Made by a program: the position numbers and the translations under genes. The notes under the pieces are model-generated. The model saw nothing but the letters and a program-made list of their open reading frames with translations. It searched no databases and was not told where the DNA came from. A stretch of DNA of 64,000 nt. It comes from Haloactinopolyspora alba (GTDB lineage: Bacteria; Actinomycetota; Actinomycetes; Jiangellales; Jiangellaceae). Shown here piece after piece: positions 1 through 64,000 of this stretch (position 1 is its first letter; the number at the start of each line of letters is the position of its first letter). The DNA lies in assembly GCF_003014555.1 (NCBI RefSeq), contig NZ_PYGE01000004.1, positions 124,001 through 188,000 of the forward strand, written 5' to 3'.

Positions 1-2
1 CC

Positions 3-1676
3 GTCGATCCGCCCGGCACCCGTCCGGTTGCCGTCGATTCCCCCGCCGCCGCGCCGCTCGCCGCGGCTGAGGCGGCGGTGGTCGAGGTGCCGCGGGTGTT
101 ACCGGCCGCGGTGGCGGACATGGCGCCGGGTCCGGAGCTGGCGGGCGTCCTCGACGGTGTCGACGTCGCGGAGTTGGGGGCGTTCGAGCTGGTCGAGGCC
201 GCCGCGGCGTGGCAGCGCCTCACCTCGTGGGCACTGGCCGCGCAGGCGGGCGTGCTGGCGGAGTTGACCCGTCGGACGGCGATGCGCCCGGCCGGCGATA
301 CCGGCTACCGGTCGGTGAACCCGGTCACGAACACCGCGATGGATGTCGCAGGGCGCACCCACACCACGACCCGGCAGGCCGAGAACGCCGTCGGGCACGC
401 TGTGCAACTGGTCGAGGACTTTCCCGCCACCCACGCCGCGTTGGCCGCCGGCATGATCGACGAGCGCCGTGCCCGGGTGATCACGGCCGAGCTGGGCGGG
501 CAGGACCCGGCGATCCGGCGCCGGGTCGAGGCCTCGGTCTTGCCCGAGGCCGGCGACCTCGACTCCGTCCTGCTGCGGCGGAAGGTGAAACACCTGCTGC
601 AGCAGCTCGCCCCGGTCGAGGCCGAGCAGCGCTGCCAGCAGGCCAGGCAGCGCCGCTACGTGCGCGACAGCCCTGCCGAGGACGGCATGGCCCACCTCGA
701 GGCGTTCATGCCCGCCGAGGACGTCGCCGCTGTCATGGCCACCCTCAACGCCGCCGCCGAGACCGCGAAACGCCGCGACCGGGAATCCAGCCGCGAGCCG
801 CGCACGCTCGACCAGCGACGAGCCGATGCCCTGGCCGAACTCGTCTGGAACTCGCTGACCACCGGCCATCTCGGTGCTCGCCCCGACGTCAGCCACGGCA
901 ACAACGGCGACAGTGGGCATGACGGACACGACGACGGACACGACGACGGACACGGCGACGGAAGCGGCGGTGGGCGTCGCGATGCCGACGGCCACGACCG
1001 TCACGGTCATGCAGGCGGCACCGCGTCGCCGGGTGGTGCGCCGGTGGGTACGGCGCTGGCCCATGCACACGGCCGTCCGGTCACCGTGCACGTGACCATA
1101 CCGCTGACCACGCTCCTCGGACTCGACGAACACCCGGCCCACCTGGACGGCTACGGCCCCGTCCCGGGCCAGATCGGCCGCCACCTCGCCGCCGGTGGCC
1201 TGTGGCAATGGGTCGGCACCCATCCCGCCACCGGGCAGGTGCTCGACCACGGCCTCACCCGCTACCGTCCACCCCAGGCCCTCATTGATCACGTCGTGCT
1301 CCGTGACCGCGAATGCCGCTCACCCGGCTGTCACCGCCCCGCTATGGCCTGCGAGATCGACCACCGCGACCCGCACAGTCGCGGTGGCCCCACCTCCGCC
1401 TGCAACTGTCTCCCGCTGTGCAAGACCCACCACCTGCTGAAACATCACGGTCGATGGCGCCTTGTCCGGCTCCAGTCCGGGGCGTACGAATGGATCTCAC
1501 CCTCGGGACACCGCTACACCAAGCCCCCCGAGTCCATCGGCCCGATCACCGGAACGCACCCGGACGTCGAGCCAACCGGTGTCGGGCCGCCCCGGTTGAA
1601 ACCACCACCCAGCCCTGTTGATCCGACGGTCCGGGCCGACCCGCCCGGTCCGTGCGACGACGTCCCGCCGTTCTAG
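3..1676 (+). CDS. DUF222 / HNH endonuclease domain protein (13E12 family), 5' end outside window
   Basis: The frame is open from the first bases of the window, so the true start probably lies upstream; the first internal start candidate is GTG at 78. The N-terminal two thirds resemble the DUF222 region of the actinobacterial 13E12 repeat family. The C-terminus carries an HNH nuclease signature: CRSPGC, then the EIDHRDP histidine, an Asn in CNCLPLC, and KTHHLLKHH. A low-complexity His/Asp/Gly stretch (about 40 residues encoded near 890-1010) separates the two parts and contains a 12-bp tandem DNA repeat. Members are numerous in actinomycete genomes. Nuclease activity is expected from the motif, but the biological role is unknown. 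The gene is followed by a convergent TetR gene whose stop overlaps by a few bases. Confidence 0.85.
   Translation, partial: VDPPGTRPVAVDSPAAAPLAAAEAAVVEVPRVLPAAVADMAPGPELAGVLDGVDVAELGAFELVEAAAAWQRLTSWALAAQAGVLAELTRRTAMRPAGDTGYRSVNPVTNTAMDVAGRTHTTTRQAENAVGHAVQLVEDFPATHAALAAGMIDERRARVITAELGGQDPAIRRRVEASVLPEAGDLDSVLLRRKVKHLLQQLAPVEAEQRCQQARQRRYVRDSPAEDGMAHLEAFMPAEDVAAVMATLNAAAETAKRRDRESSREPRTLDQRRADALAELVWNSLTTGHLGARPDVSHGNNGDSGHDGHDDGHDDGHGDGSGGGRRDADGHDRHGHAGGTASPGGAPVGTALAHAHGRPVTVHVTIPLTTLLGLDEHPAHLDGYGPVPGQIGRHLAAGGLWQWVGTHPATGQVLDHGLTRYRPPQALIDHVVLRDRECRSPGCHRPAMACEIDHRDPHSRGGPTSACNCLPLCKTHHLLKHHGRWRLVRLQSGAYEWISPSGHRYTKPPESIGPITGTHPDVEPTGVGPPRLKPPPSPVDPTVRADPPGPCDDVPPF
921..962 (+). repeat. 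12-bp tandem repeat inside the HNH gene
   Basis: Three consecutive copies of a 12-base unit (GACGGACACGAC at 921 and 933, GACGGACACGGC at 945) followed by half a unit. It encodes an Asp-Gly-His repeat in the interdomain linker. In-frame length variation between strains would be expected from slippage. Confidence 0.85.
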
Positions 1677-2299
1677 GAACCCCGGGTGCCTTTTCCGCCG
1701 ACGTCCTCGCCGACCAGGGCGGTGACGGCGGTGTCGATGGCCGCGAGCGCACGATCGGCGTCCTGCTCGGCCACGACCGCGTGCAGGTGCTCGGCCGACA
1801 GCGGCGCCAGCACGACATGGGCCAGGGCGTCGGCGTCGTCGCCGGGACGTGCCGCGGCGAGCAGCAGGGCCGTGTGGCGATGCCAGAAGCGATACGCGCC
1901 GATGCGGTAGCGCGCGCCGGGTGCGGCGGTCTCGGACATCCGCACCAGGTCGAGGTGGGCAAGGACGTAGTGCGCGTACGCGTCGACGAAGGCCCTCAGC
2001 CGCTCCCGCGGGTCGGGCTTATCGGTGCTGGTGACCGGGCCGAGCGGAGCCGGTCCGGACAGGATCGTCTCCTGGAGCTCGCGCTCACGTTCGTCGAGCA
2101 GGGCGACGGCGAGCCCGGCCTTGTCGCCGAACCGGCGGAACAACGTGCCTTTGCCGACTCCGGCCGCCGCGGCGATCGCGTCCATGGAGACGTGCTCGAC
2201 GCCGTCCCGCGCGAACAGCTCCGCGGCGGCCGCGAGGACGGCCACGCGGTTGCGTGCCGCGTCGGAGCGCTCCTTCGGCGGTGACGAGCGCAACGTCAC
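1673..2299 (-). CDS. TetR/AcrR family transcriptional regulator
   Basis: A 208-residue TetR-family repressor if it starts at GTG 2299. The N-terminal helix-turn-helix is clear (VSMDAIAAAAGVGKGTLFRRF region, about residues 37-57), and the C-terminus is the variable ligand-binding/dimer domain. An ATG at 2356 would add 19 residues, but that extension would read through one of two matching palindromes and through a possible -10 (TTATGT), so the shorter form is preferred. Its Shine-Dalgarno sequence is weak. It is divergent from an azoreductase-like gene at 2445, and paired palindromes lie between them. This is the usual arrangement for a self-regulating repressor that is released by a toxic or redox-active compound which the neighbour detoxifies. 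The ligand is unknown. Confidence 0.85.
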   Translation of the reverse strand: MTLRSSPPKERSDAARNRVAVLAAAAELFARDGVEHVSMDAIAAAAGVGKGTLFRRFGDKAGLAVALLDERERELQETILSGPAPLGPVTSTDKPDPRERLRAFVDAYAHYVLAHLDLVRMSETAAPGARYRIGAYRFWHRHTALLLAAARPGDDADALAHVVLAPLSAEHLHAVVAEQDADRALAAIDTAVTALVGEDVGGKGTRGS

Positions 2300-2323
2300 C
2301 AGCGACGTCTCGTGAATGGCGTA

Positions 2324-2375
2324 ACCGGACCGTGGTCCGGTAGTGTCGAAGGACATAACCGGACTGTAGTCCAGA
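2324..2375. promoter_or_regulatory. Paired operator palindromes between TetR and azoreductase genes
   Basis: Two copies of the same sequence lie 34 bp apart. The first, ACCGGACC-GT-GGTCCGGT (2324-2341), is a perfect 8+2+8 inverted repeat. The second, ACCGGACT-GT-AGTCCAGA (2358-2375), keeps the left arm and core. Both are preceded by TA. TetR proteins bind such 15-20 bp palindromes, so these are candidate sites for the adjacent regulator. Confidence 0.7.
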
Positions 2376-2444
2376 ACGGTCCGGGTCAGGCAACTCACCG
2401 GCCGCGCACCGGTCACCGGACGCGCATCGGGGAAGGGATCTCAC

Positions 2445-3071
2445 ATGAGCACGTTGTTGCACGTCTCGGCGTCGCCACGCGGCGCGGAGTCGGAGTCGCT
2501 CGCACTGGCGGAGGCGTTCGTCACGACCTATCAGCAGACGCACCCGGGCGATCCGGTCGAGCACTGGGACCTGTGGGACGGATCGCTGCCGGAGTTCGGC
2601 CCCGCGGCCGCGACGGCGAAGATGGCGGTGTTCGGGGGGACGGGGTTCGACGAGACCCAGGCCGTCGCGTGGCGCAGTGTCGAGGCGGCGTTCGCCAGGT
2701 TCGACAGCGCGTCGCGCTACCTGTTCAGCGTCCCGATGTGGAACGCCGGCGTGCCGTACGTGCTCAAGCAGTTCATCGACGTCGTCAGCCAGCCCGGGAT
2801 GATCTTCGGCTTCGACCCGCACGACGGCTACACCGGGCTGCTCGCGGACAAGAAGGCCGCCGTCATCTACACCGGCGGCGTCTACGGCCCCGACCGCGGA
2901 CCCGGCTTCGGTGCCGACTTCCAGACCAGCTTCTTCGAGGACTGGCTGCGCTGGGCCGGCGTCACCGAGATCGAGCCGATACATTTCCGGCCGAACCTGG
3001 TCACGGCCGACCCCGCTGCGGGCCGCCGGGCCGCGGCGGAGCAGGCTCGCGACGTCGCGACGAAGTTCTGA
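2445..3071 (+). CDS. azoR: FMN-dependent NADH-azoreductase / NAD(P)H quinone reductase
   Basis: A 208-residue flavodoxin-like protein. The N-terminal beta strand and phosphate-binding loop (LLHVSASPRGAESES) bind FMN in this family. The segment VPMWNAGVPYVLKQFID matches the second flavin-contact region of AzoR (E. coli has MYNFNIPTQLKNYFD). YTGGVYG is the third flavin loop. AzoR-type enzymes reduce azo compounds and quinones by two-electron transfer from NAD(P)H in the cytoplasm. The start has a strong Shine-Dalgarno (GGGGAAGGG upstream of ATG 2445). The divergent TetR gene and the operator pair in between suggest induction by an electrophile or quinone. Confidence 0.85.
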   Translation: MSTLLHVSASPRGAESESLALAEAFVTTYQQTHPGDPVEHWDLWDGSLPEFGPAAATAKMAVFGGTGFDETQAVAWRSVEAAFARFDSASRYLFSVPMWNAGVPYVLKQFIDVVSQPGMIFGFDPHDGYTGLLADKKAAVIYTGGVYGPDRGPGFGADFQTSFFEDWLRWAGVTEIEPIHFRPNLVTADPAAGRRAAAEQARDVATKF

Positions 3072-3086
3072 CCGGCCGGCTGCGGC

Positions 3087-3950
3087 CTACTTGAGCAGCT
3101 TCGACATCCGCCGGTCCGCCAGCGGCTTGCCGCCGGTCTGGCAGGTCGCGCAGTACTGCAGGCTGGAGTCCGCGAACGACACCTCGCGGACGGTGTCGCC
3201 GCAGACGGGGCACGCCTCGCCGGTGCGGCCGTGCACGCGCATGGACGAGCGTTTCGAGTCCTTCAGCTCGCGCGCGGCGAGACCCTCGGCGCGGCCCAGG
3301 GCACCGGACAGCTCGTCGACGATGACGGCGTGCAGCGAGGCCACCTCGTCGTCGGTCAGCGTCGAGCACGGGTGGAACGGCGAGAGCTTCGCGGCGTGCA
3401 GGACCTCGTCAGAGTAGGCGTTGCCGATGCCGGCGATGATCGACTGGTCGCGTAGCACGCCCTTGATCTGCGCGCGTTTCGCCGCGGTGAGGATCTCGTG
3501 CAGCCGCTCGACGGTGAACTCGTCGGACAGCGGGTCGACGCCGAGGCGGGCCACCCCCGGCACGTCGGCGGGGTCACGGACGACGTGGACGGCGAGCCGT
3601 TTGCGGGTGCCCGCCTCGGTCAGGTCGAACCCGGAGCCGTCGGCCAGCCGTACCCGCATCGCCAGCGGACCGCGGCCGGGCTTCGGCGGTTTCGGTGACA
3701 GCTCGTCACTCCAGCGCAGCCACCCGGCGCGCGCCAGATGCAGCACGAGGTGCAGCCCGTCGCAGTCGAGGTCGAGGAACTTGCCGTGCCGGGTCACCCC
3801 GGTGATCGTCAGCCCGCCGAGCGCGGTGACCGGCGGGTCGAACGTCTTGAGGACGCTCACGTTCGCGACGTCGACCCGTGCGATCGGCTTTCCCACGGCG
3901 CGCTCGCGCAGGAACGCCACCAGCGCCTCCACCTCCGGCAGTTCCGGCAT
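3087..3950 (-). CDS. mutM: Fpg/MutM-type formamidopyrimidine-DNA glycosylase
   Basis: A 287-residue DNA glycosylase/AP lyase that removes oxidised bases. The start is fixed at ATG 3950 because the mature protein must begin MPELPEVE: Pro2 is the Schiff-base nucleophile and Glu3 is catalytic. The hairpin lysine lies in TRHGKFLDL. The helix-two-turn-helix segment contains the conserved Asn and Tyr (GIGNAYSDEVL), and a four-Cys zinc finger (CPVCGD ... CATC) closes the protein. A different Nei-like member is encoded at 10580-11368, so the genome carries at least two enzymes of this superfamily. The gene is followed by a convergent azoreductase gene. Confidence 0.88.
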   Translation of the reverse strand: MPELPEVEALVAFLRERAVGKPIARVDVANVSVLKTFDPPVTALGGLTITGVTRHGKFLDLDCDGLHLVLHLARAGWLRWSDELSPKPPKPGRGPLAMRVRLADGSGFDLTEAGTRKRLAVHVVRDPADVPGVARLGVDPLSDEFTVERLHEILTAAKRAQIKGVLRDQSIIAGIGNAYSDEVLHAAKLSPFHPCSTLTDDEVASLHAVIVDELSGALGRAEGLAARELKDSKRSSMRVHGRTGEACPVCGDTVREVSFADSSLQYCATCQTGGKPLADRRMSKLLK

Positions 3951-3978
3951 GAGGGCATTGTGCCCCGTGCCGTGCAGG

Positions 3979-4671
3979 TCAGGCCAGTGCGGCCGGTAGC
4001 GGGAGTTCCAGGGCACGCCGCAGCCGGGTCAGGTACTCGGTGCGCGGGATCTCGACGACGCCCAGGCCGGTCAGGTGCGGCGTGCCCCACTGCACGTCCA
4101 GCAACCGGCCCACGCCACCATCCGCCGCGAGCATCTCGACCAGGGCGACCAGGGCGACCTTGGACGCATCGCGGCCCCAGCGCTGCCGTGCGTGGAACAT
4201 CGACTCACCGGCGAACAGCCCGCCGATCGCGACGCCGTACAGGCCGCCGGCGAGCCGGTCGTCGGGGGTCCATGCCTCGACGGAGTGTGCCCAGCCGAGA
4301 CGGTGCAGCCGCTGGTATGCCGACTGGACCTCGTCGCTGATCCAGGCCCCCGGGCGGTCCGGATCGGCACAGGCGGCGACGACCTGGTCGAAGCTGGTGT
4401 CGACGCGGATCTCGAACCGGCGGCACGCCTGCCGCAGCGACCGGCTGACCCGCAGCCCGTTCAGCGGCAGCACACCACGCGGATCGGGCGACCACCAGGC
4501 GAGGTCGGCGGGCCGGCCCAGCAGCCGGTCGATGGGCATGGGGAACAGGCCGTTGCGGTACGCGGCGAGCAGGGTCCCGGGCTCCAGGTCGGCGCCGAAC
4601 GCGACGAGGTCGTCGTCGCCGAGCTCGGACGGCGGCAGCGCCCATCGCGTCGGCGGTGGCTCGACGGGCAC
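3979..4671 (-). CDS. aat: Leucyl/phenylalanyl-tRNA--protein transferase
   Basis: A 230-residue protein of the Aat family, which transfers Leu or Phe from aminoacyl-tRNA to N-terminal Arg or Lys of proteins (N-degron pathway). Visible family blocks are YRNGLFPMP, WWSPDPRGVLPL, TWI-type DEVQSAYQRLHRLGWAHSVE, GGLYGVAIGGLFAGESMFH and the C-terminal LLDVQWGTPHL. The start chosen is GTG 4671, which has GGGAGG five to six bases upstream; a GTG about 12 codons earlier is possible. It lies just upstream of the Fpg gene on the same strand (28-bp gap), so the two may be cotranscribed. Confidence 0.9.
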   Translation of the reverse strand: MPVEPPPTRWALPPSELGDDDLVAFGADLEPGTLLAAYRNGLFPMPIDRLLGRPADLAWWSPDPRGVLPLNGLRVSRSLRQACRRFEIRVDTSFDQVVAACADPDRPGAWISDEVQSAYQRLHRLGWAHSVEAWTPDDRLAGGLYGVAIGGLFAGESMFHARQRWGRDASKVALVALVEMLAADGGVGRLLDVQWGTPHLTGLGVVEIPRTEYLTRLRRALELPLPAALA

Positions 4672-4742
4672 CCGGACCTCCCGATGCCGGTGGACGACTG
4701 CTGCCACTGCCAGCCTAGCCCCGCCACTTCCCGTCGCGGGCG

Positions 4743-4755
4743 TATCGTAGGGGCC
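4743..4755 (+). promoter_or_regulatory. -10 element of a probable leaderless promoter for the EcsC-family gene
   Basis: TATCGT at 4743-4748 lies seven bases before ATG 4756, which places the expected transcription start on the start codon. No well-spaced Shine-Dalgarno is present. Confidence 0.45.
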
Positions 4756-5448
4756 ATGGGAGTTCGGCGCGCCATCGGCACCTGGGCGGGCACGACTGCG
4801 GCGCGTAGGGCGGCGCCGGTCATGGCGGCCCGCGGAGCGAATCAGTTCATCGGCCGCGCCATCGACGGGTTTCCCGGGTTCCCCGGCGCGCTCGAGATCG
4901 CGCGGCGGCACCTGGACCGCACCGGAGACGTCGATCGCGCGGTGCGCGACGTCACCGAGCAGCACATCCGGCTCGCCGGCGTGCAGGGGTTCGTCACGAA
5001 CATCGGTGGTGTCGTGACCATGCCGGTCTCGGTTCCGGCGAACATCGCGGGCATCGCGGTACTGCACCTGCGCATGGCCGCGGCCATCGCCCACCTGCGC
5101 GGATACGACATCACCGATCAGCGGGTGCGTGTCGCCGCGCTGCTGACGCTGCTCGGCAAGGACGGCGTCGAGACGGCGCAGCGCGGCCGCGACATACCCG
5201 GCACCCCGTTCGACGTCGCCACCGGCATCAACGTGCCGGAGCCCGCGGTCGCCGAGCGCGCGGTCACCGCGGTGTCGACGCAGCTGGTGGCACGTATCGG
5301 TGGCAAGCACGCCACGCTGACCGTCGCGCGGCGGGTACCGGTGCTGGGCGGCGCCGTCAGCGCCGGCGTCGACGCGTTCTCCACCTACGCCATCGGCCGT
5401 TTCGCCAACCGTGAGTTCCCGCCGAACGTGACCGTCGAACGGGCCTGA
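4756..5448 (+). CDS. EcsC family protein
   Basis: A 230-residue protein matching the EcsC family (named after B. subtilis EcsC; function poorly understood). The central Gly/Pro/Val-rich hydrophobic stretch around NIGGVVTMPVSVPANIAGIAVLHLRMAAAIAHLRGYD is typical, followed by a C-terminal amphipathic region (VPVLGGAVSAGVDAFSTYAIGRFA). There is no signal peptide; membrane association is likely. It stands alone, divergent from aat and convergent with a TetR gene. A -10 (TATCGT) sits exactly seven bases upstream of the ATG. Confidence 0.8.
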   Translation: MGVRRAIGTWAGTTAARRAAPVMAARGANQFIGRAIDGFPGFPGALEIARRHLDRTGDVDRAVRDVTEQHIRLAGVQGFVTNIGGVVTMPVSVPANIAGIAVLHLRMAAAIAHLRGYDITDQRVRVAALLTLLGKDGVETAQRGRDIPGTPFDVATGINVPEPAVAERAVTAVSTQLVARIGGKHATLTVARRVPVLGGAVSAGVDAFSTYAIGRFANREFPPNVTVERA

Positions 5449-5451
5449 GGA

Positions 5452-6015
5452 TCATCGCGGCGACCGCGGTAGACCGGCCAGGACCATCTCGATCAGCTGC
5501 GCGTACGTGTCGTCGAGCGACTCGGCCAGGCCGAAGCCTCCGCTGGTCTCGATCGCGGTGAAGCCGTGCACGACGGAGCGGAGGTTGCGTACGGCGTGCA
5601 CGGCCGGTGCGTCCCGCAGCCCGTAGCCGTGCATGACCGCGAGGAACACGTCCAGCAGTTTCGACCCCGCGTCCGCGAGTGCCGGATCCCGGAGCGGATC
5701 CGGTGGGATCGCCGCGTACCGCCCCGGATGTGCGACGACGTAGCCGCGGTACGCGTGCATGAGCGCGGTGACGGCGTCGTCACGGCTACGGCCGAGCACT
5801 GCCGCGGACAACCGGTCGGTGACCTCCTCGATGACGCGGGCGCCGACCAGGGTCCGCAGCTCACCGAGCCCGGTGACGTGCTTGTACAGCGACGGTGCCG
5901 CGACCCCGGTGTGGGCGGCGACGGCGGCCAGGGTCAGACCGCCGGGCCCGGCGTCGTCGATCACCGCGACGGCGGCGTCGACGACGGCTGCGGTGGACAG
6001 TCCGGCTCGTGGCAT
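5452..6015 (-). CDS. TetR family regulator with WHG-type C-terminal domain
   Basis: A 187-residue regulator. The HTH (LTLAAVAAHTGVAAPSLYKHV) is near residues 27-47. The C-terminal region contains VHGFTAIETSGGFGLAESLDDTYAQLIEMVLAGL, typical of the WHG/TetR_C_33 ligand domain. Its ATG lies five bases downstream of the stop of the hydrolase gene on the same strand, so the two form an operon. It probably represses its own operon through the tandem operators at 6819-6858. Confidence 0.85.
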   Translation of the reverse strand: MPRAGLSTAAVVDAAVAVIDDAGPGGLTLAAVAAHTGVAAPSLYKHVTGLGELRTLVGARVIEEVTDRLSAAVLGRSRDDAVTALMHAYRGYVVAHPGRYAAIPPDPLRDPALADAGSKLLDVFLAVMHGYGLRDAPAVHAVRNLRSVVHGFTAIETSGGFGLAESLDDTYAQLIEMVLAGLPRSPR

Positions 6016-6020
6016 CGTCG

Positions 6021-6833
6021 TCAGCCCGCCGCGACGGCGCCGAGGTGGCCGATGACGGCCGGGGCGACGAGGTCGGGGCGCTGGGAATGCGGGTAGTGCC
6101 CGGCATCGGGCACCATCGTCACCGTCGCCGGTCCGCCGAGCGCGCCGGCGACGAACTCCGCCTCGGCGCGCGGGTCGGCGAAGTCCGGGTCCCGCTCGCC
6201 CATGACGATCAGCGCCGGCGCGGTGACCTCGCTGAGGCGGGGGGTGACCGGCTCGTGCGACGTCGCCGCGGTCCGCCGGAACGCCTGCCACGCGCCCGGC
6301 CGGCGCAGGCTCGCCTTGATGCGGGCGACGTGCTCGGCGAGATCGGGCGGGCGCGTCCCCTTGTGCAACGACGCGATGAAGGCGCCGGTCGCGGCGATGC
6401 CCCACGGCTTACGGAGCACGAGACCGGTGACCAGCCTGGCGGTCCAGCTGGCCGGCGGGTTGCGGACGTACGGCCCGAGCAGGACGGTGCCGCTGACCAG
6501 GTGTGGTTCCTCGGCGGCGGCCCACACGGCGGCGCCGGCGGCCATCGAGCTGCCGACGAGCGTCACCGGGCCGCCGCCGAGGTGGCGCACCAGGGCGATC
6601 AGGTCGCCGCCAGCGGCGACGTCGTCGTAGCTGGCGAACGTGGTGTCGCTGGCACCGTGCCCGCGCAGATCGACGGTGGCGACCCGGTAACCGGCTGCGA
6701 CCAGTGCCGGTGCCAGGAACCGGTACGTGGAGCGCACGTCGCCCAAGCCCGGCATCAAGACCACGAGCGGACCCTCGCCGCTGACGTCGTACGCCAGCCG
6801 GCCGTCCGGCCGGTCCAAAAAGCTATCTCCCAT
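6021..6833 (-). CDS. Alpha/beta hydrolase
   Basis: A 270-residue alpha/beta-hydrolase-fold enzyme. It shows the oxyanion region (VVLMPGLGDVRSTYR), DLRGHGAS, the nucleophile elbow LVGSSMAAGAA (GxSxA, Ser present), an Asp in VMGERDPDFAD and the catalytic His in PDAGHYPHSQ. It is cytoplasmic with no signal peptide; the substrate is unknown. The start at ATG 6833 coincides with the expected transcription start of a TTGACA-17-TAGCTT promoter, implying a leaderless mRNA. An alternative TTG at 6818 has GGGAGA seven bases upstream. It is first in an operon with the TetR gene at 5452-6015. Confidence 0.85.
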   Translation of the reverse strand: MGDSFLDRPDGRLAYDVSGEGPLVVLMPGLGDVRSTYRFLAPALVAAGYRVATVDLRGHGASDTTFASYDDVAAGGDLIALVRHLGGGPVTLVGSSMAAGAAVWAAAEEPHLVSGTVLLGPYVRNPPASWTARLVTGLVLRKPWGIAATGAFIASLHKGTRPPDLAEHVARIKASLRRPGAWQAFRRTAATSHEPVTPRLSEVTAPALIVMGERDPDFADPRAEAEFVAGALGGPATVTMVPDAGHYPHSQRPDLVAPAVIGHLGAVAAG

Positions 6834-6858
6834 AGCCACAAAGCTATGCGCATTAGCC
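6819..6858. promoter_or_regulatory. Two tandem operators (AAAGCTA-N7-TAGCC) spaced 21 bp
   Basis: Direct repeats begin at 6819 and 6840. Each is AAAGCTA, seven bases, then TAGCC. The core GCTA-N7-TAGC is an inverted repeat. A 21-bp period is two DNA turns, so two dimers would sit on the same face. Copy 2 covers the -10 of the hydrolase promoter and copy 1 covers the start codon. Confidence 0.7.
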
Positions 6859-6869
6859 AAGAATGTCAA
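6841..6869 (-). promoter_or_regulatory. Promoter of the hydrolase-TetR operon
   Basis: On the minus strand the -35 is TTGACA (6869-6864), the spacer is 17 bases and the -10 is TAGCTT (6846-6841). Seven bases then lead to ATG 6833. This is one of the best-matched promoters in the window and it directly overlaps the operators. Confidence 0.7.
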
Positions 6870-6888
6870 GCCCGTCCATCGGGCGTCG

Positions 6889-6894
6889 TAGGGT
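6889..6894 (+). promoter_or_regulatory. -10 element of a probable leaderless promoter for the hyuAB fusion
   Basis: TAGGGT lies six bases before ATG 6901. No convincing Shine-Dalgarno is present, and the spacing fits transcription starting at the ATG. Confidence 0.45.
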
Positions 6895-6900
6895 CGGGCC

Positions 6901-9900
6901 ATGAGCGGCGGATGGGAGTTCTGGATCGATCGCGGCGGTACCTTCACCGACGTCGTCGCCCACTCGCCGGACGGGCGGCTGGTCACCCACAAGCTGCTCT
7001 CCGAGGACACCGCCGACCCGCCGCGGTACCGCGACGCCGCGGTCGCGGCCATCCGGACACTGCTCGAGGTCCCGCCCGGCGAGCCCATCCCGGTCGAGTC
7101 CGTCGACGCGGTCCGGATGGGCACGACCGTCGCCACCAACGCGCTGCTCGAGCGCGCGGGCGAGCGGACCGCACTGGTGGTCACCAGGGGTTTCGCCGAC
7201 GCCCTCCGCATCGGCTACCAGGACCGTCCGCGGATCTTCGACCGGCACATCGTCCTGCCGGAGCTGTTGCACGAGCGCGTGATCGACGTGGACGAGCGGG
7301 TCACCGCGGAGGGTGAGGTGCTGCGGGCCCCGGATCCGGACGCCCTGCGCGGCCCGCTCCGGCAGGCGTACGACGACGGCATCCGCGCGGTGGCCGTGGT
7401 GTGCATGCACAGCCACCTGTACCCGGAGCACGAGCGCCTCGTCGGTGCCCTGGCCGAACGGATCGGCTTCGACCAGGTCTCGCTGTCCAGCGAGGCCAGC
7501 CCGTTGATGAAGCTCGTCCCGCGGGGCGACACCACGGTCGTCGACGCGTACCTGTCGCCGATCCTGCGCCGCTACGTCGACCAGGTCACGACCGAACTGC
7601 CCGGGGTCTCGCTGATGTTCATGCAGTCCAACGGCGGTCTCGCCGAGGCACGCCACTTCCGCGGCAAGGACGCGATCCTGTCCGGGCCGGCGGGCGGCAT
7701 CGTCGGGATGGCGCGGACGTCACAACTGGCCGGCTTCGACCGGGTGGTGGGCTTCGACATGGGCGGTACCTCCACCGACGTGTCCCACTACGTCGGCGCG
7801 TACGAGCGCGTGTTCGACACCACGATCGCGGGGGTGCGGCTGCGTGCGCCGATGCTCGACATCCACACCGTCGCGGCCGGCGGCGGATCGGTGCTGCACT
7901 TCGACGGTAGCCGCTACCGGGTCGGGCCCGACTCCGCGGGCGCCCGGCCCGGCCCGGCGTGCTACCGCAACGGGGGCCCGCTCACCGTCACCGACGCCAA
8001 CGTCATGCTCGGGCGGATCCAGCCGTCCTCCTTCCCGTCGGTGTTCGGCCCGGACGGTGATCAGCCGCTCGACGTGACCGTGGTCCGTGAGCGTTTCGCC
8101 GCGCTGGCCGACGAGATCGCCGCCGCGACCGGCGACCGGCGCGCTCCGGAGCAGGTCGCCGAGGGGTTCCTCGCCGTCGCCGTGGCGAACATGGCGAACG
8201 CCGTCAAGAAGATCTCGGTCCTGAAGGGCCACGACATCACCCGGTACGCGCTGACGACGTTCGGCGGCGCCGGCGCTCAGCACGCCTGCGCGGTCGCCGG
8301 ATCGCTCGGAATCTCGACCGTGCTCGTCCCGCCGCTGGCCGGCGTGCTGTCGGCCCTGGGCATCGGGCTCGCCGACACGACGGCGATGCGCGAACAGTCC
8401 GTCGAGGCCCGACTCGAACCGGAGATCGACGGGTGGCTGACTGGGCTCGCCGAGTCCCTGTCCGACCAGACCCGCTCCGAGCTCCTCGACCAGGGCGTCG
8501 ACCCGGACCGGATCACCGTGTACCCGCGTGCCCACCTGCGTTACGACGGCACGGACACGTCGGTCTCGGTCGCCCTCGCCCCGATCGACGAGATGCGCGC
8601 CGAGTTCGAGGCAGCATACCGCCGGACCTACTCGTTCCTGATGGACCGCCCGCTGATCGTCGAAGCGCTGTCGATAGAGGCGGTCGGCGGTCAAGGCGAT
8701 GGTGTGGGTGGGGGTCTCGTCCATGGTGCGGACGGGCATCGGCGAGCGAGGAACGAGCGAGCCGCGGGCGAGGACGAGATCCCCACCCACACCACGAACT
8801 CAGCCGCCACCGTCCGCCTCTATTCGGGTGCGAAGGGCTGGCGGGACGCCCCGCTGTACCGGCGGGAACAGCTGGCCGTCGGTGCCGACGTGGTGGGCCC
8901 GGCGATCATCGCGGAGGACGATGCGACGACTGTGGTGGACGACGGCTGGCGGGCGTCGGTCACCGAGCACGGGCACCTCCTGCTGGAGCGGGTCCGCGCC
9001 GAGACCGACGTGGAACGGATCTCCACGGCGGCCGACCCGGTGATGCTGGAGATCTTCAACAACCTGTTCATGTCGATCGCCGAGCAGATGGGCGCCCGGC
9101 TGGAATCGACGGCCCAGTCGGTGAACATCAAGGAGCGGCTGGACTTCTCGTGCGCCCTGTTCGACCCCGACGGGAACCTGATCGCGAACGCGCCGCACAT
9201 GCCGGTGCATCTCGGGTCCATGGGCGCCAGCGTCCAGGAGGTGATCCGGCGCCGTGGCGCGCGGATGGCCAAGGGCGACGTCTACGCGGTGAACGATCCG
9301 TACCACGGCGGCACCCACCTGCCGGACGTCACCGTCGTCACCCCCGTGTACGACCACGCCGGCGAGCAGGTGCTGTTCTACGTGGCCTCACGCGGGCACC
9401 ACGCCGAGATCGGCGGCCTCACCCCGGGGTCCATGCCCGCGTTCAGCAGGGAGATGCACGAGGAGGGGGTGCTGTTCGACAACTGGCTGCTGGTGGAGAA
9501 CGGACGCTTCCGCGACGAGGAGACGCGGCGACTGCTCACCGAGGCGCCGTACCCGTCGCGGAACCCGGACACCAACCTCGCCGACCTGCGGGCGCAGATC
9601 GCGGCGAACCAGAAGGGCGTCGACGAGGTCGACCGGATGATCGCGCACTTCGGCCTCGACGTCGTGCAGGCCTACATGGGCCACGTGCAGGACAACGCCG
9701 AAGAGGCGGTGCGCAGGGTCGTCGACGCGATCGGCGACGGCGAGTACGTCTACGAGACGGACGACGGCGCACGCATCGCCGTGGCGGTGACGGTCGACCG
9801 CGCCGGCCGCCGCGCGACCGTGGATTTCACCGGCACGTCCGCGCAGCTCGAGACGAACTTCAACGCCCCGGCGTCGGTGGCGAAGGCGGCCGTGCTGTAC

Positions 9901-10566
9901 GTGTTCCGCACCCTGGTGGCCGACGACATCCCGCTCAACGACGGCTGCCTGCGTCCGCTGTCGATCGTGGTCCCGGAACCGTCGATGCTGGCACCCGTGT
10001 ACCCGGCGGCGGTGGTGGCGGGCAACGTCGAGACGTCCCAGGCCGTCACCGGTGCGCTGTACGCCGCGCTGGGCGTGCAGGCCGAGGGTTCGGGAACGAT
10101 GAACAACGTGACGTTCGGCAACGACCGGTACCAGTACTACGAGACGGTGGCGTCGGGCTCCGGTGCCGGTGACGGGTTCGACGGCGCGCCGGGCGTGCAG
10201 ACCCACATGACGAACTCCCGGCTGACCGACCCGGAGGTGCTCGAGTGGCGCTTCCCGGTTCTGGTCGACGACTTCCGGCTGCGCCGGGGCAGCGGCGGAG
10301 CGGGCCGCTGGCGTGGAGGCGACGGCGTCGTCCGGCGGCTGCGCTTCCGTGAAGCGATGACGGTCAGCACGTTGTCCGGGCACCGGCGTGTGCCCCCGTA
10401 CGGCATGGCCGGCGGTGCGCCGGGAGCGTTGGGCGCCAACTCCGTCGAGCGCGCGGACGGCACCGCGGAGCAGATGGCCGGCAGCGACTCCGTCGACCTC
10501 GGGCCCGACGACGTGCTGGTGATCGAGACGCCCGGAGGCGGCGGCTACGGCGTTCCCGAAACGTAG
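6901..10566 (+). CDS. Hydantoinase A/B fusion, 5-oxoprolinase-like (ATP-hydrolysing)
   Basis: A 1221-residue single-chain enzyme. Residues 1 to about 690 are HyuA-like: [11 protein letters not shown] (phosphate-1 loop), [31 protein letters not shown] (phosphate-2 loop) and [18 protein letters not shown]. Residues from about 705 are HyuB-like: [44 protein letters not shown] and GGGGYG near the end. The family hydrolyses 5-oxoproline or N-methylhydantoin-like lactams using ATP, and fused forms are the eukaryotic-type 5-oxoprolinase architecture. The linker near residues 601-631 is encoded by a palindromic insertion (8701-8793) that keeps the frame open. Substrate is not determinable from sequence. 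The gene is transcribed alone and meets a convergent Nei gene. Confidence 0.88.
8701..8793. repeat. Small palindromic element inserted within the hyuAB coding sequence
   Basis: The 22-bp arms 8701-8722 and 8772-8793 are inverted repeats matching at 21 of 22 positions, extendable by one more pair at 8700/8794. The roughly 49-bp interior carries nested GAGCGA direct repeats (GCGAGCGAGG-AACGAGCGAG). The element keeps the frame open and encodes a Gly/His/Arg-rich linker about 31 residues long. It looks like a short interspersed palindrome or non-autonomous insertion. No second copy was noticed in this window. Confidence 0.7.
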
Positions 10567-10579
10567 CGACCGCCGGGGT

Positions 10580-11368
10580 TCACGCCGGTGACTGGCAGGC
10601 CGGGCACCAGTACACGACCCGCTCGTGGGGTGCCCGGCCGAGTTCGCCCGAACGGACGGTGTTGCCGCAGCGCCCGCACGGCCGGCCGGCGCGACCGTAG
10701 ACCCAGTGGTTCCGGCCCGGCCGCGAGTCCTGCGTGGTCACCTGGGTCCCGGCACGGGCGTTGCGGTTCATCAGTTCGTGTGCGCGCCCGAGCAGGCCGG
10801 GCACGTCGTCGGCGTCCTCGACCGTCGTCCACGGGGAGGTGCCGGCCAGGAAACACACCTCGCTCAGGTAGATGGTGCCGATGCCGGCCACGTTGCGCTG
10901 ATCGAGCAACGCGACACCGACCTCGCGGCCGGGTTCGGCTCTGATGCGCCGGGCCGCCTCGTCCGGGTCCCAGTCGTCACCGAGCAGGTCCGGGCCGAGA
11001 TGCCCGACGATCTCGCCCTCGGCTTCGGTCCGGACCAACTCGACGACCGGCAACCGGTAGCCCACTGCGTCGACCGACGCCGTGCACAGCACGACCCGGA
11101 TCTGGAACGCCGGGCCGCCGCGCCACCGTTCGCCGCGCTCGAAGACGCGCCAGCTCCCGTCCATGCGCAGATGTGTGTGCAGGGTGAGGCCGCCGGACAC
11201 CCGCACGAGCAGGTGCTTGCCACGGGCGCGAACCTCGTCGACCACACGTCCGCGCAGGTCGACCGTGGCCAGCCGGGGGACGCGGAAGTCGCTGCGGGTC
11301 AGCTCCTGCCCGGCGAGCGACGCGTGCAGCTGGCGGGCGGTACGCCAGACCATGTCGCCTTCGGGCAT
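10580..11368 (-). CDS. nei: Nei/endonuclease VIII-type DNA glycosylase
   Basis: A 262-residue DNA glycosylase/AP lyase that begins MPEGD (Pro2 nucleophile, Glu3), the form typical of Nei rather than Fpg. It has a helix-two-turn-helix with GIGTIYLSEVCF and a C-terminal zinc finger (CGRCGN ... CPAC). RGKHLLV holds the hairpin lysine. Actinobacteria often have Nei2 paralogues that excise oxidised pyrimidines. It is convergent with the hyuAB fusion and lies immediately downstream of the sulfatase gene on the same strand, with a 3-bp gap, so it might be cotranscribed with it. Confidence 0.88.
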   Translation of the reverse strand: MPEGDMVWRTARQLHASLAGQELTRSDFRVPRLATVDLRGRVVDEVRARGKHLLVRVSGGLTLHTHLRMDGSWRVFERGERWRGGPAFQIRVVLCTASVDAVGYRLPVVELVRTEAEGEIVGHLGPDLLGDDWDPDEAARRIRAEPGREVGVALLDQRNVAGIGTIYLSEVCFLAGTSPWTTVEDADDVPGLLGRAHELMNRNARAGTQVTTQDSRPGRNHWVYGRAGRPCGRCGNTVRSGELGRAPHERVVYWCPACQSPA

Positions 11369-11371
11369 GGT

Positions 11372-12934
11372 TCAGCCTCGCACGAGCCCGCTGAGCCGAG
11401 CGGACAGCATGTCCACGACGTCTGGTCGCTCGCCGTAGCGGTTGCGGCGTTGCAGCAGGTCATCGTCGATATCGTAGAGTTCCCCCGGGAAGTCGTGCGG
11501 CTGGTATCCGCGTGCCCGGGCGAAGTCTGCCGGTTCACCGTTCTCGTCACCGGTCGGTGCGTCGATGAACACCCAGCGGCCATGACGGATAGCGAACGTC
11601 CCCGTCTCGCTGTGATGGATGACGTCGTCGCGCGTGGGCTCGTCGACCCGGCCCCGCAGCAGCGGAAGCATCGACACGCTGTCTTCGGCGGTGTCGTGCG
11701 TGGCGCCGACGATGTCTGCGCAGGTGGCCATCAGATCGCTAAGGCAGACGATCTGATCGCAGCTCGTCGAAGCCGGAACAATGCGGGGCCATCTGGCGAG
11801 CATGGGCACACGGTGTCCGCCCTCCCACGCGTCACGCTTTATCCCGCGTAGCGGGCCCATGCTCGCGTGTCCGGTGGCGCGGATCCGTTGGTAGGCGCCT
11901 TCGTCGTCCTTGGTGTGATCCTCGGGCCCGTTGTCGCTGGCGAAGATCAGCAATGTGTTGTCGGAGGCGCCGGCGCGCTCGAGCGCATCCATCACCTCAC
12001 CCACGACCCAGTCCACTTCGCAGACGAAGTCACCGTAGGCACCGATTCCGCTCTTTCCCCGGAACTGAGCGTTCGGCACGATCGGTGAGTGCGGCGACGT
12101 CAGCGGGAGGTAGAGGAACAACGGGCGCTGCTCCGGATCGGTGTCTGGCGTCGCGTGCGCCTCGATCAGCTCGGCCGCGCGCCGTGTGAACTCCGGCACC
12201 ATCTCTTCGAGCGACCAGCCGGGGACCGCCGGGCCGTTGCGCCCGTACATCTCCGGCGGCTTCTGTTCGGTGGGCTGCTGGGTCAATCGATCGTCGGCGA
12301 ACCAGGCGTAGGGCGGGAAGTTGGGAACGTCGACGCCAAAATAGGTGTCGAATCCGTGATCCACCGGACCGCCACGGATCCGTCCGGCGAAGTCGACATT
12401 CTCGGCGAACGCCTCCCGCTTCGCGTTCTCCTCGGTTGTGAGCACCCCGTACCGAAGTGTGTCGTTGGGATGGCGTCCGTCGTGCGTCGGCCAGTCCCAG
12501 CCCAGGTGCCATTTGCCGATACAGGCGGTGCGGTACCCGGAATCACGCAATAGACTCGCGACCGTTGGTCGACCCGGCTCGATCAACGAGCCGTCCCATG
12601 GCCACACGATGCCGCTCTTCAGCCGTGAACGCCAGGCATAGCACCCGGTGAGGAGGCTGTATCTGCTGGGCGTGCAGACGCTGGATCCGGCATGGGCGTC
12701 GGTAAAGCGCATGCCTTGGCGGGCGAGCCGGTCGAGATTCGGCGTGGGAATCTTGCCGTCGGCGTTGTTGCGCCGCATATCTCCGTAGCCCATGTCATCG
12801 GCGAGGATGTAAACGATATTGGGTTTGCCGGTCGCATCCGCGACCGTTCCGGATCCGTCGGTCATCCGGTCAACCGTGATTTTCGCGTCTCGTGAGGTCC
12901 TCGAAGAGGCTGAGCATCGGGACTCCATCCTCAT
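11372..12934 (-). CDS. Type I sulfatase (formylglycine-dependent), cytoplasmic
   Basis: A 520-residue sulfatase/alkaline-phosphatase-superfamily hydrolase. The activation motif is CTPSR (Cys about residue 87 from the chosen start), whose Cys would be converted to formylglycine by a formylglycine-generating enzyme not seen here. Metal ligands are at ADDMGYGDM and FASDNGPE, with further active-site blocks GKWHLGWD and LTSPHSPI. No signal peptide precedes KPNIVYILADD, so the enzyme probably works inside the cell on an imported sulfate ester. The start at ATG 12934 is supported by GGAAA eight bases upstream and by a promoter (TTGACC-17-TTATGT) giving a leader of about 25 bases; ATG 12865 is the alternative. 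It is divergent from the sugar ABC transporter. Confidence 0.87.
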   Translation of the reverse strand: MRMESRCSASSRTSRDAKITVDRMTDGSGTVADATGKPNIVYILADDMGYGDMRRNNADGKIPTPNLDRLARQGMRFTDAHAGSSVCTPSRYSLLTGCYAWRSRLKSGIVWPWDGSLIEPGRPTVASLLRDSGYRTACIGKWHLGWDWPTHDGRHPNDTLRYGVLTTEENAKREAFAENVDFAGRIRGGPVDHGFDTYFGVDVPNFPPYAWFADDRLTQQPTEQKPPEMYGRNGPAVPGWSLEEMVPEFTRRAAELIEAHATPDTDPEQRPLFLYLPLTSPHSPIVPNAQFRGKSGIGAYGDFVCEVDWVVGEVMDALERAGASDNTLLIFASDNGPEDHTKDDEGAYQRIRATGHASMGPLRGIKRDAWEGGHRVPMLARWPRIVPASTSCDQIVCLSDLMATCADIVGATHDTAEDSVSMLPLLRGRVDEPTRDDVIHHSETGTFAIRHGRWVFIDAPTGDENGEPADFARARGYQPHDFPGELYDIDDDLLQRRNRYGERPDVVDMLSARLSGLVRG

Positions 12935-12951
12935 GATCGTGGTTTCCGGGT

Positions 12952-12995
12952 CTTGACACTGCCCAACATAAGGTTGGACTATAGGCAGGGTCAAG
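12952..12995. promoter_or_regulatory. Divergent promoter/operator palindrome upstream of the sulfatase
   Basis: CTTGACACTGCC (12952-12963) and GGCAGGGTCAAG (12984-12995) are inverted repeats matching 11 of 12. Nested inside is CCAAC-ATAAG-GTTGG (12963-12977). The arms contain -35-like TTGACA (plus) and TTGACC (minus). On the minus strand TTGACC, 17 bases and TTATGT form a good sulfatase promoter. A regulator bound here could control both directions; the GntR protein at 17388 is the obvious candidate. Confidence 0.55.
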
Positions 12996-13006
12996 CAGAC
13001 CATTCA

Positions 13007-13031
13007 GGATCTAATGATCCGATCTGATCGG
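13007..13031. promoter_or_regulatory. Overlapping GATC-rich palindromes in the 13.0-13.2 kb intergenic region
   Basis: GGATC-TAAT-GATCC (13007-13020) abuts CCGATC-T-GATCGG (13019-13031). Both are perfect inverted repeats sharing two bases. They lie in the roughly 310-bp gap between the sulfatase and the binding-protein gene. The remainder of that gap shows no gene. A possible second operator for the sugar locus. Confidence 0.4.
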
Positions 13032-13248
13032 ACGTGATGCCCGGGCCGCGACAGTTCTTTCCGGCTGTGCCCGCTGTGCGGGCCGCGCGACGCGTGGTGC
13101 AGCGGAAGATCCGAGCAGACCTTTCGCGAGCAATGATCCACCACTATGAGTTCTGCTCGGCCCGCAGGTGGCCGGCGCGTCGTTAGGAGCTCGGTTCAGT
13201 CGATTTCGAAGCCGCGACCAAATAGAGAGGATGCGAGGTGGCCTCGCC

Positions 13249-14586
13249 ATGGCACCAACACTCACGCGCCGGTCCTTTTTGTCCAGCACGGCCAAGACCG
13301 GGATCTCGTTCACAGCATTGAGCGCATACCTTGCGGCGTGCTCGTCAGGAACCGGGGCCGGGACCGCCGCCGGTGACGGCTCGTCTGCCGCACCGATCAC
13401 GGCCGTGCTTCCCGAAGCTCCGTGGCTGGACAGTTTCCGCCAGGTGGTCAGCGTCTACGAGGACGAGACGGGTAACACCGTCGACGTTCGGGTCTTTCCC
13501 TTCGACGCCGTGCCGACCCAGGCGTTCAACGCCGTGTCCCAGCGCAGCAAGGAGTTCGACATCTTCACGCTGGCCGAGGGATTCGTCGGACAGTTCTACT
13601 CCTCAGAAGTGCTCGCGCCGATGACCGAGATCGACCCCTCGTTCACGTGGCCGGAGGGCGTCATCACCTACGACAACCTCGGTCGCTGGGACCGCGAGCG
13701 TGGGTGGTTCGATCCCGAAGGGACCATCTACGGGTTGCCTGTGAATGGCAACATCCAACTCTTCCTCTACCGACGCGATCTGTACGACGAGTTCGGGTTG
13801 GAGGTGCCGGAAACCTGGGAGGACGTGCTGAACATAGCCAAGGAACACGACAGTGATCAGCTGCAGGGTTACGTGATGCGTCCGCGTTTGTTCGACTTCA
13901 TGGCGATTCTTCATGGTTACGGCGGAGATCTGTTCGCGAATCCCCCTGACGATTACACGGTCACGATCGACGACGCTGCCGGCCAGGCTGCCCTGGAAAC
14001 GACGATCCAGTTGGTCTCGCACGGACCCCGTGATCCGCAGACCATCGAACAACCGGAGTTGACGGCGCTGTTCCAGACGGGCGAGGTCCTTCAAGGACAC
14101 GCGGTGTCGGCGACCCACGCGCTTCTCGACGATCCCGCCCGCTCGAAGGTGGCCGGCAAGATCGACTACGCCGTCGTGCCGCGTCCCGCCGACGGTGAGC
14201 ATGCGTCGATGACGGGGGCGCTCGTCCAGGCGATCCCCGCGCATCTGGCGGACGAGCAGAAGGAGGCGGCGTTGGCTTTCCTGCGCTGGCTCATGACCAA
14301 GGACGCGCAGATGCGTTATGCGGAGGCCGGTGGCGTGGTCACCCATCAGGAGGTGTACGAGTCCGATCTCGCCGACGAGTCCGAGTACCGGTACATGAAA
14401 GCTGTCTCGGACAGTACCGAATATCTGCACGGATTTGCGCGGTACACCTTTGGTGCCAAGATTCGTGAGGCTCTCGATCGGCGTTTCCAAGAGTTGTTCA
14501 CCGGATCGCTCGGCGTCGACGACGGCTTGACCAAGATGCGTACCGACCTCGAGGAGATCGTGAAGGCCGAGGGCGTCGCGTCATGA
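13249..14586 (+). CDS. ABC transporter sugar-binding lipoprotein (family 1), Tat-type signal
   Basis: A 445-residue extracellular solute-binding protein. It begins MAPTLTRRSFLSS with a twin-arginine motif (Arg7-Arg8), then a hydrophobic segment and a lipobox YLAAC (Cys31), so it is exported and lipid-anchored. The mature region has family-1 features such as GYGGDLFANPPDD and late ALAFLRWLMTKDAQ. The start at ATG 13249 has GAGGTGG seven bases upstream; an upstream ATG at 13228 has its Shine-Dalgarno too close. Two permease genes follow. It would deliver a carbohydrate, perhaps sulfated given the divergent sulfatase. Confidence 0.88.
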   Translation: MAPTLTRRSFLSSTAKTGISFTALSAYLAACSSGTGAGTAAGDGSSAAPITAVLPEAPWLDSFRQVVSVYEDETGNTVDVRVFPFDAVPTQAFNAVSQRSKEFDIFTLAEGFVGQFYSSEVLAPMTEIDPSFTWPEGVITYDNLGRWDRERGWFDPEGTIYGLPVNGNIQLFLYRRDLYDEFGLEVPETWEDVLNIAKEHDSDQLQGYVMRPRLFDFMAILHGYGGDLFANPPDDYTVTIDDAAGQAALETTIQLVSHGPRDPQTIEQPELTALFQTGEVLQGHAVSATHALLDDPARSKVAGKIDYAVVPRPADGEHASMTGALVQAIPAHLADEQKEAALAFLRWLMTKDAQMRYAEAGGVVTHQEVYESDLADESEYRYMKAVSDSTEYLHGFARYTFGAKIREALDRRFQELFTGSLGVDDGLTKMRTDLEEIVKAEGVAS

Positions 14587-14614
14587 GCGAGCCGTCGACG
14601 TTCCGGGAGCCGGC

Positions 14615-15550
14615 GTGACGCAGACGCTCCCGCCTCGTGAAGCCACGGTCGACTCCCATGCCAGGCGCAGGCGCCGGCCGATGGATTTCCGCGTTCTCGC
14701 TCTTCTTCCGCTGGCGTCGCTGTTGCTCCTGCTGGTGCTGTTCCCGCTGATCGAGCTGTTCCGTCTGGCACTGTCCACAGTTCAGCTCGAAGCCGGCGGG
14801 TTGCGGCAGACCTACACCGGTATGGACAACCTCCGCACCGCGCTCGGGGACCAGGTGTTCGGGGTCGCGTTACGCAACACGTTGATCTTCGTCGGCCTCA
14901 CGACCCTGGCCCAGATTCTGCTCGGCACCGCGCTTGCCGTGTTCGTGCAGCGCGCCGGCCGCATCCGCCGGCTGGCGCAGAGCCTGCTCCTCTGGCCCAT
15001 CGTCGTGGCCCCGGTCGTCGTCAGCGTCGTGTGGTGGCTGATCCTCAACTCCCGTATCGGTGCCCTGAACGCCGCACTCGATGCGGTTGGTCTGCCGGAG
15101 CAGGGGTGGCTCTCGTCGACGTTGAGCCTGTTTGCGGTCATGGTCGTCGATGTCTGGCACTGGACGCCGGTCGTCTTCCTGATCGTGTTCGCGGCGGTGC
15201 AGGGAGCCGACCCCGAGCTCCGCGAGGCGGCGCTGGTGGACGGGGCGAACGAACGACAGGTGTTCCGGTACATCACACTGCCGCAGATTCTGCCGGCGAT
15301 CGGCGCTGCTGCCCTGATCAGGGCGATCGGCGGTGTCAAGACGTTCGACGAGGTCTTCATCCTCACCGGAGGAGGGCCCGGGATCAGCTCCGAGATCGTC
15401 AGTACGTTCGTGCACCGGTTGTATTCCGATCAGCTGGAAGTCGGCTACGCCAGCATGGTGTCGGTGTTCACGATTCTGATCGTGGTGGTGTTCGCGGTGG
15501 GCATCTGGGCTCTACGCCGCTTTTTCCAAGCCATCGGGGGTGCGGCATGA
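14615..15550 (+). CDS. Sugar ABC transporter permease (MalF/UgpA type)
   Basis: A 311-residue inner-membrane permease with about six transmembrane helices; the first is LLPLASLLLLLVLFPLIELF. The cytoplasmic EAA loop EAALVDGANERQVFRYITLP contacts the ATPase. GTG 14615 is preceded by GGGAG at five bases. The stop overlaps the start of the next permease (ATGA at 15547). It forms a heterodimer with that second permease. Confidence 0.9.
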   Translation: MTQTLPPREATVDSHARRRRRPMDFRVLALLPLASLLLLLVLFPLIELFRLALSTVQLEAGGLRQTYTGMDNLRTALGDQVFGVALRNTLIFVGLTTLAQILLGTALAVFVQRAGRIRRLAQSLLLWPIVVAPVVVSVVWWLILNSRIGALNAALDAVGLPEQGWLSSTLSLFAVMVVDVWHWTPVVFLIVFAAVQGADPELREAALVDGANERQVFRYITLPQILPAIGAAALIRAIGGVKTFDEVFILTGGGPGISSEIVSTFVHRLYSDQLEVGYASMVSVFTILIVVVFAVGIWALRRFFQAIGGAA

Positions 15551-16392
15551 GAAATACCAAGGCCGTGACCTGGGAGAACAACAAACCCGCTGTCGTGATC
15601 GTGATCTTCGCGGTGATCGTTTCCACCGCCCCCGTCGTCTGGCTGTGGTACAACTCGCTGCGTCCGCCGATCGATCTGATTTCCGAGCCTTTCGGTTCTC
15701 CGCGATGGACTTTGGACAACTATACGTCGGTGATCCAGGGTCACACGCCGCTGGGGCGTCAACTTCTGAACAGCGTGCAAGTCGTCGCTGGCAGCGTTCT
15801 GTTGTGCCTGTCGGTCGGGTCGCTGGCCGCGTACAGCTTGAGCAAGTATCCGTGGACACTACGTTTCAAGACGATCCTGTTGGTGCTCATTCTCTTCATT
15901 CAGATCGTCCCTCCGGTCGTGCTTGTTCCACCGTTCTACACGTGGCTCGGGCGACTTGAAATGGTGAACACTATTCTCGGTCTCATTCTTATCAACGCAG
16001 CGATTCAGGTCCCCTTCGCCACACTGCTCCTGAAGATATACTTCGACGCGGTTCCCAGCAGTCTCCGCGAGGCGGCACGAGTCGACGGCGCGCGGGAGTT
16101 CACGATCTTCTGGCGCATCATGCTTCCGCTGACCAAACCCGGTATGGCTACGGCATGCCTGTTCGTCGGTATCCTCGTGTGGAATGAGTTCCTTTTCGCC
16201 GTCAGTCTGACCTCAGGGCCGTCGGCGCAGACGGCGACGGTGGGAATCGCCGGCTACCTGCAGGAGCACAATATCCGCTTCGGCGAGATGGCGGCGGCGG
16301 CAACGGTGGTCAGCCTGCCAGCCGTTCTCCTTGTGATTTTCGCGCAGAAATACGTCGTCGCGGGAATAACCCGAGGTGCGGTGAGGGGATGA
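15547..16392 (+). CDS. Sugar ABC transporter permease (MalG/UgpE type)
   Basis: A 281-residue permease with about six transmembrane helices and the EAA loop EAARVDGAREFTIFWRIMLP. The ATG overlaps the stop of the MalF-type gene (ATGA), giving translational coupling. No ATP-binding subunit gene follows. In actinomycetes such importers commonly share one MsiK-type ATPase encoded elsewhere, and that is the likely case here. Confidence 0.9.
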   Translation: MRNTKAVTWENNKPAVVIVIFAVIVSTAPVVWLWYNSLRPPIDLISEPFGSPRWTLDNYTSVIQGHTPLGRQLLNSVQVVAGSVLLCLSVGSLAAYSLSKYPWTLRFKTILLVLILFIQIVPPVVLVPPFYTWLGRLEMVNTILGLILINAAIQVPFATLLLKIYFDAVPSSLREAARVDGAREFTIFWRIMLPLTKPGMATACLFVGILVWNEFLFAVSLTSGPSAQTATVGIAGYLQEHNIRFGEMAAAATVVSLPAVLLVIFAQKYVVAGITRGAVRG

Positions 16393-16489
16393 AAAGGGGA
16401 GTTGTCAATGCCCGGCAGTGGTCGGCGGTCGAGATCGTCGCGGACCCCACAACACGAGACAACGGTCGGAGCCGATCAAGGTGGCGTCT

Positions 16490-17386
16490 GTGACACATGA
16501 GAAGAGCCAGTCCCCGTTGGCCGGTTACCTGGCGGGTGAGCAGCTGGTCCGCGGGCGCTTGGTCCCGGCGGCCGGCGCAGCGGGGGCGCGAGAGCCCGGC
16601 CGGTTCGGGGTGTGGCTCACCGGTACCGGTACCCCCGCCGTCCTACCGGACCGAAACGGGCCATCGACACTCGTCCAGGCGGGGACCGACCTGATGCTGG
16701 TGGACTGCGGCAACGGATGTGCCTATCAGATGGCCCGGCTCGGTTTCCGCCCCAGCGACCTCACCCACGTCTTCATCACCCATCATCACGCCGATCACAA
16801 CGTCGACCTGCCGTTCATCTTGATGAGTGGCTGGATCTCCTACCGTGACGACTATCGCCCGCCGCTCATCGTCGGTCCGCCGGGGACGCTGGAGTTCGTC
16901 AACCGCATGCTCGCCCTGCACGAGTACGACATCCGTGCCCGGCTCGATCACGCGTACGACGTGGAACGGTTGGCGCCCGAGGTGATCGAGGTCGACGACG
17001 GCACGGAAGTCTTCGGACGGACATGGAGAACGACATCGTTCCGGGTCGATCATCATCCGGTGTGCGAGGCATTTGGGTATCGGATCGACACGCACGACAC
17101 GTCGGTCGTGATCTCCGGCGACACTCGTCCCTGCGACAACCTGATCGACCACGCAAGCGATGCCGACGTGCTCATACACGAAGCGATCTACCCAGGATAC
17201 GGCTATCCCGCCTACCACACGCTGTCATCCGACGTCGGCAGGGTGGCGGCGAAGGCCAACGCTCGTCATCTGGTGCTGACCCATCTACTGCCGGGACATC
17301 TACCGGACGAGCGCTGGCTCGATGACGTGCGGTTGCACTACACGGGCCGAGCGACCGTCGGGCGAGACCTCATGCGAGTGGTGTGA
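16490..17386 (+). CDS. MBL-fold metallo-hydrolase (RNase Z/arylsulfatase-like)
   Basis: A 298-residue metallo-beta-lactamase-fold enzyme. The metal motif is HHHADHN (HxHxDH), with a later His in VDHHPVCEAFGYRI, the Asp in ISGDTRPCDNL and a terminal His in LTHLLPGH. The overall pattern resembles RNase Z-like hydrolases and class III (MBL) arylsulfatases. GTG 16490 is chosen because AAGGTGG sits five bases upstream; GTG 16481 is possible. It lies between the sugar permeases and the GntR regulator, so a role as phosphoesterase, sulfatase or lactonase on the imported sugar is plausible but not shown. Confidence 0.8.
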   Translation: MTHEKSQSPLAGYLAGEQLVRGRLVPAAGAAGAREPGRFGVWLTGTGTPAVLPDRNGPSTLVQAGTDLMLVDCGNGCAYQMARLGFRPSDLTHVFITHHHADHNVDLPFILMSGWISYRDDYRPPLIVGPPGTLEFVNRMLALHEYDIRARLDHAYDVERLAPEVIEVDDGTEVFGRTWRTTSFRVDHHPVCEAFGYRIDTHDTSVVISGDTRPCDNLIDHASDADVLIHEAIYPGYGYPAYHTLSSDVGRVAAKANARHLVLTHLLPGHLPDERWLDDVRLHYTGRATVGRDLMRVV

Positions 17387-17387
17387 C

Positions 17388-18236
17388 ATGGCACAACAGT
17401 CCGAAGCGGTGCGACAGACACGTGTCGACGAAGCGGAGTCCATGCTGCGGTCGCTGATCGCCGAATACCGTCGATCGGGCTCGCACCGGCTCCCACCGGA
17501 AAAAGAGTTGAGTGATCAGCTCGGCCTCTCGCGGACGAGTCTGCGTGCTGCGCTGGCCCGGCTGCAGTCCGAGGGCGAGATCGTGCGGCGTCGACGGGTC
17601 GGTACGTTGATCAACCGCCCCGGACAGCGCTGGGAGGGCCGCTCGTGGCTGGCCTATCCGGTCGACATGATCCTCTCCCTTTCCGAATACCTCAACGCCG
17701 TCGGAGTCGACTACACGGTGCAGGCCGTTGGTATCCGCAGAGACCCGGCGAGCGAGGATACCGCGATCGCTCTGGGACTCTCACCAGGAAGCCCGGTATT
17801 CAGTGCGTCCCGGTTGTACGAGGTTGAGGGCGAGCCGGCGGCGTTCGTGGAGCACAGTCTCCCCACCGTGCTCCACGGCCGCGACGTGCACATCGAGTCG
17901 CTGACCGAGGGTGTGACGACCTTTCTCCGGGACACCGAGCACATCCGGGTCACCCGGGCCGAGAGCATGTTCACCGCGGAGGCGGCATCCGGGGACCTGT
18001 CCCGCGAACTCCAGGTTGCCGAGGGGGCGCCGCTGCTGGTCATGCAGGCGCGGCTGTATTCGGAGGGATCGTCACCGGTCACCATCGGCCGCCTTGTCTT
18101 CCGTCCGGATGTGCTGTGCCTGGTCACCACCGTGAGTGAGGACGCTTCGCCGGACGCGGCCACCGGACTCGGTGCGATGCCCCTGGTCAAGCCATTGAAG
18201 GATGCCACCACAACGGCCGATGAGGAGGCTCGATGA
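17388..18236 (+). CDS. GntR/HutC-family regulator with UTRA domain
   Basis: A 282-residue regulator. The N-terminal winged helix is recognisable (RLPPEKELSDQLGLSRTSLR, then ARLQSEGEIVRRRRVGTLI). The C-terminal UTRA effector domain follows from about residue 95 (GSPVFSASRLYEVEGEPAAFVEHSLP), usually binding a sugar, sugar phosphate or amino acid metabolite. The ATG is one base after the stop of the MBL gene, and the stop overlaps the next ATG (ATGA at 18233), so it is embedded in the catabolic operon. It probably controls the locus through the palindromes between the sulfatase and the binding-protein gene. Confidence 0.88.
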   Translation: MAQQSEAVRQTRVDEAESMLRSLIAEYRRSGSHRLPPEKELSDQLGLSRTSLRAALARLQSEGEIVRRRRVGTLINRPGQRWEGRSWLAYPVDMILSLSEYLNAVGVDYTVQAVGIRRDPASEDTAIALGLSPGSPVFSASRLYEVEGEPAAFVEHSLPTVLHGRDVHIESLTEGVTTFLRDTEHIRVTRAESMFTAEAASGDLSRELQVAEGAPLLVMQARLYSEGSSPVTIGRLVFRPDVLCLVTTVSEDASPDAATGLGAMPLVKPLKDATTTADEEAR

Positions 18237-18577
18237 TCCGGCTGCAGATCTTCTTCGCCGTCGACGACGGTGACGGTGCGGCGTTCGAGCGGATGTACCA
18301 CGACGTCTACGTTCCCGCTCTGCGCCGACAGCAGGGATATCTCGGTTCCAGCCTTCTGCGCAGGTATCCCGCTCACGTGCTCGAGGAGTTCGGCGGCACG
18401 GTGGTGCCGTACACGTACCAACTCGAACTCGATTTCGACTCCGAGGAGAACCGCAGGCTCTGGGCGCAGAGCCGTGATCACGCGGACGCGTGGCCGGACG
18501 TTCTGGCACTGGCGACGTCGGTGCAGTCGTGCGGATACGACGTGGCCGCGATCGACGCCGCGCACGATGCCGCGTGA
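18233..18577 (+). CDS. Small dimeric alpha-beta barrel (ABM/EthD-like) protein
   Basis: A 114-residue protein. The pattern of a beta strand (IRLQIFFAVDD), a long helix (GAAFERMYHDVYVPALRR), GYLGSSLLRRYP, a strand with YTYQLELDFDS and a closing helix suggests a ferredoxin-like dimeric alpha-beta barrel. Such folds include antibiotic-biosynthesis monooxygenases, EthD proteins and mutarotase-like helpers. It is translationally coupled to the GntR gene upstream and 40 bp from the first oxidoreductase. Function is unassigned; a small-molecule isomerase or monooxygenase role in the pathway is a guess. Confidence 0.7.
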   Translation: MIRLQIFFAVDDGDGAAFERMYHDVYVPALRRQQGYLGSSLLRRYPAHVLEEFGGTVVPYTYQLELDFDSEENRRLWAQSRDHADAWPDVLALATSVQSCGYDVAAIDAAHDAA

Positions 18578-18617
18578 TTCGCACGTGGCCGACAGCGCCC
18601 GACCGGAGGAGCTGCAC

Positions 18618-19688
18618 ATGGGTGAGACGCTGCGCGTCGCGCTGATCGGGGCCGGGTTCGTCGCCCGTGACCATGCGGCCGCGTGGCACGCGCAGCCGGG
18701 CGCCGAAGTCCGGTGCGTGGTCGACGCGGACCCGGACCGGGCCAGGAGCCTTGCCGCCGAGTTCGGCGTCGAGCATCGGGACACCGACTTCGGATCGCTG
18801 GTCGGACATCCCGGGATCGACGCCGTGGACATCTGCCTGCCGCCACGCCTGCATCTGGAGTCGACGTGCGCCTTCCTCGCCGCCGGTCAACACGTCCTGC
18901 TCGAGAAGCCGTTCGTGACCGGGCTCGAGGACGCCGCGCGGATGCTGGAAGCAGAGCAGCACAGCGCCGCGACGTTGATGGTGGCGGAGAACTGGCCGTT
19001 CGCGTCGGCGACCCGGCGGGTACGGCGCCTGGTCGACGACGGCGCCCTGGGCGAGCTGTTCATGCTGCGTGCGCAGAACGAGAGCGCCCTCTATGTCGAG
19101 CACGACGGCGAGGTGGCAGCTGCGCTGCGGTTGTCCGCGGCGGGTGGTGGGTTCACGATGACCGCCGGGGTCCACAACATCACCCTGGCGTCGCTGCTCA
19201 TGGGCGGTATCGAGTCGGTTTTCGCGTACTCCACGGAACGGCCGGCGTCGCCGGAGCCGTTCCTCGACCGTGACGTCGTGATCAGCGCCCGGTTCGGCAA
19301 CGGCGGCATCGGCGGCATGTTCTTCACCGGACGCTCACTGCACGTCGGCGGGCGCCGGCTCGCGTTCGGCCTGACCGGGACCCGGGGGACGGCGGAGTTC
19401 GACATCCTCAGTGGATCGGTGACGTACACGGTCGACGGCGAGCGGACGTCCATCGAGCAGGACCAGCCGTCGATGGGGTTCGCGGAGGAGATCGCCCACT
19501 TCTGCGAGTGCATCGTCGACGGCAGGACACCACTGACGGCGGCCCGTCGTCAGCTCGAGTCGCTGGCCGCCGTGCTGGCCGTCTACCGGTCCCTGTACGA
19601 CGGGCGTGAGGTCCGTCCGGCCGATCTGCTCGCGCAGGCCGATCTGGCGACGGCCGTGGCTGGAGCCGGAGGTGGCGTCGATGGCTGA
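18618..19688 (+). CDS. Gfo/Idh/MocA family oxidoreductase
   Basis: A 356-residue NAD(P)-dependent dehydrogenase. The N-terminal Rossmann fold has the intact glycine motif (VALIGAGFVARDHAAAW) and the family EKP motif in HVLLEKPFV. The C-terminal domain has GGGFTMTAGVHNITLASLLMGGIE, carrying the His of the usual substrate-binding region. Such enzymes oxidise or epimerise sugars and inositols. ATG 18618 follows GGAGGAG. The next oxidoreductase gene overlaps its 3' end by 8 bp. Alone of the three related proteins here it looks fully competent for cofactor binding. Confidence 0.9.
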   Translation: MGETLRVALIGAGFVARDHAAAWHAQPGAEVRCVVDADPDRARSLAAEFGVEHRDTDFGSLVGHPGIDAVDICLPPRLHLESTCAFLAAGQHVLLEKPFVTGLEDAARMLEAEQHSAATLMVAENWPFASATRRVRRLVDDGALGELFMLRAQNESALYVEHDGEVAAALRLSAAGGGFTMTAGVHNITLASLLMGGIESVFAYSTERPASPEPFLDRDVVISARFGNGGIGGMFFTGRSLHVGGRRLAFGLTGTRGTAEFDILSGSVTYTVDGERTSIEQDQPSMGFAEEIAHFCECIVDGRTPLTAARRQLESLAAVLAVYRSLYDGREVRPADLLAQADLATAVAGAGGGVDG

Positions 19689-20769
19689 GCCGGTTCTGCG
19701 GGTCGCGCAGCTGAGCTTCTGGTTCATCCATGCCGACGAGATGTGCCGCCGTGCCCTGGCCGCCCCCGGGGTCGAACTGGCGGCGGTGTGGGACAGCGAC
19801 ACGGCACGTGGTGAACGTAAGGCCGCGCAGTTCGGCGTCGACTTCGAGCCCGTCCTGGCGCGTCTTCTCGACCGGGACGACATCGACGCGGTGAGCATGT
19901 GCGCCGAACCGGGACGGCATCCGGAACTGGTCGAGGCCGCTGCGGCCGCGGGCAAGCACGTGCTGATCGAGAAGCCCATCGCGGGCGACGTCGAAGGCGC
20001 TCGCAGAATCGTGGACGCCGCCCGCACATACGGCGTGCAGATCATGCCGGCGTACAACCTGCGGCACCATCCGCTGGCGGCGCGGGTCAAGCAGCTGGTG
20101 GACGACGGCGCCGTCGGCGACCTCGTGCGGGTCCGTAAGCTGCACGGACACTACCTGGAGTACGAGGCCGCGGACTACCGGGCTGATCGCATCGTCACGT
20201 CGTGGAACGACCCGGTGTACGAACGGCGTGATTCGCTCTTCTTCGCGGGCACGCACGTGAGCCTGTGGTTCGAGTGGATGTTCGGCCTGCCCGACAGCGC
20301 CCTGTGTGTCCGGCAGACCGTCGTGCCGGGCCTGCCGGTGGAGGACAACTCGACGGTGCTGTTCCGCTATCCGCGGTTCACCGGGGTCAGCGAGCTCAGC
20401 GAGTCGCTTCCGGCCCAGCAGGTGGCCACCGAGATCTACGGGACCGACGGCGCGATCGTCCAGCTGCGCGGGAACCTGCCGTCCACGCGCGTGTTCAACC
20501 AGGCGCGGACGCCGTTGATGATCTTCGACCGCCGGAAGGACTCCTGGTGGGTGCCCGATCTTCCGCCGCACTTCCTGCGGCACGAGGACCGGTACCACAG
20601 CGCCGGGGTCTTCTTCGAGGCGCTCCGCCGAGGCGATCCGGTTCCGACATCGCCCGAAGCGGGCCTGCGATCCATCGCCATGCTCGTGGCGGCCGAGCGG
20701 GCCGCGGCGAGCGGCCGGGAGGTGCACATGGCCGAGATCCTGACCGCGGCGGAGGTGACGGCCGCATGA
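19681..20769 (+). CDS. Gfo/Idh/MocA family oxidoreductase with altered nucleotide-binding loop
   Basis: A 362-residue protein. It keeps the EKP motif (HVLIEKPIAGDVEGA) and the C-terminal Gfo/Idh domain (VKQLVDDGAVGDLVRVRK). At the position of the GxGxxG loop, however, it reads VAQLSFWFIHADEM, with no glycines. It may use the cofactor differently or act as a partner of the upstream oxidoreductase. The start overlaps the previous gene by 8 bp and the stop overlaps the next ATG (ATGA). A Trp/His-rich substrate region (KDSWWVPDLPPHFLRHEDRYH) is distinctive. Confidence 0.83.
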   Translation: MAEPVLRVAQLSFWFIHADEMCRRALAAPGVELAAVWDSDTARGERKAAQFGVDFEPVLARLLDRDDIDAVSMCAEPGRHPELVEAAAAAGKHVLIEKPIAGDVEGARRIVDAARTYGVQIMPAYNLRHHPLAARVKQLVDDGAVGDLVRVRKLHGHYLEYEAADYRADRIVTSWNDPVYERRDSLFFAGTHVSLWFEWMFGLPDSALCVRQTVVPGLPVEDNSTVLFRYPRFTGVSELSESLPAQQVATEIYGTDGAIVQLRGNLPSTRVFNQARTPLMIFDRRKDSWWVPDLPPHFLRHEDRYHSAGVFFEALRRGDPVPTSPEAGLRSIAMLVAAERAAASGREVHMAEILTAAEVTAA

Positions 20770-21644
20770 GCGGCGTGCCGAGCATCCGCCTGATGGTCGA
20801 CGACGAGCGGCGGCACCGGTATCCCGCGAGGATGTGGGCAGGGGACACGATCGTCGAGCTGACGCCGGACGTGACCGTCGGCCGGAGTGTGGCCACGGTC
20901 GTCGACGGCTCCGGCCCACCCGCGACGGCGCCGGAAGCGGACCGGGCCCTGGTGTCGCTGGACGTGCTGGCGGGGTTGCCGCCCGGCGACGGGTTCCCGT
21001 TCGCGGCGGGTCGCTGGGTGCCGTTGCTGCCCGTCGACGTCAGCGCCGACCTCGAAACCGCTCGGCAGTACGTTGCCGAAGGCGCGATCGGGACGCCGCA
21101 CGTGGTCGACCTCACCGTGCCGGTGGGGCTGCCGCCCTCGGGGGAATGGGACGTCGACCACGTCACCGCGGTCTCGCCGCTGGAAGCGATGGTCTTCGGG
21201 ATACGGATCGCGGAATTCGTGGCGAACGCGGTGGTCGTGACGAGTTCCTGGCTGTCACGCGAGCCTTCGGTGTCCACCGCGGTGCACACGCTCGACTCGG
21301 GTGTCCAGGTGGTTCACCACATCGTCCCGGCGCACAGCACGCCGGCGACCATGTTCGACGGTGTCGTGCTGGGCGGGTCCGGCCGGTTGGCGCTGCGGCA
21401 ACCGTTCGCTCCAGGCTCGGTGGGCGTCTGGAGCCCGGGGCCGCCCGGCTACACGTTCCCGGCGGTCCGTGAAGCGAAGCACGACGTGCAGGCGCCGGAC
21501 AGCGTCGTCGGCGGATGGGAGCTGGCGGCTCTGCTGAGCGAGCTCGTCGCGCCGGGCGCGCGTGCCGTCCGGTTGGGCGAGGATGCCACGCGCCTCGTCC
21601 GTCATGCGGTCCGGCAGTTCCCAGGAGGTAACGATGACCATTGA
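20766..21644 (+). CDS. Degenerate Gfo/Idh-like protein, no Rossmann motif
   Basis: A 292-residue protein of unclear family. The segment ETARQYVAEGAIGTPHVVDL strongly resembles the start of the C-terminal domain in Gfo/Idh/MocA oxidoreductases (typically RELVASGAIGEP), and the domain that follows is of similar length. The N-terminal part lacks both a glycine-rich loop and an EKP motif. It is translationally coupled to the second oxidoreductase, so it could be a non-catalytic subunit or a remnant kept for dimerisation. This assignment rests on local pattern only. Confidence 0.65.
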   Translation: MSGVPSIRLMVDDERRHRYPARMWAGDTIVELTPDVTVGRSVATVVDGSGPPATAPEADRALVSLDVLAGLPPGDGFPFAAGRWVPLLPVDVSADLETARQYVAEGAIGTPHVVDLTVPVGLPPSGEWDVDHVTAVSPLEAMVFGIRIAEFVANAVVVTSSWLSREPSVSTAVHTLDSGVQVVHHIVPAHSTPATMFDGVVLGGSGRLALRQPFAPGSVGVWSPGPPGYTFPAVREAKHDVQAPDSVVGGWELAALLSELVAPGARAVRLGEDATRLVRHAVRQFPGGNDDH

Positions 21645-22530
21645 GGTACGTGATTCACGGCTGGCCGGCATCGTGGATGCCGACGACGAGTTGGAGCTGG
21701 TCGCGGGTGGATTCCAGTTCCTCGAGGGGCCGCTGTGGCATCCGGAGGATCACTTCCTGCTGTTCAGCGACATGCCAGGCGACACCATGCGCCGGTGGAC
21801 TCCGAGCGACGGCGTCACGGTGTTCCGCTCGCCCAGCGGCATGGCCAACGGTAACGCGTACGACGCGCAGGGCAGGCTCGTGACGTGCGAGCACGCGACC
21901 AGCCGGGTGTCGCGCACCGAGCCCGACGGCACCGTGGTGACGCTCGCCGATCGCTACGACGGCCGCCGTCTGAACAGTCCGAACGACGTCGTCGTCGCCG
22001 GTGGCGGCATCTACTTCACCGACCCCACCTACGGCCGGCAGGACTTCGTGGGTGTCCCGCGTGAGCCGGAACTTCCGTTCCAGGGCGTGTACCGGATCCG
22101 CGCCGACGGCACGCTCGACCTGCTGGTGGACGACTTCGTGCAGCCGAACGGGCTGTGCTTCGCCCTGGACGAGAAGCGGCTGTTCGTCAACGACTCCGAG
22201 CGGATGCACATCCGGGTGTTCGACCTGCTGGCCGACGGCACGCTCGGCGAGGGTTCGGTCTGGGCCGTCACCGAGGGCGACGGCGACGGCGCACCGGACG
22301 GGCTGAAGCTCGACAGCGCCGGCAACCTGTACTGCTGCGGACCCGGCGGCGTGCACGTCTTCGACGTCGACGGAGCGAGCCTGGGCGTCATCCGCACACC
22401 CGAACCCGCTGCCAACTTCACCTGGGGAGACCCGGACCTGCGGACGCTGTACGTGTGCGCGTCCACCGGGCTGTACCGCATTCGGGTGCGCCGGCCGGGC
22501 CTGCCGAGCGTGCGCACGGCACTGATGTAG
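21634..22530 (+). CDS. SMP-30/gluconolactonase family protein
   Basis: A 298-residue six-bladed propeller lactonase. Visible family blocks: FLEGPLWHPEDHFLLFSDM (metal-binding Glu), NSPNDVVVAGGGIYFTDPTYG (Asn/Asp metal ligands), VQPNGLCFALDEKRLFVND and DGAPDGLKLDSAGNLYC. It would hydrolyse a sugar lactone to the aldonic acid, the natural step after a Gfo/Idh dehydrogenase. ATG 21634 has a perfect AGGAGGT upstream and lies inside the end of the previous gene (11-bp overlap). Last gene of the catabolic operon. Confidence 0.9.
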   Translation: MTIEVRDSRLAGIVDADDELELVAGGFQFLEGPLWHPEDHFLLFSDMPGDTMRRWTPSDGVTVFRSPSGMANGNAYDAQGRLVTCEHATSRVSRTEPDGTVVTLADRYDGRRLNSPNDVVVAGGGIYFTDPTYGRQDFVGVPREPELPFQGVYRIRADGTLDLLVDDFVQPNGLCFALDEKRLFVNDSERMHIRVFDLLADGTLGEGSVWAVTEGDGDGAPDGLKLDSAGNLYCCGPGGVHVFDVDGASLGVIRTPEPAANFTWGDPDLRTLYVCASTGLYRIRVRRPGLPSVRTALM

Positions 22531-22595
22531 CGCGCCGCAAACGGCGGGCCCGTGCGCGCCGCTGCGGTGTTAGGCTGCCCAGCGGGGGCGCGCTG

Positions 22596-22919
22596 ATGAA
22601 CTCTCATTTCGCCCAGCTGACCCGGGCCCTGCTGCGACGCCGGCAGGCGGGCCACGACGAGTCACGCCCTGCCACCGACCCGTTCCGGACGCTGATGGTG
22701 CAGCTGCAGCTCAGCCGGATGTCCGCCGAGATCCACAGGCTCGAGCACGACCAGGGGCGCTGGGCACGAGCCCACCACCTCGCTGCCGCCACCGCCGCTT
22801 ACGACGACCTGCTGCTGGAGGCGGCGCGCCTGAGTGACGTGCCGGTCCCCGACGCGGCCGTCCCGGTCCGCCGGCTGATGATCGAGAGCGCCCTACGCCA
22901 CCACGGCTGGAGCTGGTGA
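22596..22919 (+). CDS. Hypothetical small helical protein
   Basis: A 107-residue, Arg/Ala/His-rich, probably all-helical cytoplasmic protein (MVQLQLSRMSAEIHRLEHDQ, then AHHLAAATAAYDDLLLEAARL). I do not recognise the family. It has its own likely -10 (TAGGCT, 22571-22576) and GGGGG as ribosome-binding sequence. Its 3' end overlaps the convergent ogt gene by 27 bp. Confidence 0.65.
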   Translation: MNSHFAQLTRALLRRRQAGHDESRPATDPFRTLMVQLQLSRMSAEIHRLEHDQGRWARAHHLAAATAAYDDLLLEAARLSDVPVPDAAVPVRRLMIESALRHHGWSW

Positions 22920-23408
22920 GACACCTCGCCCGGACATCTCCAGGTCCAGCAGCGCGCGCTTGCGGTCCAGCCCGCCGCCGTAGCCGGTCAGCGCGCCGGA
23001 AGCGCCGATCACGCGGTGGCAGGGAACGATCACCGAGATCGGGTTGCGGCCGTTGGCAGCGCCCGCGGCCCGGGACGCGGTGGGCCGGCCGATCGCGTCG
23101 GCGATCTCGCCGTAGCTGCGCACTTCACCGTACGGGATCGCGCGCAGCGCCTCCCACACCTGCCGCTGGAACGGCGTGCCCGCCGGGTTGAGCGGCAGGT
23201 CGAACGTGCGCAGCCGGCCGTCGAAGTAGGCGTCGAGTTGCCGCCGCGCCTCGCCGAACAGGTCGTCGTCACGGATCCAGCGCTCGTCGATGCCGTCGGG
23301 TGCGTGCCGTTGACGATCCATGTACAAGCCGGTCAGCCCGTCCTGGTCGGCGGTCAGCCGGACCGCGCCGAGGGGTGTGTCGAAGCTGGTCCAGTATGTC
23401 TCGCTCAT
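22893..23408 (-). CDS. ogt: Methylated-DNA--protein-cysteine methyltransferase
   Basis: A 171-residue O6-alkylguanine-DNA alkyltransferase. The acceptor site is IVPCHRVIGASGALTGYGGG (PCHRV Cys), preceded by the helix-turn-helix region PYGEVRSYGEIADAIGRPTASRAAG and the Asn hinge NGRNP. It transfers alkyl groups irreversibly from O6-guanine. It lies 65 bp downstream of the Ada/AlkA-type gene on the same strand, forming an alkylation-repair pair. GGAGACTCC spans the region upstream of ATG 23408. Confidence 0.92.
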   Translation of the reverse strand: MSETYWTSFDTPLGAVRLTADQDGLTGLYMDRQRHAPDGIDERWIRDDDLFGEARRQLDAYFDGRLRTFDLPLNPAGTPFQRQVWEALRAIPYGEVRSYGEIADAIGRPTASRAAGAANGRNPISVIVPCHRVIGASGALTGYGGGLDRKRALLDLEMSGRGVSPAPAVVA

Positions 23409-23473
23409 CGGAGTCTCCTTCGAAGTATCAGGGTGTGTGCGCAGGGGGCCGGTGTCCGCCGTGCGTCCGGCGC

Positions 23474-24913
23474 TCAGATCGACGACCAGACGTGCATGAG
23501 GGCGTACGAGCGCCACGGTCGCCAGCGTTCGGCCAGCGACGCCGCCGCATCCGGGTCGCCCGGCACGCCGAGCGCCTCGAGCCCGTGCCGGACGCCGAGG
23601 TCCGTCGGCAGGAACACGTCCGGGTCCGTCAGCCCGCGCATCCGCACGTAGCCGGCCGTCCAGGGGCCGATGCCGGGCACCTCCATCAGCAGCTGCTCGG
23701 CCTCGTCTCGGTCCACGCCCGGATCGAGGCGGATACGTCCGTCCGCCAGCCGGATGGCGAGCTCGGCGAGGGTGCGCTGCCGGGTGCCGGGCATCGGGAA
23801 CGTCGACGGATCCGCCGTGGCCAGCGCCGTCGCCGACGGGAACGTGTGCGTGACGCCGCCGACCGGAGCGTCCAGCGGTTTGCCGTAGGCGGCCGTGAGC
23901 CGCGCCGCGAGCGTCCGTGCGGCGGCCACAGACACCTGCTGTCCCAGAACGCCGCGTACGGCCAGCTCGTCGCCGTCGACCGCGCCGGGCTGCCGTCGCC
24001 CGGGCGTGGCGGCGACCGCCTGGGCCAGCACGGCGTCCGCACCGAGGACGTCGTCGACCGCCTGCGGGTCCGCGTCCAGATCGAAGATCCGCCGGCACCG
24101 CGCCACGGCCGCGGTCAGGTCGCGAGGGTCGGCCAGACGCAGCCGCGCGTGCACCCAGCCGGTATCCGGCGTCAGTTCGACCACGCCGGCGCCGTGCGGC
24201 AGCGTCATGCTGCGGCGATACGTCGTTCCCTCGACCTCCTCGACGCCGGGGATCGCGCGGGCGGCGAGGAAGTCCAGGACGCCGTCGAAGTCGGCCGGAG
24301 AACGGTGGGCCAGCCGCAGGTCGATGGCGCCGGCGATGCGTCCGCGATCCTGACGCCTGGCGGTGCTGCGCAGCTCGCTCGGGGTCGCGGCGTAGGTCTC
24401 ACGGACGGTGTCGTTGAACTGGCGGATGCTGGCGAATCCCGCCGCGAACGCGGCCTCCGTCACCGGCATGTCCGTCGTTTCGAGCAGCGTCCGCGCGGTG
24501 TGCGCCCGCTGCGACCTCGCCAGCCGTAGCGGGCCGGCGCCGACCTCGTCGACCAGCGTCCGGTGCACCTGGCGCTCGCTGTAGTTGAGCCGCCGTGCCA
24601 GCCCGGTGACGCCGTCCCGGTCGACCACGCCGTCGGTGATCAGCCGCATCGCGCGGCCCACGACGTCGGCGCGCACGTTCCACTCCGCCGATCCCGGCGT
24701 CGCGTCCGGGCGGCAGCGCCGGCATGCTCGGAAACCCGCGGCCTGGGCCTCCGCGGCCGCGCGGTAGAAGCGGATGTTCGCCCGCTTCGGCGTCATCGCC
24801 GGACAGCTCGGCCGGCAGTAGATGCCGGTCGACGTGACGCCCAGGTAGAACACGCCGTCGAACCGCGCGTCCCTGCCGCGTACGGCCCGGTAATAGGCTT
24901 CCTCGTCCACCAT
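23474..24913 (-). CDS. alkA: Ada-AlkA fusion: AraC-type regulator / 3-methyladenine DNA glycosylase II
   Basis: A 479-residue three-part protein. Residues about 1-75 are the Ada zinc domain (TGIYCRPSCPAMTP ... CRRCRPD, four Cys; Cys in CRPSCPA is the methyl acceptor in Ada). Residues about 85-185 are an AraC-type DNA-binding domain (FAAGFASIRQFNDTVRETY). The remainder is AlkA-like: an N-terminal beta region, then a HhH-GPD glycosylase with VLGQQVSVAAA, MEVPGIGPWTAGY and the catalytic Asp in LPTDLGV. It probably senses methyl phosphotriesters, activates itself and ogt, and also excises alkylated bases. Such fusions are known in actinobacteria. Confidence 0.9.
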   Translation of the reverse strand: MVDEEAYYRAVRGRDARFDGVFYLGVTSTGIYCRPSCPAMTPKRANIRFYRAAAEAQAAGFRACRRCRPDATPGSAEWNVRADVVGRAMRLITDGVVDRDGVTGLARRLNYSERQVHRTLVDEVGAGPLRLARSQRAHTARTLLETTDMPVTEAAFAAGFASIRQFNDTVRETYAATPSELRSTARRQDRGRIAGAIDLRLAHRSPADFDGVLDFLAARAIPGVEEVEGTTYRRSMTLPHGAGVVELTPDTGWVHARLRLADPRDLTAAVARCRRIFDLDADPQAVDDVLGADAVLAQAVAATPGRRQPGAVDGDELAVRGVLGQQVSVAAARTLAARLTAAYGKPLDAPVGGVTHTFPSATALATADPSTFPMPGTRQRTLAELAIRLADGRIRLDPGVDRDEAEQLLMEVPGIGPWTAGYVRMRGLTDPDVFLPTDLGVRHGLEALGVPGDPDAAASLAERWRPWRSYALMHVWSSI

Positions 24914-24981
24914 GCCGTCCAGTGTCCCCGCCGGGCGGAGCGGTGACTAGCGGGAATCGGACGCTGCGGCCGACGTGCTGG

Positions 24982-26511
24982 TCAGACGTCCTGGAACGCT
25001 TCGATCCGGGCGCCGAGGACGGACAGCCTGGCGGCCAGGTCCTCGTAGCCGCGGTTGATGACGTAGACGTTGCGCAGCACGGACGTCCCCTTGGCGGCTA
25101 GCATCGCCAGCAGGACCACCACCGCCGGGCGCAGCGCCGGCGGGCAGATGATCTCCGTGCCGGACCAGCGCGTCGGCCCCTCGACCAGGACGCGGTGCGG
25201 ATCCAGCAGCTTGACGTCGCCGCCCAGCTTCGTCAGTTCGGTGAGATAGATCGCCCGGTTCTCGTAGACCCAGTCGTGGATCATCGTCTGCCCGGTCGCG
25301 GTCGCGGCGATCAGCGCGAAGAACGGCAGGTTGTCGATGTTCAGTCCCGGGAACGGCATCGGGTGGATCTTGTCGTGCGGCGCGTGCAGCAGCGACGGGC
25401 GCACCGTGAGGTCGACCAGCCGGGTCTCGCCGTTGCCCGACACGTACTCGGCGCTGCGGTCGTAGTCCAGCCCCATCTCGTCCAGCAGCGCCAGCTCGAT
25501 CTCGAGGAACTCGATGGGCGCGCGGCGGACGGTGATCTCCGACGACGTGACGATCGCGGCCGCCAGCAGGCTCATCGCCTCGATCGGGTCCTCCGACGGC
25601 GCGTAGTCCACGTCGCAGTCGATCTCGGGAACGCCGTGGACCGTCAGCGTGGTCGTGCCGATGCCGTCGATGCGCACGCCCAGGCGGGTGAGGAAGTAAC
25701 ACAGGTCCTGGACCATGTAGTTGGAGCTGGCGTTGCGGATCACCGTGACGCCGTCGCCCAGCGCCGCGGCCATCAGCGCGTTCTCGGTGACGGTGTCGCC
25801 GCGCTCGATCAGCACGATCGGCCGGACCGGCCCGGCGTCACGATCGACCTCCGCGTGGTAATAGCCGCCGGTGGCCTTGAGCTCCAGGCCGAACGGGCGC
25901 AGTGCGGACATGTGCGGCTCGACGGTGCGGGTGCCGAGGTTGCAGCCCCCGGCGTACGGCAGCTTGAAGCGGTCCTCACGGTGCAGCAGCGGGCCGAGGA
26001 ACATGATCACGCTCCGGGTGCGCCGCGCCGCCTCGACGTCCATGCTGTCCAGGTCGAGACGCTCCGGCGGGATGATCTCGAGGTCGCGGCGCTCGCCGAG
26101 CCAGCGGGTCCGGATCCCGATGCTCTCGAGCACCTCGATGATCCGGTTGACCTCCTCGATCCGGGCGATGCCGCGCAGCACGGTGCGTCCCTTGTTGAGC
26201 AGGCTGGCGCACAACAGCGCGACGCTGGCGTTCTTGCTGGAGCGCACGTCGATGCCCCCGGAGAGGCGCCGGCCGCCGGTGACGCGCAGGTGCATCGGTC
26301 CCGGCTGGCCGAGCGAGACGATCTCCTTGTCCAGCGCCTCCCCGATCCGGGCGATCATCTCGAGGCTCAGGTTCTGCTGCCCGTGCTCGATCCGGGTCAC
26401 CGCGCTCTGGCTGCTTCCCAGCGCATCGGCCAGTTGGCTCTGGGTCCACCCGCGGTGCTGACGGGAGTCGCGGATGAGGCGGCCGATACGGCTCCGGTAG
26501 TCTTCTGCCAC
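24982..26511 (-). CDS. XRE HTH domain fused to MurA-like UDP-GlcNAc carboxyvinyltransferase
   Basis: A 509-residue fusion. Residues about 8-65 form an XRE helix-turn-helix (WTQSQLADALGSSQSAVTRIEHG). From about 73 on it is an EPSP-synthase-fold MurA homologue, with SSKNAS (the catalytic Lys, here Lys93) and GGCNLGTRTVEPH holding the Cys equivalent of E. coli Cys115 (here Cys190). The block that in E. coli reads FPTDMQ, with catalytic Asp305, is here FPGLNIDN, so the Asp is displaced. It may be a specialised transferase or a peptidoglycan-precursor-sensing regulator. GTG 26511 has AAGGTGA upstream. Three GTCAC repeats lie upstream (26557-26576). Confidence 0.82.
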   Translation of the reverse strand: MAEDYRSRIGRLIRDSRQHRGWTQSQLADALGSSQSAVTRIEHGQQNLSLEMIARIGEALDKEIVSLGQPGPMHLRVTGGRRLSGGIDVRSSKNASVALLCASLLNKGRTVLRGIARIEEVNRIIEVLESIGIRTRWLGERRDLEIIPPERLDLDSMDVEAARRTRSVIMFLGPLLHREDRFKLPYAGGCNLGTRTVEPHMSALRPFGLELKATGGYYHAEVDRDAGPVRPIVLIERGDTVTENALMAAALGDGVTVIRNASSNYMVQDLCYFLTRLGVRIDGIGTTTLTVHGVPEIDCDVDYAPSEDPIEAMSLLAAAIVTSSEITVRRAPIEFLEIELALLDEMGLDYDRSAEYVSGNGETRLVDLTVRPSLLHAPHDKIHPMPFPGLNIDNLPFFALIAATATGQTMIHDWVYENRAIYLTELTKLGGDVKLLDPHRVLVEGPTRWSGTEIICPPALRPAVVVLLAMLAAKGTSVLRNVYVINRGYEDLAARLSVLGARIEAFQDV

Positions 26512-26722
26512 GGACGGTCACCTTAGCTCAGATATGAGTTAACTGTTGCCACATCCGTCACTATCGTCACAGTCACACAGTCCGTGCGGCACACTTATGC
26601 AGCACGTGACGTTGATGACTCTCCGGATTCGGCTACGTCACACGTCGTGACCGCCGCGGCGGCGTGGTGAGTGTAGCCCACGTCCGCCCGCCACGCGCGG
26701 CGTGCACCGGCCGTGCGCCGGA

Positions 26723-27763
26723 TCAGCGGTCGAAGGCGAGGCGGCAGAACTCGCGGCGCACCTCGTTGATCGCGGCACTGTCGCGGGTGTAGTAGAGCTT
26801 GTTCGTCAGCAGCACGGCCCACCTGCCGCTGCGTGCGGAGACCCACATCCCGGTGCCGGTGAAGCCGAAGTGCGCCCACACGTCGGCCGTCGTGCCCGAC
26901 GCCGGGTGCCACGACAGGCCGCGTGCCGGCGCGAGGTCGCCGGTCTGGATCCGCAGCGACTCCTTCACCCAGGCGGGGCCGAAGCCGGGACGCCGCGGCG
27001 CCTGGTCCGGGGCGACCAGATAACGCAGGAAGGCCGCGAGGTCCGCGACCACCGAGAACGCCCCGGCGCTACCGCAGACGTCGAGCAGCCGGGCGGAGTA
27101 GTCGTGCGGCGTCCCCTTGAGGTGCTCACCGGACTCGTCGTCCCGTTCGGTCGGAGCGCACCGCCCGGCGAGGTCGGGCGGCAGCGGTCCGAACCGGGTG
27201 GACATCAGGTGCAGCGCGTCCCAGGCACAGCTGCGGCTCAGCGCGTCGAGCCGGAGCCCACTGATGCGCTCGAGCACGATGCCGAGGATCAGCGCGGCGC
27301 GATCGGTGTACTCGACGGCCTCGCCCGGCTGCCGGCGCAGTGGCTCGTGCAGCAGGCCGTGTTCGACCGACGAGCGATCGGTGCCGTACGACTCGCGCAG
27401 ATTGGCGCGCAGCGGGAGGCCCGCGGTGTGGTTGAGCAGGTGCTGCGGGGTGACCCGGGCGAGCGGGGAGTGCCGCAGGTCCGGCAGGTGCTCGGCCAGC
27501 GGCGCGTCGAGGTCGAGGTCACCGGCCTCCCACAGGGCGCCCGAGCACGCCCATACGGTGATGATCTTCGTGAGGCTGGCCAGGTCGAAGACGGTGTCGG
27601 CGACCATGGGTGCCTCGGGCGTCCGGGGATCCAGCAGGCCGCAGGCGCCCCAGGCGCGGGTGCCGTCCGCGCCGCCGAGTGCCCAGACAGCTCCGGGAAA
27701 GGTGTGGTTCTCGACGCCGCGAGCCAGCAAGCGATCGATCGGATCTCGTGTTGCTCTCGTCAT
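26723..27763 (-). CDS. Serine beta-lactamase-fold hydrolase (class C/EstB-like)
   Basis: A 346-residue penicillin-binding-protein-fold enzyme. The SxxK motif is FDLASLTKI, the YxN-like motif is VEYTDRAALILG (Tyr-Thr-Asp), and the third motif region is FGFTGTGMWV (HFGFTG). There is no signal peptide from the chosen start, so it is probably a cytoplasmic esterase, D-amino-peptidase or similar rather than a secreted lactamase. ATG 27763 has AGGA five bases before it; upstream in-frame starts give only Arg-rich sequence. It follows the HTH-MurA gene at a distance of about 210 bp of non-coding sequence, on the same strand. Confidence 0.82.
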   Translation of the reverse strand: MTRATRDPIDRLLARGVENHTFPGAVWALGGADGTRAWGACGLLDPRTPEAPMVADTVFDLASLTKIITVWACSGALWEAGDLDLDAPLAEHLPDLRHSPLARVTPQHLLNHTAGLPLRANLRESYGTDRSSVEHGLLHEPLRRQPGEAVEYTDRAALILGIVLERISGLRLDALSRSCAWDALHLMSTRFGPLPPDLAGRCAPTERDDESGEHLKGTPHDYSARLLDVCGSAGAFSVVADLAAFLRYLVAPDQAPRRPGFGPAWVKESLRIQTGDLAPARGLSWHPASGTTADVWAHFGFTGTGMWVSARSGRWAVLLTNKLYYTRDSAAINEVRREFCRLAFDR

Positions 27764-27953
27764 CGTGGTCCTATTCGATTGTCGGTGCCGGCGGGTGTGG
27801 CATCCGCGCGAGCGACGGGTGGATCGCATCCGCCGCTCATGTTCATGATCTGCTCGGTCGGGCCCGATCGGGGAGACCCTTGTCACATTATGGGCAAAGG
27901 TGACGTATTACCCCGGTGTGCACCCGGAAGGCGGCCATCGGCAGACTGGGGTC

Positions 27954-28610
27954 GTGTCCACGGATCCGCCAGCCCATGATGGGTCGCAGGTGCGTGACCT
28001 GCCAATCGACGAGTTCCTGCACCAGCTCGCCGCGCGCGTGCCGGCTCCCGGCGGCGGCGCGGTCGCGGCGCTGCACGCGGCACAGGCGGCCGCGCTGCTG
28101 GCGATGGTCGCCCGGTACAGCGTCGACTCCGGCGACGACGGCGGTTCCGAGGTCGTGGAGCGTTCGCTCGTCCAGGCCGACGCGCTGCGCCGGGACGCAC
28201 TCGAGCTCGCCGACGACGACGCCGAGGCGTTCGAGGCCGTGGTGGCCGCGTACGGAATGCCGCACGAGACCGACGACGAGCAGGCGGCCCGCTCGGCTGC
28301 CGTGTCGTCCGCGCTGGCCGAGGCGGCCGAGCCGCCCGCCGCGGTCATCGTCGCCGCGACGCACCTGGTCGCGATGGCCGAAGGGCTGCTGCCGGTGGGG
28401 AACCGTCACGTCGTGACCGACATCGGAGCCGCCGCGGATGCCGCCCGTGCGGCGGCCACGACGGCACGGCTGAACATCGAGGTCAACGCGGCCGGCCTCG
28501 CCGACGACGAGATGCGCACCCGGCTGACGGAGACGGCGGCCGGTGTCGACCAGCTCGTGGACCGCGCCGACGAGGTCGTCGCCGCGGTGCGCCGGCAGGT
28601 GTCGGGATGA
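27954..28610 (+). CDS. FchA/FTCD-type cyclodeaminase (methenyl-THF cyclohydrolase)
   Basis: A 218-residue all-helical protein of the formiminotransferase-cyclodeaminase C-terminal family, which also contains FchA methenyl-tetrahydrofolate cyclohydrolases. Typical blocks are PIDEFLHQLAARVPAPGGGAVAAL, DADAFEAVVAAYGMP-like DDDAEAFEAVVAAYGMP, and GNRHVVTDIGAAADAARAA. It stands directly before a folD gene with a 4-bp overlap (ATGA at 28607). GTG 27954 with GGGG upstream is the likely start. The FolD partner lacks its cyclohydrolase Lys, so this protein probably supplies that step. No histidine-degradation genes are nearby, which argues against a formimino-THF role. Confidence 0.87.
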   Translation: MSTDPPAHDGSQVRDLPIDEFLHQLAARVPAPGGGAVAALHAAQAAALLAMVARYSVDSGDDGGSEVVERSLVQADALRRDALELADDDAEAFEAVVAAYGMPHETDDEQAARSAAVSSALAEAAEPPAAVIVAATHLVAMAEGLLPVGNRHVVTDIGAAADAARAAATTARLNIEVNAAGLADDEMRTRLTETAAGVDQLVDRADEVVAAVRRQVSG

Positions 28611-29446
28611 CGGCACGGCCGCTGCCGGGAACGGACTGTGCCGCCGGCATCCGCGCACGGGTGGCCGACCGTGCCGGCCGCATCGGCACGGACGGCCGCC
28701 GCCCGGTGCTCGCCGTGGTCACGGCGACCGACGACGCGGCCGCCGCCTGGTACGTGCGGTCGATCGCCAGTGCCGCCGAGACCGCCGGCGTGGACTGCCG
28801 GGTCGTCGACCTGGGCGCACAGGCTTCGCCCGGCGAGATCGGCGCGTGCCTGCAGGACCTCAGCGCCGACCGCGACGTCCGGGGCATCGTCCTGCAGACG
28901 CCGTTGCCGGCCGGAGCGGAGCCGGCGGTACTGGCCGGTGCCATCGTCCCGGACAAGGACGTCGACGGCGCGAACCCGCTGTCGCTCGGATATCTCGCGG
29001 CCGGCCGTCGCGCGTTCGCCCCGGCGACGGCCGAGGCGGTGGTGACGCTGCTGGACCAGCACGACGTGGACGTCGCGGGCTGCCACGTCGTCGTCGTCGG
29101 CCGTTCGACGGTGGTCGGCAAGCCCCTCGCCCAGCTCCTGCTGGACCGGGACGCGACCGTCAGCCTGTGCCACTCCGGCACCCGCGACCTGGCCGCGATC
29201 GCGTCGTCGGCCGACATCGTCGTCGCGGCTGTCGGCCACGCGCACCTGATCACGGCCGAGCACGTCGGCCCGGGCGCCACGGTCGTGGACGTGGGAACGA
29301 ACCCCACCGACGACGGAGGCCTCGCCGGCGACGTCGACCCGGCCGTGGTCGGGAAGGCTGCTGCGCTGACGCCCGTACCCGGCGGCGTCGGCCCGGTGAC
29401 CACCGCACTGCTGCTCCAGCACACCGTCTTCGGCCCCGGCGGGTGA
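28607..29446 (+). CDS. folD: FolD-type methylene-THF dehydrogenase with cyclohydrolase Lys replaced by Ile
   Basis: A 279-residue FolD-family protein. Dehydrogenase features are intact: GIVLQTPLPAG, PDKDVDG, VVVGRSTVVGKPLAQLLL (NADP loop) and TPVPGGVGPVTTALL. The catalytic motif Tyr-x-x-x-Lys of E. coli FolD (Tyr50, Lys54; YVASK) here reads YVRSI, codon ATC, an ungapped match in context. That lysine is required for methenyl-THF cyclohydrolase activity in characterised FolD proteins, so this one is probably dehydrogenase-only. Its operon partner is an FchA-like cyclohydrolase. A canonical FolD may exist elsewhere in the genome. Confidence 0.88.
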   Translation: MTARPLPGTDCAAGIRARVADRAGRIGTDGRRPVLAVVTATDDAAAAWYVRSIASAAETAGVDCRVVDLGAQASPGEIGACLQDLSADRDVRGIVLQTPLPAGAEPAVLAGAIVPDKDVDGANPLSLGYLAAGRRAFAPATAEAVVTLLDQHDVDVAGCHVVVVGRSTVVGKPLAQLLLDRDATVSLCHSGTRDLAAIASSADIVVAAVGHAHLITAEHVGPGATVVDVGTNPTDDGGLAGDVDPAVVGKAAALTPVPGGVGPVTTALLLQHTVFGPGG

Positions 29447-29455
29447 CCCGTCCGG

Positions 29456-30382
29456 TCAGCTGAGCTCGAGGCGCCAGTTCTGCCCGACCAGCTCCTGGCC
29501 GAAGCTGTGGTGGGCCTCCTCGTCGACCAGCCGGAAGCCCGCCCGCTCGTAGATGCGCCGGGCGGCGGTGAGGACGTCGTTGGTCCACAGCACCAGCGAC
29601 GAGTACCCGGCCGAGCGTGCGAACCGGATGCACTCGTCCACCAGCCGTGACCCCACGCCGAGGCCCCGCGCCGACGGCTCGACGAGCAGCAGCCGCAGCT
29701 TGGCGGTCGTCTCGTCCGCGCGCATGCAGAAGACCGAGCCGGCCGGGCGTCCGTCGATCTCGGCGATCCAGGCGTCCTCGTGCCGCGGGTCGTGCTCGGC
29801 GCCGTAGTCGGCCACGATGCGCGCCACCAGCGCTTCGTACGTCTGGTCCCAGCCGTACTCCTGGGCGTAGAGCGCGCCGTTGCGCTGCACCACCCAGCCC
29901 AGGTCGCCCGGGTGCAGCCCGCGGATCACGTAGCCCGACGGCGTCGCGGAGTCGTCGAGCAACTCGCGGACGGTGCCGAGCGCGGCGACGAGGCGTCGCT
30001 GGTCCTCGTCGCTCAGCCGGCCCAGCAGCTCGCCCGCCTGGCGGTTCGAGCGCGCGTCCAAGCCGGCGAAGACGTCCCGCCCGGCCGCGGTGAGCGCCGC
30101 TCGGTGGCGGCGGCCGTCGGTGCTTGAGCGGGACCGCTCGACGAGGCCGGCGCCGTCCAGCCTGGCGAGGATGCGGCTGAGCTGTCCGGCGTCGATGTCG
30201 AGCGTGGTGCGCAGTTCGGTGACGTCGCGCTCGGGCTGCTGCGCCAGCTCGAAGACGACCCGCGCCTCGGTCAGCGAGTAGTCGGACTGGAGCAGGCCCT
30301 GGTCGAGGAAGCCCATGACGGTGGTGAAGAACCGGTTGAACGACCGCACCGCGGCGATGCAGTCCAGATCGGTGTCAGTCAT
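29456..30382 (-). CDS. MarR-GNAT fusion protein
   Basis: A 308-residue fusion. Residues about 1-145 are a MarR winged-helix regulator (DVTELRTTLDIDAGQLSRILARLDGAGLVERSRSSTDGRRH). Residues from about 150 are a GNAT acetyltransferase with the acetyl-CoA loop LLVEPSARGLGVGSRLVDECIRFA and YERAGFRLVDEE. Such fusions can couple a signal or metabolite acetylation to transcription. The start ATG 30382 lies next to the TTGACT-C-AGTCAA palindrome. It is convergent with folD and adjacent to the 3' end of the E2 gene on the same strand. Confidence 0.87.
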   Translation of the reverse strand: MTDTDLDCIAAVRSFNRFFTTVMGFLDQGLLQSDYSLTEARVVFELAQQPERDVTELRTTLDIDAGQLSRILARLDGAGLVERSRSSTDGRRHRAALTAAGRDVFAGLDARSNRQAGELLGRLSDEDQRRLVAALGTVRELLDDSATPSGYVIRGLHPGDLGWVVQRNGALYAQEYGWDQTYEALVARIVADYGAEHDPRHEDAWIAEIDGRPAGSVFCMRADETTAKLRLLLVEPSARGLGVGSRLVDECIRFARSAGYSSLVLWTNDVLTAARRIYERAGFRLVDEEAHHSFGQELVGQNWRLELS

Positions 30383-30422
30383 CCATTGACTGTAACAACG
30401 CTATGGTTGACTCAGTCAATGG
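30383..30422. promoter_or_regulatory. Operator of the MarR-GNAT gene
   Basis: CCATTGACT (30383-30391) and AGTCAATGG (30414-30422) are perfect 9-bp inverted repeats. A nested TTGACT-C-AGTCAA (30407-30419) is perfect 6+1+6. On the minus strand TTGACT also serves as a -35 candidate. MarR proteins bind such TTGA...TCAA palindromes, so autoregulation is likely. Confidence 0.65.
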
Positions 30423-30438
30423 TTCTGCCGTGGCCGCC

Positions 30439-31728
30439 CTATGCCACGGCGAGCCAGGGGTCCTCGAGGACGGCGGTGAGATCACGGACGAACTCCGCCG
30501 CCTGCGCGCCGTCGACGGCACGGTGGTCGGCCGACAGCGTCATCGTCATCCGCTGCACCACCGCGACCTGACCGTCGCGCACGCCGGGTTCGGAGCGCAC
30601 CGCCCCGACCGCGAGGATCGCCGCCTCGGGCGGGTTGATCACGGCGGTGAAGTGGTCGATGCCGTACATGCCGAGGTTGCTGACCGTGAACGTGCTTCCG
30701 GTCATCTCGTCCGGGCCGAGCTTGCGGTCGCGGGCACGCCCGGCGAGCTCACGGCTCTCGGTCGCGATGGCCGTGAGGCTCTTGCCGTGGGCGTCGCGCA
30801 CCACCGGCACGACGAGCCCGGACTCGGTCGCGACGGCCACGCCGACGTGGACCCGCCCGTGCCGCACGATGGCGTCGCCGGTGAACGAGGAGTTCACGTC
30901 CGGGTGCTCGCCCAGCACCACCGCGGCCGCCCGGACGACGATGTCGTTCACGCTGACCTTCGACCGCCCGGCGGCGACGAGCCGCTCGTTCAGCTCGGCG
31001 CGCATCGTCATCAGCGGGTCGGCGTCGACGGTCTTGGTGACGTAGAAGTGCGGGGCGGCCTGCTTGCTCTCGGTGAGCCGGCGCGCGATGGTGCGCCGGA
31101 TCGAGCTGAGCGGGACCACCTCGTCGGTGTCCTCGACCGCCGGAGCGGGCGCTGTGCCCGCGGTCGCCGCTGCGGGTGTGGTGTCGACCGCCGCCTGCGG
31201 TGTCGGGCTGCCGGCGTCGCCCGGCGCCTGCTCGTCGCGTGCTCGCGTGATGTCGGCGCGGATGATCCGGCCACCGGGTCCGGTGCCGGTGACCGTCGAC
31301 AGGTCGATGCCGTGCTCGCGTGCGTCGCGCCGTGCCAGCGGGGACGACAGCACCCGCTCAGGACCGCTACCCGACGCGACCGGTTGCCGCGCCGGCTGTG
31401 GCGTTGGTCGTGCTGCCGACTGTCCAGCCGGTTGACCAGCCGGTTCACCGGCCGGTTGCTGCGTCGGAGTCGATGCGGGCTCGTCCGGTTCGTCCGCGGT
31501 GCGCAGCTTCGCGATGGGCGAGCCGATGGGCGCGGTGCCGCCCTCGGCGACCACGATCTCGGCCAGTACGCCGTCGTCGTAGGACTCGTGCTCCATGACG
31601 GCCTTGTCGGTCTCGATCTCGACCAGCGTGTCGCCGGTCTTGACCTCGTCGCCGACCTGTTTGCGCCAGGCGTTGACCACGCCCTCCTCCATCGTGTCGG
31701 AGAGGCGGGGCATCAGGATGTCGACCAT
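30439..31728 (-). CDS. pdhC: 2-oxo acid dehydrogenase E2 (dihydrolipoamide acyltransferase)
   Basis: A 429-residue E2 core. The N-terminal lipoyl domain carries the modified Lys in EIETDKAVMEHES (Lys42). A Pro/Ala/Gln-rich linker follows, then the E1/E3-binding domain (SSPLARRDAREHGIDLSTV). The C-terminal catalytic domain ends with SADHRAVDGAQ (HxxxDG His/Asp). ATG 31728 has GAGGAGA five bases upstream. It is the third gene of the pdhA-pdhB-E2 operon. No E3 (lipoamide dehydrogenase) gene is in the window, so E3 is shared from elsewhere. Confidence 0.92.
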   Translation of the reverse strand: MVDILMPRLSDTMEEGVVNAWRKQVGDEVKTGDTLVEIETDKAVMEHESYDDGVLAEIVVAEGGTAPIGSPIAKLRTADEPDEPASTPTQQPAGEPAGQPAGQSAARPTPQPARQPVASGSGPERVLSSPLARRDAREHGIDLSTVTGTGPGGRIIRADITRARDEQAPGDAGSPTPQAAVDTTPAAATAGTAPAPAVEDTDEVVPLSSIRRTIARRLTESKQAAPHFYVTKTVDADPLMTMRAELNERLVAAGRSKVSVNDIVVRAAAVVLGEHPDVNSSFTGDAIVRHGRVHVGVAVATESGLVVPVVRDAHGKSLTAIATESRELAGRARDRKLGPDEMTGSTFTVSNLGMYGIDHFTAVINPPEAAILAVGAVRSEPGVRDGQVAVVQRMTMTLSADHRAVDGAQAAEFVRDLTAVLEDPWLAVA

Positions 31729-31751
31729 CTGTGTCTCCTCGTGGGCGCGCG

Positions 31752-32765
31752 TCAGCGAGCGCCGACCCGGTCCGATCGACGCCCCACGGCGTCGAGAGTC
31801 TGGTGGATGACGGTGACGACGTCGTCGGCCGACGGCAGGGCCGCGGACTCGAGCGGCTTCGCGTACGGCAGCGGCACCTCGGCCATCGCGACCCGGCGCA
31901 CCGGGGCGTCCAGCCAGTCGAAGGCGCCGTCGGAGATCGAGGCGGCGAGCTCCGCGCCGATGCCGTAGGTCAGCCAGTCGTCCTCGAGGACGACGGCGCA
32001 GTTCGTCTTCTTCACCGAGTCGACGACCGTCTGCCGGTCCAGCGGGCGGAGGCTGCGCAGGTCGACGACCTCGGCCTCGATGCCCTCGTCGGCGGCCAGC
32101 CGCTCCGCGACCTGCAGCGCGACGTGCGCCATGCGGGAGTAGCCCACCAGCGTGATGTCGCTGCCGGTCCGGGTGACGGCCGCACGCCCGATCTCGCCGG
32201 GCTCGTCGGTGTCGGGCACCTCGCCCTTGGTGTTGTACAGCGCCAGGTTCTCGAGGAACAGCACCGGGTCGTCGTCGCGGATCGACGCGAGCAGCAGCGC
32301 CTTCGCGTCGGCCGGCGACGACGGCGCCACGACCTTGAGTCCCGGGGTGAACGCGTAGAACAGCTCGACGTTCTGCGAGTGGGTGGCCGCCAGCTGCTGC
32401 CCGCCGCCCCCCGGCGTGCGGATGACCATCGGCACGCTGCACTGGCCGCCGAACATGCCGTAGATCTTCGCGGCGTGGTTCATGATCTGGTCCAGCGCCA
32501 GCAGCGAGAAGTTGATCGTCATGATCTCGACGACCGGGCGCAGCCCCAGCATCGCCGCACCGACCGCGGCGCCGGTGAAGCCTTCCTCGGCGATCGGTGT
32601 GTCGCGCACACGCTTCGGGCCGAACTCGTCGAGCATGCCCGCCGTGATCTTGTAAGAGCCCTCGAACCGGCCGATCTCCTCGCCCATGAGCAGGACGTTC
32701 TCGTCGCGCTGCAGTTCCGAGCGCAGCGTGTCGTGCAGCGCCTGGCGGTAGCTGATGTGAGCCAT
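31752..32765 (-). CDS. pdhB: Pyruvate (2-oxo acid) dehydrogenase E1 beta subunit
   Basis: A 337-residue E1-beta with YRQALHDTLRSELQRDENV at the N-terminus, then MGEEIGRFEGSYKIT, the IAEEGFTGAAVGAAMLGLRP region contacting thiamine diphosphate, and the C-terminal transketolase-like domain (VDLRSLRPLDRQTVVDSVKKT). It pairs with the E1-alpha encoded just upstream (2-bp gap) to form the alpha2beta2 decarboxylase. Pyruvate is the likely substrate, but acetoin or branched-chain 2-oxo acids cannot be excluded from sequence. Confidence 0.92.
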   Translation of the reverse strand: MAHISYRQALHDTLRSELQRDENVLLMGEEIGRFEGSYKITAGMLDEFGPKRVRDTPIAEEGFTGAAVGAAMLGLRPVVEIMTINFSLLALDQIMNHAAKIYGMFGGQCSVPMVIRTPGGGGQQLAATHSQNVELFYAFTPGLKVVAPSSPADAKALLLASIRDDDPVLFLENLALYNTKGEVPDTDEPGEIGRAAVTRTGSDITLVGYSRMAHVALQVAERLAADEGIEAEVVDLRSLRPLDRQTVVDSVKKTNCAVVLEDDWLTYGIGAELAASISDGAFDWLDAPVRRVAMAEVPLPYAKPLESAALPSADDVVTVIHQTLDAVGRRSDRVGAR

Positions 32766-32767
32766 GG

Positions 32768-33889
32768 TCACGCTCCGGCGGTCGGGTCGAGAGGAAAGAG
32801 CGGGTCGGCGGGCAGCCGGCGCGAGTCGTTCGGGACCGGCGTGGCGTAGGTGTGGTCGAACAGCGACGTCGGGTCCGGCGACGGGCTGTTCTCGGCGAAC
32901 TCGACGGCGGCCTTGACGATGCCGCCGATCTCGGCGTCCAGCTCGGCGAGCGTGTCGGCGTCGGCCACCTCGGTGCCGACCAGATGGTCGTGCAGCGCGG
33001 TCACCGGGTCCTGGCTGCGCACCTCCTCGACCTCGGCGGGGTCGCGGTAGGTCGCGGGATCGACGACCGAGTGCCCGCGCAGCCGGCCGCTGACGGTCTC
33101 GAGCAGGTACGGCTTCTGTTCGGTGCGTGCGCGCTCCACGGCCTTCGTCGCGGCCTCGCGGACGGCGAGGACGTCGTTGCCGTCGACCCTGGCGGACTCC
33201 ATCCGGTACGCGCCGGCGCGCTTGGACAGCTCCGGCTCGGCGGAGGCCATCTCGACGGTGGTGCCCATGCCCAGCTGGTTGTTCACGACCACGAACACGA
33301 CCGGGAGATCCCACAGCGCGGCCAGGTTGAGCGACTCGTGGAACGCGCCGATGTTCGTGGTGCCGTCGCCCATCTGGCACAGCACGACCTCGTCGCCGCC
33401 ACGGTACGAGATCGCCAGGCCGGCGCCGGCGGCCAGCGGGAGCTGCCCGCCCACGATGCCGTAGCCGCCGAGCTGGCGGACCTCGGTGTCGAACAGGTGC
33501 ATCGAGCCGCCCCAGCCGCGGGACACCCCGTCGGAGCGCCCGTACAGCTCGGCCATGACCCGGCCCGGATCCATCCCGCGCACCAGCGCGTAACCGTGGT
33601 CGCGGTAGTTGGTGAACAGGTAGTCGCGCTCGGTGACGGCCGCCATCAGGCCGACGACGGTGGCCTCCTCGCCGAGGTTCAGGTGGCAGTAGCCGCCGAT
33701 CTTCGCCTCGGTGTAGGCCTGCGCGGTCCGTTCCTCGAACCGGCGGACGAGCAGCATCTGCCGGTAGTGCCCCAGGAGCTCGGCACCCGTGTCGGCATCC
33801 GTGCCCGACCGGCCCTTGGGCCGCGTCCGCCGGGCGCCTGTGGCCTGCTGAGACTCCGGACGCTTGCGCGTACGACTCGTGGTCGCCAC
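32768..33889 (-). CDS. pdhA: Pyruvate (2-oxo acid) dehydrogenase E1 alpha subunit
   Basis: A 373-residue E1-alpha. The thiamine-diphosphate motif is QMGDGTTNIGAFHESLNLAA ending in VVVNN. Other blocks are YRDHGYALVRGMD and GSMHLFDTEVRQLGGYGIVGG. The start is GTG 33889 (Val-Ala-Thr-Thr), with GGGGC eight bases upstream; the longer frame would run into the operator. The basic, low-complexity N-terminus (about 40 residues, SRTRKRPESQQATGARRTRP) precedes the catalytic core. First gene of the operon, divergent from a TetR gene. Confidence 0.9.
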   Translation of the reverse strand: MATTSRTRKRPESQQATGARRTRPKGRSGTDADTGAELLGHYRQMLLVRRFEERTAQAYTEAKIGGYCHLNLGEEATVVGLMAAVTERDYLFTNYRDHGYALVRGMDPGRVMAELYGRSDGVSRGWGGSMHLFDTEVRQLGGYGIVGGQLPLAAGAGLAISYRGGDEVVLCQMGDGTTNIGAFHESLNLAALWDLPVVFVVVNNQLGMGTTVEMASAEPELSKRAGAYRMESARVDGNDVLAVREAATKAVERARTEQKPYLLETVSGRLRGHSVVDPATYRDPAEVEEVRSQDPVTALHDHLVGTEVADADTLAELDAEIGGIVKAAVEFAENSPSPDPTSLFDHTYATPVPNDSRRLPADPLFPLDPTAGA

Positions 33890-33952
33890 TTTCGCTCGCC
33901 CCTCTTTCGTGTGTCCCGAAACGATCAGGTGTGCCGGTGGGTACACCGGGCA

Positions 33953-33980
33953 AACAATGAAACGCTACCGTTTCATTGTT
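33953..33980. promoter_or_regulatory. Perfect TetR operator between pdhA and a TetR gene
   Basis: AACAATGAAACG (33953-33964), CTAC, CGTTTCATTGTT (33969-33980): a perfect 12+4+12 inverted repeat centred in the divergent intergenic region. On the minus strand TTGAGA ... TTTCAT overlaps it as a possible pdh promoter. Very likely the binding site of the divergently encoded TetR protein. Confidence 0.75.
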
Positions 33981-34003
33981 CTCAAGGGTAGGTCCGGGCC
34001 AGG

Positions 34004-34648
34004 ATGGAGTGCATGAATCCGCGACGGGCGGCTCCCCGGCGAGGCAGGCCGCGGGACGAGGACCGTGCTGCCCGGCGCGATGCCCTGCTCGAGGCCGCGA
34101 TGCGGCAGTTCCTGGCGCACGGCTACGGCGCCACCACGATCGAGGAGGTCGCCGCCACCGCGCGGGTGGCCAAGCGCACCATCTACACGACCATCGGCGA
34201 CAAGTCCGACCTGTTCGTCGCGGTCGTCCGGCGACTGGGTGACCGTGCCGTCGACCCCACCACGGCCGACGGCCGCGACGCCGCGGACAGCCTGCACGCC
34301 TTCGGCGTCCGCCTCGTCCGGCTGATGCTGTCGGACGAGGCGGTCGGGCTGCACCGGCTCGTCATCGCCGAGGCGACGAACTTCCCCGACCTGGCGGCGC
34401 GGCTCTACACGAACGGGGCGCAGCGCTACATCGGCGTGCTGCGTGACCTGCTGGCGGAGTTGCCCGACGACCAGCTGTTGCTGCCGGCCCGGGCGACGCC
34501 CGACGAGCACGGCCGGCAGGCCGAGGCGTTGTTCACCCAGCTGCTGGGTGAGTGGCACCGGCGCCGGCTGTTCGGCCTCGACCCGGCGCCGGGCGACCAG
34601 GAGATCGACGCCCACGTCTCGCGCACGGTGCGCCGGTTCGTGCGGTAA
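34004..34648 (+). CDS. TetR family regulator divergent from the pdh operon
   Basis: A 214-residue TetR-family protein with an Arg-rich N-terminus (RRAAPRRGRPRDEDRAARR) and HTH (ATTIEEVAATARVAKRTIYTTIGDKSDLF). The C-terminal TetR_C domain is helical (LMLSDEAVGLHRLVIAEATNFPDL, resembling the AcrR/YbiH-type C domain). ATG 34004 or ATG 34013 could be the start. The perfect palindrome at 33953-33980 lies between it and pdhA, so it probably controls itself and the 2-oxo acid dehydrogenase operon. Confidence 0.87.
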   Translation: MECMNPRRAAPRRGRPRDEDRAARRDALLEAAMRQFLAHGYGATTIEEVAATARVAKRTIYTTIGDKSDLFVAVVRRLGDRAVDPTTADGRDAADSLHAFGVRLVRLMLSDEAVGLHRLVIAEATNFPDLAARLYTNGAQRYIGVLRDLLAELPDDQLLLPARATPDEHGRQAEALFTQLLGEWHRRRLFGLDPAPGDQEIDAHVSRTVRRFVR

Positions 34649-34679
34649 CCGGACGGAATTCCGGCACTCTTCTCGGCTC

Positions 34680-34695
34680 GGTCACGGACGTGACC
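34680..34695. promoter_or_regulatory. Palindrome GGTCAC-GGAC-GTGACC upstream of the SARP gene
   Basis: A perfect 6+4+6 inverted repeat between the TetR stop and the SARP promoter (-10 TAGCGT at 34747-34752). It may be a regulator site; no T-run follows, so a terminator is less likely. Confidence 0.35.
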
Positions 34696-34784
34696 GGTCG
34701 TCTCCGCCGCTGTGACAACAACGCCGATGCGATGTCGTGGCTGGGGTAGCGTGGTGGCCGTGCACACGGACGGAGGGGCGATCG

Positions 34785-37661
34785 GTGGGCGCACCGGACG
34801 TTGAGGTCGCCTTGCTCGGGCCGCCGGAGGTCCGTCGTGACGGCGTCGCCGTCACGCTGCCACCCGGCCGCCCCACGGTGATTCTCGCCGCGCTGGCCCT
34901 GCGCGGCGGTGTCACGGCCGCCGTCGACGAACTGGTGCAGGTCCTGTGGCCGGACGCCGAGCCGCGGCGGCCGCGGGCGACCATCCAGACGCACGTGACG
35001 CGGTTGCGTGCGGTCCTCGGCCGCGAAGTCGTCCGGGCCGCCGGTGACGGGTATCGCCTGGACCTGCCGGCGTCGTCCATCGACCTGGTCAGGTTCCGCG
35101 AACTCGTCGGCCGCGGGCCGGACACCTCCGACCCCGCGGCCGAGCTGCGCCGCATCGAGCAGGCGCTGGCACTGTGGCGCGGCGAGCCGCTGTCCGGCCT
35201 CACGCCGGACGCGCTGACCCGCGAGGTGGCGCCACTGCTCGTCGAGGAGCTTCTGGCGGCGACCGAGCGCCGCAACGCGCTGGTGCTGCAGCTGGGACAC
35301 GTCGACGAGGAGTTCGTGCCGTCGGTGCGCCGGCTGCTGGCCGTGCACCCCTGGCGGGAGCGGCTGTGGGGACAGCTGATGCTGGCGCTGTACCGGCAGG
35401 GCCGTCGCGGTGACGCGTTGGCCGCCTACCACGAGCTCGCCGGCGTCCTGCGTGAAGAGCTCGGCATCGATCCGAGCGCGGAACTCGCCGACCTGCACGG
35501 CCGCATCCTCGCGTCCGACCAGGAGCTGCTGGTCGAGCAGGTGCCCGCGACACCCGCGGCCGGCGCCGTGCCGTCCCAGCTCCCGCGGCCGGTGGCCGAC
35601 TTCGTGGGCCGTGAGGACGAGACGAAGCTGCTGCTCGACGGGTTGACGCCGGGGCCGTCGTGGGTGCGCGTCGGTGTGATCTCCGGCCCGGGAGGCTCGG
35701 GCAAGACGTCTCTGGCCCTGCGGGTGGCGCATCTGCTCCGCGAGACCCACCCGGACGGTCAGCTGTTCGCCGAGCTGCACGGTTCCGGCGACGCCGTCGA
35801 GCCGGGTGACGTCCTGGCCGACTTCCTGCGCGCCCTGGGGTTCTCCGCGGCCGAGGTGCCCGCGACCGTCGACGAGCGGTCCGCGATGTTCCGGTCGGCG
35901 TGTGCCGGGAGGCAGCTCGTCGTCGTGCTGGACGACGCGCGCGACCCGGCGCAGATCGGTCCGCTGCTACCGGCCGCGGACGGCTGCGCCGTCCTGGTGA
36001 CCAGCCGCCCGCAACTCGGGGTGGTCCCTGCCGACGTGCGCATCGACCTGGAACTGTTGCCGGATCACGCGGCACACGACCTGCTCACCGGCATCGTCGG
36101 CGCCGAGCGTCTCGCCGCGGAACCCGACGCGACCGGCGTGGTGGTCGGGTCGTGCCAGGGTTCGCCGCTGGCGCTGCGGATCGCCGGCGGCAGGCTGGCG
36201 TCTCGCCCGTCCTGGCCCATCGGCCATCTCGCCGACCAGCTCAGCGGCAGTGGCCGGCTGGACGCGCTCGAGATCGGCGATCTGAGCGTGCGGGCGACGC
36301 TGGCCGCATCCGTCCAGGCGCTGCGCCCGGACGACGCGGCCCGGCTGCGGCTGCTGGCCGCGCAGCCCGGGGGTGAGGTCGACGTCGAGTCGGCCGCCGT
36401 CGTCTGGGACGTCACCCAGCCCGAGGCGCGCGCGTGTCTCGAGCGTCTGGTGGACGTGCGCCTGATCGACTCCGGCGCGCCGGACCAGTACCGCTGGCAC
36501 GATCTCGTCGACGACTATCTGCGCGCGGAGTCCGCGCCGGACGAGATCGCTCCGGCGCGGCGCCGGCTGATCCGGTACTTCCTGCGGTCGGTCCACAACA
36601 CCTGGCCGCTGGTCCGGCAGGGCGGCGAGCCGGCCGAGTCCGCGTCGTGGTTCCCGCACGACGTCACCGGACGCGACTTCGCCGACCGGGACGAGGTGCA
36701 CGCCTGGCTGAACGCGCGGTGGGTGACGGTGACCGCGCTGGGCCGGCTGGGACTGCGTGCGCAGGGCCGGGCCGAGGTGGACGAGGCGGCCGCGCTGCTT
36801 CTGGCCATGGGGCGCAGCGGCTACGAGTGCTGCCGTGACACCCGCATCGAGGGCACCGCGCGGGCGGTGCTCGAAGGGCCGGCGCCGTCCGACCGCACGC
36901 TGGTGGCACGGGCGTGGCACGGCCTCGCGCTGGCGCTCGGTGACCAGCGCCGCCACCGCGAGGCGCTGGAAGCCGGCACACAGGGCCTGGCGGTCCGGCG
37001 TGAGCTGGGCGACCGCTACGGCGAGGTCATCATGCTGCACAACATGGCGGTCTGGCACGAGCTCGACCGCCGTTACGACGAGGCCGCGGAGCTGTTCGAG
37101 CAGTGCGCCGCCGCCGACGACGTGCTGTCCCCGCAGCTGCGTTCCCGCTGCCGGCGGAACCTGGCGCACGTGCAGATCAGCACCGGGCGCATCGACGAGG
37201 CCCGGCGCAACATCGAGCGTGCCTGGGCCGAGTCCGACGAGCACCTGGACGTGGACCACTACGACCACGCGATCGTCCTGGGGCAGCTGTGCCGCGAGGC
37301 CGGCCGGGTGGAGGAGGCCGTCGAGCACTACGACCGCGCCGTTGAGCAGGCCGGGCGGATCGGGTCGGCGTCGCTGCGAGCGGCGTCGCTGACGCAGGCC
37401 GCACGGGCACGCCGGCTCGCCGGACGCGACGGCGCCGAGCAGGTCGCGCAGGCGCTGGCGTTCGCGCGTGAGGCTCGTTCGTCGGACGCCGAGGCCGAGG
37501 CGCTGGTCGAGCACGGCCACGCCCGTGCGGCGCGGGGCGCGGTCACCGACGCCGCGGAGGACTGGCGGCGGGCGTTACGGCTCTACGAGTCGCTGCGCTC
37601 CGTCGAGGTGGACCACGTGCGCGAGCTGCTGTCGACCACCGAGGCGGCGGAACGGACATGA
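34785..37661 (+). CDS. SARP/AfsR-type transcriptional regulator (BTAD, NB-ARC, TPR)
   Basis: A 958-residue regulator. Residues about 1-95 are an OmpR-type winged helix (PRRPRATIQTHVTRLRAVLG). Residues about 95-240 are the BTAD domain (LLAVHPWRERLWGQLMLALYRQGRRGDALAAYHELAGVLREELGIDPSAEL). The STAND ATPase follows, with Walker A GPGGSGKTSLALR and Walker B VVVLDDARD. The last third is TPR-like (EALEAGTQGLAVRRELGDRYGEV). The architecture matches AfsR and other Streptomyces antibiotic regulatory proteins, which activate secondary metabolism genes. GTG 34785 has GGAGGGG upstream. No biosynthetic cluster is obvious alongside, so its target is unknown. Confidence 0.9.
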   Translation: MGAPDVEVALLGPPEVRRDGVAVTLPPGRPTVILAALALRGGVTAAVDELVQVLWPDAEPRRPRATIQTHVTRLRAVLGREVVRAAGDGYRLDLPASSIDLVRFRELVGRGPDTSDPAAELRRIEQALALWRGEPLSGLTPDALTREVAPLLVEELLAATERRNALVLQLGHVDEEFVPSVRRLLAVHPWRERLWGQLMLALYRQGRRGDALAAYHELAGVLREELGIDPSAELADLHGRILASDQELLVEQVPATPAAGAVPSQLPRPVADFVGREDETKLLLDGLTPGPSWVRVGVISGPGGSGKTSLALRVAHLLRETHPDGQLFAELHGSGDAVEPGDVLADFLRALGFSAAEVPATVDERSAMFRSACAGRQLVVVLDDARDPAQIGPLLPAADGCAVLVTSRPQLGVVPADVRIDLELLPDHAAHDLLTGIVGAERLAAEPDATGVVVGSCQGSPLALRIAGGRLASRPSWPIGHLADQLSGSGRLDALEIGDLSVRATLAASVQALRPDDAARLRLLAAQPGGEVDVESAAVVWDVTQPEARACLERLVDVRLIDSGAPDQYRWHDLVDDYLRAESAPDEIAPARRRLIRYFLRSVHNTWPLVRQGGEPAESASWFPHDVTGRDFADRDEVHAWLNARWVTVTALGRLGLRAQGRAEVDEAAALLLAMGRSGYECCRDTRIEGTARAVLEGPAPSDRTLVARAWHGLALALGDQRRHREALEAGTQGLAVRRELGDRYGEVIMLHNMAVWHELDRRYDEAAELFEQCAAADDVLSPQLRSRCRRNLAHVQISTGRIDEARRNIERAWAESDEHLDVDHYDHAIVLGQLCREAGRVEEAVEHYDRAVEQAGRIGSASLRAASLTQAARARRLAGRDGAEQVAQALAFAREARSSDAEAEALVEHGHARAARGAVTDAAEDWRRALRLYESLRSVEVDHVRELLSTTEAAERT

Positions 37662-37925
37662 GCCGGTCCGTCCGCCGGAATTCCGTGATTCTCCGCTTCG
37701 ATCCGCCATTGAGCGCGAATTGCTGGATGACGCTCTAATAGGTCGGATACGGACACACGGGTCATTTATCGACGAACGTCAGTGCTGCTGGGCAGCGATT
37801 CCGTGAACTTCTCGTGACTCGGCGGGCATTCCGCGTCCGGCCTCGTCACCACGTGTAACGTTGCCCGAGTTCCGGAACACACCGCACGGTGGCACGGACA
37901 CGATCCGTTTCTTCCGGGCAATGCC

Positions 37926-37940
37926 ATGTCACTAAGACAT
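37926..37940. promoter_or_regulatory. Palindrome ATGTC-ACTAA-GACAT before the protease gene
   Basis: A perfect 5+5+5 inverted repeat 13 bases before the start codon, in the roughly 290-bp gap 37662-37953, which is noticeably AT-richer than its surroundings. Nothing else with gene-like structure is seen in that gap. Possible operator or mRNA stem before the Shine-Dalgarno TTTGGAG. Confidence 0.4.
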
Positions 37941-37953
37941 TTTTGGAGTATCT

Positions 37954-40200
37954 GTGAGCACAATGTTGCCGCGCCGGCGAGGTGTGGTACGTGCTACCGG
38001 GGTTCTCGTGGCTTCGGCCGTCGCCGGTGGAGGTGCCATCGCCTCGTCCACGGCGGCGCATGCCGACGAGAACGACCTCTCGGTAGCCGTGCAGGAGTTC
38101 GCCGCGGCCGACTTCACCGAGCTGGCGTCCGATCTGCCGGGCGCGCTGCGCGAGGCCATCGAGCGCGACCTCGGGCTCGAGCCCGCGCAGTACCTGGCGA
38201 ACGCGGAGGCCGCGCGGAACGCGGCCGACGTCGCCACGGCGCTGCGCGAGAACGGCGTGGACGTCCTCGGCACGTCCATCGACGGCCAGGACGTCACCAT
38301 CAACGTCGAGTCCGAGGACGACGTCGCCGCGGCCGAGGCCACCGGCGCGAACGTCGTGGTGGGGCTGCTGGGGCTGCTCGAGAGCGAGCGCGAGGTCCAG
38401 CCCGCTGCCGACCACAAGGGTGGCTACGGGTACGCCTACCAGACCGGCGAGCCGAACGATCAGGGCCAGGTCCCGCTCGGCCGTTGCTCCGTGGCGTTCA
38501 GCGGCTACGACCCCGAGGGCAACGACCGGTTCCTGACGGCCGGGCACTGCGGCACCGACTCGACCACCGGTGAGCAGTACACGTACCCCGTGCACCATCT
38601 GGATCTGAACGAGCCGATCTGGGGCACCGAGGCCTGGACCGAGTCGTTCCCCGGACCGGAGCTGGGCGAGTTCGTCCCCGGTTCCATGAACTACGGCGGA
38701 CAGCACGACGGCGGTCTCGTCGACATCACCGCGCCGGACTGGACGGGTGTGCCCCAGGTCGCCGGCTGGGCGGGCGGCTCGGGCGCCCCCGACGAGGGGT
38801 CCGTCGACGTGCTCGGAACGATCGCGCCGGTCGCGGGTGCGCAGGCGTGCAAGTCCGGAGCAACCTCCGGCTGGACCTGCGGCGAGATCCTCGTCCCCGA
38901 GCAGAGCGTCCCGGTCGGCGAGCAGGACGTGACCGGCTTCGTCTTCAACGCCTGCATGCTCGGCGGCGACAGCGGCGGGTCGATCGTCGTCGGTAGCTAC
39001 GCCCTCGGCGTCAACAGCGGTTCGACGCACGAGCAGCGGACCGAGTGCGACACCTGGGACCCGGCCACCGGCCCGGACGACACCACCGGCGACTACAGCA
39101 TCGGTTACGCCGTCGCGGGCGGCCAGTACAACGCCAACGACCTGTTCGCCGACCAGTGGGAGCTCGCGGTCTCGATCAACACGCCCGAGGTCACCAGCCC
39201 GGGCGAGGGCGCCGAGACCGGCCCGACGCCGACGTTCACCGGAACCGTCCAGGGCGGGCGCACGACCCACCTGGCCCGGCTGGTCATCGACGGCGAGAAG
39301 AGCTACCAGGCCAAGGTGACCAACGACGGCACGTTCGCGGTCAAGGTCCCGGACGCGCTCCAGCCGGGTGAGCACACCTACGAGCTGCGCGTCACCTACC
39401 GGCAGTACTCGACATCGGAGACGGTCACGGGGACGTTCACGTCCACCGAGGCGCAGATCGAGCAGCTCGCGGTGTCGTCGCCGACCGACGGTCAGGTCAC
39501 GGGCACGGCGCGTCCCGACTTCACCGGCACCGGCCACCCGGGCGCGACCGTCGTGCTCTCCGCCGGCGGGAACGAGCTGGGCGAGGCGACCGTCGGTGAC
39601 GACGGGAGCTGGACCATCACCCCCAGCGCGGACCTTCCGGTCGGCGAGCGCTTCGACGCGGTCGTGACCCAGCGTTTCGAGGGCGACAGCCAGCAGGTCA
39701 CCGTCGCCGACCTGGGCATCCGCGAGCCCGCGGTGACCATCACCGCGCCGGAGGACGGGGCCACCGTCGCCGGCGACGTGGTGTTCACCGGGACCGCACA
39801 TCCGGGCGCCACGGTCGAGCTGCAGATCGAGGGCACCGTCACCGAGTCCGCCGGTGCCGAGACGGCCGCCGAGCAGTGGAAGGGCGACCTGCAGATCGAC
39901 GAGGACGGCGCGTGGACGTTCACGCCCGCCGAGCCGCTCGAGGACGGCGAGTACACGCTGACCGCGTCGGCCACCCGCGAGGGCGGCGACCCCGAGCTCG
40001 TCGAGTCCGAGGACACCGCGTCGTTCACGGTGGCCTCCGACGACGGCGGCGCGGCCGGTGGTGACGAGGACGGCGAGGAGCTGCCGGACACCGGCTCGTC
40101 CAACACCTGGATGATCTTCGTCGGCATCGGCCTGCTCGTGGCCGGCGGCGCCGCCGTCGCCATCCGGGCGCGGCGGAACAGCACCACCACCAGCGCCTGA
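37954..40200 (+). CDS. Secreted trypsin-like serine protease with Ig-like repeats and LPDTG cell-wall anchor
   Basis: A 748-residue cell-surface protease. A signal peptide of about 37 residues ends AHA-DE, and a propeptide of about 100 residues follows. The chymotrypsin-fold domain has its triad at His198 (LTAGHCG), Asp252 (GQHDGGLVDI) and Ser340 (LGGDSGGS). Cys178/199, 299/309 and 334/365 could pair, as in streptogrisin-type enzymes. From about residue 408 come three Ig-like modules (TSPGEGAETGPTPTFTGT, SSPTDGQVTGTARPDFTGT, TAPEDGATVAGDVVFTGT). The end is a sortase signal: LPDTG (710-714), a hydrophobic helix and RARR. GTG 37954 has TTGGAG six bases upstream. No sortase gene is nearby. It ends at a strong terminator. 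Confidence 0.9.
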   Translation: MSTMLPRRRGVVRATGVLVASAVAGGGAIASSTAAHADENDLSVAVQEFAAADFTELASDLPGALREAIERDLGLEPAQYLANAEAARNAADVATALRENGVDVLGTSIDGQDVTINVESEDDVAAAEATGANVVVGLLGLLESEREVQPAADHKGGYGYAYQTGEPNDQGQVPLGRCSVAFSGYDPEGNDRFLTAGHCGTDSTTGEQYTYPVHHLDLNEPIWGTEAWTESFPGPELGEFVPGSMNYGGQHDGGLVDITAPDWTGVPQVAGWAGGSGAPDEGSVDVLGTIAPVAGAQACKSGATSGWTCGEILVPEQSVPVGEQDVTGFVFNACMLGGDSGGSIVVGSYALGVNSGSTHEQRTECDTWDPATGPDDTTGDYSIGYAVAGGQYNANDLFADQWELAVSINTPEVTSPGEGAETGPTPTFTGTVQGGRTTHLARLVIDGEKSYQAKVTNDGTFAVKVPDALQPGEHTYELRVTYRQYSTSETVTGTFTSTEAQIEQLAVSSPTDGQVTGTARPDFTGTGHPGATVVLSAGGNELGEATVGDDGSWTITPSADLPVGERFDAVVTQRFEGDSQQVTVADLGIREPAVTITAPEDGATVAGDVVFTGTAHPGATVELQIEGTVTESAGAETAAEQWKGDLQIDEDGAWTFTPAEPLEDGEYTLTASATREGGDPELVESEDTASFTVASDDGGAAGGDEDGEELPDTGSSNTWMIFVGIGLLVAGGAAVAIRARRNSTTTSA

Positions 40201-40229
40201 CGGCTACCGGCCACGAGCCGGGAGCACCA

Positions 40230-40266
40230 CCGCCCCGGGCCCGCTCACGCGGGTCCGGGGCGGTTT
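40230..40266 (+). terminator. Strong intrinsic terminator after the protease gene
   Basis: 15-bp stem 40230-40244 / 40249-40263 (CCGCCCCGGGCCCGC and its near-complement, one mismatch), 4-base loop TCAC, followed by TTT. It sits 30 bases after the protease stop. Confidence 0.85.
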
Positions 40267-40433
40267 CGTCTGTCTCGGCATATGCGCTCTGCGCTGCGAC
40301 GACGTGCCGTGAAAGTGATGTGAAAGTGCGGACCCCTAGCATCGTGTGTGCGCAGCGGACGCCGTCGGTGCGGGCCAGGACGTCCCTGCGCTTCGCAGCG
40401 CACCGCCACGGGGGCGGTGCAGCGACACAGACC

Positions 40434-40466
40434 GGCCCCGCAGGTCCGTGCCCGGCCTGCGGGGCC
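40434..40466 (-). terminator. Hairpin terminator after the DUF1707 gene
   Basis: Perfect 11-bp stem GGCCCCGCAGG (40434-40444) / CCTGCGGGGCC (40456-40466) with an 11-base loop, just beyond the stop of the minus-strand DUF1707 gene. No long T-run follows. A smaller hairpin (GCACCGCC / GGCGGTGC, 40400-40420) lies nearby. The rest of gap 40267-40472 shows no gene. Confidence 0.55.
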
Positions 40467-40472
40467 GCCTCG

Positions 40473-41144
40473 TCAGGCGGACTTCTTCGCGATCTTCCGC
40501 GCCTGCTTGAGCGGCACGTCGTTCGCCTCTTCCGGCATACGCCACACGTCGGTGCCGCCCATCAGGTTGTAGGCGAGGACCCTGATGCGCGGGGCACCGC
40601 GTCGCGGCGCCCGGGTGCTGCCGTGCTCGCCGGTGCCGCCCATGACGGAGAACCCGCCTACATGCAGGTCGATGGTGTCGGGCACGTAGATGTCCGTGCC
40701 GCCCATCCAGTTGACGGCGACGATGGTGGTGTCGTCGGCGCTGAGCTCGGCGTTGCGCAGATCGATGGTGTGCCCGCCCATGACGGCCACCGCGGTGACG
40801 CGCCGGCCGACACCCCAGCGGCCGCGCTTGTCGCTGCCGCCCATGACGGCCAGGATCCACCGCGTGAGTTTGCGCCGGGAAGGCTCGGGCGCCGGCGCCG
40901 AACGGTCGGATGCGGGGAGGTCGGTCACGAGCTGGTCGATCTCGTCCCGCGTCGTTGCCCGGTAGGCGAGCGTGATCCGCTCCTCCAGCTCGGCCAGCGT
41001 CAGCCGGCCCGTGGTGGCGTGCTCGGACAGCGCCTCGACGACCTGTTCGCGCTCGGCGTCCGACGCGCGCAGGCCTGAGGGCGTCGCCCGCTGCGGCGGC
41101 GGGTGGACGCCGTCGTTGTCGGCGGGTGACGGCTCGGTCGTCAT
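40473..41144 (-). CDS. DUF1707 / LiaF-like (DUF2154) protein
   Basis: A 223-residue protein. Residues about 25-80 are the SHOCT-like DUF1707 region (LRASDAEREQVVEALSEHATTGRLTLAELEERITLAYRATT). The rest has five spaced MGG motifs (AVMGGSDKRG, AVMGGHTID, NWMGGTDIY, SVMGGTGEHG, NLMGGTDVW), as in the beta-ladder C-terminal domain of LiaF-type cell-envelope stress proteins. There is no transmembrane segment. ATG 41144 lies six bases after a -10 (TATTCT), suggesting a leaderless start. Role in envelope stress is inferred. Confidence 0.85.
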   Translation of the reverse strand: MTTEPSPADNDGVHPPPQRATPSGLRASDAEREQVVEALSEHATTGRLTLAELEERITLAYRATTRDEIDQLVTDLPASDRSAPAPEPSRRKLTRWILAVMGGSDKRGRWGVGRRVTAVAVMGGHTIDLRNAELSADDTTIVAVNWMGGTDIYVPDTIDLHVGGFSVMGGTGEHGSTRAPRRGAPRIRVLAYNLMGGTDVWRMPEEANDVPLKQARKIAKKSA

Positions 41145-41186
41145 GCGGTCAGAATAGTCGGCGATCCGGTCGTCGTGGTCCACCTG

Positions 41187-41636
41187 TCAGTGGACGTCCG
41201 ACGCGGGCCGCGCCCGGGCCTGCAACGCGGTCACGACGTCCACGTCGGCCGGCAGCCACGCCACGTCGTGCCACCGGCCCGGATCCAGCAGGCTCACGCG
41301 GTCGTGGTCTTCCAGCGGTGCCGGCTCGCCCGCGGTGACCACGGCCCACCACACCCGCATCCGCAGCGACCGCGTCAGCGGCCAGCATCCGTGGACCGGC
41401 CCGGGCACCTCGGCGCCGAGCTCGACGGTCACCCCGAGTTCCTCGCGCAGTTCACGGTGGAGGGCGAGCACCGGCTCCTCACCCGGGTCGACCTTGCCTC
41501 CGGGAAGTTCCCAGCCGCCGGCGAGTTCCGGCGGAGCGCTCCGGCGCGCCGCCAGCAGCCTGCGCGGACGCGTCAGGTCGTCGACGATGGCCGCGGCGAC
41601 GACGAGGGTGTCCGGCACGGGCACTGATTCGGTCAT
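41187..41636 (-). CDS. NUDIX hydrolase (MutT-like)
   Basis: A 149-residue NUDIX protein. The catalytic box GGKVDPGEEPVLALHRELREELGV fits GX5EX7REUXEEXGU. ELAGGWELPGGK precedes it, as in MutT/8-oxo-dGTPase and CTP pyrophosphohydrolases. It cleaves a nucleoside diphosphate linked to another moiety; the exact substrate cannot be told. It is upstream of, and probably cotranscribed with, the DUF1707 gene. Confidence 0.9.
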   Translation of the reverse strand: MTESVPVPDTLVVAAAIVDDLTRPRRLLAARRSAPPELAGGWELPGGKVDPGEEPVLALHRELREELGVTVELGAEVPGPVHGCWPLTRSLRMRVWWAVVTAGEPAPLEDHDRVSLLDPGRWHDVAWLPADVDVVTALQARARPASDVH

Positions 41637-41742
41637 GAATCGACATCCTGTGTCAGAAGGGTTTATCGGGGCGGAACGGCCGGAAGCGTCTATATGATCT
41701 TGACACGTACAGTAAGGTCACTCGTCGTCGAAAGGACGAAGC

Positions 41743-42720
41743 GTGACGTTGCGGCAACCTCGGCACCGACGGCCGAGGAGACTCCCCCTGTACATGCGCC
41801 TGAGCGCGTTGACACTCGCCCCGGTCGTGGCGGCCGGCGCCTACGTCGTGCTGACCGACGAGACGCCGACATCCGCGGGCATCGTGTATGCCGGGGTCGA
41901 CAGTACGACCAGCGGCACCGACCCTGCGACACCGGACCCCACGATGAACGGCACGCCGAGTGCGCCCACCCCTGGCACGTCGCCGACGGGTGAGGCCTCC
42001 CGGACGCCCGGGCCCGGCGGAGGTGGCGGGTCCGAGTCGGATGCGCCGTCCAGCGATCCGGCCGGCGAGGACGGTGAGCCGGACTCGCCGCCCGACGACC
42101 CGGCCACGCCCGAGGTGCCCCCGACACCGTCGACTCCCGGCACGCCCCCGGTGAGCCGGCCGCCGTCGCCCGACGATCCGGTGACGAGTGATCCGGAGAA
42201 TCCGCCGTCGGACCCGACGCAGCCTTCGGAACCACCGGACCCGACCCGACCGCCGGATCCGACGCAGCCACCGGACGAGACGCCCGACGATCCGATCGAG
42301 CCGCCGGAGCCGGATCCGACGGTGTCGCTGCCGCCCGACCTCACCGGTGCCGAGCGTGAGCTGGTCGAGGCCACCAACGCCGAGCGCGCGAGCGCAGGCT
42401 GCCCCGACCTGCGGGTCGACGGCGCCCTGACGAGTGCCGCGCGCAAGCACAGCACCGACATGCGCAACCGCCTGTACGTCTCGCACGTCTCGCCGGACGG
42501 CAGCACACCGGCCGACCGGGCCACCGAGGCCGGATTCGACGGTGCGGTGGGCGAGACGATCCGCTACGGCGCGTGGGACGCGGAGCGCGTCGTCGACCGG
42601 TGGATGTCCCACCCGGACGACCGGTCGAAACTCCTGGACTGCTCGTACACGTCGATCGGCGTCGGCCGGGAGTCCGGGCTGCTGGGGACGTGGTGGACGC
42701 AGGTGCTGGGCCGCGCGTGA
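41743..42720 (+). CDS. CAP/SCP-domain secreted or membrane-anchored protein
   Basis: A 325-residue protein. A basic N-terminus (RQPRHRRPRRLPL) precedes a hydrophobic segment (LSALTLAPVVAAGAYVV), a signal anchor or signal peptide. Residues about 55-200 form a Pro/Asp/Thr/Glu-rich linker with PDPT-type repeats. The C-terminal CAP (YkwD-like) domain begins DLTGAERELVEATNAERASAG and has KHSTDMRNRLYVSHVSPDG and WDAERVVDRWMSHPDDRSKLLD. CAP proteins occur outside the cell with varied roles. GTG 41743 has AAAGGACG upstream. The linker suggests the domain is held away from the membrane through the wall. Confidence 0.87.
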   Translation: MTLRQPRHRRPRRLPLYMRLSALTLAPVVAAGAYVVLTDETPTSAGIVYAGVDSTTSGTDPATPDPTMNGTPSAPTPGTSPTGEASRTPGPGGGGGSESDAPSSDPAGEDGEPDSPPDDPATPEVPPTPSTPGTPPVSRPPSPDDPVTSDPENPPSDPTQPSEPPDPTRPPDPTQPPDETPDDPIEPPEPDPTVSLPPDLTGAERELVEATNAERASAGCPDLRVDGALTSAARKHSTDMRNRLYVSHVSPDGSTPADRATEAGFDGAVGETIRYGAWDAERVVDRWMSHPDDRSKLLDCSYTSIGVGRESGLLGTWWTQVLGRA

Positions 42721-42781
42721 GGCCGATGCCCGGTGAGCCGGGTGAAAATCCGGTCGCCGGGAACGGACCGGTGCCCATACC

Positions 42782-43831
42782 GTGAGTGCCGTGCAGACCG
42801 CGACACTCGAGCCGCTGGCCGAGCGGGCCGTCGCGCCCGAACGGATGCCGGAGCTACCCGACGACGCCGGCCTGACATGGCGGGCCGTCACGGCCTCCGA
42901 CGTCCCGGAGTGGTACCGGCTGACCAGCGTCGTCGACGACGCGGACGAGGCGCTGGAACGGCGGACGCAGGCCGAGCTGGCGCAGATGTTCGAGGGCGGG
43001 TGGCGCGACGCCCGCAGCGACTCGGTGGCCGGTTTCGACGTGGAGGGGCGGATGCGCGCCTACGCGTGGTCGGAGTTCCGGCCCGCCACCGAGGGCACGC
43101 ACACCCCGGTCGGGTTCGGCGCCGTCCATCCGGACGACCGGGGCCGCGGACTCGGCCGTGCGCTGATCGCCTGGACCGAGGCGAGGGCACGTCGACAGCT
43201 GGCCGGGGCCGACGTCAACCTGCCGGCCCGCATCTGCTTCTACGTCGACGAGCACAACGCCGGAGCCCGCCGGCTCGTCGAACGGGCAGGCTTCGAGCCG
43301 CGCCGGTGGTACGTCGGGATGCGGCGCGACCTGTCCGCGACGCTGCCGGCGGTCCAGGTGCCGGACGGTCTCGCCGTCGTGCCGTACACGCGGGAGCGCG
43401 ACGAGCAGGTCCGCGAGACCCACAACGAAGCGTTCGCCCGGGACCACTGGGGCTCCAGTCCGCTGGACGCGGAGGCGTGGGCGCTGAACGTGATCGGTGG
43501 TGAGGCGTTCCGGCCGGACTGGAGTTTCGTGGCGCTGGACACCGCCGGCACCGTCGTCGGATACCTGGTGTCGGGTGCGTACCGGCAGGACTGGGAACCT
43601 CAGGGCTACACCGAGGGGTGGACCGACCTGGTGGCCGTCCGGCGCCCGTGGCGGCGCCACGGTGTCGCGGCGTCGTTGCTGACCGTCGCGATGCGCGCCT
43701 ACGCCGCCGACGGCATGCAGTACGCCGGCCTCGACGTCGACACCGACAACCCGACCGGAGCGCTCGGCCTGTACACCCGGCTGGGCTACGAGCGCCAGCC
43801 GGGTGCCGTCCTGCTCACCAAGGAGATCTGA
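42782..43831 (+). CDS. Tandem-GNAT acetyltransferase (MshD-like)
   Basis: A 349-residue protein with two GNAT domains. The N-terminal one has VHPDDRGRGLGRALIAWTE, and the C-terminal one has VAVRRPWRRHGVAASLLTVAM followed by DVDTDNPTGALGLYTRLGY. The two-domain layout resembles mycothiol synthase MshD, in which only the C-terminal domain is active. Whether it acetylates Cys-GlcN-Ins or another amine is undetermined. It lies 61 bp downstream of the CAP gene on the same strand and is convergent with the ABC-2 permease gene. Confidence 0.85.
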   Translation: MSAVQTATLEPLAERAVAPERMPELPDDAGLTWRAVTASDVPEWYRLTSVVDDADEALERRTQAELAQMFEGGWRDARSDSVAGFDVEGRMRAYAWSEFRPATEGTHTPVGFGAVHPDDRGRGLGRALIAWTEARARRQLAGADVNLPARICFYVDEHNAGARRLVERAGFEPRRWYVGMRRDLSATLPAVQVPDGLAVVPYTRERDEQVRETHNEAFARDHWGSSPLDAEAWALNVIGGEAFRPDWSFVALDTAGTVVGYLVSGAYRQDWEPQGYTEGWTDLVAVRRPWRRHGVAASLLTVAMRAYAADGMQYAGLDVDTDNPTGALGLYTRLGYERQPGAVLLTKEI

Positions 43832-43836
43832 AGGCG

Positions 43837-45417
43837 TCACCGCAGGTCGCGGCGGCGGAACATGGCCACACCCGCCGCGACGGTCAGCACGGCCAGGCCC
43901 GTCAGCAGGACCAGCGGAGCGGCCTGCACGGACTCGCCCGGCAGCCGAGGCGTGTGCGCGAACGGCGACAGCTCCAGCACCCAGTCCGGCAGCCGTATCA
44001 GGGAGCCGAGCAGCGCGGCGACGACGCAGCCGCCGAACACCGCCCACACCAGCGCCACCGCGCGTGGGACGGCGCCGATCAGCAGCACCGCCAGGCCGGT
44101 CAGCGCCCAGACGGCAGGCACGTGCGCGAGGGCCGCGCCGAGCATCCGCGGCACCTGCGCCGGGTCCTGTGTCAGCGTCGCGTAGGCGACCCCCACGCCC
44201 AGGCCGCCGGCGAGCGGGACCACGACGCCGGCCAGCAACGGCGCCACCAGATGGCTGAGCATCCAGCGCGGCCGGCTCACCGGCGTGGCCAGCAGCGGCT
44301 CGACCCGGCCGGCGGACTCTTCCGTGGACAGGCGAAGTGCCGAGGTCAACGTGCATCCTGCGGCGCCCAGCGCCAGCATCAGCAGGGTGAGAGCCAGGAA
44401 CGCGTCGGTCGGGTTGCCGCCGTACGCGCCGATCCAGTCCTGGAGACCGTCGCTGTCGGCGACGATGTCGTCCATCTCGTCACCCACCGAGCCGAACGCC
44501 GCGCCACCGGCGAACACGCCGACGGTCCAGCCGAGCAGCGCACCTCGCTGAAGCCGCAGCGAGAACCCGACCTGGCGCAGCAGGCCCGGTGCCGCCCGGG
44601 CGGGGCCGGGCCGTTGCGGCACGAGGCCGGCGCCGACGTCGCGGCGGCGCTGCAGGACGACCGCGGTCGTCAGCAACAGTCCCGAGGCCGCGACCACCAG
44701 GAGCAGCGGCCACCACCGCTCCGACGCGAACGGCCGAGTGGCCTGGGCCCAGCCGAACGGCGACAGCCATGACAGCCCGGACTCACCGACGTCACCGGCG
44801 GCACGCACCACGTAGGCGACGCCGACGACGGCGCCGGCCATCGCGTTCGCGGTGCGGGCGTGCTCGGTCAGCTGAACGGTGACGCTCGCGACCCCGGCGA
44901 AGACGACGCCGACGGCGCACAGCGAGGCTCCGAAGGTCAGTGACCCGGCCGTCGGCAGGCCGAGGGCGACGAATCCGCCGGCCACGACGGCGCCGATCAG
45001 CAGGTTCGCGCCGACGGCGACCACGACCGCCGCTGCCAGGCCGGCGTGGCGGCCGAGGATCCCGGCCCGGAGCAGTTCGGTGCGGCCGGACTCCTCCTCG
45101 GCCCGCGTGCTGCGGCCGACCAGCAGGATGCTCATGAGCGCGACGGCCACGGCGGCGTATCCGCCGACCTCGAAGACCGCTGCGCCGCCGGTCGTGTCGA
45201 CGGCGTGCGCGGGGCCGTTCAGCGCGATGGCCGCGGGGCTGGATCCGGCGGTTTCGGCGTAGGCCTGCAGGTCCGCCCGCGTGGGGTACAGCTCCTTGAT
45301 CCCGGATGCCGTGGCAAGCACGAGTCCTGCCAGGCCTGCGACCCACAACGCCAGGCGCACCCGGTCGCGGCGGACGTTCAGGCGCAGGATCGTCGTCGTC
45401 CCGGTGAGTTGGCTCAT
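43837..45417 (-). CDS. ABC-2 type exporter permease
   Basis: A 526-residue integral membrane protein with about 12 predicted transmembrane helices in two halves ([20 protein letters not shown] at the start; [20 protein letters not shown] midway), as in actinobacterial tetronasin/polyketide exporter permeases. [15 protein letters not shown] and [19 protein letters not shown] are the paired cytoplasmic motifs of this group. Its ATG overlaps the stop of the ATPase gene (ATGA, 45414), so the two form one transporter. Confidence 0.88.
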
Positions 45418-46379
45418 CGTGTGGCATCCGCGGTCGTGTCGGCGGTGGGCGTGTCAGCGGTGTGATCGATGGCGCTGTCGGTGGTGTCGTCGCCGGGCGC
45501 GGCGTCGTAGTGGCGCATGAACAGCTCTTCGAGTGACGGCGGGGCGCTGGTCAGCGTCTGGACGCCGTAGCTGGTGAGCTGCCGCAGCGCCTCGTCGAGA
45601 TGTTCCCCGTCCACGTCGAAACGCACCGACGTGCCGTCGGCGGTGAGGTCGTGCACCCCGGGGACCGTGCCGAGCCCGGCGGGCGGGCGATGCGTGCTGG
45701 CCTCGATGGTGACCCTGGTCAGGTGCCGCAGTTCGGTCAGCGAGCCGGACTGCACGGTTCGGCCGTCGCGGACGATGCTGACCCGGTCGCACAGCTTCTC
45801 GACCTCGGCGAGGATGTGGCTGGACAGCAGGACGGTCCGTCCCTGCGCCGCGGCCTCGGCGACACAGTCGGTGAACACCGCCTCCATCAGCGGGTCCAGC
45901 CCGGACGTGGGCTCGTCCAGGATCAGCAGCTCCGAGTCCGAGGCGAGCGCGGCCACCAGGGCGACCTTCTGCCGGTTGCCCTTGGAGTACGTGCGGCCGC
46001 GTTTGGTGGGGTCGAGCGCGAAGCGCTTCAGCAGCTCGGCACGGCGCCGCGAGTCGATTCCACCGCGGAGACCGCCGAGGAGGTCGATCACCTCGCCGCC
46101 GGTGAGGTTGGGCCACAGGTTGACGTCGCCCGGTACGTACGCGAAGCGACGGTGCAGGTCGACGGCGTCGGCCCACGGGTCCCGGCCGAAGACGGTGACG
46201 GCGCCCGCATCGGCCTTCAGCAGACCGAGCAGGATCCGGATGGTCGTGGACTTGCCGGCGCCGTTGGGACCGAGCAGCCCGTGGACCTCGCCGGTGTCCA
46301 CGTGCAGATCGAGCCCGTCGAGTGCCCGGGTGCGGCCGAACCGTTTCCCGAGGCCCGTCGCATCGATGACGGTGGGCAT
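45414..46379 (-). CDS. ABC exporter ATP-binding protein
   Basis: A 321-residue ATPase. Walker A is [17 protein letters not shown], the signature region is [15 protein letters not shown], Walker B is [12 protein letters not shown] and the switch His is in [13 protein letters not shown]. The signature is SKGNRQK rather than LSGGQ, as usual in this drug-exporter subfamily. ATG 46379 has GGAGGAG upstream. A divergent TetR gene and a palindrome at 46398-46421 indicate regulated drug or antibiotic export. Confidence 0.9.
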
Positions 46380-46397
46380 GCGCTCCTCCGCTTCGAG

Positions 46398-46421
46398 AGT
46401 TACTATCACTTGGGAGTAACT
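46398..46421. promoter_or_regulatory. Operator palindrome between ABC exporter and TetR gene
   Basis: AGTTACT (46398-46404), ten bases, AGTAACT (46415-46421): a perfect 7+10+7 inverted repeat. It lies just upstream of the exporter ATPase gene, where a TetR dimer would block its promoter. Confidence 0.6.
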
Positions 46422-46475
46422 GTCTCACGACCGCGGAAGGAGTTGCAAGTGACTGTCAGTTTTTGGGTGACCAGA

Positions 46476-46481
46476 TAGCAT
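46476..46481 (+). promoter_or_regulatory. -10 element of the leaderless TetR promoter
   Basis: TAGCAT lies seven bases before ATG 46489, with TGTCAG 16 bases upstream as a weak -35. Transcription would begin at the start codon. Confidence 0.45.
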
Positions 46482-46488
46482 CGGCCCG

Positions 46489-47091
46489 ATGCGCGCCCAG
46501 CTGAGCCTTCGCGAACGGAAGAAGCTCCAGGCGATGCGGCGAATCCAGGAGGTCGCGCTGGAGCTGTTCGACGAGTACGGCTACAGCAACGTCACCATCG
46601 AGCGCATCGCCGCCGAGGCGGAGGTGTCACCGAGTTCGGTGTACCGCTACTTCGGCACCAAGGAATACGTCGTCCTGTACGACGAGTACGACCCGGTGGC
46701 CGTCCAGTCGCTGGACGACGAGTTCGCCGCGCAGGATCCCGTCGCCGCGCTGCGCCGCGTGACCACCGACATGGTCGAGGAACTCGAGTCCCGTGAGGTC
46801 GACCTGGTCCGGAGGCGGATGCGCTACGCGATGACCGAGCCGGACGTACGCGCCGGCATGGGCCGCCAGGTCGAGCAGATCACCACCGAGATCCGCGGGC
46901 TGCTGGCCAAGCACACCGGACGCGACCCCGGCGACCTCGACGTGCGCGTGTTGGCCGCGGCGCTCGTCTCGGTGTTCATGACCGCGATCGAGTACTGGCA
47001 CGACACCGACTACCGCGAGCCCCTGCACACCGTCCTGGACCGCGCGCTCGACGTCATCGACGGGATCACGCTCGACCGGCCCCGCGGGTAG
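46489..47091 (+). CDS. TetR family regulator of the ABC exporter
   Basis: A 200-residue TetR-family protein. The HTH is SNVTIERIAAEAEVSPSSVYRYFGTKEYVV. The C-terminal domain is of the TetR_C_17/MftR type (MRYAMTEPDVRAGMGRQVEQITTEIRGLL). It is divergent from the exporter operon with the AGTTACT palindrome in between, so it probably represses the exporter until a drug-like ligand binds. Confidence 0.88.
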   Translation: MRAQLSLRERKKLQAMRRIQEVALELFDEYGYSNVTIERIAAEAEVSPSSVYRYFGTKEYVVLYDEYDPVAVQSLDDEFAAQDPVAALRRVTTDMVEELESREVDLVRRRMRYAMTEPDVRAGMGRQVEQITTEIRGLLAKHTGRDPGDLDVRVLAAALVSVFMTAIEYWHDTDYREPLHTVLDRALDVIDGITLDRPRG

Positions 47092-47113
47092 TCGGCACGG
47101 GCGGCCCGTGGGC

Positions 47114-47929
47114 TCAGCGCAGCAGCGCCGCCCGCTCCAGAAAGGTCACGACCGCCGCGTTGAACGCCGCGGCCTGCTCCATCGGCAGCGTGTGTCCCGT
47201 GCCGGGAATCACCGCGCTGGCCGCGACCTGGGCGTCGGCTTCGATCCGCGCCGCGACGTCGTGGACGTCGGACGAGTCGAGGTCACCCACGAGGACCAGC
47301 ACCGGTGCGACCAGTTCGGCGAGGCGCTCGGTCGCCCCGAGCTCGCGCGGCGTCCCCGAAGCCGAGGCGTGCTCGCGCAGCATGTCCATCGCCATGCGTT
47401 GGCAGCGCTGCCGGACGGTGTCGTCGACCTGTTCCGGTGACCGGTGCGGCCCGTCGACCCAGGCTCGCAGGAAGTACTCGACGTAGGCGTCGGCATCACG
47501 TGCCTGCGCCGCGGCCGCCTGGTGCTGAAGCAGCGTCAGGATCGCGGGGTCGGACAGCTGCATGCCGCTGACACCGGGGCTGGCCAGTACCAGCATGTCG
47601 ACCGCGTCCGGGTGGGTGAGCGCGAAGTCCACCGCCGTGCGCGCACCGTGCGCGAGCCCCACCAGGCAGGCACGGGAGATCTCCAGGCCCTTGAGCAGCG
47701 CGAGCAGATCGTCGTGCGGTGCATAGTCGGCGACCGGCGTGGACGACTGGCCGTGCCCGCGTGCGTCGTACCTGATGACGCGGTAGCCGGCCCGGACGAA
47801 CGCGTCGACCTGACCGTCCCACATCCGGTGGTCCAGGCTCGCGCCGTGCAGCAACACGAGCGGTTGACCTGCCCCGTTCTCGTCGAAGAACAGTTCTCCG
47901 TCGTGGACCGGCAAGCGGCCACTGGTCAT
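47114..47929 (-). CDS. Alpha/beta-hydrolase-fold protein lacking the nucleophile serine
   Basis: A 271-residue alpha/beta-hydrolase fold. HG motif LVLLHGASLDHRMWD, DARGHGQS and the C-terminal His in GTGHTLPME are present. The nucleophile elbow, normally GxSxG, reads LVGLAHGARTA, with GCG (Ala) at the Ser position. It should therefore lack classical Ser-hydrolase activity; it may be a pseudoenzyme, a lyase-type member, or use another mechanism. It is convergent with the TetR gene at 46489 and stands alone. Confidence 0.83.
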   Translation of the reverse strand: MTSGRLPVHDGELFFDENGAGQPLVLLHGASLDHRMWDGQVDAFVRAGYRVIRYDARGHGQSSTPVADYAPHDDLLALLKGLEISRACLVGLAHGARTAVDFALTHPDAVDMLVLASPGVSGMQLSDPAILTLLQHQAAAAQARDADAYVEYFLRAWVDGPHRSPEQVDDTVRQRCQRMAMDMLREHASASGTPRELGATERLAELVAPVLVLVGDLDSSDVHDVAARIEADAQVAASAVIPGTGHTLPMEQAAAFNAAVVTFLERAALLR

Positions 47930-48143
47930 CGCACGTCTCTCCCGTTCCGTCGTCGTCGGACCCTGGCGACTGACGCAAGGTATGACAGATCACGATGCTG
48001 CCGGTAGCGAAGTCCATCTCGTGGGCACCGTCGCGCCCGGCCCGGCGCCGGCCCCGGGGCGGCGGCTGCCGACCCGTGGCGGACTCTGTCGGACCCGGCC
48101 AGGAGGATGGGGTCTTGCACACCACCCGACCGTGGAGGCGCGC

Positions 48144-49259
48144 ATGGCCCACCCGGAGCCGCCGTCGTTCGACGACGACGCCGTGGTCGAGCTGCTCCGG
48201 CAACAGCTGGAATCGTTGTGCCGGCAGGGCTGGCTACCGGTCGACCTCGTCGAGATCGTGCGCCGCCGCGCATCCGGCGACGCCGTTTCGTTCGTCGTCG
48301 ACGCCGTGGCGGACTGGAGCGCGCGACACCCTGCGGCCACGATGCATCCGCGCTGGTCGGAACAGCTTCGTACGGTGGGCGCCACGGTGTGGTGGGACGC
48401 GCGGCATCCGTATCCGGGGCAGTGGGCGGCACGGTGGCGCGACGGCGACCGCCGCGTGATGCTGACGGCGGCGCTCGACGTGCTGGGCGTGCTCCGGCGG
48501 CTGCCGCCGTTGCAGCGCATCGTGCCGGCCCCGGGCGAGCAGACCTCGACCGCCGGCACCGGTGCGGCGGTCGACGACACGATGCTCACGCGTGTGCGAG
48601 CACTGCTGGCCAAGGCCGAGTCGACGACCTTCCCGGACGAGGCGGAGGCGCTGTCGGCCAAGGCCCAGGAGCTGATGAGCCGGTATTCCATCGAGCAGTC
48701 GGTGGCCGCCGGCGCCCGCCCGGCCGGTGCGCTCGCGTCGGCGCGTCGCATCTGGCTGGACGCGCCCTACGTCGGTCCGAAGACGCTGCTGGTCGGCGAG
48801 GTCGGCTCGGCCAACCACTGCCGTACGGTGTCCAGCGAGCGGCTCGGTTTCACCACCGTGCTCGGCGACGACGTCGCACTCGACGTGGTCGAGGTGCTGG
48901 CCACGTCCCTGCTCGTGCAGGCGACCAGCGCGATGGTCGCGGCGGGAACGCACGGCGGTGCCGACGGACGGTCCCGCACCCGATCGTTCCGGCATTCGTT
49001 CCTGCTGTCGTATGCCACCCGAATCGGTGAACGGCTGCGTGACACCGCCGGTCGCGCCGAGGCCGAAGCCGGCACTGATCTCGTCGCGATCCATGCCGAA
49101 CGGCACCGCGCCGTCGACGAGCTCTACGAGACGCTGTTCCCCACCGTCGCGCAGCGGTCGTTCACCGCCGGTAGTTCGGCCGGTTGGGGAGCCGGACGCA
49201 GCGCCGCCGACCAAGCGGAGCTGACCGGTGGACGGCGCGAACTCGACGTGGGGAGCTGA
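48144..49259 (+). CDS. DUF2786 domain protein
   Basis: A 371-residue protein. The DUF2786 segment is LTRVRALLAKAESTTFPDEAEALSAKAQELMSRYSIE (about 147-185). The region after it matches the DUF7168-like domain often found with it, and the C-terminal part has an Arg-rich helix RFRHSFLLSYATRIGERLRDTAGR-like pattern. Such proteins occur in actinobacteria and phages; function is unknown. ATG 48144 has GGAGG five bases upstream. It is preceded by about 210 bp without a gene. Confidence 0.83.
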   Translation: MAHPEPPSFDDDAVVELLRQQLESLCRQGWLPVDLVEIVRRRASGDAVSFVVDAVADWSARHPAATMHPRWSEQLRTVGATVWWDARHPYPGQWAARWRDGDRRVMLTAALDVLGVLRRLPPLQRIVPAPGEQTSTAGTGAAVDDTMLTRVRALLAKAESTTFPDEAEALSAKAQELMSRYSIEQSVAAGARPAGALASARRIWLDAPYVGPKTLLVGEVGSANHCRTVSSERLGFTTVLGDDVALDVVEVLATSLLVQATSAMVAAGTHGGADGRSRTRSFRHSFLLSYATRIGERLRDTAGRAEAEAGTDLVAIHAERHRAVDELYETLFPTVAQRSFTAGSSAGWGAGRSAADQAELTGGRRELDVGS

Positions 49260-49280
49260 ACGCCCGCGACGGGGCTGCGG

Positions 49281-49877
49281 TCACCGTGGCGCAGTGCTGG
49301 CCGGGGCGACGGTGGCGACGAGCCAGCCGCCCGCCGCCTCGTCGTGGACCAGGCCCACCTCCAGAACCATGCCGGTGTCGTACGTCAACACGCCGCCTGT
49401 CGTGTCGCTGTCGCCTGGGGCGTCGATCCGCACGCCGGTGAGCGTGCCGGTGGGGATGTCGGCGATCGGCACGTTCCGGTAGCGGGCCGCCTGGTCGTCG
49501 GTCAGCCAGGACGACAGCGCGGCGAACCATGCTTCCTGACCGAGACCTGTCCGCGTGAAGGTCCGCCCGAATCCGCGCGCCACCGCCGCCCACGACCGCG
49601 CGCTCTCGTTGGTCGCCGGTGCGGTCGGTGAGCGATCCCGCGGCGCCGGCGGCTGTGGCGGTCGCGACGGGAACGCGGCGGACACCTTGGCCGCGTGCAC
49701 ATCCTGCGCTGGCGGGCCTGACGGCAGCGAGACGTCGCCGGTGTCCGGCCGTGAGCTGACGATGGCGCCGACGGCGGCGAGACCGCTCAGTGCCACCAGG
49801 GCGACCAGCAGCCAGAGCCCGTGCCGACGCACCGTGGTCACCATCCGTCGCGCGAGAGCGGGGTCGTGGTCCGGCAT
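49281..49877 (-). CDS. Hypothetical single-pass membrane protein at the end of the Tad operon
   Basis: A 198-residue protein with a short cytoplasmic N-terminus, one transmembrane segment (LWLLVALVALSGLAAVGAIV), a Pro/Ala-rich stretch and a globular exterior (ARSWAAVARGFGRTFTRTGLGQEAWFAALSSWLTDDQAARY). I do not recognise the family. It lies downstream of the TadE/G-like genes on the same strand, so it may be a secretion-locus accessory protein. ATG 49877 has AAGGAG about ten bases upstream. Confidence 0.7.
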   Translation of the reverse strand: MPDHDPALARRMVTTVRRHGLWLLVALVALSGLAAVGAIVSSRPDTGDVSLPSGPPAQDVHAAKVSAAFPSRPPQPPAPRDRSPTAPATNESARSWAAVARGFGRTFTRTGLGQEAWFAALSSWLTDDQAARYRNVPIADIPTGTLTGVRIDAPGDSDTTGGVLTYDTGMVLEVGLVHDEAAGGWLVATVAPASTAPR

Positions 49878-49994
49878 CAGATGAGCACTCCTTCGCCAGG
49901 GAATCTCACCCTCTGTGGGTGCGCGGATCACCCCTCGGTGTGACACCGGCCGTACTCCGATGGCCGCCGATCCGTCGTCCAACGGGGCTGGGCA

Positions 49995-50426
49995 CTAACG
50001 GCCGGGACGTTCCAGCCCGGTCATGATCCGAACGGTGGCGTGCCCGGTTGCCTCGAGGGCGGTGACGCCGACGAGCGAGAGGATCCGGGCCGGTTCGGTG
50101 GCGCCGGTCCGGACGACGATCGTGTCGCCGCGCACCGCCACGCTTCCGCGCACGCCTGCGGCAGCGAGATGGCTCCTGGCCGCGGCCAGTGCTCGTGCAC
50201 GGTCGATCCCGCGGGATCCGGAAACCACCGCGCCGTTGATCTCCTGACCGGCGGCCCGCGCGGCCTCGGCGGCGACGTTGTCGGCGCGCTGCTGGGCGGT
50301 CATCTGCGCGCGTCCGTCGACCACCAGCCCCACCATCGCGACCAGCGCGAGGGCCACGACGACCACCATCAGGGTGATGCTGCCCGCCTCGGCGTGGTGC
50401 CGGTGACCGGCGCGGCGCAGCGGCAT
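49995..50426 (-). CDS. TadG-like pilus-assembly protein
   Basis: A 143-residue protein with a short basic start, HHAEAGSITLMVVVVALALVAMVGLVVDG (N-terminal membrane helix typical of TadE/TadG pseudopilins) and the helix RADNVAAEAARAAGQEI. Its start lies just downstream of the preceding gene's stop at 50429 (2-bp gap), and it is the most distal of three such proteins. Confidence 0.78.
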   Translation of the reverse strand: MPLRRAGHRHHAEAGSITLMVVVVALALVAMVGLVVDGRAQMTAQQRADNVAAEAARAAGQEINGAVVSGSRGIDRARALAAARSHLAAAGVRGSVAVRGDTIVVRTGATEPARILSLVGVTALEATGHATVRIMTGLERPGR

Positions 50427-50428
50427 CG

Positions 50429-50863
50429 TCACCGCTCCCGGTAGGTGTCGACCGGGCTCACCGCGGTGGCGGAGACCGTGATCGAGGGCAGCGTCAGCGG
50501 CAGGTCCGCGACCTTCAGCGGGCATGCGACGGTCACCGACACCCGGCCCGTTTCACCGGCGGCGCCGAACCCGGACGTGTCGACATCGACGAGCACGTCG
50601 AGGCAGGACAGTCCCTGATCGCGCAGCGAGAGGCGTGCGACGTCGGTGGCGGCCGCCTCGCCCGCGGATGGGCTGCGCTGCAGTGACGCCGCGCGAGCAG
50701 CATCTGCGGCGGCCTGGTCGACGGCGCCGTCCGCGATGGCGTGCCGGCCCGCGTACGTCAGCAGCGCCAGCAGCAGCAACAGACCGGGCGTGAGTATCGC
50801 GAGCTCCAGCGTCGCCGAGCCGCGGTCGCGCGCCGCGGCGGCGCCGGTCCTCCGGCGGCTCAC
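50429..50863 (-). CDS. TadE-like pseudopilin
   Basis: A 144-residue protein. ARDRGSATLELAILTPGLLLLLALLTYAGR is the TadE N-terminal signal/transmembrane motif (Gly-Ser-Ala-Thr-Leu-Glu at the processing site). Later sequence contains one Cys pair (SCLDVL, VACPLK). The GTG start overlaps the stop of the next-upstream TadE gene (GTGA, 50860). Confidence 0.82.
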   Translation of the reverse strand: MSRRRTGAAAARDRGSATLELAILTPGLLLLLALLTYAGRHAIADGAVDQAAADAARAASLQRSPSAGEAAATDVARLSLRDQGLSCLDVLVDVDTSGFGAAGETGRVSVTVACPLKVADLPLTLPSITVSATAVSPVDTYRER

Positions 50864-51258
50864 GGGTCGGTCCAACGCCGGATCGGCGCCGTGGACGACT
50901 GGCTCACGTCGATGGTCCACCCGGGGACGAGGGTCGTCGACTCGCCGGTGACCGTGACCGTCACGGAACCCTCGCCGACCTCCTGGGAGATCTCGTCGAC
51001 CCGTAGCAGCGACGTGCTCGCGGTGTCGGCGACGAACTCGGCGGCGCGCGCGGCGCCGTCGCCGCTCTCACCGAGGCTGCCGGCGCGTGCGCCTTCGTGC
51101 GCCGCGGTGAGCGCGACGTTGCGGGCGTGGTACCAGATGCCGGCCTGCACGATGCCGAAGATCAGCAGGAAGACCGCCGGCCACAAGACGACGGTCTCGA
51201 GGGTGACCGAACCGTGCTGGCCGTTCGGGAGAGCGCGACGGTGTCGTGGTGTGGCCAA
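50860..51258 (-). CDS. TadE-like pseudopilin
   Basis: A 132-residue TadE-family protein. GQHGSVTLETVVLWPAVFLLIFGIVQAGIWYHARNVALTAAHEGARAG is the processed N-terminus plus transmembrane helix, with the Glu at position +5 needed for pseudopilin processing. It lies 4 bp after the TadC gene. Confidence 0.85.
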   Translation of the reverse strand: MATPRHRRALPNGQHGSVTLETVVLWPAVFLLIFGIVQAGIWYHARNVALTAAHEGARAGSLGESGDGAARAAEFVADTASTSLLRVDEISQEVGEGSVTVTVTGESTTLVPGWTIDVSQSSTAPIRRWTDP

Positions 51259-51262
51259 TGCG

Positions 51263-52162
51263 CTATCCGATCTGCATGGCCACCGGCGCGGCCAGAATCA
51301 GCATGAACACGACCGACGTCGCGGCGAGCGGTGCGGTGGCGCGTTCGGTGCGGGCTCCGGCACGGGCGTGGTCGCCGGTGAGGATCTCGTTGCGCATCGT
51401 GGACGCACGTACGCGCAGGATGTCGTACACCGCCGCGCCCTCCCGCGCGGACAGCCGCATCACGTCCGCGGTCTCGGCCAGTTCGGGCAGCCGGAGCTCG
51501 TCTCCGACGGTGCGCAGCGCATCCCAGGCGGGGGTGCCCGCCCACCGGGCCTGGGCCAGTTCGTCACGCAGGCGCTGGAAAGCCCAGGAGTCGGCGATCG
51601 TGGCGGCGGACTCCAGAGCCTGCGTCGTCCCGGCGCCGGCCGCGCGCTCCAGTGCGACGAGGTCGACGTAGGAGGTCATGGTGCGCCGGAACTCTCGTCG
51701 TGAGGTTCTGGCCAGGTCGGCGACGTTGTACAGCGGCAGGTAGGACATCGCCGCGCCGGTGACGAGGCCGACACCCGCGGGCACGGTCAACGGAAGGGTG
51801 ACGCCGTTGACGGCGAGGGCCAGCGTGCACGCCGGCGGGAGTGCGAGACCGATCGCCCCGTAGAGAGCACGCTCACCCAGGTACCGGGCCACGCTCGTGC
51901 GCAGGAGCGCGAGGTCACGATGCGGGATGTGCAGGAGAGCCGCACCGGAGGTGCGACGCAGGACGACCCTGCCCAGCCGGTCGGTACGGCTGTCGCCGCC
52001 GATCAGGTCGACCGTCGACGACGTCGTCGCGGTGAGCCGCGCCGCCGTGTGCGCGGCATGCGGCTGACGTATCCGCTGCCCCAGTAGCTCGCGGAACAGC
52101 AGGATCAGGCCGGTTCCCGCGCCGAGCCCCAGCAGGATGGCGAGTTGGACGGTCGAGATCAC
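51263..52162 (-). CDS. tadC: TadC-like type II secretion system F-domain protein
   Basis: A 299-residue inner-membrane protein with an N-terminal helix (LAILLGLGAGTGLILLFREL), central helices around GLVTGAAMSYLPLYNVADLA, the cytoplasmic T2SSF block (REFRRTMTSYVDLVALERAAGAG, MRLSAREGAAVYDILR) and a C-terminal helix (VVFMLILAAPVAMQIG). GTG 52162 overlaps the TadB stop. It forms the membrane platform of the machine with TadB. Confidence 0.86.
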   Translation of the reverse strand: MISTVQLAILLGLGAGTGLILLFRELLGQRIRQPHAAHTAARLTATTSSTVDLIGGDSRTDRLGRVVLRRTSGAALLHIPHRDLALLRTSVARYLGERALYGAIGLALPPACTLALAVNGVTLPLTVPAGVGLVTGAAMSYLPLYNVADLARTSRREFRRTMTSYVDLVALERAAGAGTTQALESAATIADSWAFQRLRDELAQARWAGTPAWDALRTVGDELRLPELAETADVMRLSAREGAAVYDILRVRASTMRNEILTGDHARAGARTERATAPLAATSVVFMLILAAPVAMQIG

Positions 52163-53043
52163 GCCGGGCTCCCCGGCACCGCATCGGCCCCGGCGAACAG
52201 CCGGGGTTGCCGGGGCGTACGCGTGATGTGACGCATCCACAGCAGGCACGCCACGTAACACCCGAGAAGGCCGGCCAGGATCAGCTGCCCCAACGGCGTT
52301 CGGTAGGGCTCTGCGTACGGCGTGAGCAGCATCATCCCGAGTCCGGTGGCGCTGATCATGGTCACGAGCCGGGCGGTCGTGCGTCCCTTCGCCTGCTCGG
52401 CGTCGACCGAGCGGCGCACCCGGACGTCGTCGCGGACCGCCGCGGCCAGGCCGTCGAGCACGCTGCTGAGCTGGCTGCCCCGGCGCGTCGCGCCCAGGAT
52501 CAGCGCCGCGGCCAGGAAGTCGCCGGTGGCGTCGTCGAGATCGTCGGCGAACGCCCGCAGCGCCACGGTGGTGTCCCACCGTGCGTGCAGCCGCGCGACA
52601 AGCCTGGCCACCTCGGTCCGGATCGGAGCTGGCGTCGACTGGACGCTGGTGGTCAGCGCCTGCTCGATGCCGACACCCACCCCCAGCACACTGGAGAGAT
52701 TGTGCGCCCACTCGCTCATCGCCTCGAGCCGCGCGATCTCGGACTTGCTCGACGACGTCTGCAACAGAACGGGTAGACCCCAGACTGCGGCGGGCAGGAC
52801 GAGCACCGCGAGCACCCATCCGCTGACCAACCACACCGCGAGCCCGACGGCAGCGGCGGCGGCCAGGCGGCGGCGGGATCGGCGCTCGGCCGGCGTGCGC
52901 CCACGTGCCGCGGCCACCCGGCTGCGTACCCCGCCGCGACGGGGCCGTGCCGCATCCACCGGCACCTTGACCAGGCCGATGCCGGTGGCCGCGAGTCCGC
53001 CGACGCCCGCGATCGCGGTGAACGCGGCGATCATCGGTGTCAC
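52159..53043 (-). CDS. tadB: TadB-like type II secretion system F-domain protein
   Basis: A 294-residue inner-membrane platform protein. Transmembrane segments include AAAAVGLAVWLVSGWVLAVLVLPAAVWGLPVLL and LGQLILAGLLGCYVACLLW. The T2SSF block has GVGVGIEQALTTSVQSTPAPIRTEVARLVAR and GDFLAAALILGATRRGSQLSSVLDGLA. GTG 53043 overlaps the TadA stop (GTGA), indicating tight coupling. Confidence 0.86.
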   Translation of the reverse strand: MTPMIAAFTAIAGVGGLAATGIGLVKVPVDAARPRRGGVRSRVAAARGRTPAERRSRRRLAAAAAVGLAVWLVSGWVLAVLVLPAAVWGLPVLLQTSSSKSEIARLEAMSEWAHNLSSVLGVGVGIEQALTTSVQSTPAPIRTEVARLVARLHARWDTTVALRAFADDLDDATGDFLAAALILGATRRGSQLSSVLDGLAAAVRDDVRVRRSVDAEQAKGRTTARLVTMISATGLGMMLLTPYAEPYRTPLGQLILAGLLGCYVACLLWMRHITRTPRQPRLFAGADAVPGSPA

Positions 53044-54560
53044 GACGGGTCCCTGCCGACGGCATGGCTGCGGCGGGTGTCGTAACCGTAAGCGGCGAGT
53101 TCGGACATCCACGCCGGCGCCGACGCGGCGACGAGCTCGCCGTCCGGTCCGGCCCGGAACACGTCGGTGACCGCGGGCATCCCCCGCTCACCGGGCTCCA
53201 GGGCGATGATCTCCGCGACCCGACGGGTACGCCGCATGCCCTCACCGTTGCGGACATCATGCCGTTCGACGTGCACGACGAGATCGATGTGCTGCGCGAT
53301 CTGCCGGTAGGCGAACTCCGCGGTGATGTGGGGTCCGGCTTCCATGGCGCAGGTGACGATGCGCTCGATGGCCGCACGGGCGGAGTGCGCGTGGATGGTC
53401 GACAGCGACCCCGCGCCGGACTGCATCGCCTTGAACATCGGCAGTACTTCTGGCCCGCGGACCTCACCGACGATCAGCCGGTCGAGGTTCATCCGCAGCG
53501 AGTCGTAGACGAGGTCGTCGAGGGTGATCTCGCCGACCGCGCGCCCGTCCGGGCCGCGCTCACCGCTGCCGGGCCGCGACTCCCAGGCGATGATGCGGTG
53601 GTGCCGGTCGCGCATGTGATGCAGACCCAGTTCGTACTCCGTCTCGATGGTGCCGAGCTTCTCCTCCGGATCGATCTCGTTCGCGAGGGCGCGGACCAGC
53701 GTCGTCTTGCCCGAGCCCATCGATCCGGAGACGAGCACGCTGCGCCGCGCACGCACCGCGGCGCGCAGGAACCCGCACGCTTGCGGCGTGAGAGTGTCGC
53801 GTTCGGTCAGATCGGACAGGTCGACGTCGACGAGCCGATGCCGCCGGATCACGACGACCGGCTGGTGTGTCGTCCAGCCGGATGCCGCGAGCCGGTGCCC
53901 GCCGTGCAGGTGCAGGTGAAGACTGGGGCTGGCCGTCGAGAACGTCCGTTCGTGCGCGCCGCCGCGCGTCGCGAGGAACGCGAGCATGTCGACCAGCTCG
54001 TCCTCGGTGTCCACGATCGGGGGTTGCCGAGTGATGGCACCGTCAGCGTCGATGACGACCACCGGTTCGGCGCCGTAGACCTCGATGTTCTCGACGGTGG
54101 GATCGTCGAGAAGCGGTTGTAGCCGCCCGAGGCCGAACAGCGCATCGAAGACCGCCTGGGCGAGTGCGGCCTGCTGCTCGACGTCGATGGCGGCGTCGCC
54201 GTTCGTGACCGCCTCTCGTACGTGCTCCTCGAGGATCTGCGCGATGATCTCGCGCCCGATGTCACGTCGGCTTTCCTCGCCGGTGCTCTCGTCGACCTGG
54301 TCGGACAGCCGTGCCGCCGCCTGCTGACGGAGGGCGCGGACCTGGGCCCAGTCGAGCGCGCGGTCACCATCGGCTCGGGTGACGGCCGGACCGGGCGGGC
54401 GCCGGCGACCCGTCGTGGATCGCTGTGTCGGCATCGGCATCGCGGTGAGGATCTCACGTGGGCTCCGCGGGGGCGGCCGGTCGTGATCGACGGCGGATTC
54501 CGGTGGTGCGTCGAAGATGGGCAGCCGCGTGATGTCGGCGCCGTCCGGCGGGTGGCTCAT
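53040..54560 (-). CDS. tadA: TadA/CpaF secretion ATPase
   Basis: A 506-residue hexameric ATPase of the secretion-ATPase family. Walker A is SVLVSGSMGSGKTTLVRAL, Walker B is DRLIVGEVRGPEVLP, and a His box is LSTIHAHSARAAIERI. The N-terminal roughly 60 residues are Pro/Arg-rich. The start overlaps the TadZ stop (ATGA). It energises the assembly of Tad pili or pseudopili. Confidence 0.92.
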   Translation of the reverse strand: MSHPPDGADITRLPIFDAPPESAVDHDRPPPRSPREILTAMPMPTQRSTTGRRRPPGPAVTRADGDRALDWAQVRALRQQAAARLSDQVDESTGEESRRDIGREIIAQILEEHVREAVTNGDAAIDVEQQAALAQAVFDALFGLGRLQPLLDDPTVENIEVYGAEPVVVIDADGAITRQPPIVDTEDELVDMLAFLATRGGAHERTFSTASPSLHLHLHGGHRLAASGWTTHQPVVVIRRHRLVDVDLSDLTERDTLTPQACGFLRAAVRARRSVLVSGSMGSGKTTLVRALANEIDPEEKLGTIETEYELGLHHMRDRHHRIIAWESRPGSGERGPDGRAVGEITLDDLVYDSLRMNLDRLIVGEVRGPEVLPMFKAMQSGAGSLSTIHAHSARAAIERIVTCAMEAGPHITAEFAYRQIAQHIDLVVHVERHDVRNGEGMRRTRRVAEIIALEPGERGMPAVTDVFRAGPDGELVAASAPAWMSELAAYGYDTRRSHAVGRDPS

Positions 54561-55375
54561 CCGGAACGCACCTCCACGGCCCTGTCCGCAGGCCCCTCGA
54601 GCCATTGACGTCGGCGTTCGCAGGCGGCCAGCAGTTCGGAGACGGCGTCGCGGCCGGAGCGGAGCAGCCGCGACCGGCTCAGGCGCGTCAGCCCGGTCCG
54701 GACCCGGTCGTGCCCGTTCAGTCGGTCGGCCGCGACCGGGTCCCACGCCATCGAGGCCCACACCGGAAGCGTGGTCGCCGCGGCGGCCTCGGCGGCGCGG
54801 TGCGGGCGGCCGGCACCGACCAGGACCAGGCCGCGTCGCTGGGCCGCGGCGTCGGTTTCCGCCCCCGGCAGCTGGTCGACGTTGGCGCGCACCGAGACCA
54901 GGTCGTCCAAGCCCGTCCGGGAAACCACGGCGAGCAGATCGGCGGCTCGCAGTAGCGGGTCTGGGCCGTGGCGCATTCCGTACCGTCCGGCGTCGACGAT
55001 CACGTCGACACCCTGGCGCCCGAGACCGGCGAACAGGACGCTCAGCGACGACCAGAACCCGTCGGACAACGAGCCCGTCTGTGCACGCGTCGCCAGTCCG
55101 GGCAGGACGAGGCGGCTACGGTCCTCGGTCAGCGGGATCGTCTCGTGGCGCAGGCTTTCGAGGGTCATCGCACCATTGCGATGGGCCAGTGCCATGGTGA
55201 TCAGATTGCGCCGGTGGTCGTACTCGCCACGCAGGTGCCCGGCCTTGACGCTGCTGCTTCCGCTCACGTCCGCCTCGACGAGCAGCACCGGCCGTGGCCA
55301 TGTGAGGGTGGCGACGAGGGCCGTCGTCGTGGTCCCGGGAGCGCCGCGCGCGGACGTCAATGCCACGACCGTCAC
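54557..55375 (-). CDS. TadZ/CpaE-like ParA-family ATPase homologue lacking Walker lysine
   Basis: A 272-residue protein of the MinD/ParA fold. The P-loop reads SARGAPGTTTTALVATL, in which the Lys of GGxGKT is absent, as in some TadZ proteins that localise pili rather than hydrolyse ATP. VLLVEADVSG is the Walker A-prime-like strand. It sits between the SAF-domain gene and tadA with 4-bp overlaps on both sides. Confidence 0.8.
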   Translation of the reverse strand: MTVVALTSARGAPGTTTTALVATLTWPRPVLLVEADVSGSSSVKAGHLRGEYDHRRNLITMALAHRNGAMTLESLRHETIPLTEDRSRLVLPGLATRAQTGSLSDGFWSSLSVLFAGLGRQGVDVIVDAGRYGMRHGPDPLLRAADLLAVVSRTGLDDLVSVRANVDQLPGAETDAAAQRRGLVLVGAGRPHRAAEAAAATTLPVWASMAWDPVAADRLNGHDRVRTGLTRLSRSRLLRSGRDAVSELLAACERRRQWLEGPADRAVEVRSG

Positions 55376-56115
55376 GATTCGGCGCCCGTGTCGCCCCCGG
55401 CGGGGGTTTCCCGGAGATCCGCGGCGGAGTCCAGGACGATGGCCACGCGGCCGGTGGCGACCCGGGCGACCAGCGTGCCGGCAGCATCGTCGGTGACGAG
55501 CACGTCCACGATGCGCATCCCGTTGTCGTCGAGGCGGGACACACCCACTACCGTCGCGGGTGTCGACGCGGGCGCCGCCTTCGGTGGGGCGTCGCCCTGA
55601 CGCGGTGTGTCGAAGATCCGGACCGGGTCGCCGGGAACCAGCTCCTCTCGTGGCGTCTGCGCCTTGGTCACGGCCACGCCGACGATGGTCTGGCCCGCCG
55701 CCGGTAGCTCACCCGCCGTCACGGACGCCGGCGTGAGCAGGGACCCCGCGGTGAGGTCGGCGGCGGCGCGCTGGCCCACCACGTGATCCCGCTCCGCCAC
55801 CGCGACCGGATCCAGCGCCGGGTCGGGGACGGCGCGGGCACTCGTCAGATCGGAGTCGGAGATGACCTGGCCGCGGTGGACGTCGGCGGCGACCGCCAGG
55901 ACGGGCACCGTGTCACCGCTGCGCTGGGTCAGATAGGCGGCACCGGCGCCGCAGACGGCGAGCAGGGCGAGCCCCAGGCCGATCATCGCGGGACGTCGTC
56001 GATATCGCCGGTCAGCGTGCCCGATGTCGGCCGGACCGTGCTCGGACGCGTGGGCATGCGGATCGCGGCCGCGTCGCGACGCGACGGCGGTGTCCGCATC
56101 GCTCGAGTGGATCAT
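55372..56115 (-). CDS. cpaB: SAF-domain protein (CpaB/RcpC-like)
   Basis: A 247-residue protein with an N-terminal cytoplasmic tail, a transmembrane segment (MIGLGLALLAVCGAGAAYLT) and a SAF domain (VLAVAADVHRGQVISDSDLTSARA, then DLTAGSLLTPASVT). CpaB/RcpC proteins stabilise the Tad secretin or cell-envelope channel. It is the first gene of the tadZABC operon. Confidence 0.83.
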   Translation of the reverse strand: MIHSSDADTAVASRRGRDPHAHASEHGPADIGHADRRYRRRPAMIGLGLALLAVCGAGAAYLTQRSGDTVPVLAVAADVHRGQVISDSDLTSARAVPDPALDPVAVAERDHVVGQRAAADLTAGSLLTPASVTAGELPAAGQTIVGVAVTKAQTPREELVPGDPVRIFDTPRQGDAPPKAAPASTPATVVGVSRLDDNGMRIVDVLVTDDAAGTLVARVATGRVAIVLDSAADLRETPAGGDTGAES

Positions 56116-56193
56116 GGCGGCTTCCTCGGTGTCCGTGAGAATGTCGGATCACGTGACGACAGCGGCGCGCGTCGTCGGCAGTGACGGCCGAGA

Positions 56194-57015
56194 TCACCGA
56201 ATGTTAGTGATCGTGTCGACCGTGTCAAAACGAGGGGATCGGGAGCGGTCGCCGTGTGACCGTGTCGCCGCTGCGAGAACCTTGGTCGCCCGCCGGCAGC
56301 GTTGCCGGACCGCGGCGGCGGTCAGTCCCAGCCGTGCCGCGGCGGCGTTCGCGCCGCCCGCCTGGCCGGGCCCGGGGCAGTACACGCCGGTGAGCAGCGC
56401 CGCATCGTCCGCGTCGATCGCTCCGACGTCGACGCCCCAGGCCAGCGTCTGCAGCAGTTCGAGAGCAGGCGCCGGCGTCGGCGCGGTGAGGACCGACTCG
56501 GGAGTCTCGGTCACGAGGTGGTCGGGGATCTCGACGGCTCGGTCGTCCAGCAATGCGGTGAAGTACCGCAGCGCGTCCATGCTCAGATTGACCGACACCT
56601 TGCTGCGTCGTCGGCGGACCGGATAAGCGGCGATGGCCTGCCACAGGCCCGCCACGGCCGCGGCGGTCAGTTGTGCGAGATCGCCACGGATGCCGTGTGC
56701 GCCGTGGCGGTGTGCACGGCGGGCGAGGTTGACCGCCCGGCCCAGCATGACTTGCAGCACCAGCCGGCCCGCGAGTTCGTCCGCACCGTCGATGTGCCGG
56801 GCGAGCAGAGCGAGCAGGAGCTCGTCCGCATCGTCGGGCCGGTGCCGGCGTGCGTGAGCGATGACGTCGAACGCGTCGGAGAGGCAGGTGCACCATGCGA
56901 GCGGCGGGAGACTCCAGTTTCGCGGCACCGGGCGGCCGCCCAGGACCGACCACTCGGCGTTCAGTTGATCGGTGATGAGGCTGTCGTGCCCGCGTGCGGC
57001 GGTGTCGACGGTCAT
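56194..57015 (-). CDS. Sigma-factor-like DNA-binding protein beside the Tad operon
   Basis: A 273-residue protein whose C-terminal segment AAAARLGLTAAAVRQRCRRATKVL is a sigma-region-4-type helix-turn-helix. The N-terminal part is helical and Cys/Trp-containing (PPLAWCTCLSDAFDVIAHARRH). I see no clear sigma region 2, so a full sigma factor is uncertain. ATG 57015 has AAGGAG about ten bases upstream. It lies upstream of cpaB and is divergent from the LysM-BTAD gene, placing it as a likely regulator of the locus. The 245-bp gap to 57261 carries GTGTCAC direct repeats (57199, 57219). Confidence 0.72.
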   Translation of the reverse strand: MTVDTAARGHDSLITDQLNAEWSVLGGRPVPRNWSLPPLAWCTCLSDAFDVIAHARRHRPDDADELLLALLARHIDGADELAGRLVLQVMLGRAVNLARRAHRHGAHGIRGDLAQLTAAAVAGLWQAIAAYPVRRRRSKVSVNLSMDALRYFTALLDDRAVEIPDHLVTETPESVLTAPTPAPALELLQTLAWGVDVGAIDADDAALLTGVYCPGPGQAGGANAAAARLGLTAAAVRQRCRRATKVLAAATRSHGDRSRSPRFDTVDTITNIR

Positions 57016-57260
57016 GAGAGTGGGGCTCCTTCCGAGCGGGTCGCGCTGACGGAGGTAGCCCATCGCCGGCCGGTAGCCCTGCGGATAGCCCTGGAGGCCA
57101 CCGGTCGGTTGCCCTGGACGGATCTTCGGTTGCCCCCGCGGCGCGAGCACGGTCGTGGATCAGGCAACCTGGGCGGCTTCCGGATTCTGGAGGCGTCCGT
57201 GTCACGATCCGTGACTCGGTGTCACCCACAGGTTCAGACACGGAATGGGGGTTTTGCGGA

Positions 57261-60200
57261 ATGAACCACACGCCCCGGTGGCGGGATCGGCACCTCACAC
57301 GCGCCCTCCGAGGCCTGGGGGCGCTGGTGATACTGGTTGCCCTCGTCGCCGGTGTTCCCGGGATGCTGTGGGTGATCGACGGTTCACCGGTGTCCGGCGG
57401 ACTGCCGGAGCCGGATGCGATCCGGCACGCGGTCACGCGGCCCGACGACGGCACGTTGTTCCTGAACGCACTGATCCTCGTCGGATGGTTCGGGTGGGCG
57501 ACGTTCGCACTCAGCGTGCTGGTCGAGATCCCGGCGGCGGTGCGGGGCGTCCCGGCGCCCCGGTTGCCCGGACTGCGGGCCCAGCAGCGGTTCGTCGCCG
57601 CGTTGATCACCACGGCCGCGACGGCGGTGCCCACGGCACAGATGGCCGCGGCGAACACCCCGGCCACGGTCGTCGCCGTCACTGCTGGCACCGCCGCCAC
57701 CGCCGCTACCGCTGGCACCGAGCCTGTGGCCGCTGTCGCCGGTGCGGGCGAGCGCGGGCCGTGGAAGCCGGCGCCGCCGGTGACGCGTGACCTCCTCGAG
57801 TCCCCGCCCGACGGCGCTCGGAGCTACCGGGTCGTTGCCGGCGACACGTTGTGGGACGTCGCCGGTGCGCAGCTCGGAGACCCCACGCGCTACCGGGAGA
57901 TCTTCCACGCCTCGACCGCGACCGTGCAGCCGGACGGGAAGCGACTCACCGACCCCGACGTCATCAACCCGGGGTGGACGCTGACCATCCCGGGCAGCTC
58001 CACTGACTCCGCGGACGAGCCGTCCCGAGCGCAGGAGGACGGACGGCGACAGCTCCGCCATCCGACCTCTGCTGCCGCGCCGCAGCCGACGACGCCGGCG
58101 CCACCGGCGACGCCGGCGCCAGCGGCACCGGCCCGCACACCTGACGTCGAGTACGACGACACGTCGGTGGGCGCGGTCGGGGGTCTGCCCCGTCATGCTT
58201 CCGATCAGGCTGCGGACGCGCTGGCCGACTGCCTCGGTGCGGGTGACACCGGCGTCTCCGAGGTCGAGGACGACGCGAGTCTCGGTGGTCTGCTCCGCAC
58301 CGGTGGTGGTGTGGGTGCGGTGCTCGCCACCGGGCTGATCGGCGTGCTCACCGCGCGCCGCGGCGTACGGCAACGACGACGACGGGCCGGCCAACGGCTC
58401 GCCGCGGCGGCCGCCCCTGATCACGCCGCCGAGGTGGAGCTTCGCCACGTCGCCGACCCTTCCGGCATGGAGCTCGTCGACCGGACGCTACGAGGACTGG
58501 CGGTCGAGCTGGGCCGGAGCGGAAGACCGGTGCCGACACTGCGGGCGGTCCGCCTGGCGGGCGAGACGCTCGAGCTCTACCTGGAGTCCGCGACCGAACT
58601 GCCGCCGCCGTTCGTCGATCTCTCCGCGGGCCGGTTGTGGAGCGTTCCGGCCGTGAGCGACGTGCCGGGCGCCGATCCCGACGACCAGCCGGCTCCTTAT
58701 CCGAGCCTGGTGACCCTCGGCCACGATCACGAGGACGGCCTGCTTCTCGTCGATCTCGAGCGGCTCGGCGTGCTGCACGTCGACGGCCCCGATCCGGTCG
58801 CGTCCGCTGTGGTGGCGGCCGTCGCAGCGGAGTGTGCGACGAGCCCGTGGGCGGATGATCTCAGGGTGAGCCTGGTGGGTGGCGCCGACTGGGCACACCT
58901 GGACGCGCTCGAGACCGGCCGAGTCCGGCGAGTGGACGATGTCGACCGTCTTCTGGACGAACTGAGCGTCCGAGCCGCGGACGACCGTCGGCTGCTCGCC
59001 GAGGCCGGAGCGGACGGTGTCGGCGCCGCCCGCGGACGGCACGTCGCCGACGCCACCTGGACGCCCGAGATCATCCTGACCGACGAGCGACTGCCCACCG
59101 AACAGCTACGCAGGCTGGACGCCCTGGTGGCCGACGCTCCACATGTCGCCGTCGCGGCCGTGACGCGCGGCCCGGCGCCGACCGGACGGTGGCAACTCAG
59201 GGTCTCGGGCGACCCGGAGGCGCCGGCAGGCGTGCTCGAGCCGCTCGGCATGCTCGTCCGTCCGCAACTCCTGAACCGCTCCACGGCCGACCACATGGTC
59301 GGGCTGCTGCGGACGGCCGACAGCGGCGTTGTCGGGACGGCCACGGCCGAACCCGATCTCGACCGCCTGCCGGTGTTGCCGGAAGCCGGACACCGCGGGT
59401 TCGAGCCTCTGCTCATGGACGTGACCGACGACAAGTCAACCGAGGACGGGCAGGCAGCGTCGGCCGAACCCCGGCAGCCGGAATCGCCCGGACGTCAGGT
59501 GCCGACGCTGGCGATGCTCGGCCCGGTCAGCGTCGTCCACACGGCCGAGCTCGGAGAGCGCAACAAGCGCGGACAACTCACCGAGCTGGCGATGTTCATC
59601 GCGATGAACCCGGGGTGCGACGTCGACGCCATCGACGAAGCCATCTGGCCCGGTTCGACGGTCACCCGGATCACCAGGAACACCGCGATCTCCAAGCTCC
59701 GTCGATGGCTGGGAACCGATGCGCACGGCGCTCCGCTGCTGCCACGGACCGAAGGACGGTACGCGTTCCTTCCCGAGGTGCGTAGCGACTGGCAGGAGTG
59801 GTGCGACCTCCTGCCCGACGGTCCCGCGTCCGCGAGCACGTCCGAGCTGCGCGCGGCCCTGGCGTTGGTCCGCGGGCGCCCGTTCTCCGGCCGCGGCCGG
59901 AGGCCGTACGCCTGGGCCGACCACCAGGCGCAGGAGATGATCGCGGCGATCGTCGACGCGTGTCACGAGTTGGCCGTGCGGATGATGAACGCCGGCGAGC
60001 CGCGAGAGGCGTTGCGGGCCGCGTTGCTCGGGCTGACGGTCGAACCGGGCGTCGAGCTGCTGTGGCGCGACCGTCTCAAGGCGGAAGTGCAGCTCGGAGA
60101 CCGCTCCACGGTCCTGGCCAGCGTGGAGCAGTTGCGCGTCACCGCGGACGAGCTCGGTGGCGATCTCGAGGACGACACCGAGAGGTTGGTCGAGCAGATC

Positions 60201-60269
60201 CTCCGGCGACAGGCACGGACGGTGCGGGCGGCGTCGGCGGGCGCGTCCCGGCCGGCCGGTGAACCGTAG
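57261..60269 (+). CDS. Membrane protein with LysM and C-terminal BTAD domains
   Basis: A 1002-residue protein. It starts with transmembrane helices (about 18-40 and 66-91). A LysM-type peptidoglycan-binding module follows (about 188-245: SYRVVAGDTLWDVAGAQLGDP ... INPGWTLTIPG), then a Pro/Ala linker and a third membrane segment (GGGVGAVLATGLIGVLTA). Residues about 360-730 form a large cytoplasmic region of unknown fold. The C-terminus (about 750-990) is a BTAD-like module with KRGQLTELAMFIAMNPGCDVDAIDEAIWPGS, a wing-like start. Such LysM-BTAD proteins recur beside actinobacterial Tad loci, and a wall-sensing regulator is suggested. Divergent from the sigma-like gene. Confidence 0.84.
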   Translation: MNHTPRWRDRHLTRALRGLGALVILVALVAGVPGMLWVIDGSPVSGGLPEPDAIRHAVTRPDDGTLFLNALILVGWFGWATFALSVLVEIPAAVRGVPAPRLPGLRAQQRFVAALITTAATAVPTAQMAAANTPATVVAVTAGTAATAATAGTEPVAAVAGAGERGPWKPAPPVTRDLLESPPDGARSYRVVAGDTLWDVAGAQLGDPTRYREIFHASTATVQPDGKRLTDPDVINPGWTLTIPGSSTDSADEPSRAQEDGRRQLRHPTSAAAPQPTTPAPPATPAPAAPARTPDVEYDDTSVGAVGGLPRHASDQAADALADCLGAGDTGVSEVEDDASLGGLLRTGGGVGAVLATGLIGVLTARRGVRQRRRRAGQRLAAAAAPDHAAEVELRHVADPSGMELVDRTLRGLAVELGRSGRPVPTLRAVRLAGETLELYLESATELPPPFVDLSAGRLWSVPAVSDVPGADPDDQPAPYPSLVTLGHDHEDGLLLVDLERLGVLHVDGPDPVASAVVAAVAAECATSPWADDLRVSLVGGADWAHLDALETGRVRRVDDVDRLLDELSVRAADDRRLLAEAGADGVGAARGRHVADATWTPEIILTDERLPTEQLRRLDALVADAPHVAVAAVTRGPAPTGRWQLRVSGDPEAPAGVLEPLGMLVRPQLLNRSTADHMVGLLRTADSGVVGTATAEPDLDRLPVLPEAGHRGFEPLLMDVTDDKSTEDGQAASAEPRQPESPGRQVPTLAMLGPVSVVHTAELGERNKRGQLTELAMFIAMNPGCDVDAIDEAIWPGSTVTRITRNTAISKLRRWLGTDAHGAPLLPRTEGRYAFLPEVRSDWQEWCDLLPDGPASASTSELRAALALVRGRPFSGRGRRPYAWADHQAQEMIAAIVDACHELAVRMMNAGEPREALRAALLGLTVEPGVELLWRDRLKAEVQLGDRSTVLASVEQLRVTADELGGDLEDDTERLVEQILRRQARTVRAASAGASRPAGEP

Positions 60270-60278
60270 GCTGTGAGC

Positions 60279-60737
60279 ATGACGGAACAAGGCGCGCAGG
60301 CAGCGTTGGAGGCATCGGGTCTGGCCTACGAAATGGTCCGGCACGGCGTGGTGCACAGTCTCGAGGAGGCCGCCGCGGCCCGGGCTGTCGATCCTTCCGC
60401 GATCGTCAAGACCATCGTGGTGCGCCGTGCCGACGACGACTACGTCTTCGTCCTCGTGCCAGGCGATCGCACCATCGCCTGGCCGAAACTCCGGGCTCTG
60501 CTCGATGTCAGCCGCCTGTCCATGCCGGATGCGTCGACCGCGCGCGACGTGACCGGTTACGAGCGCGGCACCATCACGCCGTTCGGAGCAACCCACCCCT
60601 GGCCGGTCATCGCGGACGGACGTATCCGCGGCCGGACCGTCTCCATCGGCGCCGGCGCGCCCGGCGTCGCGGCCACGGTCGACGGCGACGCGTTGATCAA
60701 AGCCCTGGAGGCCACGGTCGCCGACGTCACCCAGTAG
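60279..60737 (+). CDS. YbaK/EbsC-type aminoacyl-tRNA deacylase
   Basis: A 152-residue YbaK-fold protein that hydrolyses mischarged tRNAs (Cys-tRNAPro or similar). VDPSAIVKTIVVRRADDDYVFVLVPGD carries the catalytic Lys region, GYERGTITPFG the conserved loop, and VSIGAGAPGVAATVDGDAL the end of the fold. ATG 60279 is six bases after a -10 (TAGGCT) that overlaps the stop of the previous gene, so a leaderless start is likely; GTG 60273 is the alternative. Its 3' end overlaps the convergent sirtuin gene by 11 bp. Confidence 0.86.
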   Translation: MTEQGAQAALEASGLAYEMVRHGVVHSLEEAAAARAVDPSAIVKTIVVRRADDDYVFVLVPGDRTIAWPKLRALLDVSRLSMPDASTARDVTGYERGTITPFGATHPWPVIADGRIRGRTVSIGAGAPGVAATVDGDALIKALEATVADVTQ

Positions 60738-61608
60738 CCGGCGAACCCGGCCGGGTCCGGCGCGTGGCGAGTGCTTCGGCCATCGTCGTGAGCGTGGGCG
60801 AGCAGCCGCGGTCGATCTTGACCGTGGCCAGGTCGTCGCCGCGGGTGGATCCGCGGTTGACGATCACGATCGGGCGATCGGTCTTGTGGGCGCGGCGAAC
60901 GAACCTCAACCCGGACATCACCGTCAACGAGGAGCCGGCCACCAGCAACCCGTCGGCGTCGTCGAGCATCGCGAAAGCCTTCTCGACACGCGCCTTCGGG
61001 ACGTTCTCTCCGAAGTAGACGATCTCCGGCTTCAGGATGCCGCCGCAGTGCTCACAATCGGCGACCCGGAAGTGCGCCGTCGCTTCGATGACGGCGTCGG
61101 CGTCCGGTGCGATCTCCGCGTCCGGCACGTCATCGGCGAAACCGGGGTTCAACGCGTCGAGCCGCTCGGCCAGGTGGTCACGCGAGATGCGGCGGCCGCA
61201 GGTCAGACAGATCACGCGGTCGTAGCGGCCGTGCAGGTCGATGACGTTCCGGCTGCCGGCCACCTCGTGCAGGGTGTCGACGTTCTGGGTGATGACGCCG
61301 TTCACGCCACCGAGGTCCTCCATCCTGCGCACGGCCAGGTGACCGGGGTTGGGGCGGGTCTCGTGCACGTGCCGCCAGCCGACGTGGTTGCGCGCCCAGT
61401 AGTGGCGACGGCGGTCGGGGTCGCCGACGAACTGCTGGTAGGTCATCGGCGCGCGCGGCGGGGAGTCCGGGCCGCGGTAGTCGGGAATTCCGGAGTCCGT
61501 GGAGATGCCGGCGCCGGTGAGGACGGTGACGCGCCGTCCGGCGAGTAGCTCGACAGCCCGGGACACGGCCGGCGGCATCGTGGCGCCGGGTTCGGAGCGG
61601 TCGAGCAC
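60727..61608 (-). CDS. cobB: Sir2-family NAD-dependent deacetylase (sirtuin)
   Basis: A 293-residue sirtuin. The NAD motif is TGAGISTDSGIPDYRGPDS. The catalytic region is ITQNVDTLHE with HGRYD (active His). Four zinc Cys are CLTCG and CEHCG. VKPEIVYFGENVP-like LKPEIVYFGENVP follows. It removes acyl groups from lysines, releasing nicotinamide. GTG 61608 lies seven bases after TAGGCT, a probable leaderless start; ATG 61578 is the alternative. Confidence 0.92.
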   Translation of the reverse strand: MLDRSEPGATMPPAVSRAVELLAGRRVTVLTGAGISTDSGIPDYRGPDSPPRAPMTYQQFVGDPDRRRHYWARNHVGWRHVHETRPNPGHLAVRRMEDLGGVNGVITQNVDTLHEVAGSRNVIDLHGRYDRVICLTCGRRISRDHLAERLDALNPGFADDVPDAEIAPDADAVIEATAHFRVADCEHCGGILKPEIVYFGENVPKARVEKAFAMLDDADGLLVAGSSLTVMSGLRFVRRAHKTDRPIVIVNRGSTRGDDLATVKIDRGCSPTLTTMAEALATRRTRPGSPATG

Positions 61609-61641
61609 GGCATCGAGCCTATGTCGGCGACGTCGCCGCCT

Positions 61642-61690
61642 GCATCACGAGGCGATCCGCATCACGCGGCGTTTGCGCGCATCACGAGGC
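61642..61690. repeat. Three direct repeats of GCATCACGMGGC upstream of the sirtuin gene
   Basis: GCATCACGAGGC at 61642 and 61679 and GCATCACGCGGC at 61659, with 17- and 20-bp spacing. They lie in the 132-bp gap between the sirtuin promoter and the MarR stop. An adjacent perfect 12-bp palindrome GGCGACGTCGCC (61626-61637) overlaps the sirtuin promoter region. Iterated regulator-binding sites are possible. Confidence 0.55.
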
Positions 61691-61740
61691 AGGCAGGGTG
61701 AGTTCGGCGTGTTCCATACATGCCCGACAACGCGATCAAG

Positions 61741-62127
61741 TCAGTCGTCGGCCGGGATGTGCTGGGCGAGGACGGCACGGTGGGTCTCGCGGGCCTCGTC
61801 GCGCAACTGGCGCCCGGGCTCGGTGGGCGACACGAAGATCGCTCGGCGATCGTCCGCGCACATCGCGCGCACGACGCGGCCAGCACGCTCGAGCCTGGCG
61901 ACGGTGCGGGACAGCGCGCTCTGGCTGAGATAGATGTCGGTCGCGAGGTCGTGCATGCGCATCTTGGCCTGCCCGGACTCGACCAGCCGGTCCAGCACCT
62001 CGAACTCGCTGAGGCCGATGCCGTGGTTGTCCTGCAGGTCTCGTTCGAGGGCGCAGGCGATCTGGTTGTAGGTGGTCAGAAGCTCACGCCAGCGCGCGAT
62101 CAGCCCCCGTTCCACCAACTGCGTCAT
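61741..62127 (-). CDS. MarR family regulator divergent from an MFS exporter
   Basis: A 128-residue MarR-family repressor. The winged helix spans MRMHDLATDIYLSQSALSRTVARLERAGRVVRAMCADDRRA. The N-terminal helices (TYNQIACALERDL) form the dimer interface. ATG 62127 is seven bases after a -10 (TAGAGT, 62140-62135 on the minus strand), suggesting a leaderless transcript; longer starts upstream would read through the promoter. It is probably autoregulated through TGTGCAT-CTC-ATGCACA at 62178-62194 and represses the MFS gene. Confidence 0.88.
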   Translation of the reverse strand: MTQLVERGLIARWRELLTTYNQIACALERDLQDNHGIGLSEFEVLDRLVESGQAKMRMHDLATDIYLSQSALSRTVARLERAGRVVRAMCADDRRAIFVSPTEPGRQLRDEARETHRAVLAQHIPADD

Positions 62128-62177
62128 GGAGTGCACTCTAACACCGCCAGCGCGACGATGCACGGACATTAAATGAT

Positions 62178-62206
62178 TGTGCATCTCATGCACACGCATG
62201 TAACGT
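62178..62206 (+). promoter_or_regulatory. MarR operator and leaderless promoter of the MFS gene
   Basis: TGTGCAT-CTC-ATGCACA (62178-62194) is a perfect 7+3+7 inverted repeat overlapping a -35 candidate TTGTGC. An 18-base spacer leads to TAACGT (62201-62206), then seven bases to GTG 62214. Related half-sites (ATGCAC, GTGCAC) recur nearby at about 62131-62165. Confidence 0.65.
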
Positions 62207-62213
62207 CTCGGCC

Positions 62214-63704
62214 GTGACTCCTTCCGCCACGTTCCCGTCCACTTCCATACCGAACGAACAGCGATGGACGCCCCGGCTGTGGGGCGTCCTCGCGATCCTG
62301 TGCCTGGTGATGTTCCTCGACGGCCTCGACGTCTCCATGGTGGGCGTCGCACTGCCGTCCATCGGGGCCGAACTGGGGCTGTCCACCGCCTCGCTGCAGT
62401 GGATCGTCAACGGCTATGTCCTGGGCTTCGGCGGACTTCTGCTGCTGGGCGGGCGCACCGCCGATCTGCTCGGCCGGCGGCGGGTCTTCCTGATCGCGCT
62501 GGCCGTGTTCGGCGTCGCCTCCCTGGTCGGCGGTCTGGTCGACGACGGCGGCCTGCTCATCGCGACCCGCTTCGTCAAGGGCGCGGCGGCGGCGTTCACC
62601 GCCCCGACCGCGATGTCGATCCTCACCACCACGTTCCCGGAGGGGCACGCCCGCAACAAGGCGTTGTCGATCTTCGCCGTCTTCGGCGCCAGCGGGTACT
62701 CCTCCGGGCTGATCCTCGGTGGTCTGCTGACCAGTGCCGGCTGGCGGTGGAACTTCCTGATGCCGGTGCCGCTCGCGGCCATCGCCCTGGTCGGCGGCTA
62801 TCTCCTGATCCACCGTGACCGGCCCGCCGCGACCGGTGGCTACGACCTGGCCGGCGCGGCGACGCTGACCTCCGGCATGTTGCTCGCCGTGTACACGGTC
62901 GTCTCGGCGCCGGAGCGTGGCTGGACGCATCCGCTGACGCTTGGTGCGTTCGTGCTCGCGGCGGTGCTGCTGGCGGTCTTCGTCCGGGTGGAGCAGCGGG
63001 TGGCGCATCCGCTGGTCCGGCTGGGCATCCTGCGCATCGGCAGCATCGTGCGGGCCAACCTCGGTATCGTCGCGATGTTCGGCTCGTACCTGAGCTTCCA
63101 GTTCATGCTGACCATCTACTTCCAGTCGGTGCTGGGCTGGTCGCCGCTGCGGATGGCCTTCGCACTACTGCCCGCCGGGCTGATGGTGGCGTTCGGGTCT
63201 CCCGCGATGGGCCGGGTCATCGACCGCTTCGGCACGCAGCGGCCGATCGTCGTGGCCATGGCGGCCTTCAGCCTGGGCTACGTGCTGTTCCTGCGCGCCG
63301 GTGGTGACGCCGACTACGTGACGGACATCCTGCCCAGCGTGCTGCTGATCGGCGTCGGATTCACGCTGGCGTTCTCGTCGATCATGTCGCAGGCGACGTC
63401 AGGTGTCGACGACTCCGAGCAGGGTCTGGCCTCCGGGCTGGTGCAGACATCCGGTCAGGTCGGCGCCGCCGTCGTGCTGGCGGTGACGACGGCGCTGGTG
63501 ACAGCCGGTTCACACTCCGGCGAGGCCGCCGGGAGCATGCAGTTCGACCAGTTCCGGCCGGGGCTGGTGCTGGTCACCGGACTGGCCGTCGCCGGAGTGC
63601 TGGTCATGCTCGTGCCGATGCTGCGGCAACGCCCACGGCGGGGGCCCGGGCAGCTCCCCGGGCCCGACGAGGACGAACGGCTGGACGAGCCGGTGTCGGT
63701 CTGA
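62214..63704 (+). CDS. MFS drug exporter, DHA2 (EmrB/QacA) family
   Basis: A 496-residue transporter with about 14 membrane helices. Motif A is GGRTADLLGRRRVFLIA between helices 2 and 3, motif D-like LVMFLDGLDVSMVGVALPSIG is in helix 1, and motif C-like GASGYSSGLILGGLL is in helix 5. It would extrude drugs by proton antiport in the plasma membrane. GTG 62214 is seven bases after TAACGT, consistent with a leaderless start. It is divergent from the MarR gene and probably derepressed by its substrates. Confidence 0.9.
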   Translation: MTPSATFPSTSIPNEQRWTPRLWGVLAILCLVMFLDGLDVSMVGVALPSIGAELGLSTASLQWIVNGYVLGFGGLLLLGGRTADLLGRRRVFLIALAVFGVASLVGGLVDDGGLLIATRFVKGAAAAFTAPTAMSILTTTFPEGHARNKALSIFAVFGASGYSSGLILGGLLTSAGWRWNFLMPVPLAAIALVGGYLLIHRDRPAATGGYDLAGAATLTSGMLLAVYTVVSAPERGWTHPLTLGAFVLAAVLLAVFVRVEQRVAHPLVRLGILRIGSIVRANLGIVAMFGSYLSFQFMLTIYFQSVLGWSPLRMAFALLPAGLMVAFGSPAMGRVIDRFGTQRPIVVAMAAFSLGYVLFLRAGGDADYVTDILPSVLLIGVGFTLAFSSIMSQATSGVDDSEQGLASGLVQTSGQVGAAVVLAVTTALVTAGSHSGEAAGSMQFDQFRPGLVLVTGLAVAGVLVMLVPMLRQRPRRGPGQLPGPDEDERLDEPVSV

Positions 63705-63717
63705 TCGATCGCCGTCC

Positions 63718-64000
63718 CTAGTCCACCGGCAGCTGGTCGTCGGCGCCCCGTCGTTGGGCGGGGATGCCGGCGGCCGGTGGCCGCGGTCGCCGGGACACGT
63801 CCGTGCGTGCCCCGGCGATCGCCGCGTCGACGGCCCGGCCTCGCTTCCACCGCTCGATCAGTACCGACGTCGTCAGCCCGAACGCGATGACGCCCCCTCC
63901 GGCCACGGCATCGAGCACGTAGTGGTTTCCGGTCAGCACGATCGAGGCGAACATCAGCAGCGGCATCAGGACCCCGAGCGCGCGGACGACCGCGTGCCTG
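63718..64000 (-). CDS. PAP2-family phosphatase, 5' end outside window
   Basis: The C-terminal 94 residues of a PAP2 superfamily membrane phosphatase; the frame stays open to the window edge. GNHYVLDAVAGG matches the third catalytic segment of the PAP2 family (His as nucleophile, Asp), and two hydrophobic helices flank it (LGVLMPLLMFASIVLTG, VIAFGLTTSVLI). An Arg-rich cytoplasmic tail follows. It is convergent with the MFS gene, with a 13-bp gap. Confidence 0.8.
   Translation of the reverse strand, partial: RHAVVRALGVLMPLLMFASIVLTGNHYVLDAVAGGGVIAFGLTTSVLIERWKRGRAVDAAIAGARTDVSRRPRPPAAGIPAQRRGADDQLPVD

Follow-up and report, generated by a model that had tools for sequence, protein, structure and literature searches.

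A predicted membrane protein with LysM and BTAD domains as the dedicated partner of one Tad (Flp pilus) subtype across actinobacteria

EmbR and the classical SARP regulators are soluble proteins in which the module made of a winged-helix DNA-binding domain (wHTH) and a BTAD domain is N-terminal, while CadC, ToxR and TcpP carry an N-terminal wHTH and a single membrane segment. A Tad pilus of a monoderm actinobacterium has to be anchored in a thick wall and turned on; to our knowledge, monoderms have no outer-membrane secretin. A relative of the protein treated here, PAGK_2369 from the C. acnes plasmid pIMPLE-HL096PA1, was tabulated in 2013 as "LysM, BTAD" (PMC3666418, Table 2). Here we analyze a 64,000-nucleotide stretch of the Haloactinopolyspora alba genome (the window), which encodes a member of a large, actinobacterial and almost unstudied family whose chain joins a predicted wall-binding domain to a putative DNA-binding module and which is a regular partner of one Tad subtype. 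The features are listed in Table 1.

Table 1. Features of the LysM-BTAD gene and its surroundings, in window coordinates
Feature	Position	Strand	Remarks
LysM-BTAD protein P0001, 1002 aa	57261..60269	+	ATG start, no internal stop
Membrane segment 1, aa 21-39	57321..57377	+	hydropathy 2.59
Membrane segment 2, aa 70-88	57468..57524	+	hydropathy 2.06
Membrane segment 3, aa 111-129, weak	57591..57647	+	hydropathy 1.37
LysM domain, aa 189-244, predicted extracytoplasmic	57825..57992	+	Pfam PF01476
Membrane segment 4, aa 347-365	58299..58355	+	hydropathy 1.45-1.55
FtsK/EccC-like domain, probably degenerate, no Walker A, aa 385-700	58413..59360	+	profile comparison
SARP-type wHTH, aa ~748-845	59502..59795	+	EmbR, CadC profile matches
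BTAD domain, aa 853-981	59817..60203	+	Pfam PF03704
Promoter-like element TGTCAC-N17-CACCCACAG	57200..57231	+	29 nt ahead of LysM-BTAD ATG
Second copy of promoter-like element, N18	49913..49945	-	before 198-aa gene, other end of tad cluster
Repeat array, LysM-BTAD/sigma-like intergenic region	57072..57135	.	goes with sigma-like gene family
Sigma-like gene, start revised	56194..57015	-	
CpaB/RcpC-like SAF protein	55372..56115	-	
TadZ-like	54557..55375	-	position and homologues; no Pfam match
TadA ATPase, start approximate	53040..54695	-	
TadB	52159..53112	-	
TadC, start approximate	51263..52160	-	homologues annotated type II secretion system F family
TadE	50860..51258	-	
Second TadE-like and TadG-like genes	49995..50920	-	
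198-aa protein behind second promoter-like element	49281..49877	-	homologue in L095, L101

Four membrane segments are predicted by hydropathy, a pattern common to most relatives; by our own reading, the third resembles a signal peptide in some of them. The stretch directly after the fourth (aa 366-384) has 8 K/R and no D/E, and the charges are consistent with a predicted topology of N-in, LysM out and C-in, so that an earlier note on this DNA, which had put LysM outside the membrane, is borne out at the level of prediction. The LysM domain scored below the Pfam cut-off when the whole protein was scanned (E 0.0035, 17.7 bits) and above it when the N-terminal part was scanned alone (21.6 vs 20.9 bits), and was present in 14 of 19 rows scanned, the window protein among them (best E 4.5e-14). 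BTAD exceeds the cut-off in the window protein (E 6e-8) and was detected in all 23 rows scanned, with weak TPR matches inside it in 7 of the 23. The same note had correctly placed a BTAD module at the end of the protein, without naming the wHTH ahead of it. A C-terminal profile matched EmbR with E 4.5e-6 across both wHTH and BTAD, the next-best match being CadC (E 0.0069), with ToxR and TcpP weak (E 0.57-0.93). Because a winged helix precedes BTAD, the C-terminal end makes up a full SARP module. Its putative recognition helix (aa ~801-818) is basic, with 5 K/R and no D/E; R814 is kept in 23/23 rows and R806 in at least 90%. Helices like TRNTAISKLRRWLG are seen again in clusters I and II and on one Streptomyces plasmid, and those of cluster IV are of the less basic VREATFARVREWLG type. 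Mean column identity is 49% in the C-terminal part, 39% in the middle and 25% at the N-terminus, over row sets that differ: alignments A1 and A2, without L114 (cut by a contig end), used 23 of the 26 remaining rows, L099, L104 and L106 being left out, and A3 used 19 chosen rows. A phage origin of the wHTH-BTAD part was rejected, as a search of a phage collection with it gave no match.

The domain between the membrane and the SARP-type end matched no family in Pfam or PDB. Compared by hhalign with 22 FtsK/EccC domains (22 of 29 FtsK/EccC places found), it gave a P of 6.1e-4 and a probability of 28.6%, against control P values of 0.40 for TadA, 0.42 for TadZ, 0.40 for TadB and 0.83 for the reversed profile. 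The likeness is co-linear over ~160 columns, with an aligned core at aa ~479-641. No GK[ST] stands at the place expected for a Walker A motif (GxxGxGK[ST]) in 27 aligned rows. The domain is likely, but not proven, to be a degenerate one of FtsK/EccC type. Matches to KorB (E 0.031, 0.051) were judged to be chance, relatives of the cytoplasmic part sought in viral contigs gave none, and an AlphaFold2 model of that part from the single sequence had a mean pLDDT of 40.3 and was not used.

A sigma-like gene and the tad operon lie divergently to the gene in the window, as the earlier note had described, and the same head-to-head order occurs in 6 genomes. For the sigma-like gene, the most likely start is ATG 57015, with AAGGAG upstream by our own reading, rather than GTG 57150, and the shared intergenic region is therefore ~245 bp. 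Its assignment as a sigma factor is weak: the window protein had no match in a Pfam scan, and 4 of 10 rows of its family match Sigma70 region 4 (best E 0.0072), against E 0.00043 for a match to an unrelated family in one row. An alpha-L-rhamnosidase match (E 0.054) was judged to be chance. Divergent placement is a local variant; the usual LysM-BTAD position is on the same strand, downstream of TadG.

The tie to the Tad locus is stronger than the earlier note could know. In ten genomes, all 25 TadA proteins of the subtype share their contig with a LysM partner, which in 24 cases lies within 10 kb, and none of 13 distant TadA has one within 100 kb; this tally uses an E limit of 1e-60 chosen after the list was seen, and leaves out the fragmented genomes G009 and G019. 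Counted apart, these two have a partner for 4 of 7 subtype TadA, the partner being missing on contigs C210 and C178 of G009 and C438 of G019. LysM-BTAD and TadA divergence are correlated (Mantel r 0.833, 0/5000 permutations) for 35 of 38 sequences, with L097 and L106 (no TadA) and the cut L114 left out. Of 43 non-Micromonospora loci, 37 have tadA within the stretch fetched. The L097 copy sits ~32 kb from its tad cluster. The H. alba genome itself has three copies, each within a tad cluster, so the notion that a membrane protein with a SARP-type end is unusual did not hold. Relatives occur on chromosomes as well as in plasmid records, of which 222 matched the query (some possibly by LysM or BTAD alone), including 5 from Cutibacterium; among the matches listed, 34/40 are named simply "LysM peptidoglycan-binding domain-containing protein". 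Across actinobacteria, the protein is a dedicated partner of one Tad subtype.

Micromonospora and close kin have a different form of the protein. Their TM-LysM half lies inside the tad locus in 75/75 loci (L007-L081) and resembles the window protein in its order of TM1-TM2-TM3-LysM-TM4, as read in L007 and L079. It differs in that the frame ends after TM4, before the regulator half, where the contig permits (69/75 closed by a stop), and in that the stored DNA of these loci has no match to the middle domain (0/75) or to wHTH-BTAD (0/75); at least 2 kb of DNA follows the frame in 66/75. One partner in G012 likewise looks N-terminal only. The regulator half is therefore dispensable in some Tad systems.

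Our preferred reading of the full-length protein, at close to even chances, is that this Tad-subtype partner is a membrane-tethered transcription regulator through which gene expression responds to the state of the machine and to its attachment to the wall. LysM would bind peptidoglycan at the pilus site. A change at that site, or in the machine once assembled, would be relayed by TM4 to the FtsK-like domain, which would act as a platform for oligomerisation and hydrolyse no ATP; this would in turn alter how the wHTH binds DNA, by a scheme like that of CadC/ToxR-type regulators, at targets that may include the protein's own tad genes. Regulation of tad is put forward as a hypothesis. The EmbR and CadC matches, the basic recognition helix, the C-terminal conservation, the predicted topology and the linkage and co-divergence with TadA all speak for a regulator. 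The N-terminal-only forms in Micromonospora and G012, the less basic helix of cluster IV, the lack of an assigned operator, the partnerless subtype TadA in G009 and G019 and the distant L097 copy speak against it. The main rival is a role as wall anchor or scaffold, a real if somewhat doubtful possibility, in which LysM together with the membrane segments anchors the basal body in the wall, the cytoplasmic part scaffolds TadA/TadZ and the wHTH is no longer DNA-active. The scaffold would then consist of a pseudo-ATPase and a TPR-like BTAD. The mostly same-strand position downstream of TadG, the retention of TM-LysM-TM only in Micromonospora, the strong co-divergence with TadA and the weak TPR matches favour such a part, but a pure scaffold would not need wHTH-BTAD, which is the most conserved part and has a basic helix in most clades.

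If the protein does bind DNA, its targets could lie mainly outside tad, for example among the secretion genes near cluster IV copies or among distant genes. In L083 the genes that come next are one for WXG100 and a 1551-aa FtsK/EccC-like one, three more genomes have FtsK-type matches shortly downstream of their cluster IV copy, and the L097 copy is far from its tad cluster; the family's constant neighbours, however, are tad genes rather than secretion genes, and we consider this unlikely. Binding to the intergenic GGGCAAC/GGGCTAA array, with activation of the sigma-like gene and the tad operon, is more improbable still. SARPs do bind heptameric direct repeats, with spacers of 4-15 nt (PMC10972967), and the array, which reads GGGCAAC, GGGCAAC, GGGCTA, GGGCTA on the sigma-like strand, consists of direct repeats at spacings of 33 and 12 bp and is seen in clusters I and II; a search for the pattern found 13 sites in 7/21 genomes vs 5 for the reversed control. 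However, heptamers 33-34 bp apart also precede 10/12 sigma-like genes with neither tad nor LysM-BTAD genes beside them in the stretch fetched (L177 and L178 yielded no result), and the upstream regions of six cluster IV operons showed no conserved repeats. As the array is also found before sigma-like genes remote from tad loci, it does not single out the LysM-BTAD protein, and it was rejected as evidence for an operator. The promoter-like element ahead of the gene is kept in 6 genomes (0 in 100 shuffles), and a one-mismatch search of the H. alba genome found 5 sites vs 1 in the control.

More speculatively, and with some doubt on our part, the family could represent a new class of one-component signalling. 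In it, a wall-anchored pseudo-FtsK membrane assembly in the Tad machine would display a SARP domain to the chromosome and thereby signal pilus assembly or contact with the wall directly to promoters, and different actinobacteria would have gained or lost the regulator half next to a LysM-membrane half that stays constant. Among known systems, PAGK_2369 is similar in joining LysM and BTAD in one protein, within a Tad locus with SAF/RcpC, TadZ, TadA, TadB/C and TadE and with a sigma-70-type gene upstream, as the sigma-like gene is here; the portions of that paper dealing with the locus label it TadB and do not describe a wHTH, an FtsK-like domain, the topology or a family (PMC3666418). Unlike FtsK/EccC proteins, the middle domain has no Walker A, and ATP hydrolysis is not predicted for it. 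The window protein shares with SARP regulators the order of wHTH and then BTAD, but it differs from EmbR and other SARPs in that the module lies at aa 748-981 of 1002, behind four predicted membrane segments. With CadC, ToxR and TcpP it shares, by prediction, a cytoplasmic wHTH that is linked across the membrane with an extracytoplasmic domain, whereas its wHTH is C-terminal, its membrane segments are four, its outer domain is a LysM, and a BTAD and an FtsK-like domain are present in addition.

The LysM-BTAD gene occurs three times in its own genome, on contigs C4 (the window), C14 and C2, and each copy adjoins tad genes. A family match was obtained in 13 of 21 genomes searched, and the middle domain in 16 of 198 genomes drawn evenly across the phylum, its own being counted in both cases. 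The query also matched 222 plasmid records (40 among the matches listed), some perhaps by LysM or BTAD alone. Neighbourhoods were read at 43 loci outside Micromonospora (three own, four plasmid, 20 chosen from the 21-genome search and 16 from the 198-genome draw), and tadA lay within the fetched stretch at 37; the others are given in the table. One of these, L097 (G006:C10), has a LysM-BTAD copy with no tad match in 20 kb, and a cluster-I type tadA and a sigma-like gene ~32-35 kb off on the same contig. On the four plasmids, the gene order is SAF - TadZ - TadA - TadB - TadC - small ORF - pilin-like genes - LysM-BTAD, with extra genes ahead of LysM-BTAD on the Micrococcus plasmid.

Features and loci discussed (window positions unless a locus or aa is named; L, fetched locus)
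Feature	Position	Strand	Remark
LysM-BTAD gene	57261-60269	+	open frame, 1002 aa
LysM	aa 189-244
Middle domain	aa 385-700
wHTH-BTAD profile	aa 748-990
BTAD	aa 853-981
Sigma-like gene	56194-57015	-
tad genes	down to ~49995	-
tadC-tadE gap	51258-51263		5 bp
Repeat array	57072-57135
Promoter-like element	57200-57231	+
Promoter-like element, second copy	49913-49945	-
198-aa protein gene	49281-49877	-
Cluster IV array, L083	7822-16244
Pilin candidate, L083	6252-6482		76 aa
L097			no tadA in stretch
L106, L140			no tadA; each at contig end
L132			no tadA; TadG match and TadE-like frame at edge
L136			no tadA; TadG-like match only
L145			no tadA; match broken over short frames

The association was also read from the side of TadA in ten genomes, its own and nine of its family (G001-G003, G006-G008, G010-G012). 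Each of the 25 TadA at E <= 1e-60 shares a contig with a LysM-BTAD or LysM partner, at a distance within 10 kb in 24 cases and of ~32 kb in the remaining one (G006:C10). None of the 13 weaker TadA (E 1e-60 to 1e-20) has a partner within 100 kb on the contig sequence available; the 1e-60 limit was chosen after viewing the list, which in those genomes is empty between E 7.7e-64 and 3.1e-38. One of the 25 partners, in G012:C4, appears as the N-terminal half alone. In two fragmented genomes outside the tally, a partner was on the contig for 2 of 4 (G009) and 2 of 3 (G019) TadA at the same limit; one of the three lacking a partner sits on a 12.7-kb contig, G009:C210, which carries tad genes up to TadG with no LysM-BTAD match. 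LysM-BTAD distances track TadA distances (r 0.833, 35 pairs), a value reached by 0 of 5000 permutations, which ignore shared descent.

The tadC-tadE gap of the window leaves no space for a short Flp-type pilin ORF; elsewhere, L083 has a pilin candidate and L091 a 66-aa ORF. In cluster IV, Tad and type VII-like secretion genes form one array. For example, behind the tad and LysM-BTAD genes of L083 come a WXG100 gene (E 2e-6) and an FtsK/EccC-like gene for 1551 aa (E 1.4e-57), and FtsK-type matches lie closely downstream in G001, G002 and G003 as well. Neighbouring genes of this cluster resemble ndk and folC.

The earlier note had placed LysM outside the membrane and BTAD at the end of the protein, and both assignments are borne out, the first by prediction. 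Hydropathy and charge predict four membrane segments, with both termini inside and LysM outside. In Pfam scans, LysM fell under its cut-off in the whole protein (E 0.0035) and above it when the N-terminal part was scanned separately; among such N-terminal parts it is present in 14 of 19 rows, the window included (best E 4.5e-14), and by our own reading some relatives have two LysM-like stretches. Because membrane segment 3 is weak here and signal-peptide-like in some relatives, cleavage may occur at this point. BTAD itself (E 6e-8, Pfam) is only part of the C-terminal module, whose profile (23 rows) matches EmbR over wHTH and BTAD (E 4.5e-6) and next the CadC wHTH (E 0.0069); its ToxR/TcpP matches, at E 0.57-0.93, carry no weight. 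The putative recognition helix is basic.

For the middle domain, we found no convincing Pfam or PDB family, and a single-sequence AlphaFold2 model was unusable (pLDDT 40.3). Profile-profile comparison with 22 FtsK/EccC domains, from 29 places found in related genomes, gave P 6.1e-4 with 160 columns aligned (hhalign probability 28.6%), against 0.40 for TadA, 0.42 for TadZ, 0.40 for TadB and 0.83 for the reversed set. Subsets were weaker: FtsK alone P 0.044 (reversed 0.09), other FtsK-like 0.30, EccC domain 1 0.0029 (reversed 0.53) and EccC domain 2 0.0011. By our own reading the alignment keeps the same order between the strand that precedes the P-loop and the Walker B region. The Walker A GK[ST] is missing from 27 of 27 aligned rows. 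This domain is likely a degenerate FtsK/EccC-like domain.

What the protein does was weighed between two roles, which can be compatible within one protein. It could be a membrane-tethered SARP reporting the state of the machine or the wall, a reading to which we give nearly even chances. An anchor or scaffold is a rather less probable role. The regulator is favoured because the presumed DNA-binding end is conserved better than the rest, with mean column identities of 49%, 39% and 25% for the wHTH-BTAD end, the middle and the N-terminus respectively, figures that come from differing row sets. Bearing on the anchor are 75 loci from Micromonospora and its close relatives, found by N-terminal and other peptide patterns. 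All 75 match the N-terminal profile, whereas the DNA of these loci has no match to the middle or the wHTH-BTAD profile; the absent module may lie in another part of those genomes. The frame ends in a stop at 69, with at least 2 kb after it at 66; six run off the contig and are uninformative. Since every locus has at least one tad match (tadA at 73) and the N-terminal half with no regulator match, the Tad machine seems to have its constant partner in the LysM-membrane half, with the regulator half separable.

The available text of PMC3666418 gives the domains of PAGK_2369, encoded in the Tad locus of a C. acnes plasmid and labelled TadB, as 'LysM, BTAD'. Besides this paper, we recognised no family description in titles and abstract openings among the papers listed from the open literature on LysM with BTAD, SARP or Tad. 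For M. luteus, 'LysM' is absent from the available text of PMC4322843, as are 'LysM' and 'BTAD' from that of PMC8467076, which reports that a point mutation in an FtsK/SpoIIIE-type gene beside tad-1 lowers transformability at least 1000-fold.

The divergence from the sigma-like gene claimed previously recurs, head to head, in six genomes (window, L095, L100, L101, L107, L114), and two conserved elements stand out in the intergenic alignment. The repeat array, close to the sigma-like gene, has in four of these genomes the form GGGCAAC - 33 bp - GGGCTAA - 12 bp - GGGCTAA; those of the window and L095 deviate in letters or distances, and the paralogous cluster II array has GGGCAAG. Such an array would fit a SARP, since SARPs recognise directly repeated heptamers separated by 4-15 nt (PMC10972967, available part). 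Among 16 stretches around sigma-like genes, 12 showed neither a tad nor a LysM-BTAD match, and heptamers 33-34 bp apart are kept in 10 of the 12 (all but L198 and L199); the array therefore belongs with the sigma-like family, and was dropped as evidence of LysM-BTAD binding. The 33-bp spacing is absent from the tad-linked sigma-like copies L184 and L185, the 12-bp repeat also stands ahead of other genes, and a shared repeat was not found for cluster IV. Heptamers GGGCAAC/G with common spacings of 21, 33 and 12 precede most sigma-like genes of the family in related genomes (window, L184-L197), with or without tad, and look like a site of autoregulation for this uncharacterised family.

The other element, TGTCAC-N17-CACCCAYAG, stands upstream of the LysM-BTAD gene. 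It occurs twice in the window (one copy N18), at each end of the tad cluster, and in 0 of 100 shuffles. With N16-18 it was found in 7 of 21 genomes (reversed control 0), six of which are exactly those whose sigma-like protein is at least 59% identical; the seventh, G008, lacks such a protein and has a single site. Behind the second copy lies a 198-aa protein with homologues in L095 and L101, a hydrophobic N-terminal segment by our own reading and no Pfam match. In G007 and G011 (L116-L122), the element lies 5 nt ahead of the GTG starts of several genes. Among six downstream genes scanned with Pfam, matches to ART (ADP-ribosyltransferase), calpain-type protease and PIN passed the cut-off, those to DUF3800 and Phd/YefM did not, and one of the six had no match. 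The element possibly marks a leaderless regulon of ECF type that includes toxin-like genes and is tied to genomes having the sigma-like protein. Compared with the ECF41 consensus, TGTCACA-n16-CGTC in the available part of PMC3426412, its second half is unlike, whereas its first half is the ECF41 -35 consensus.
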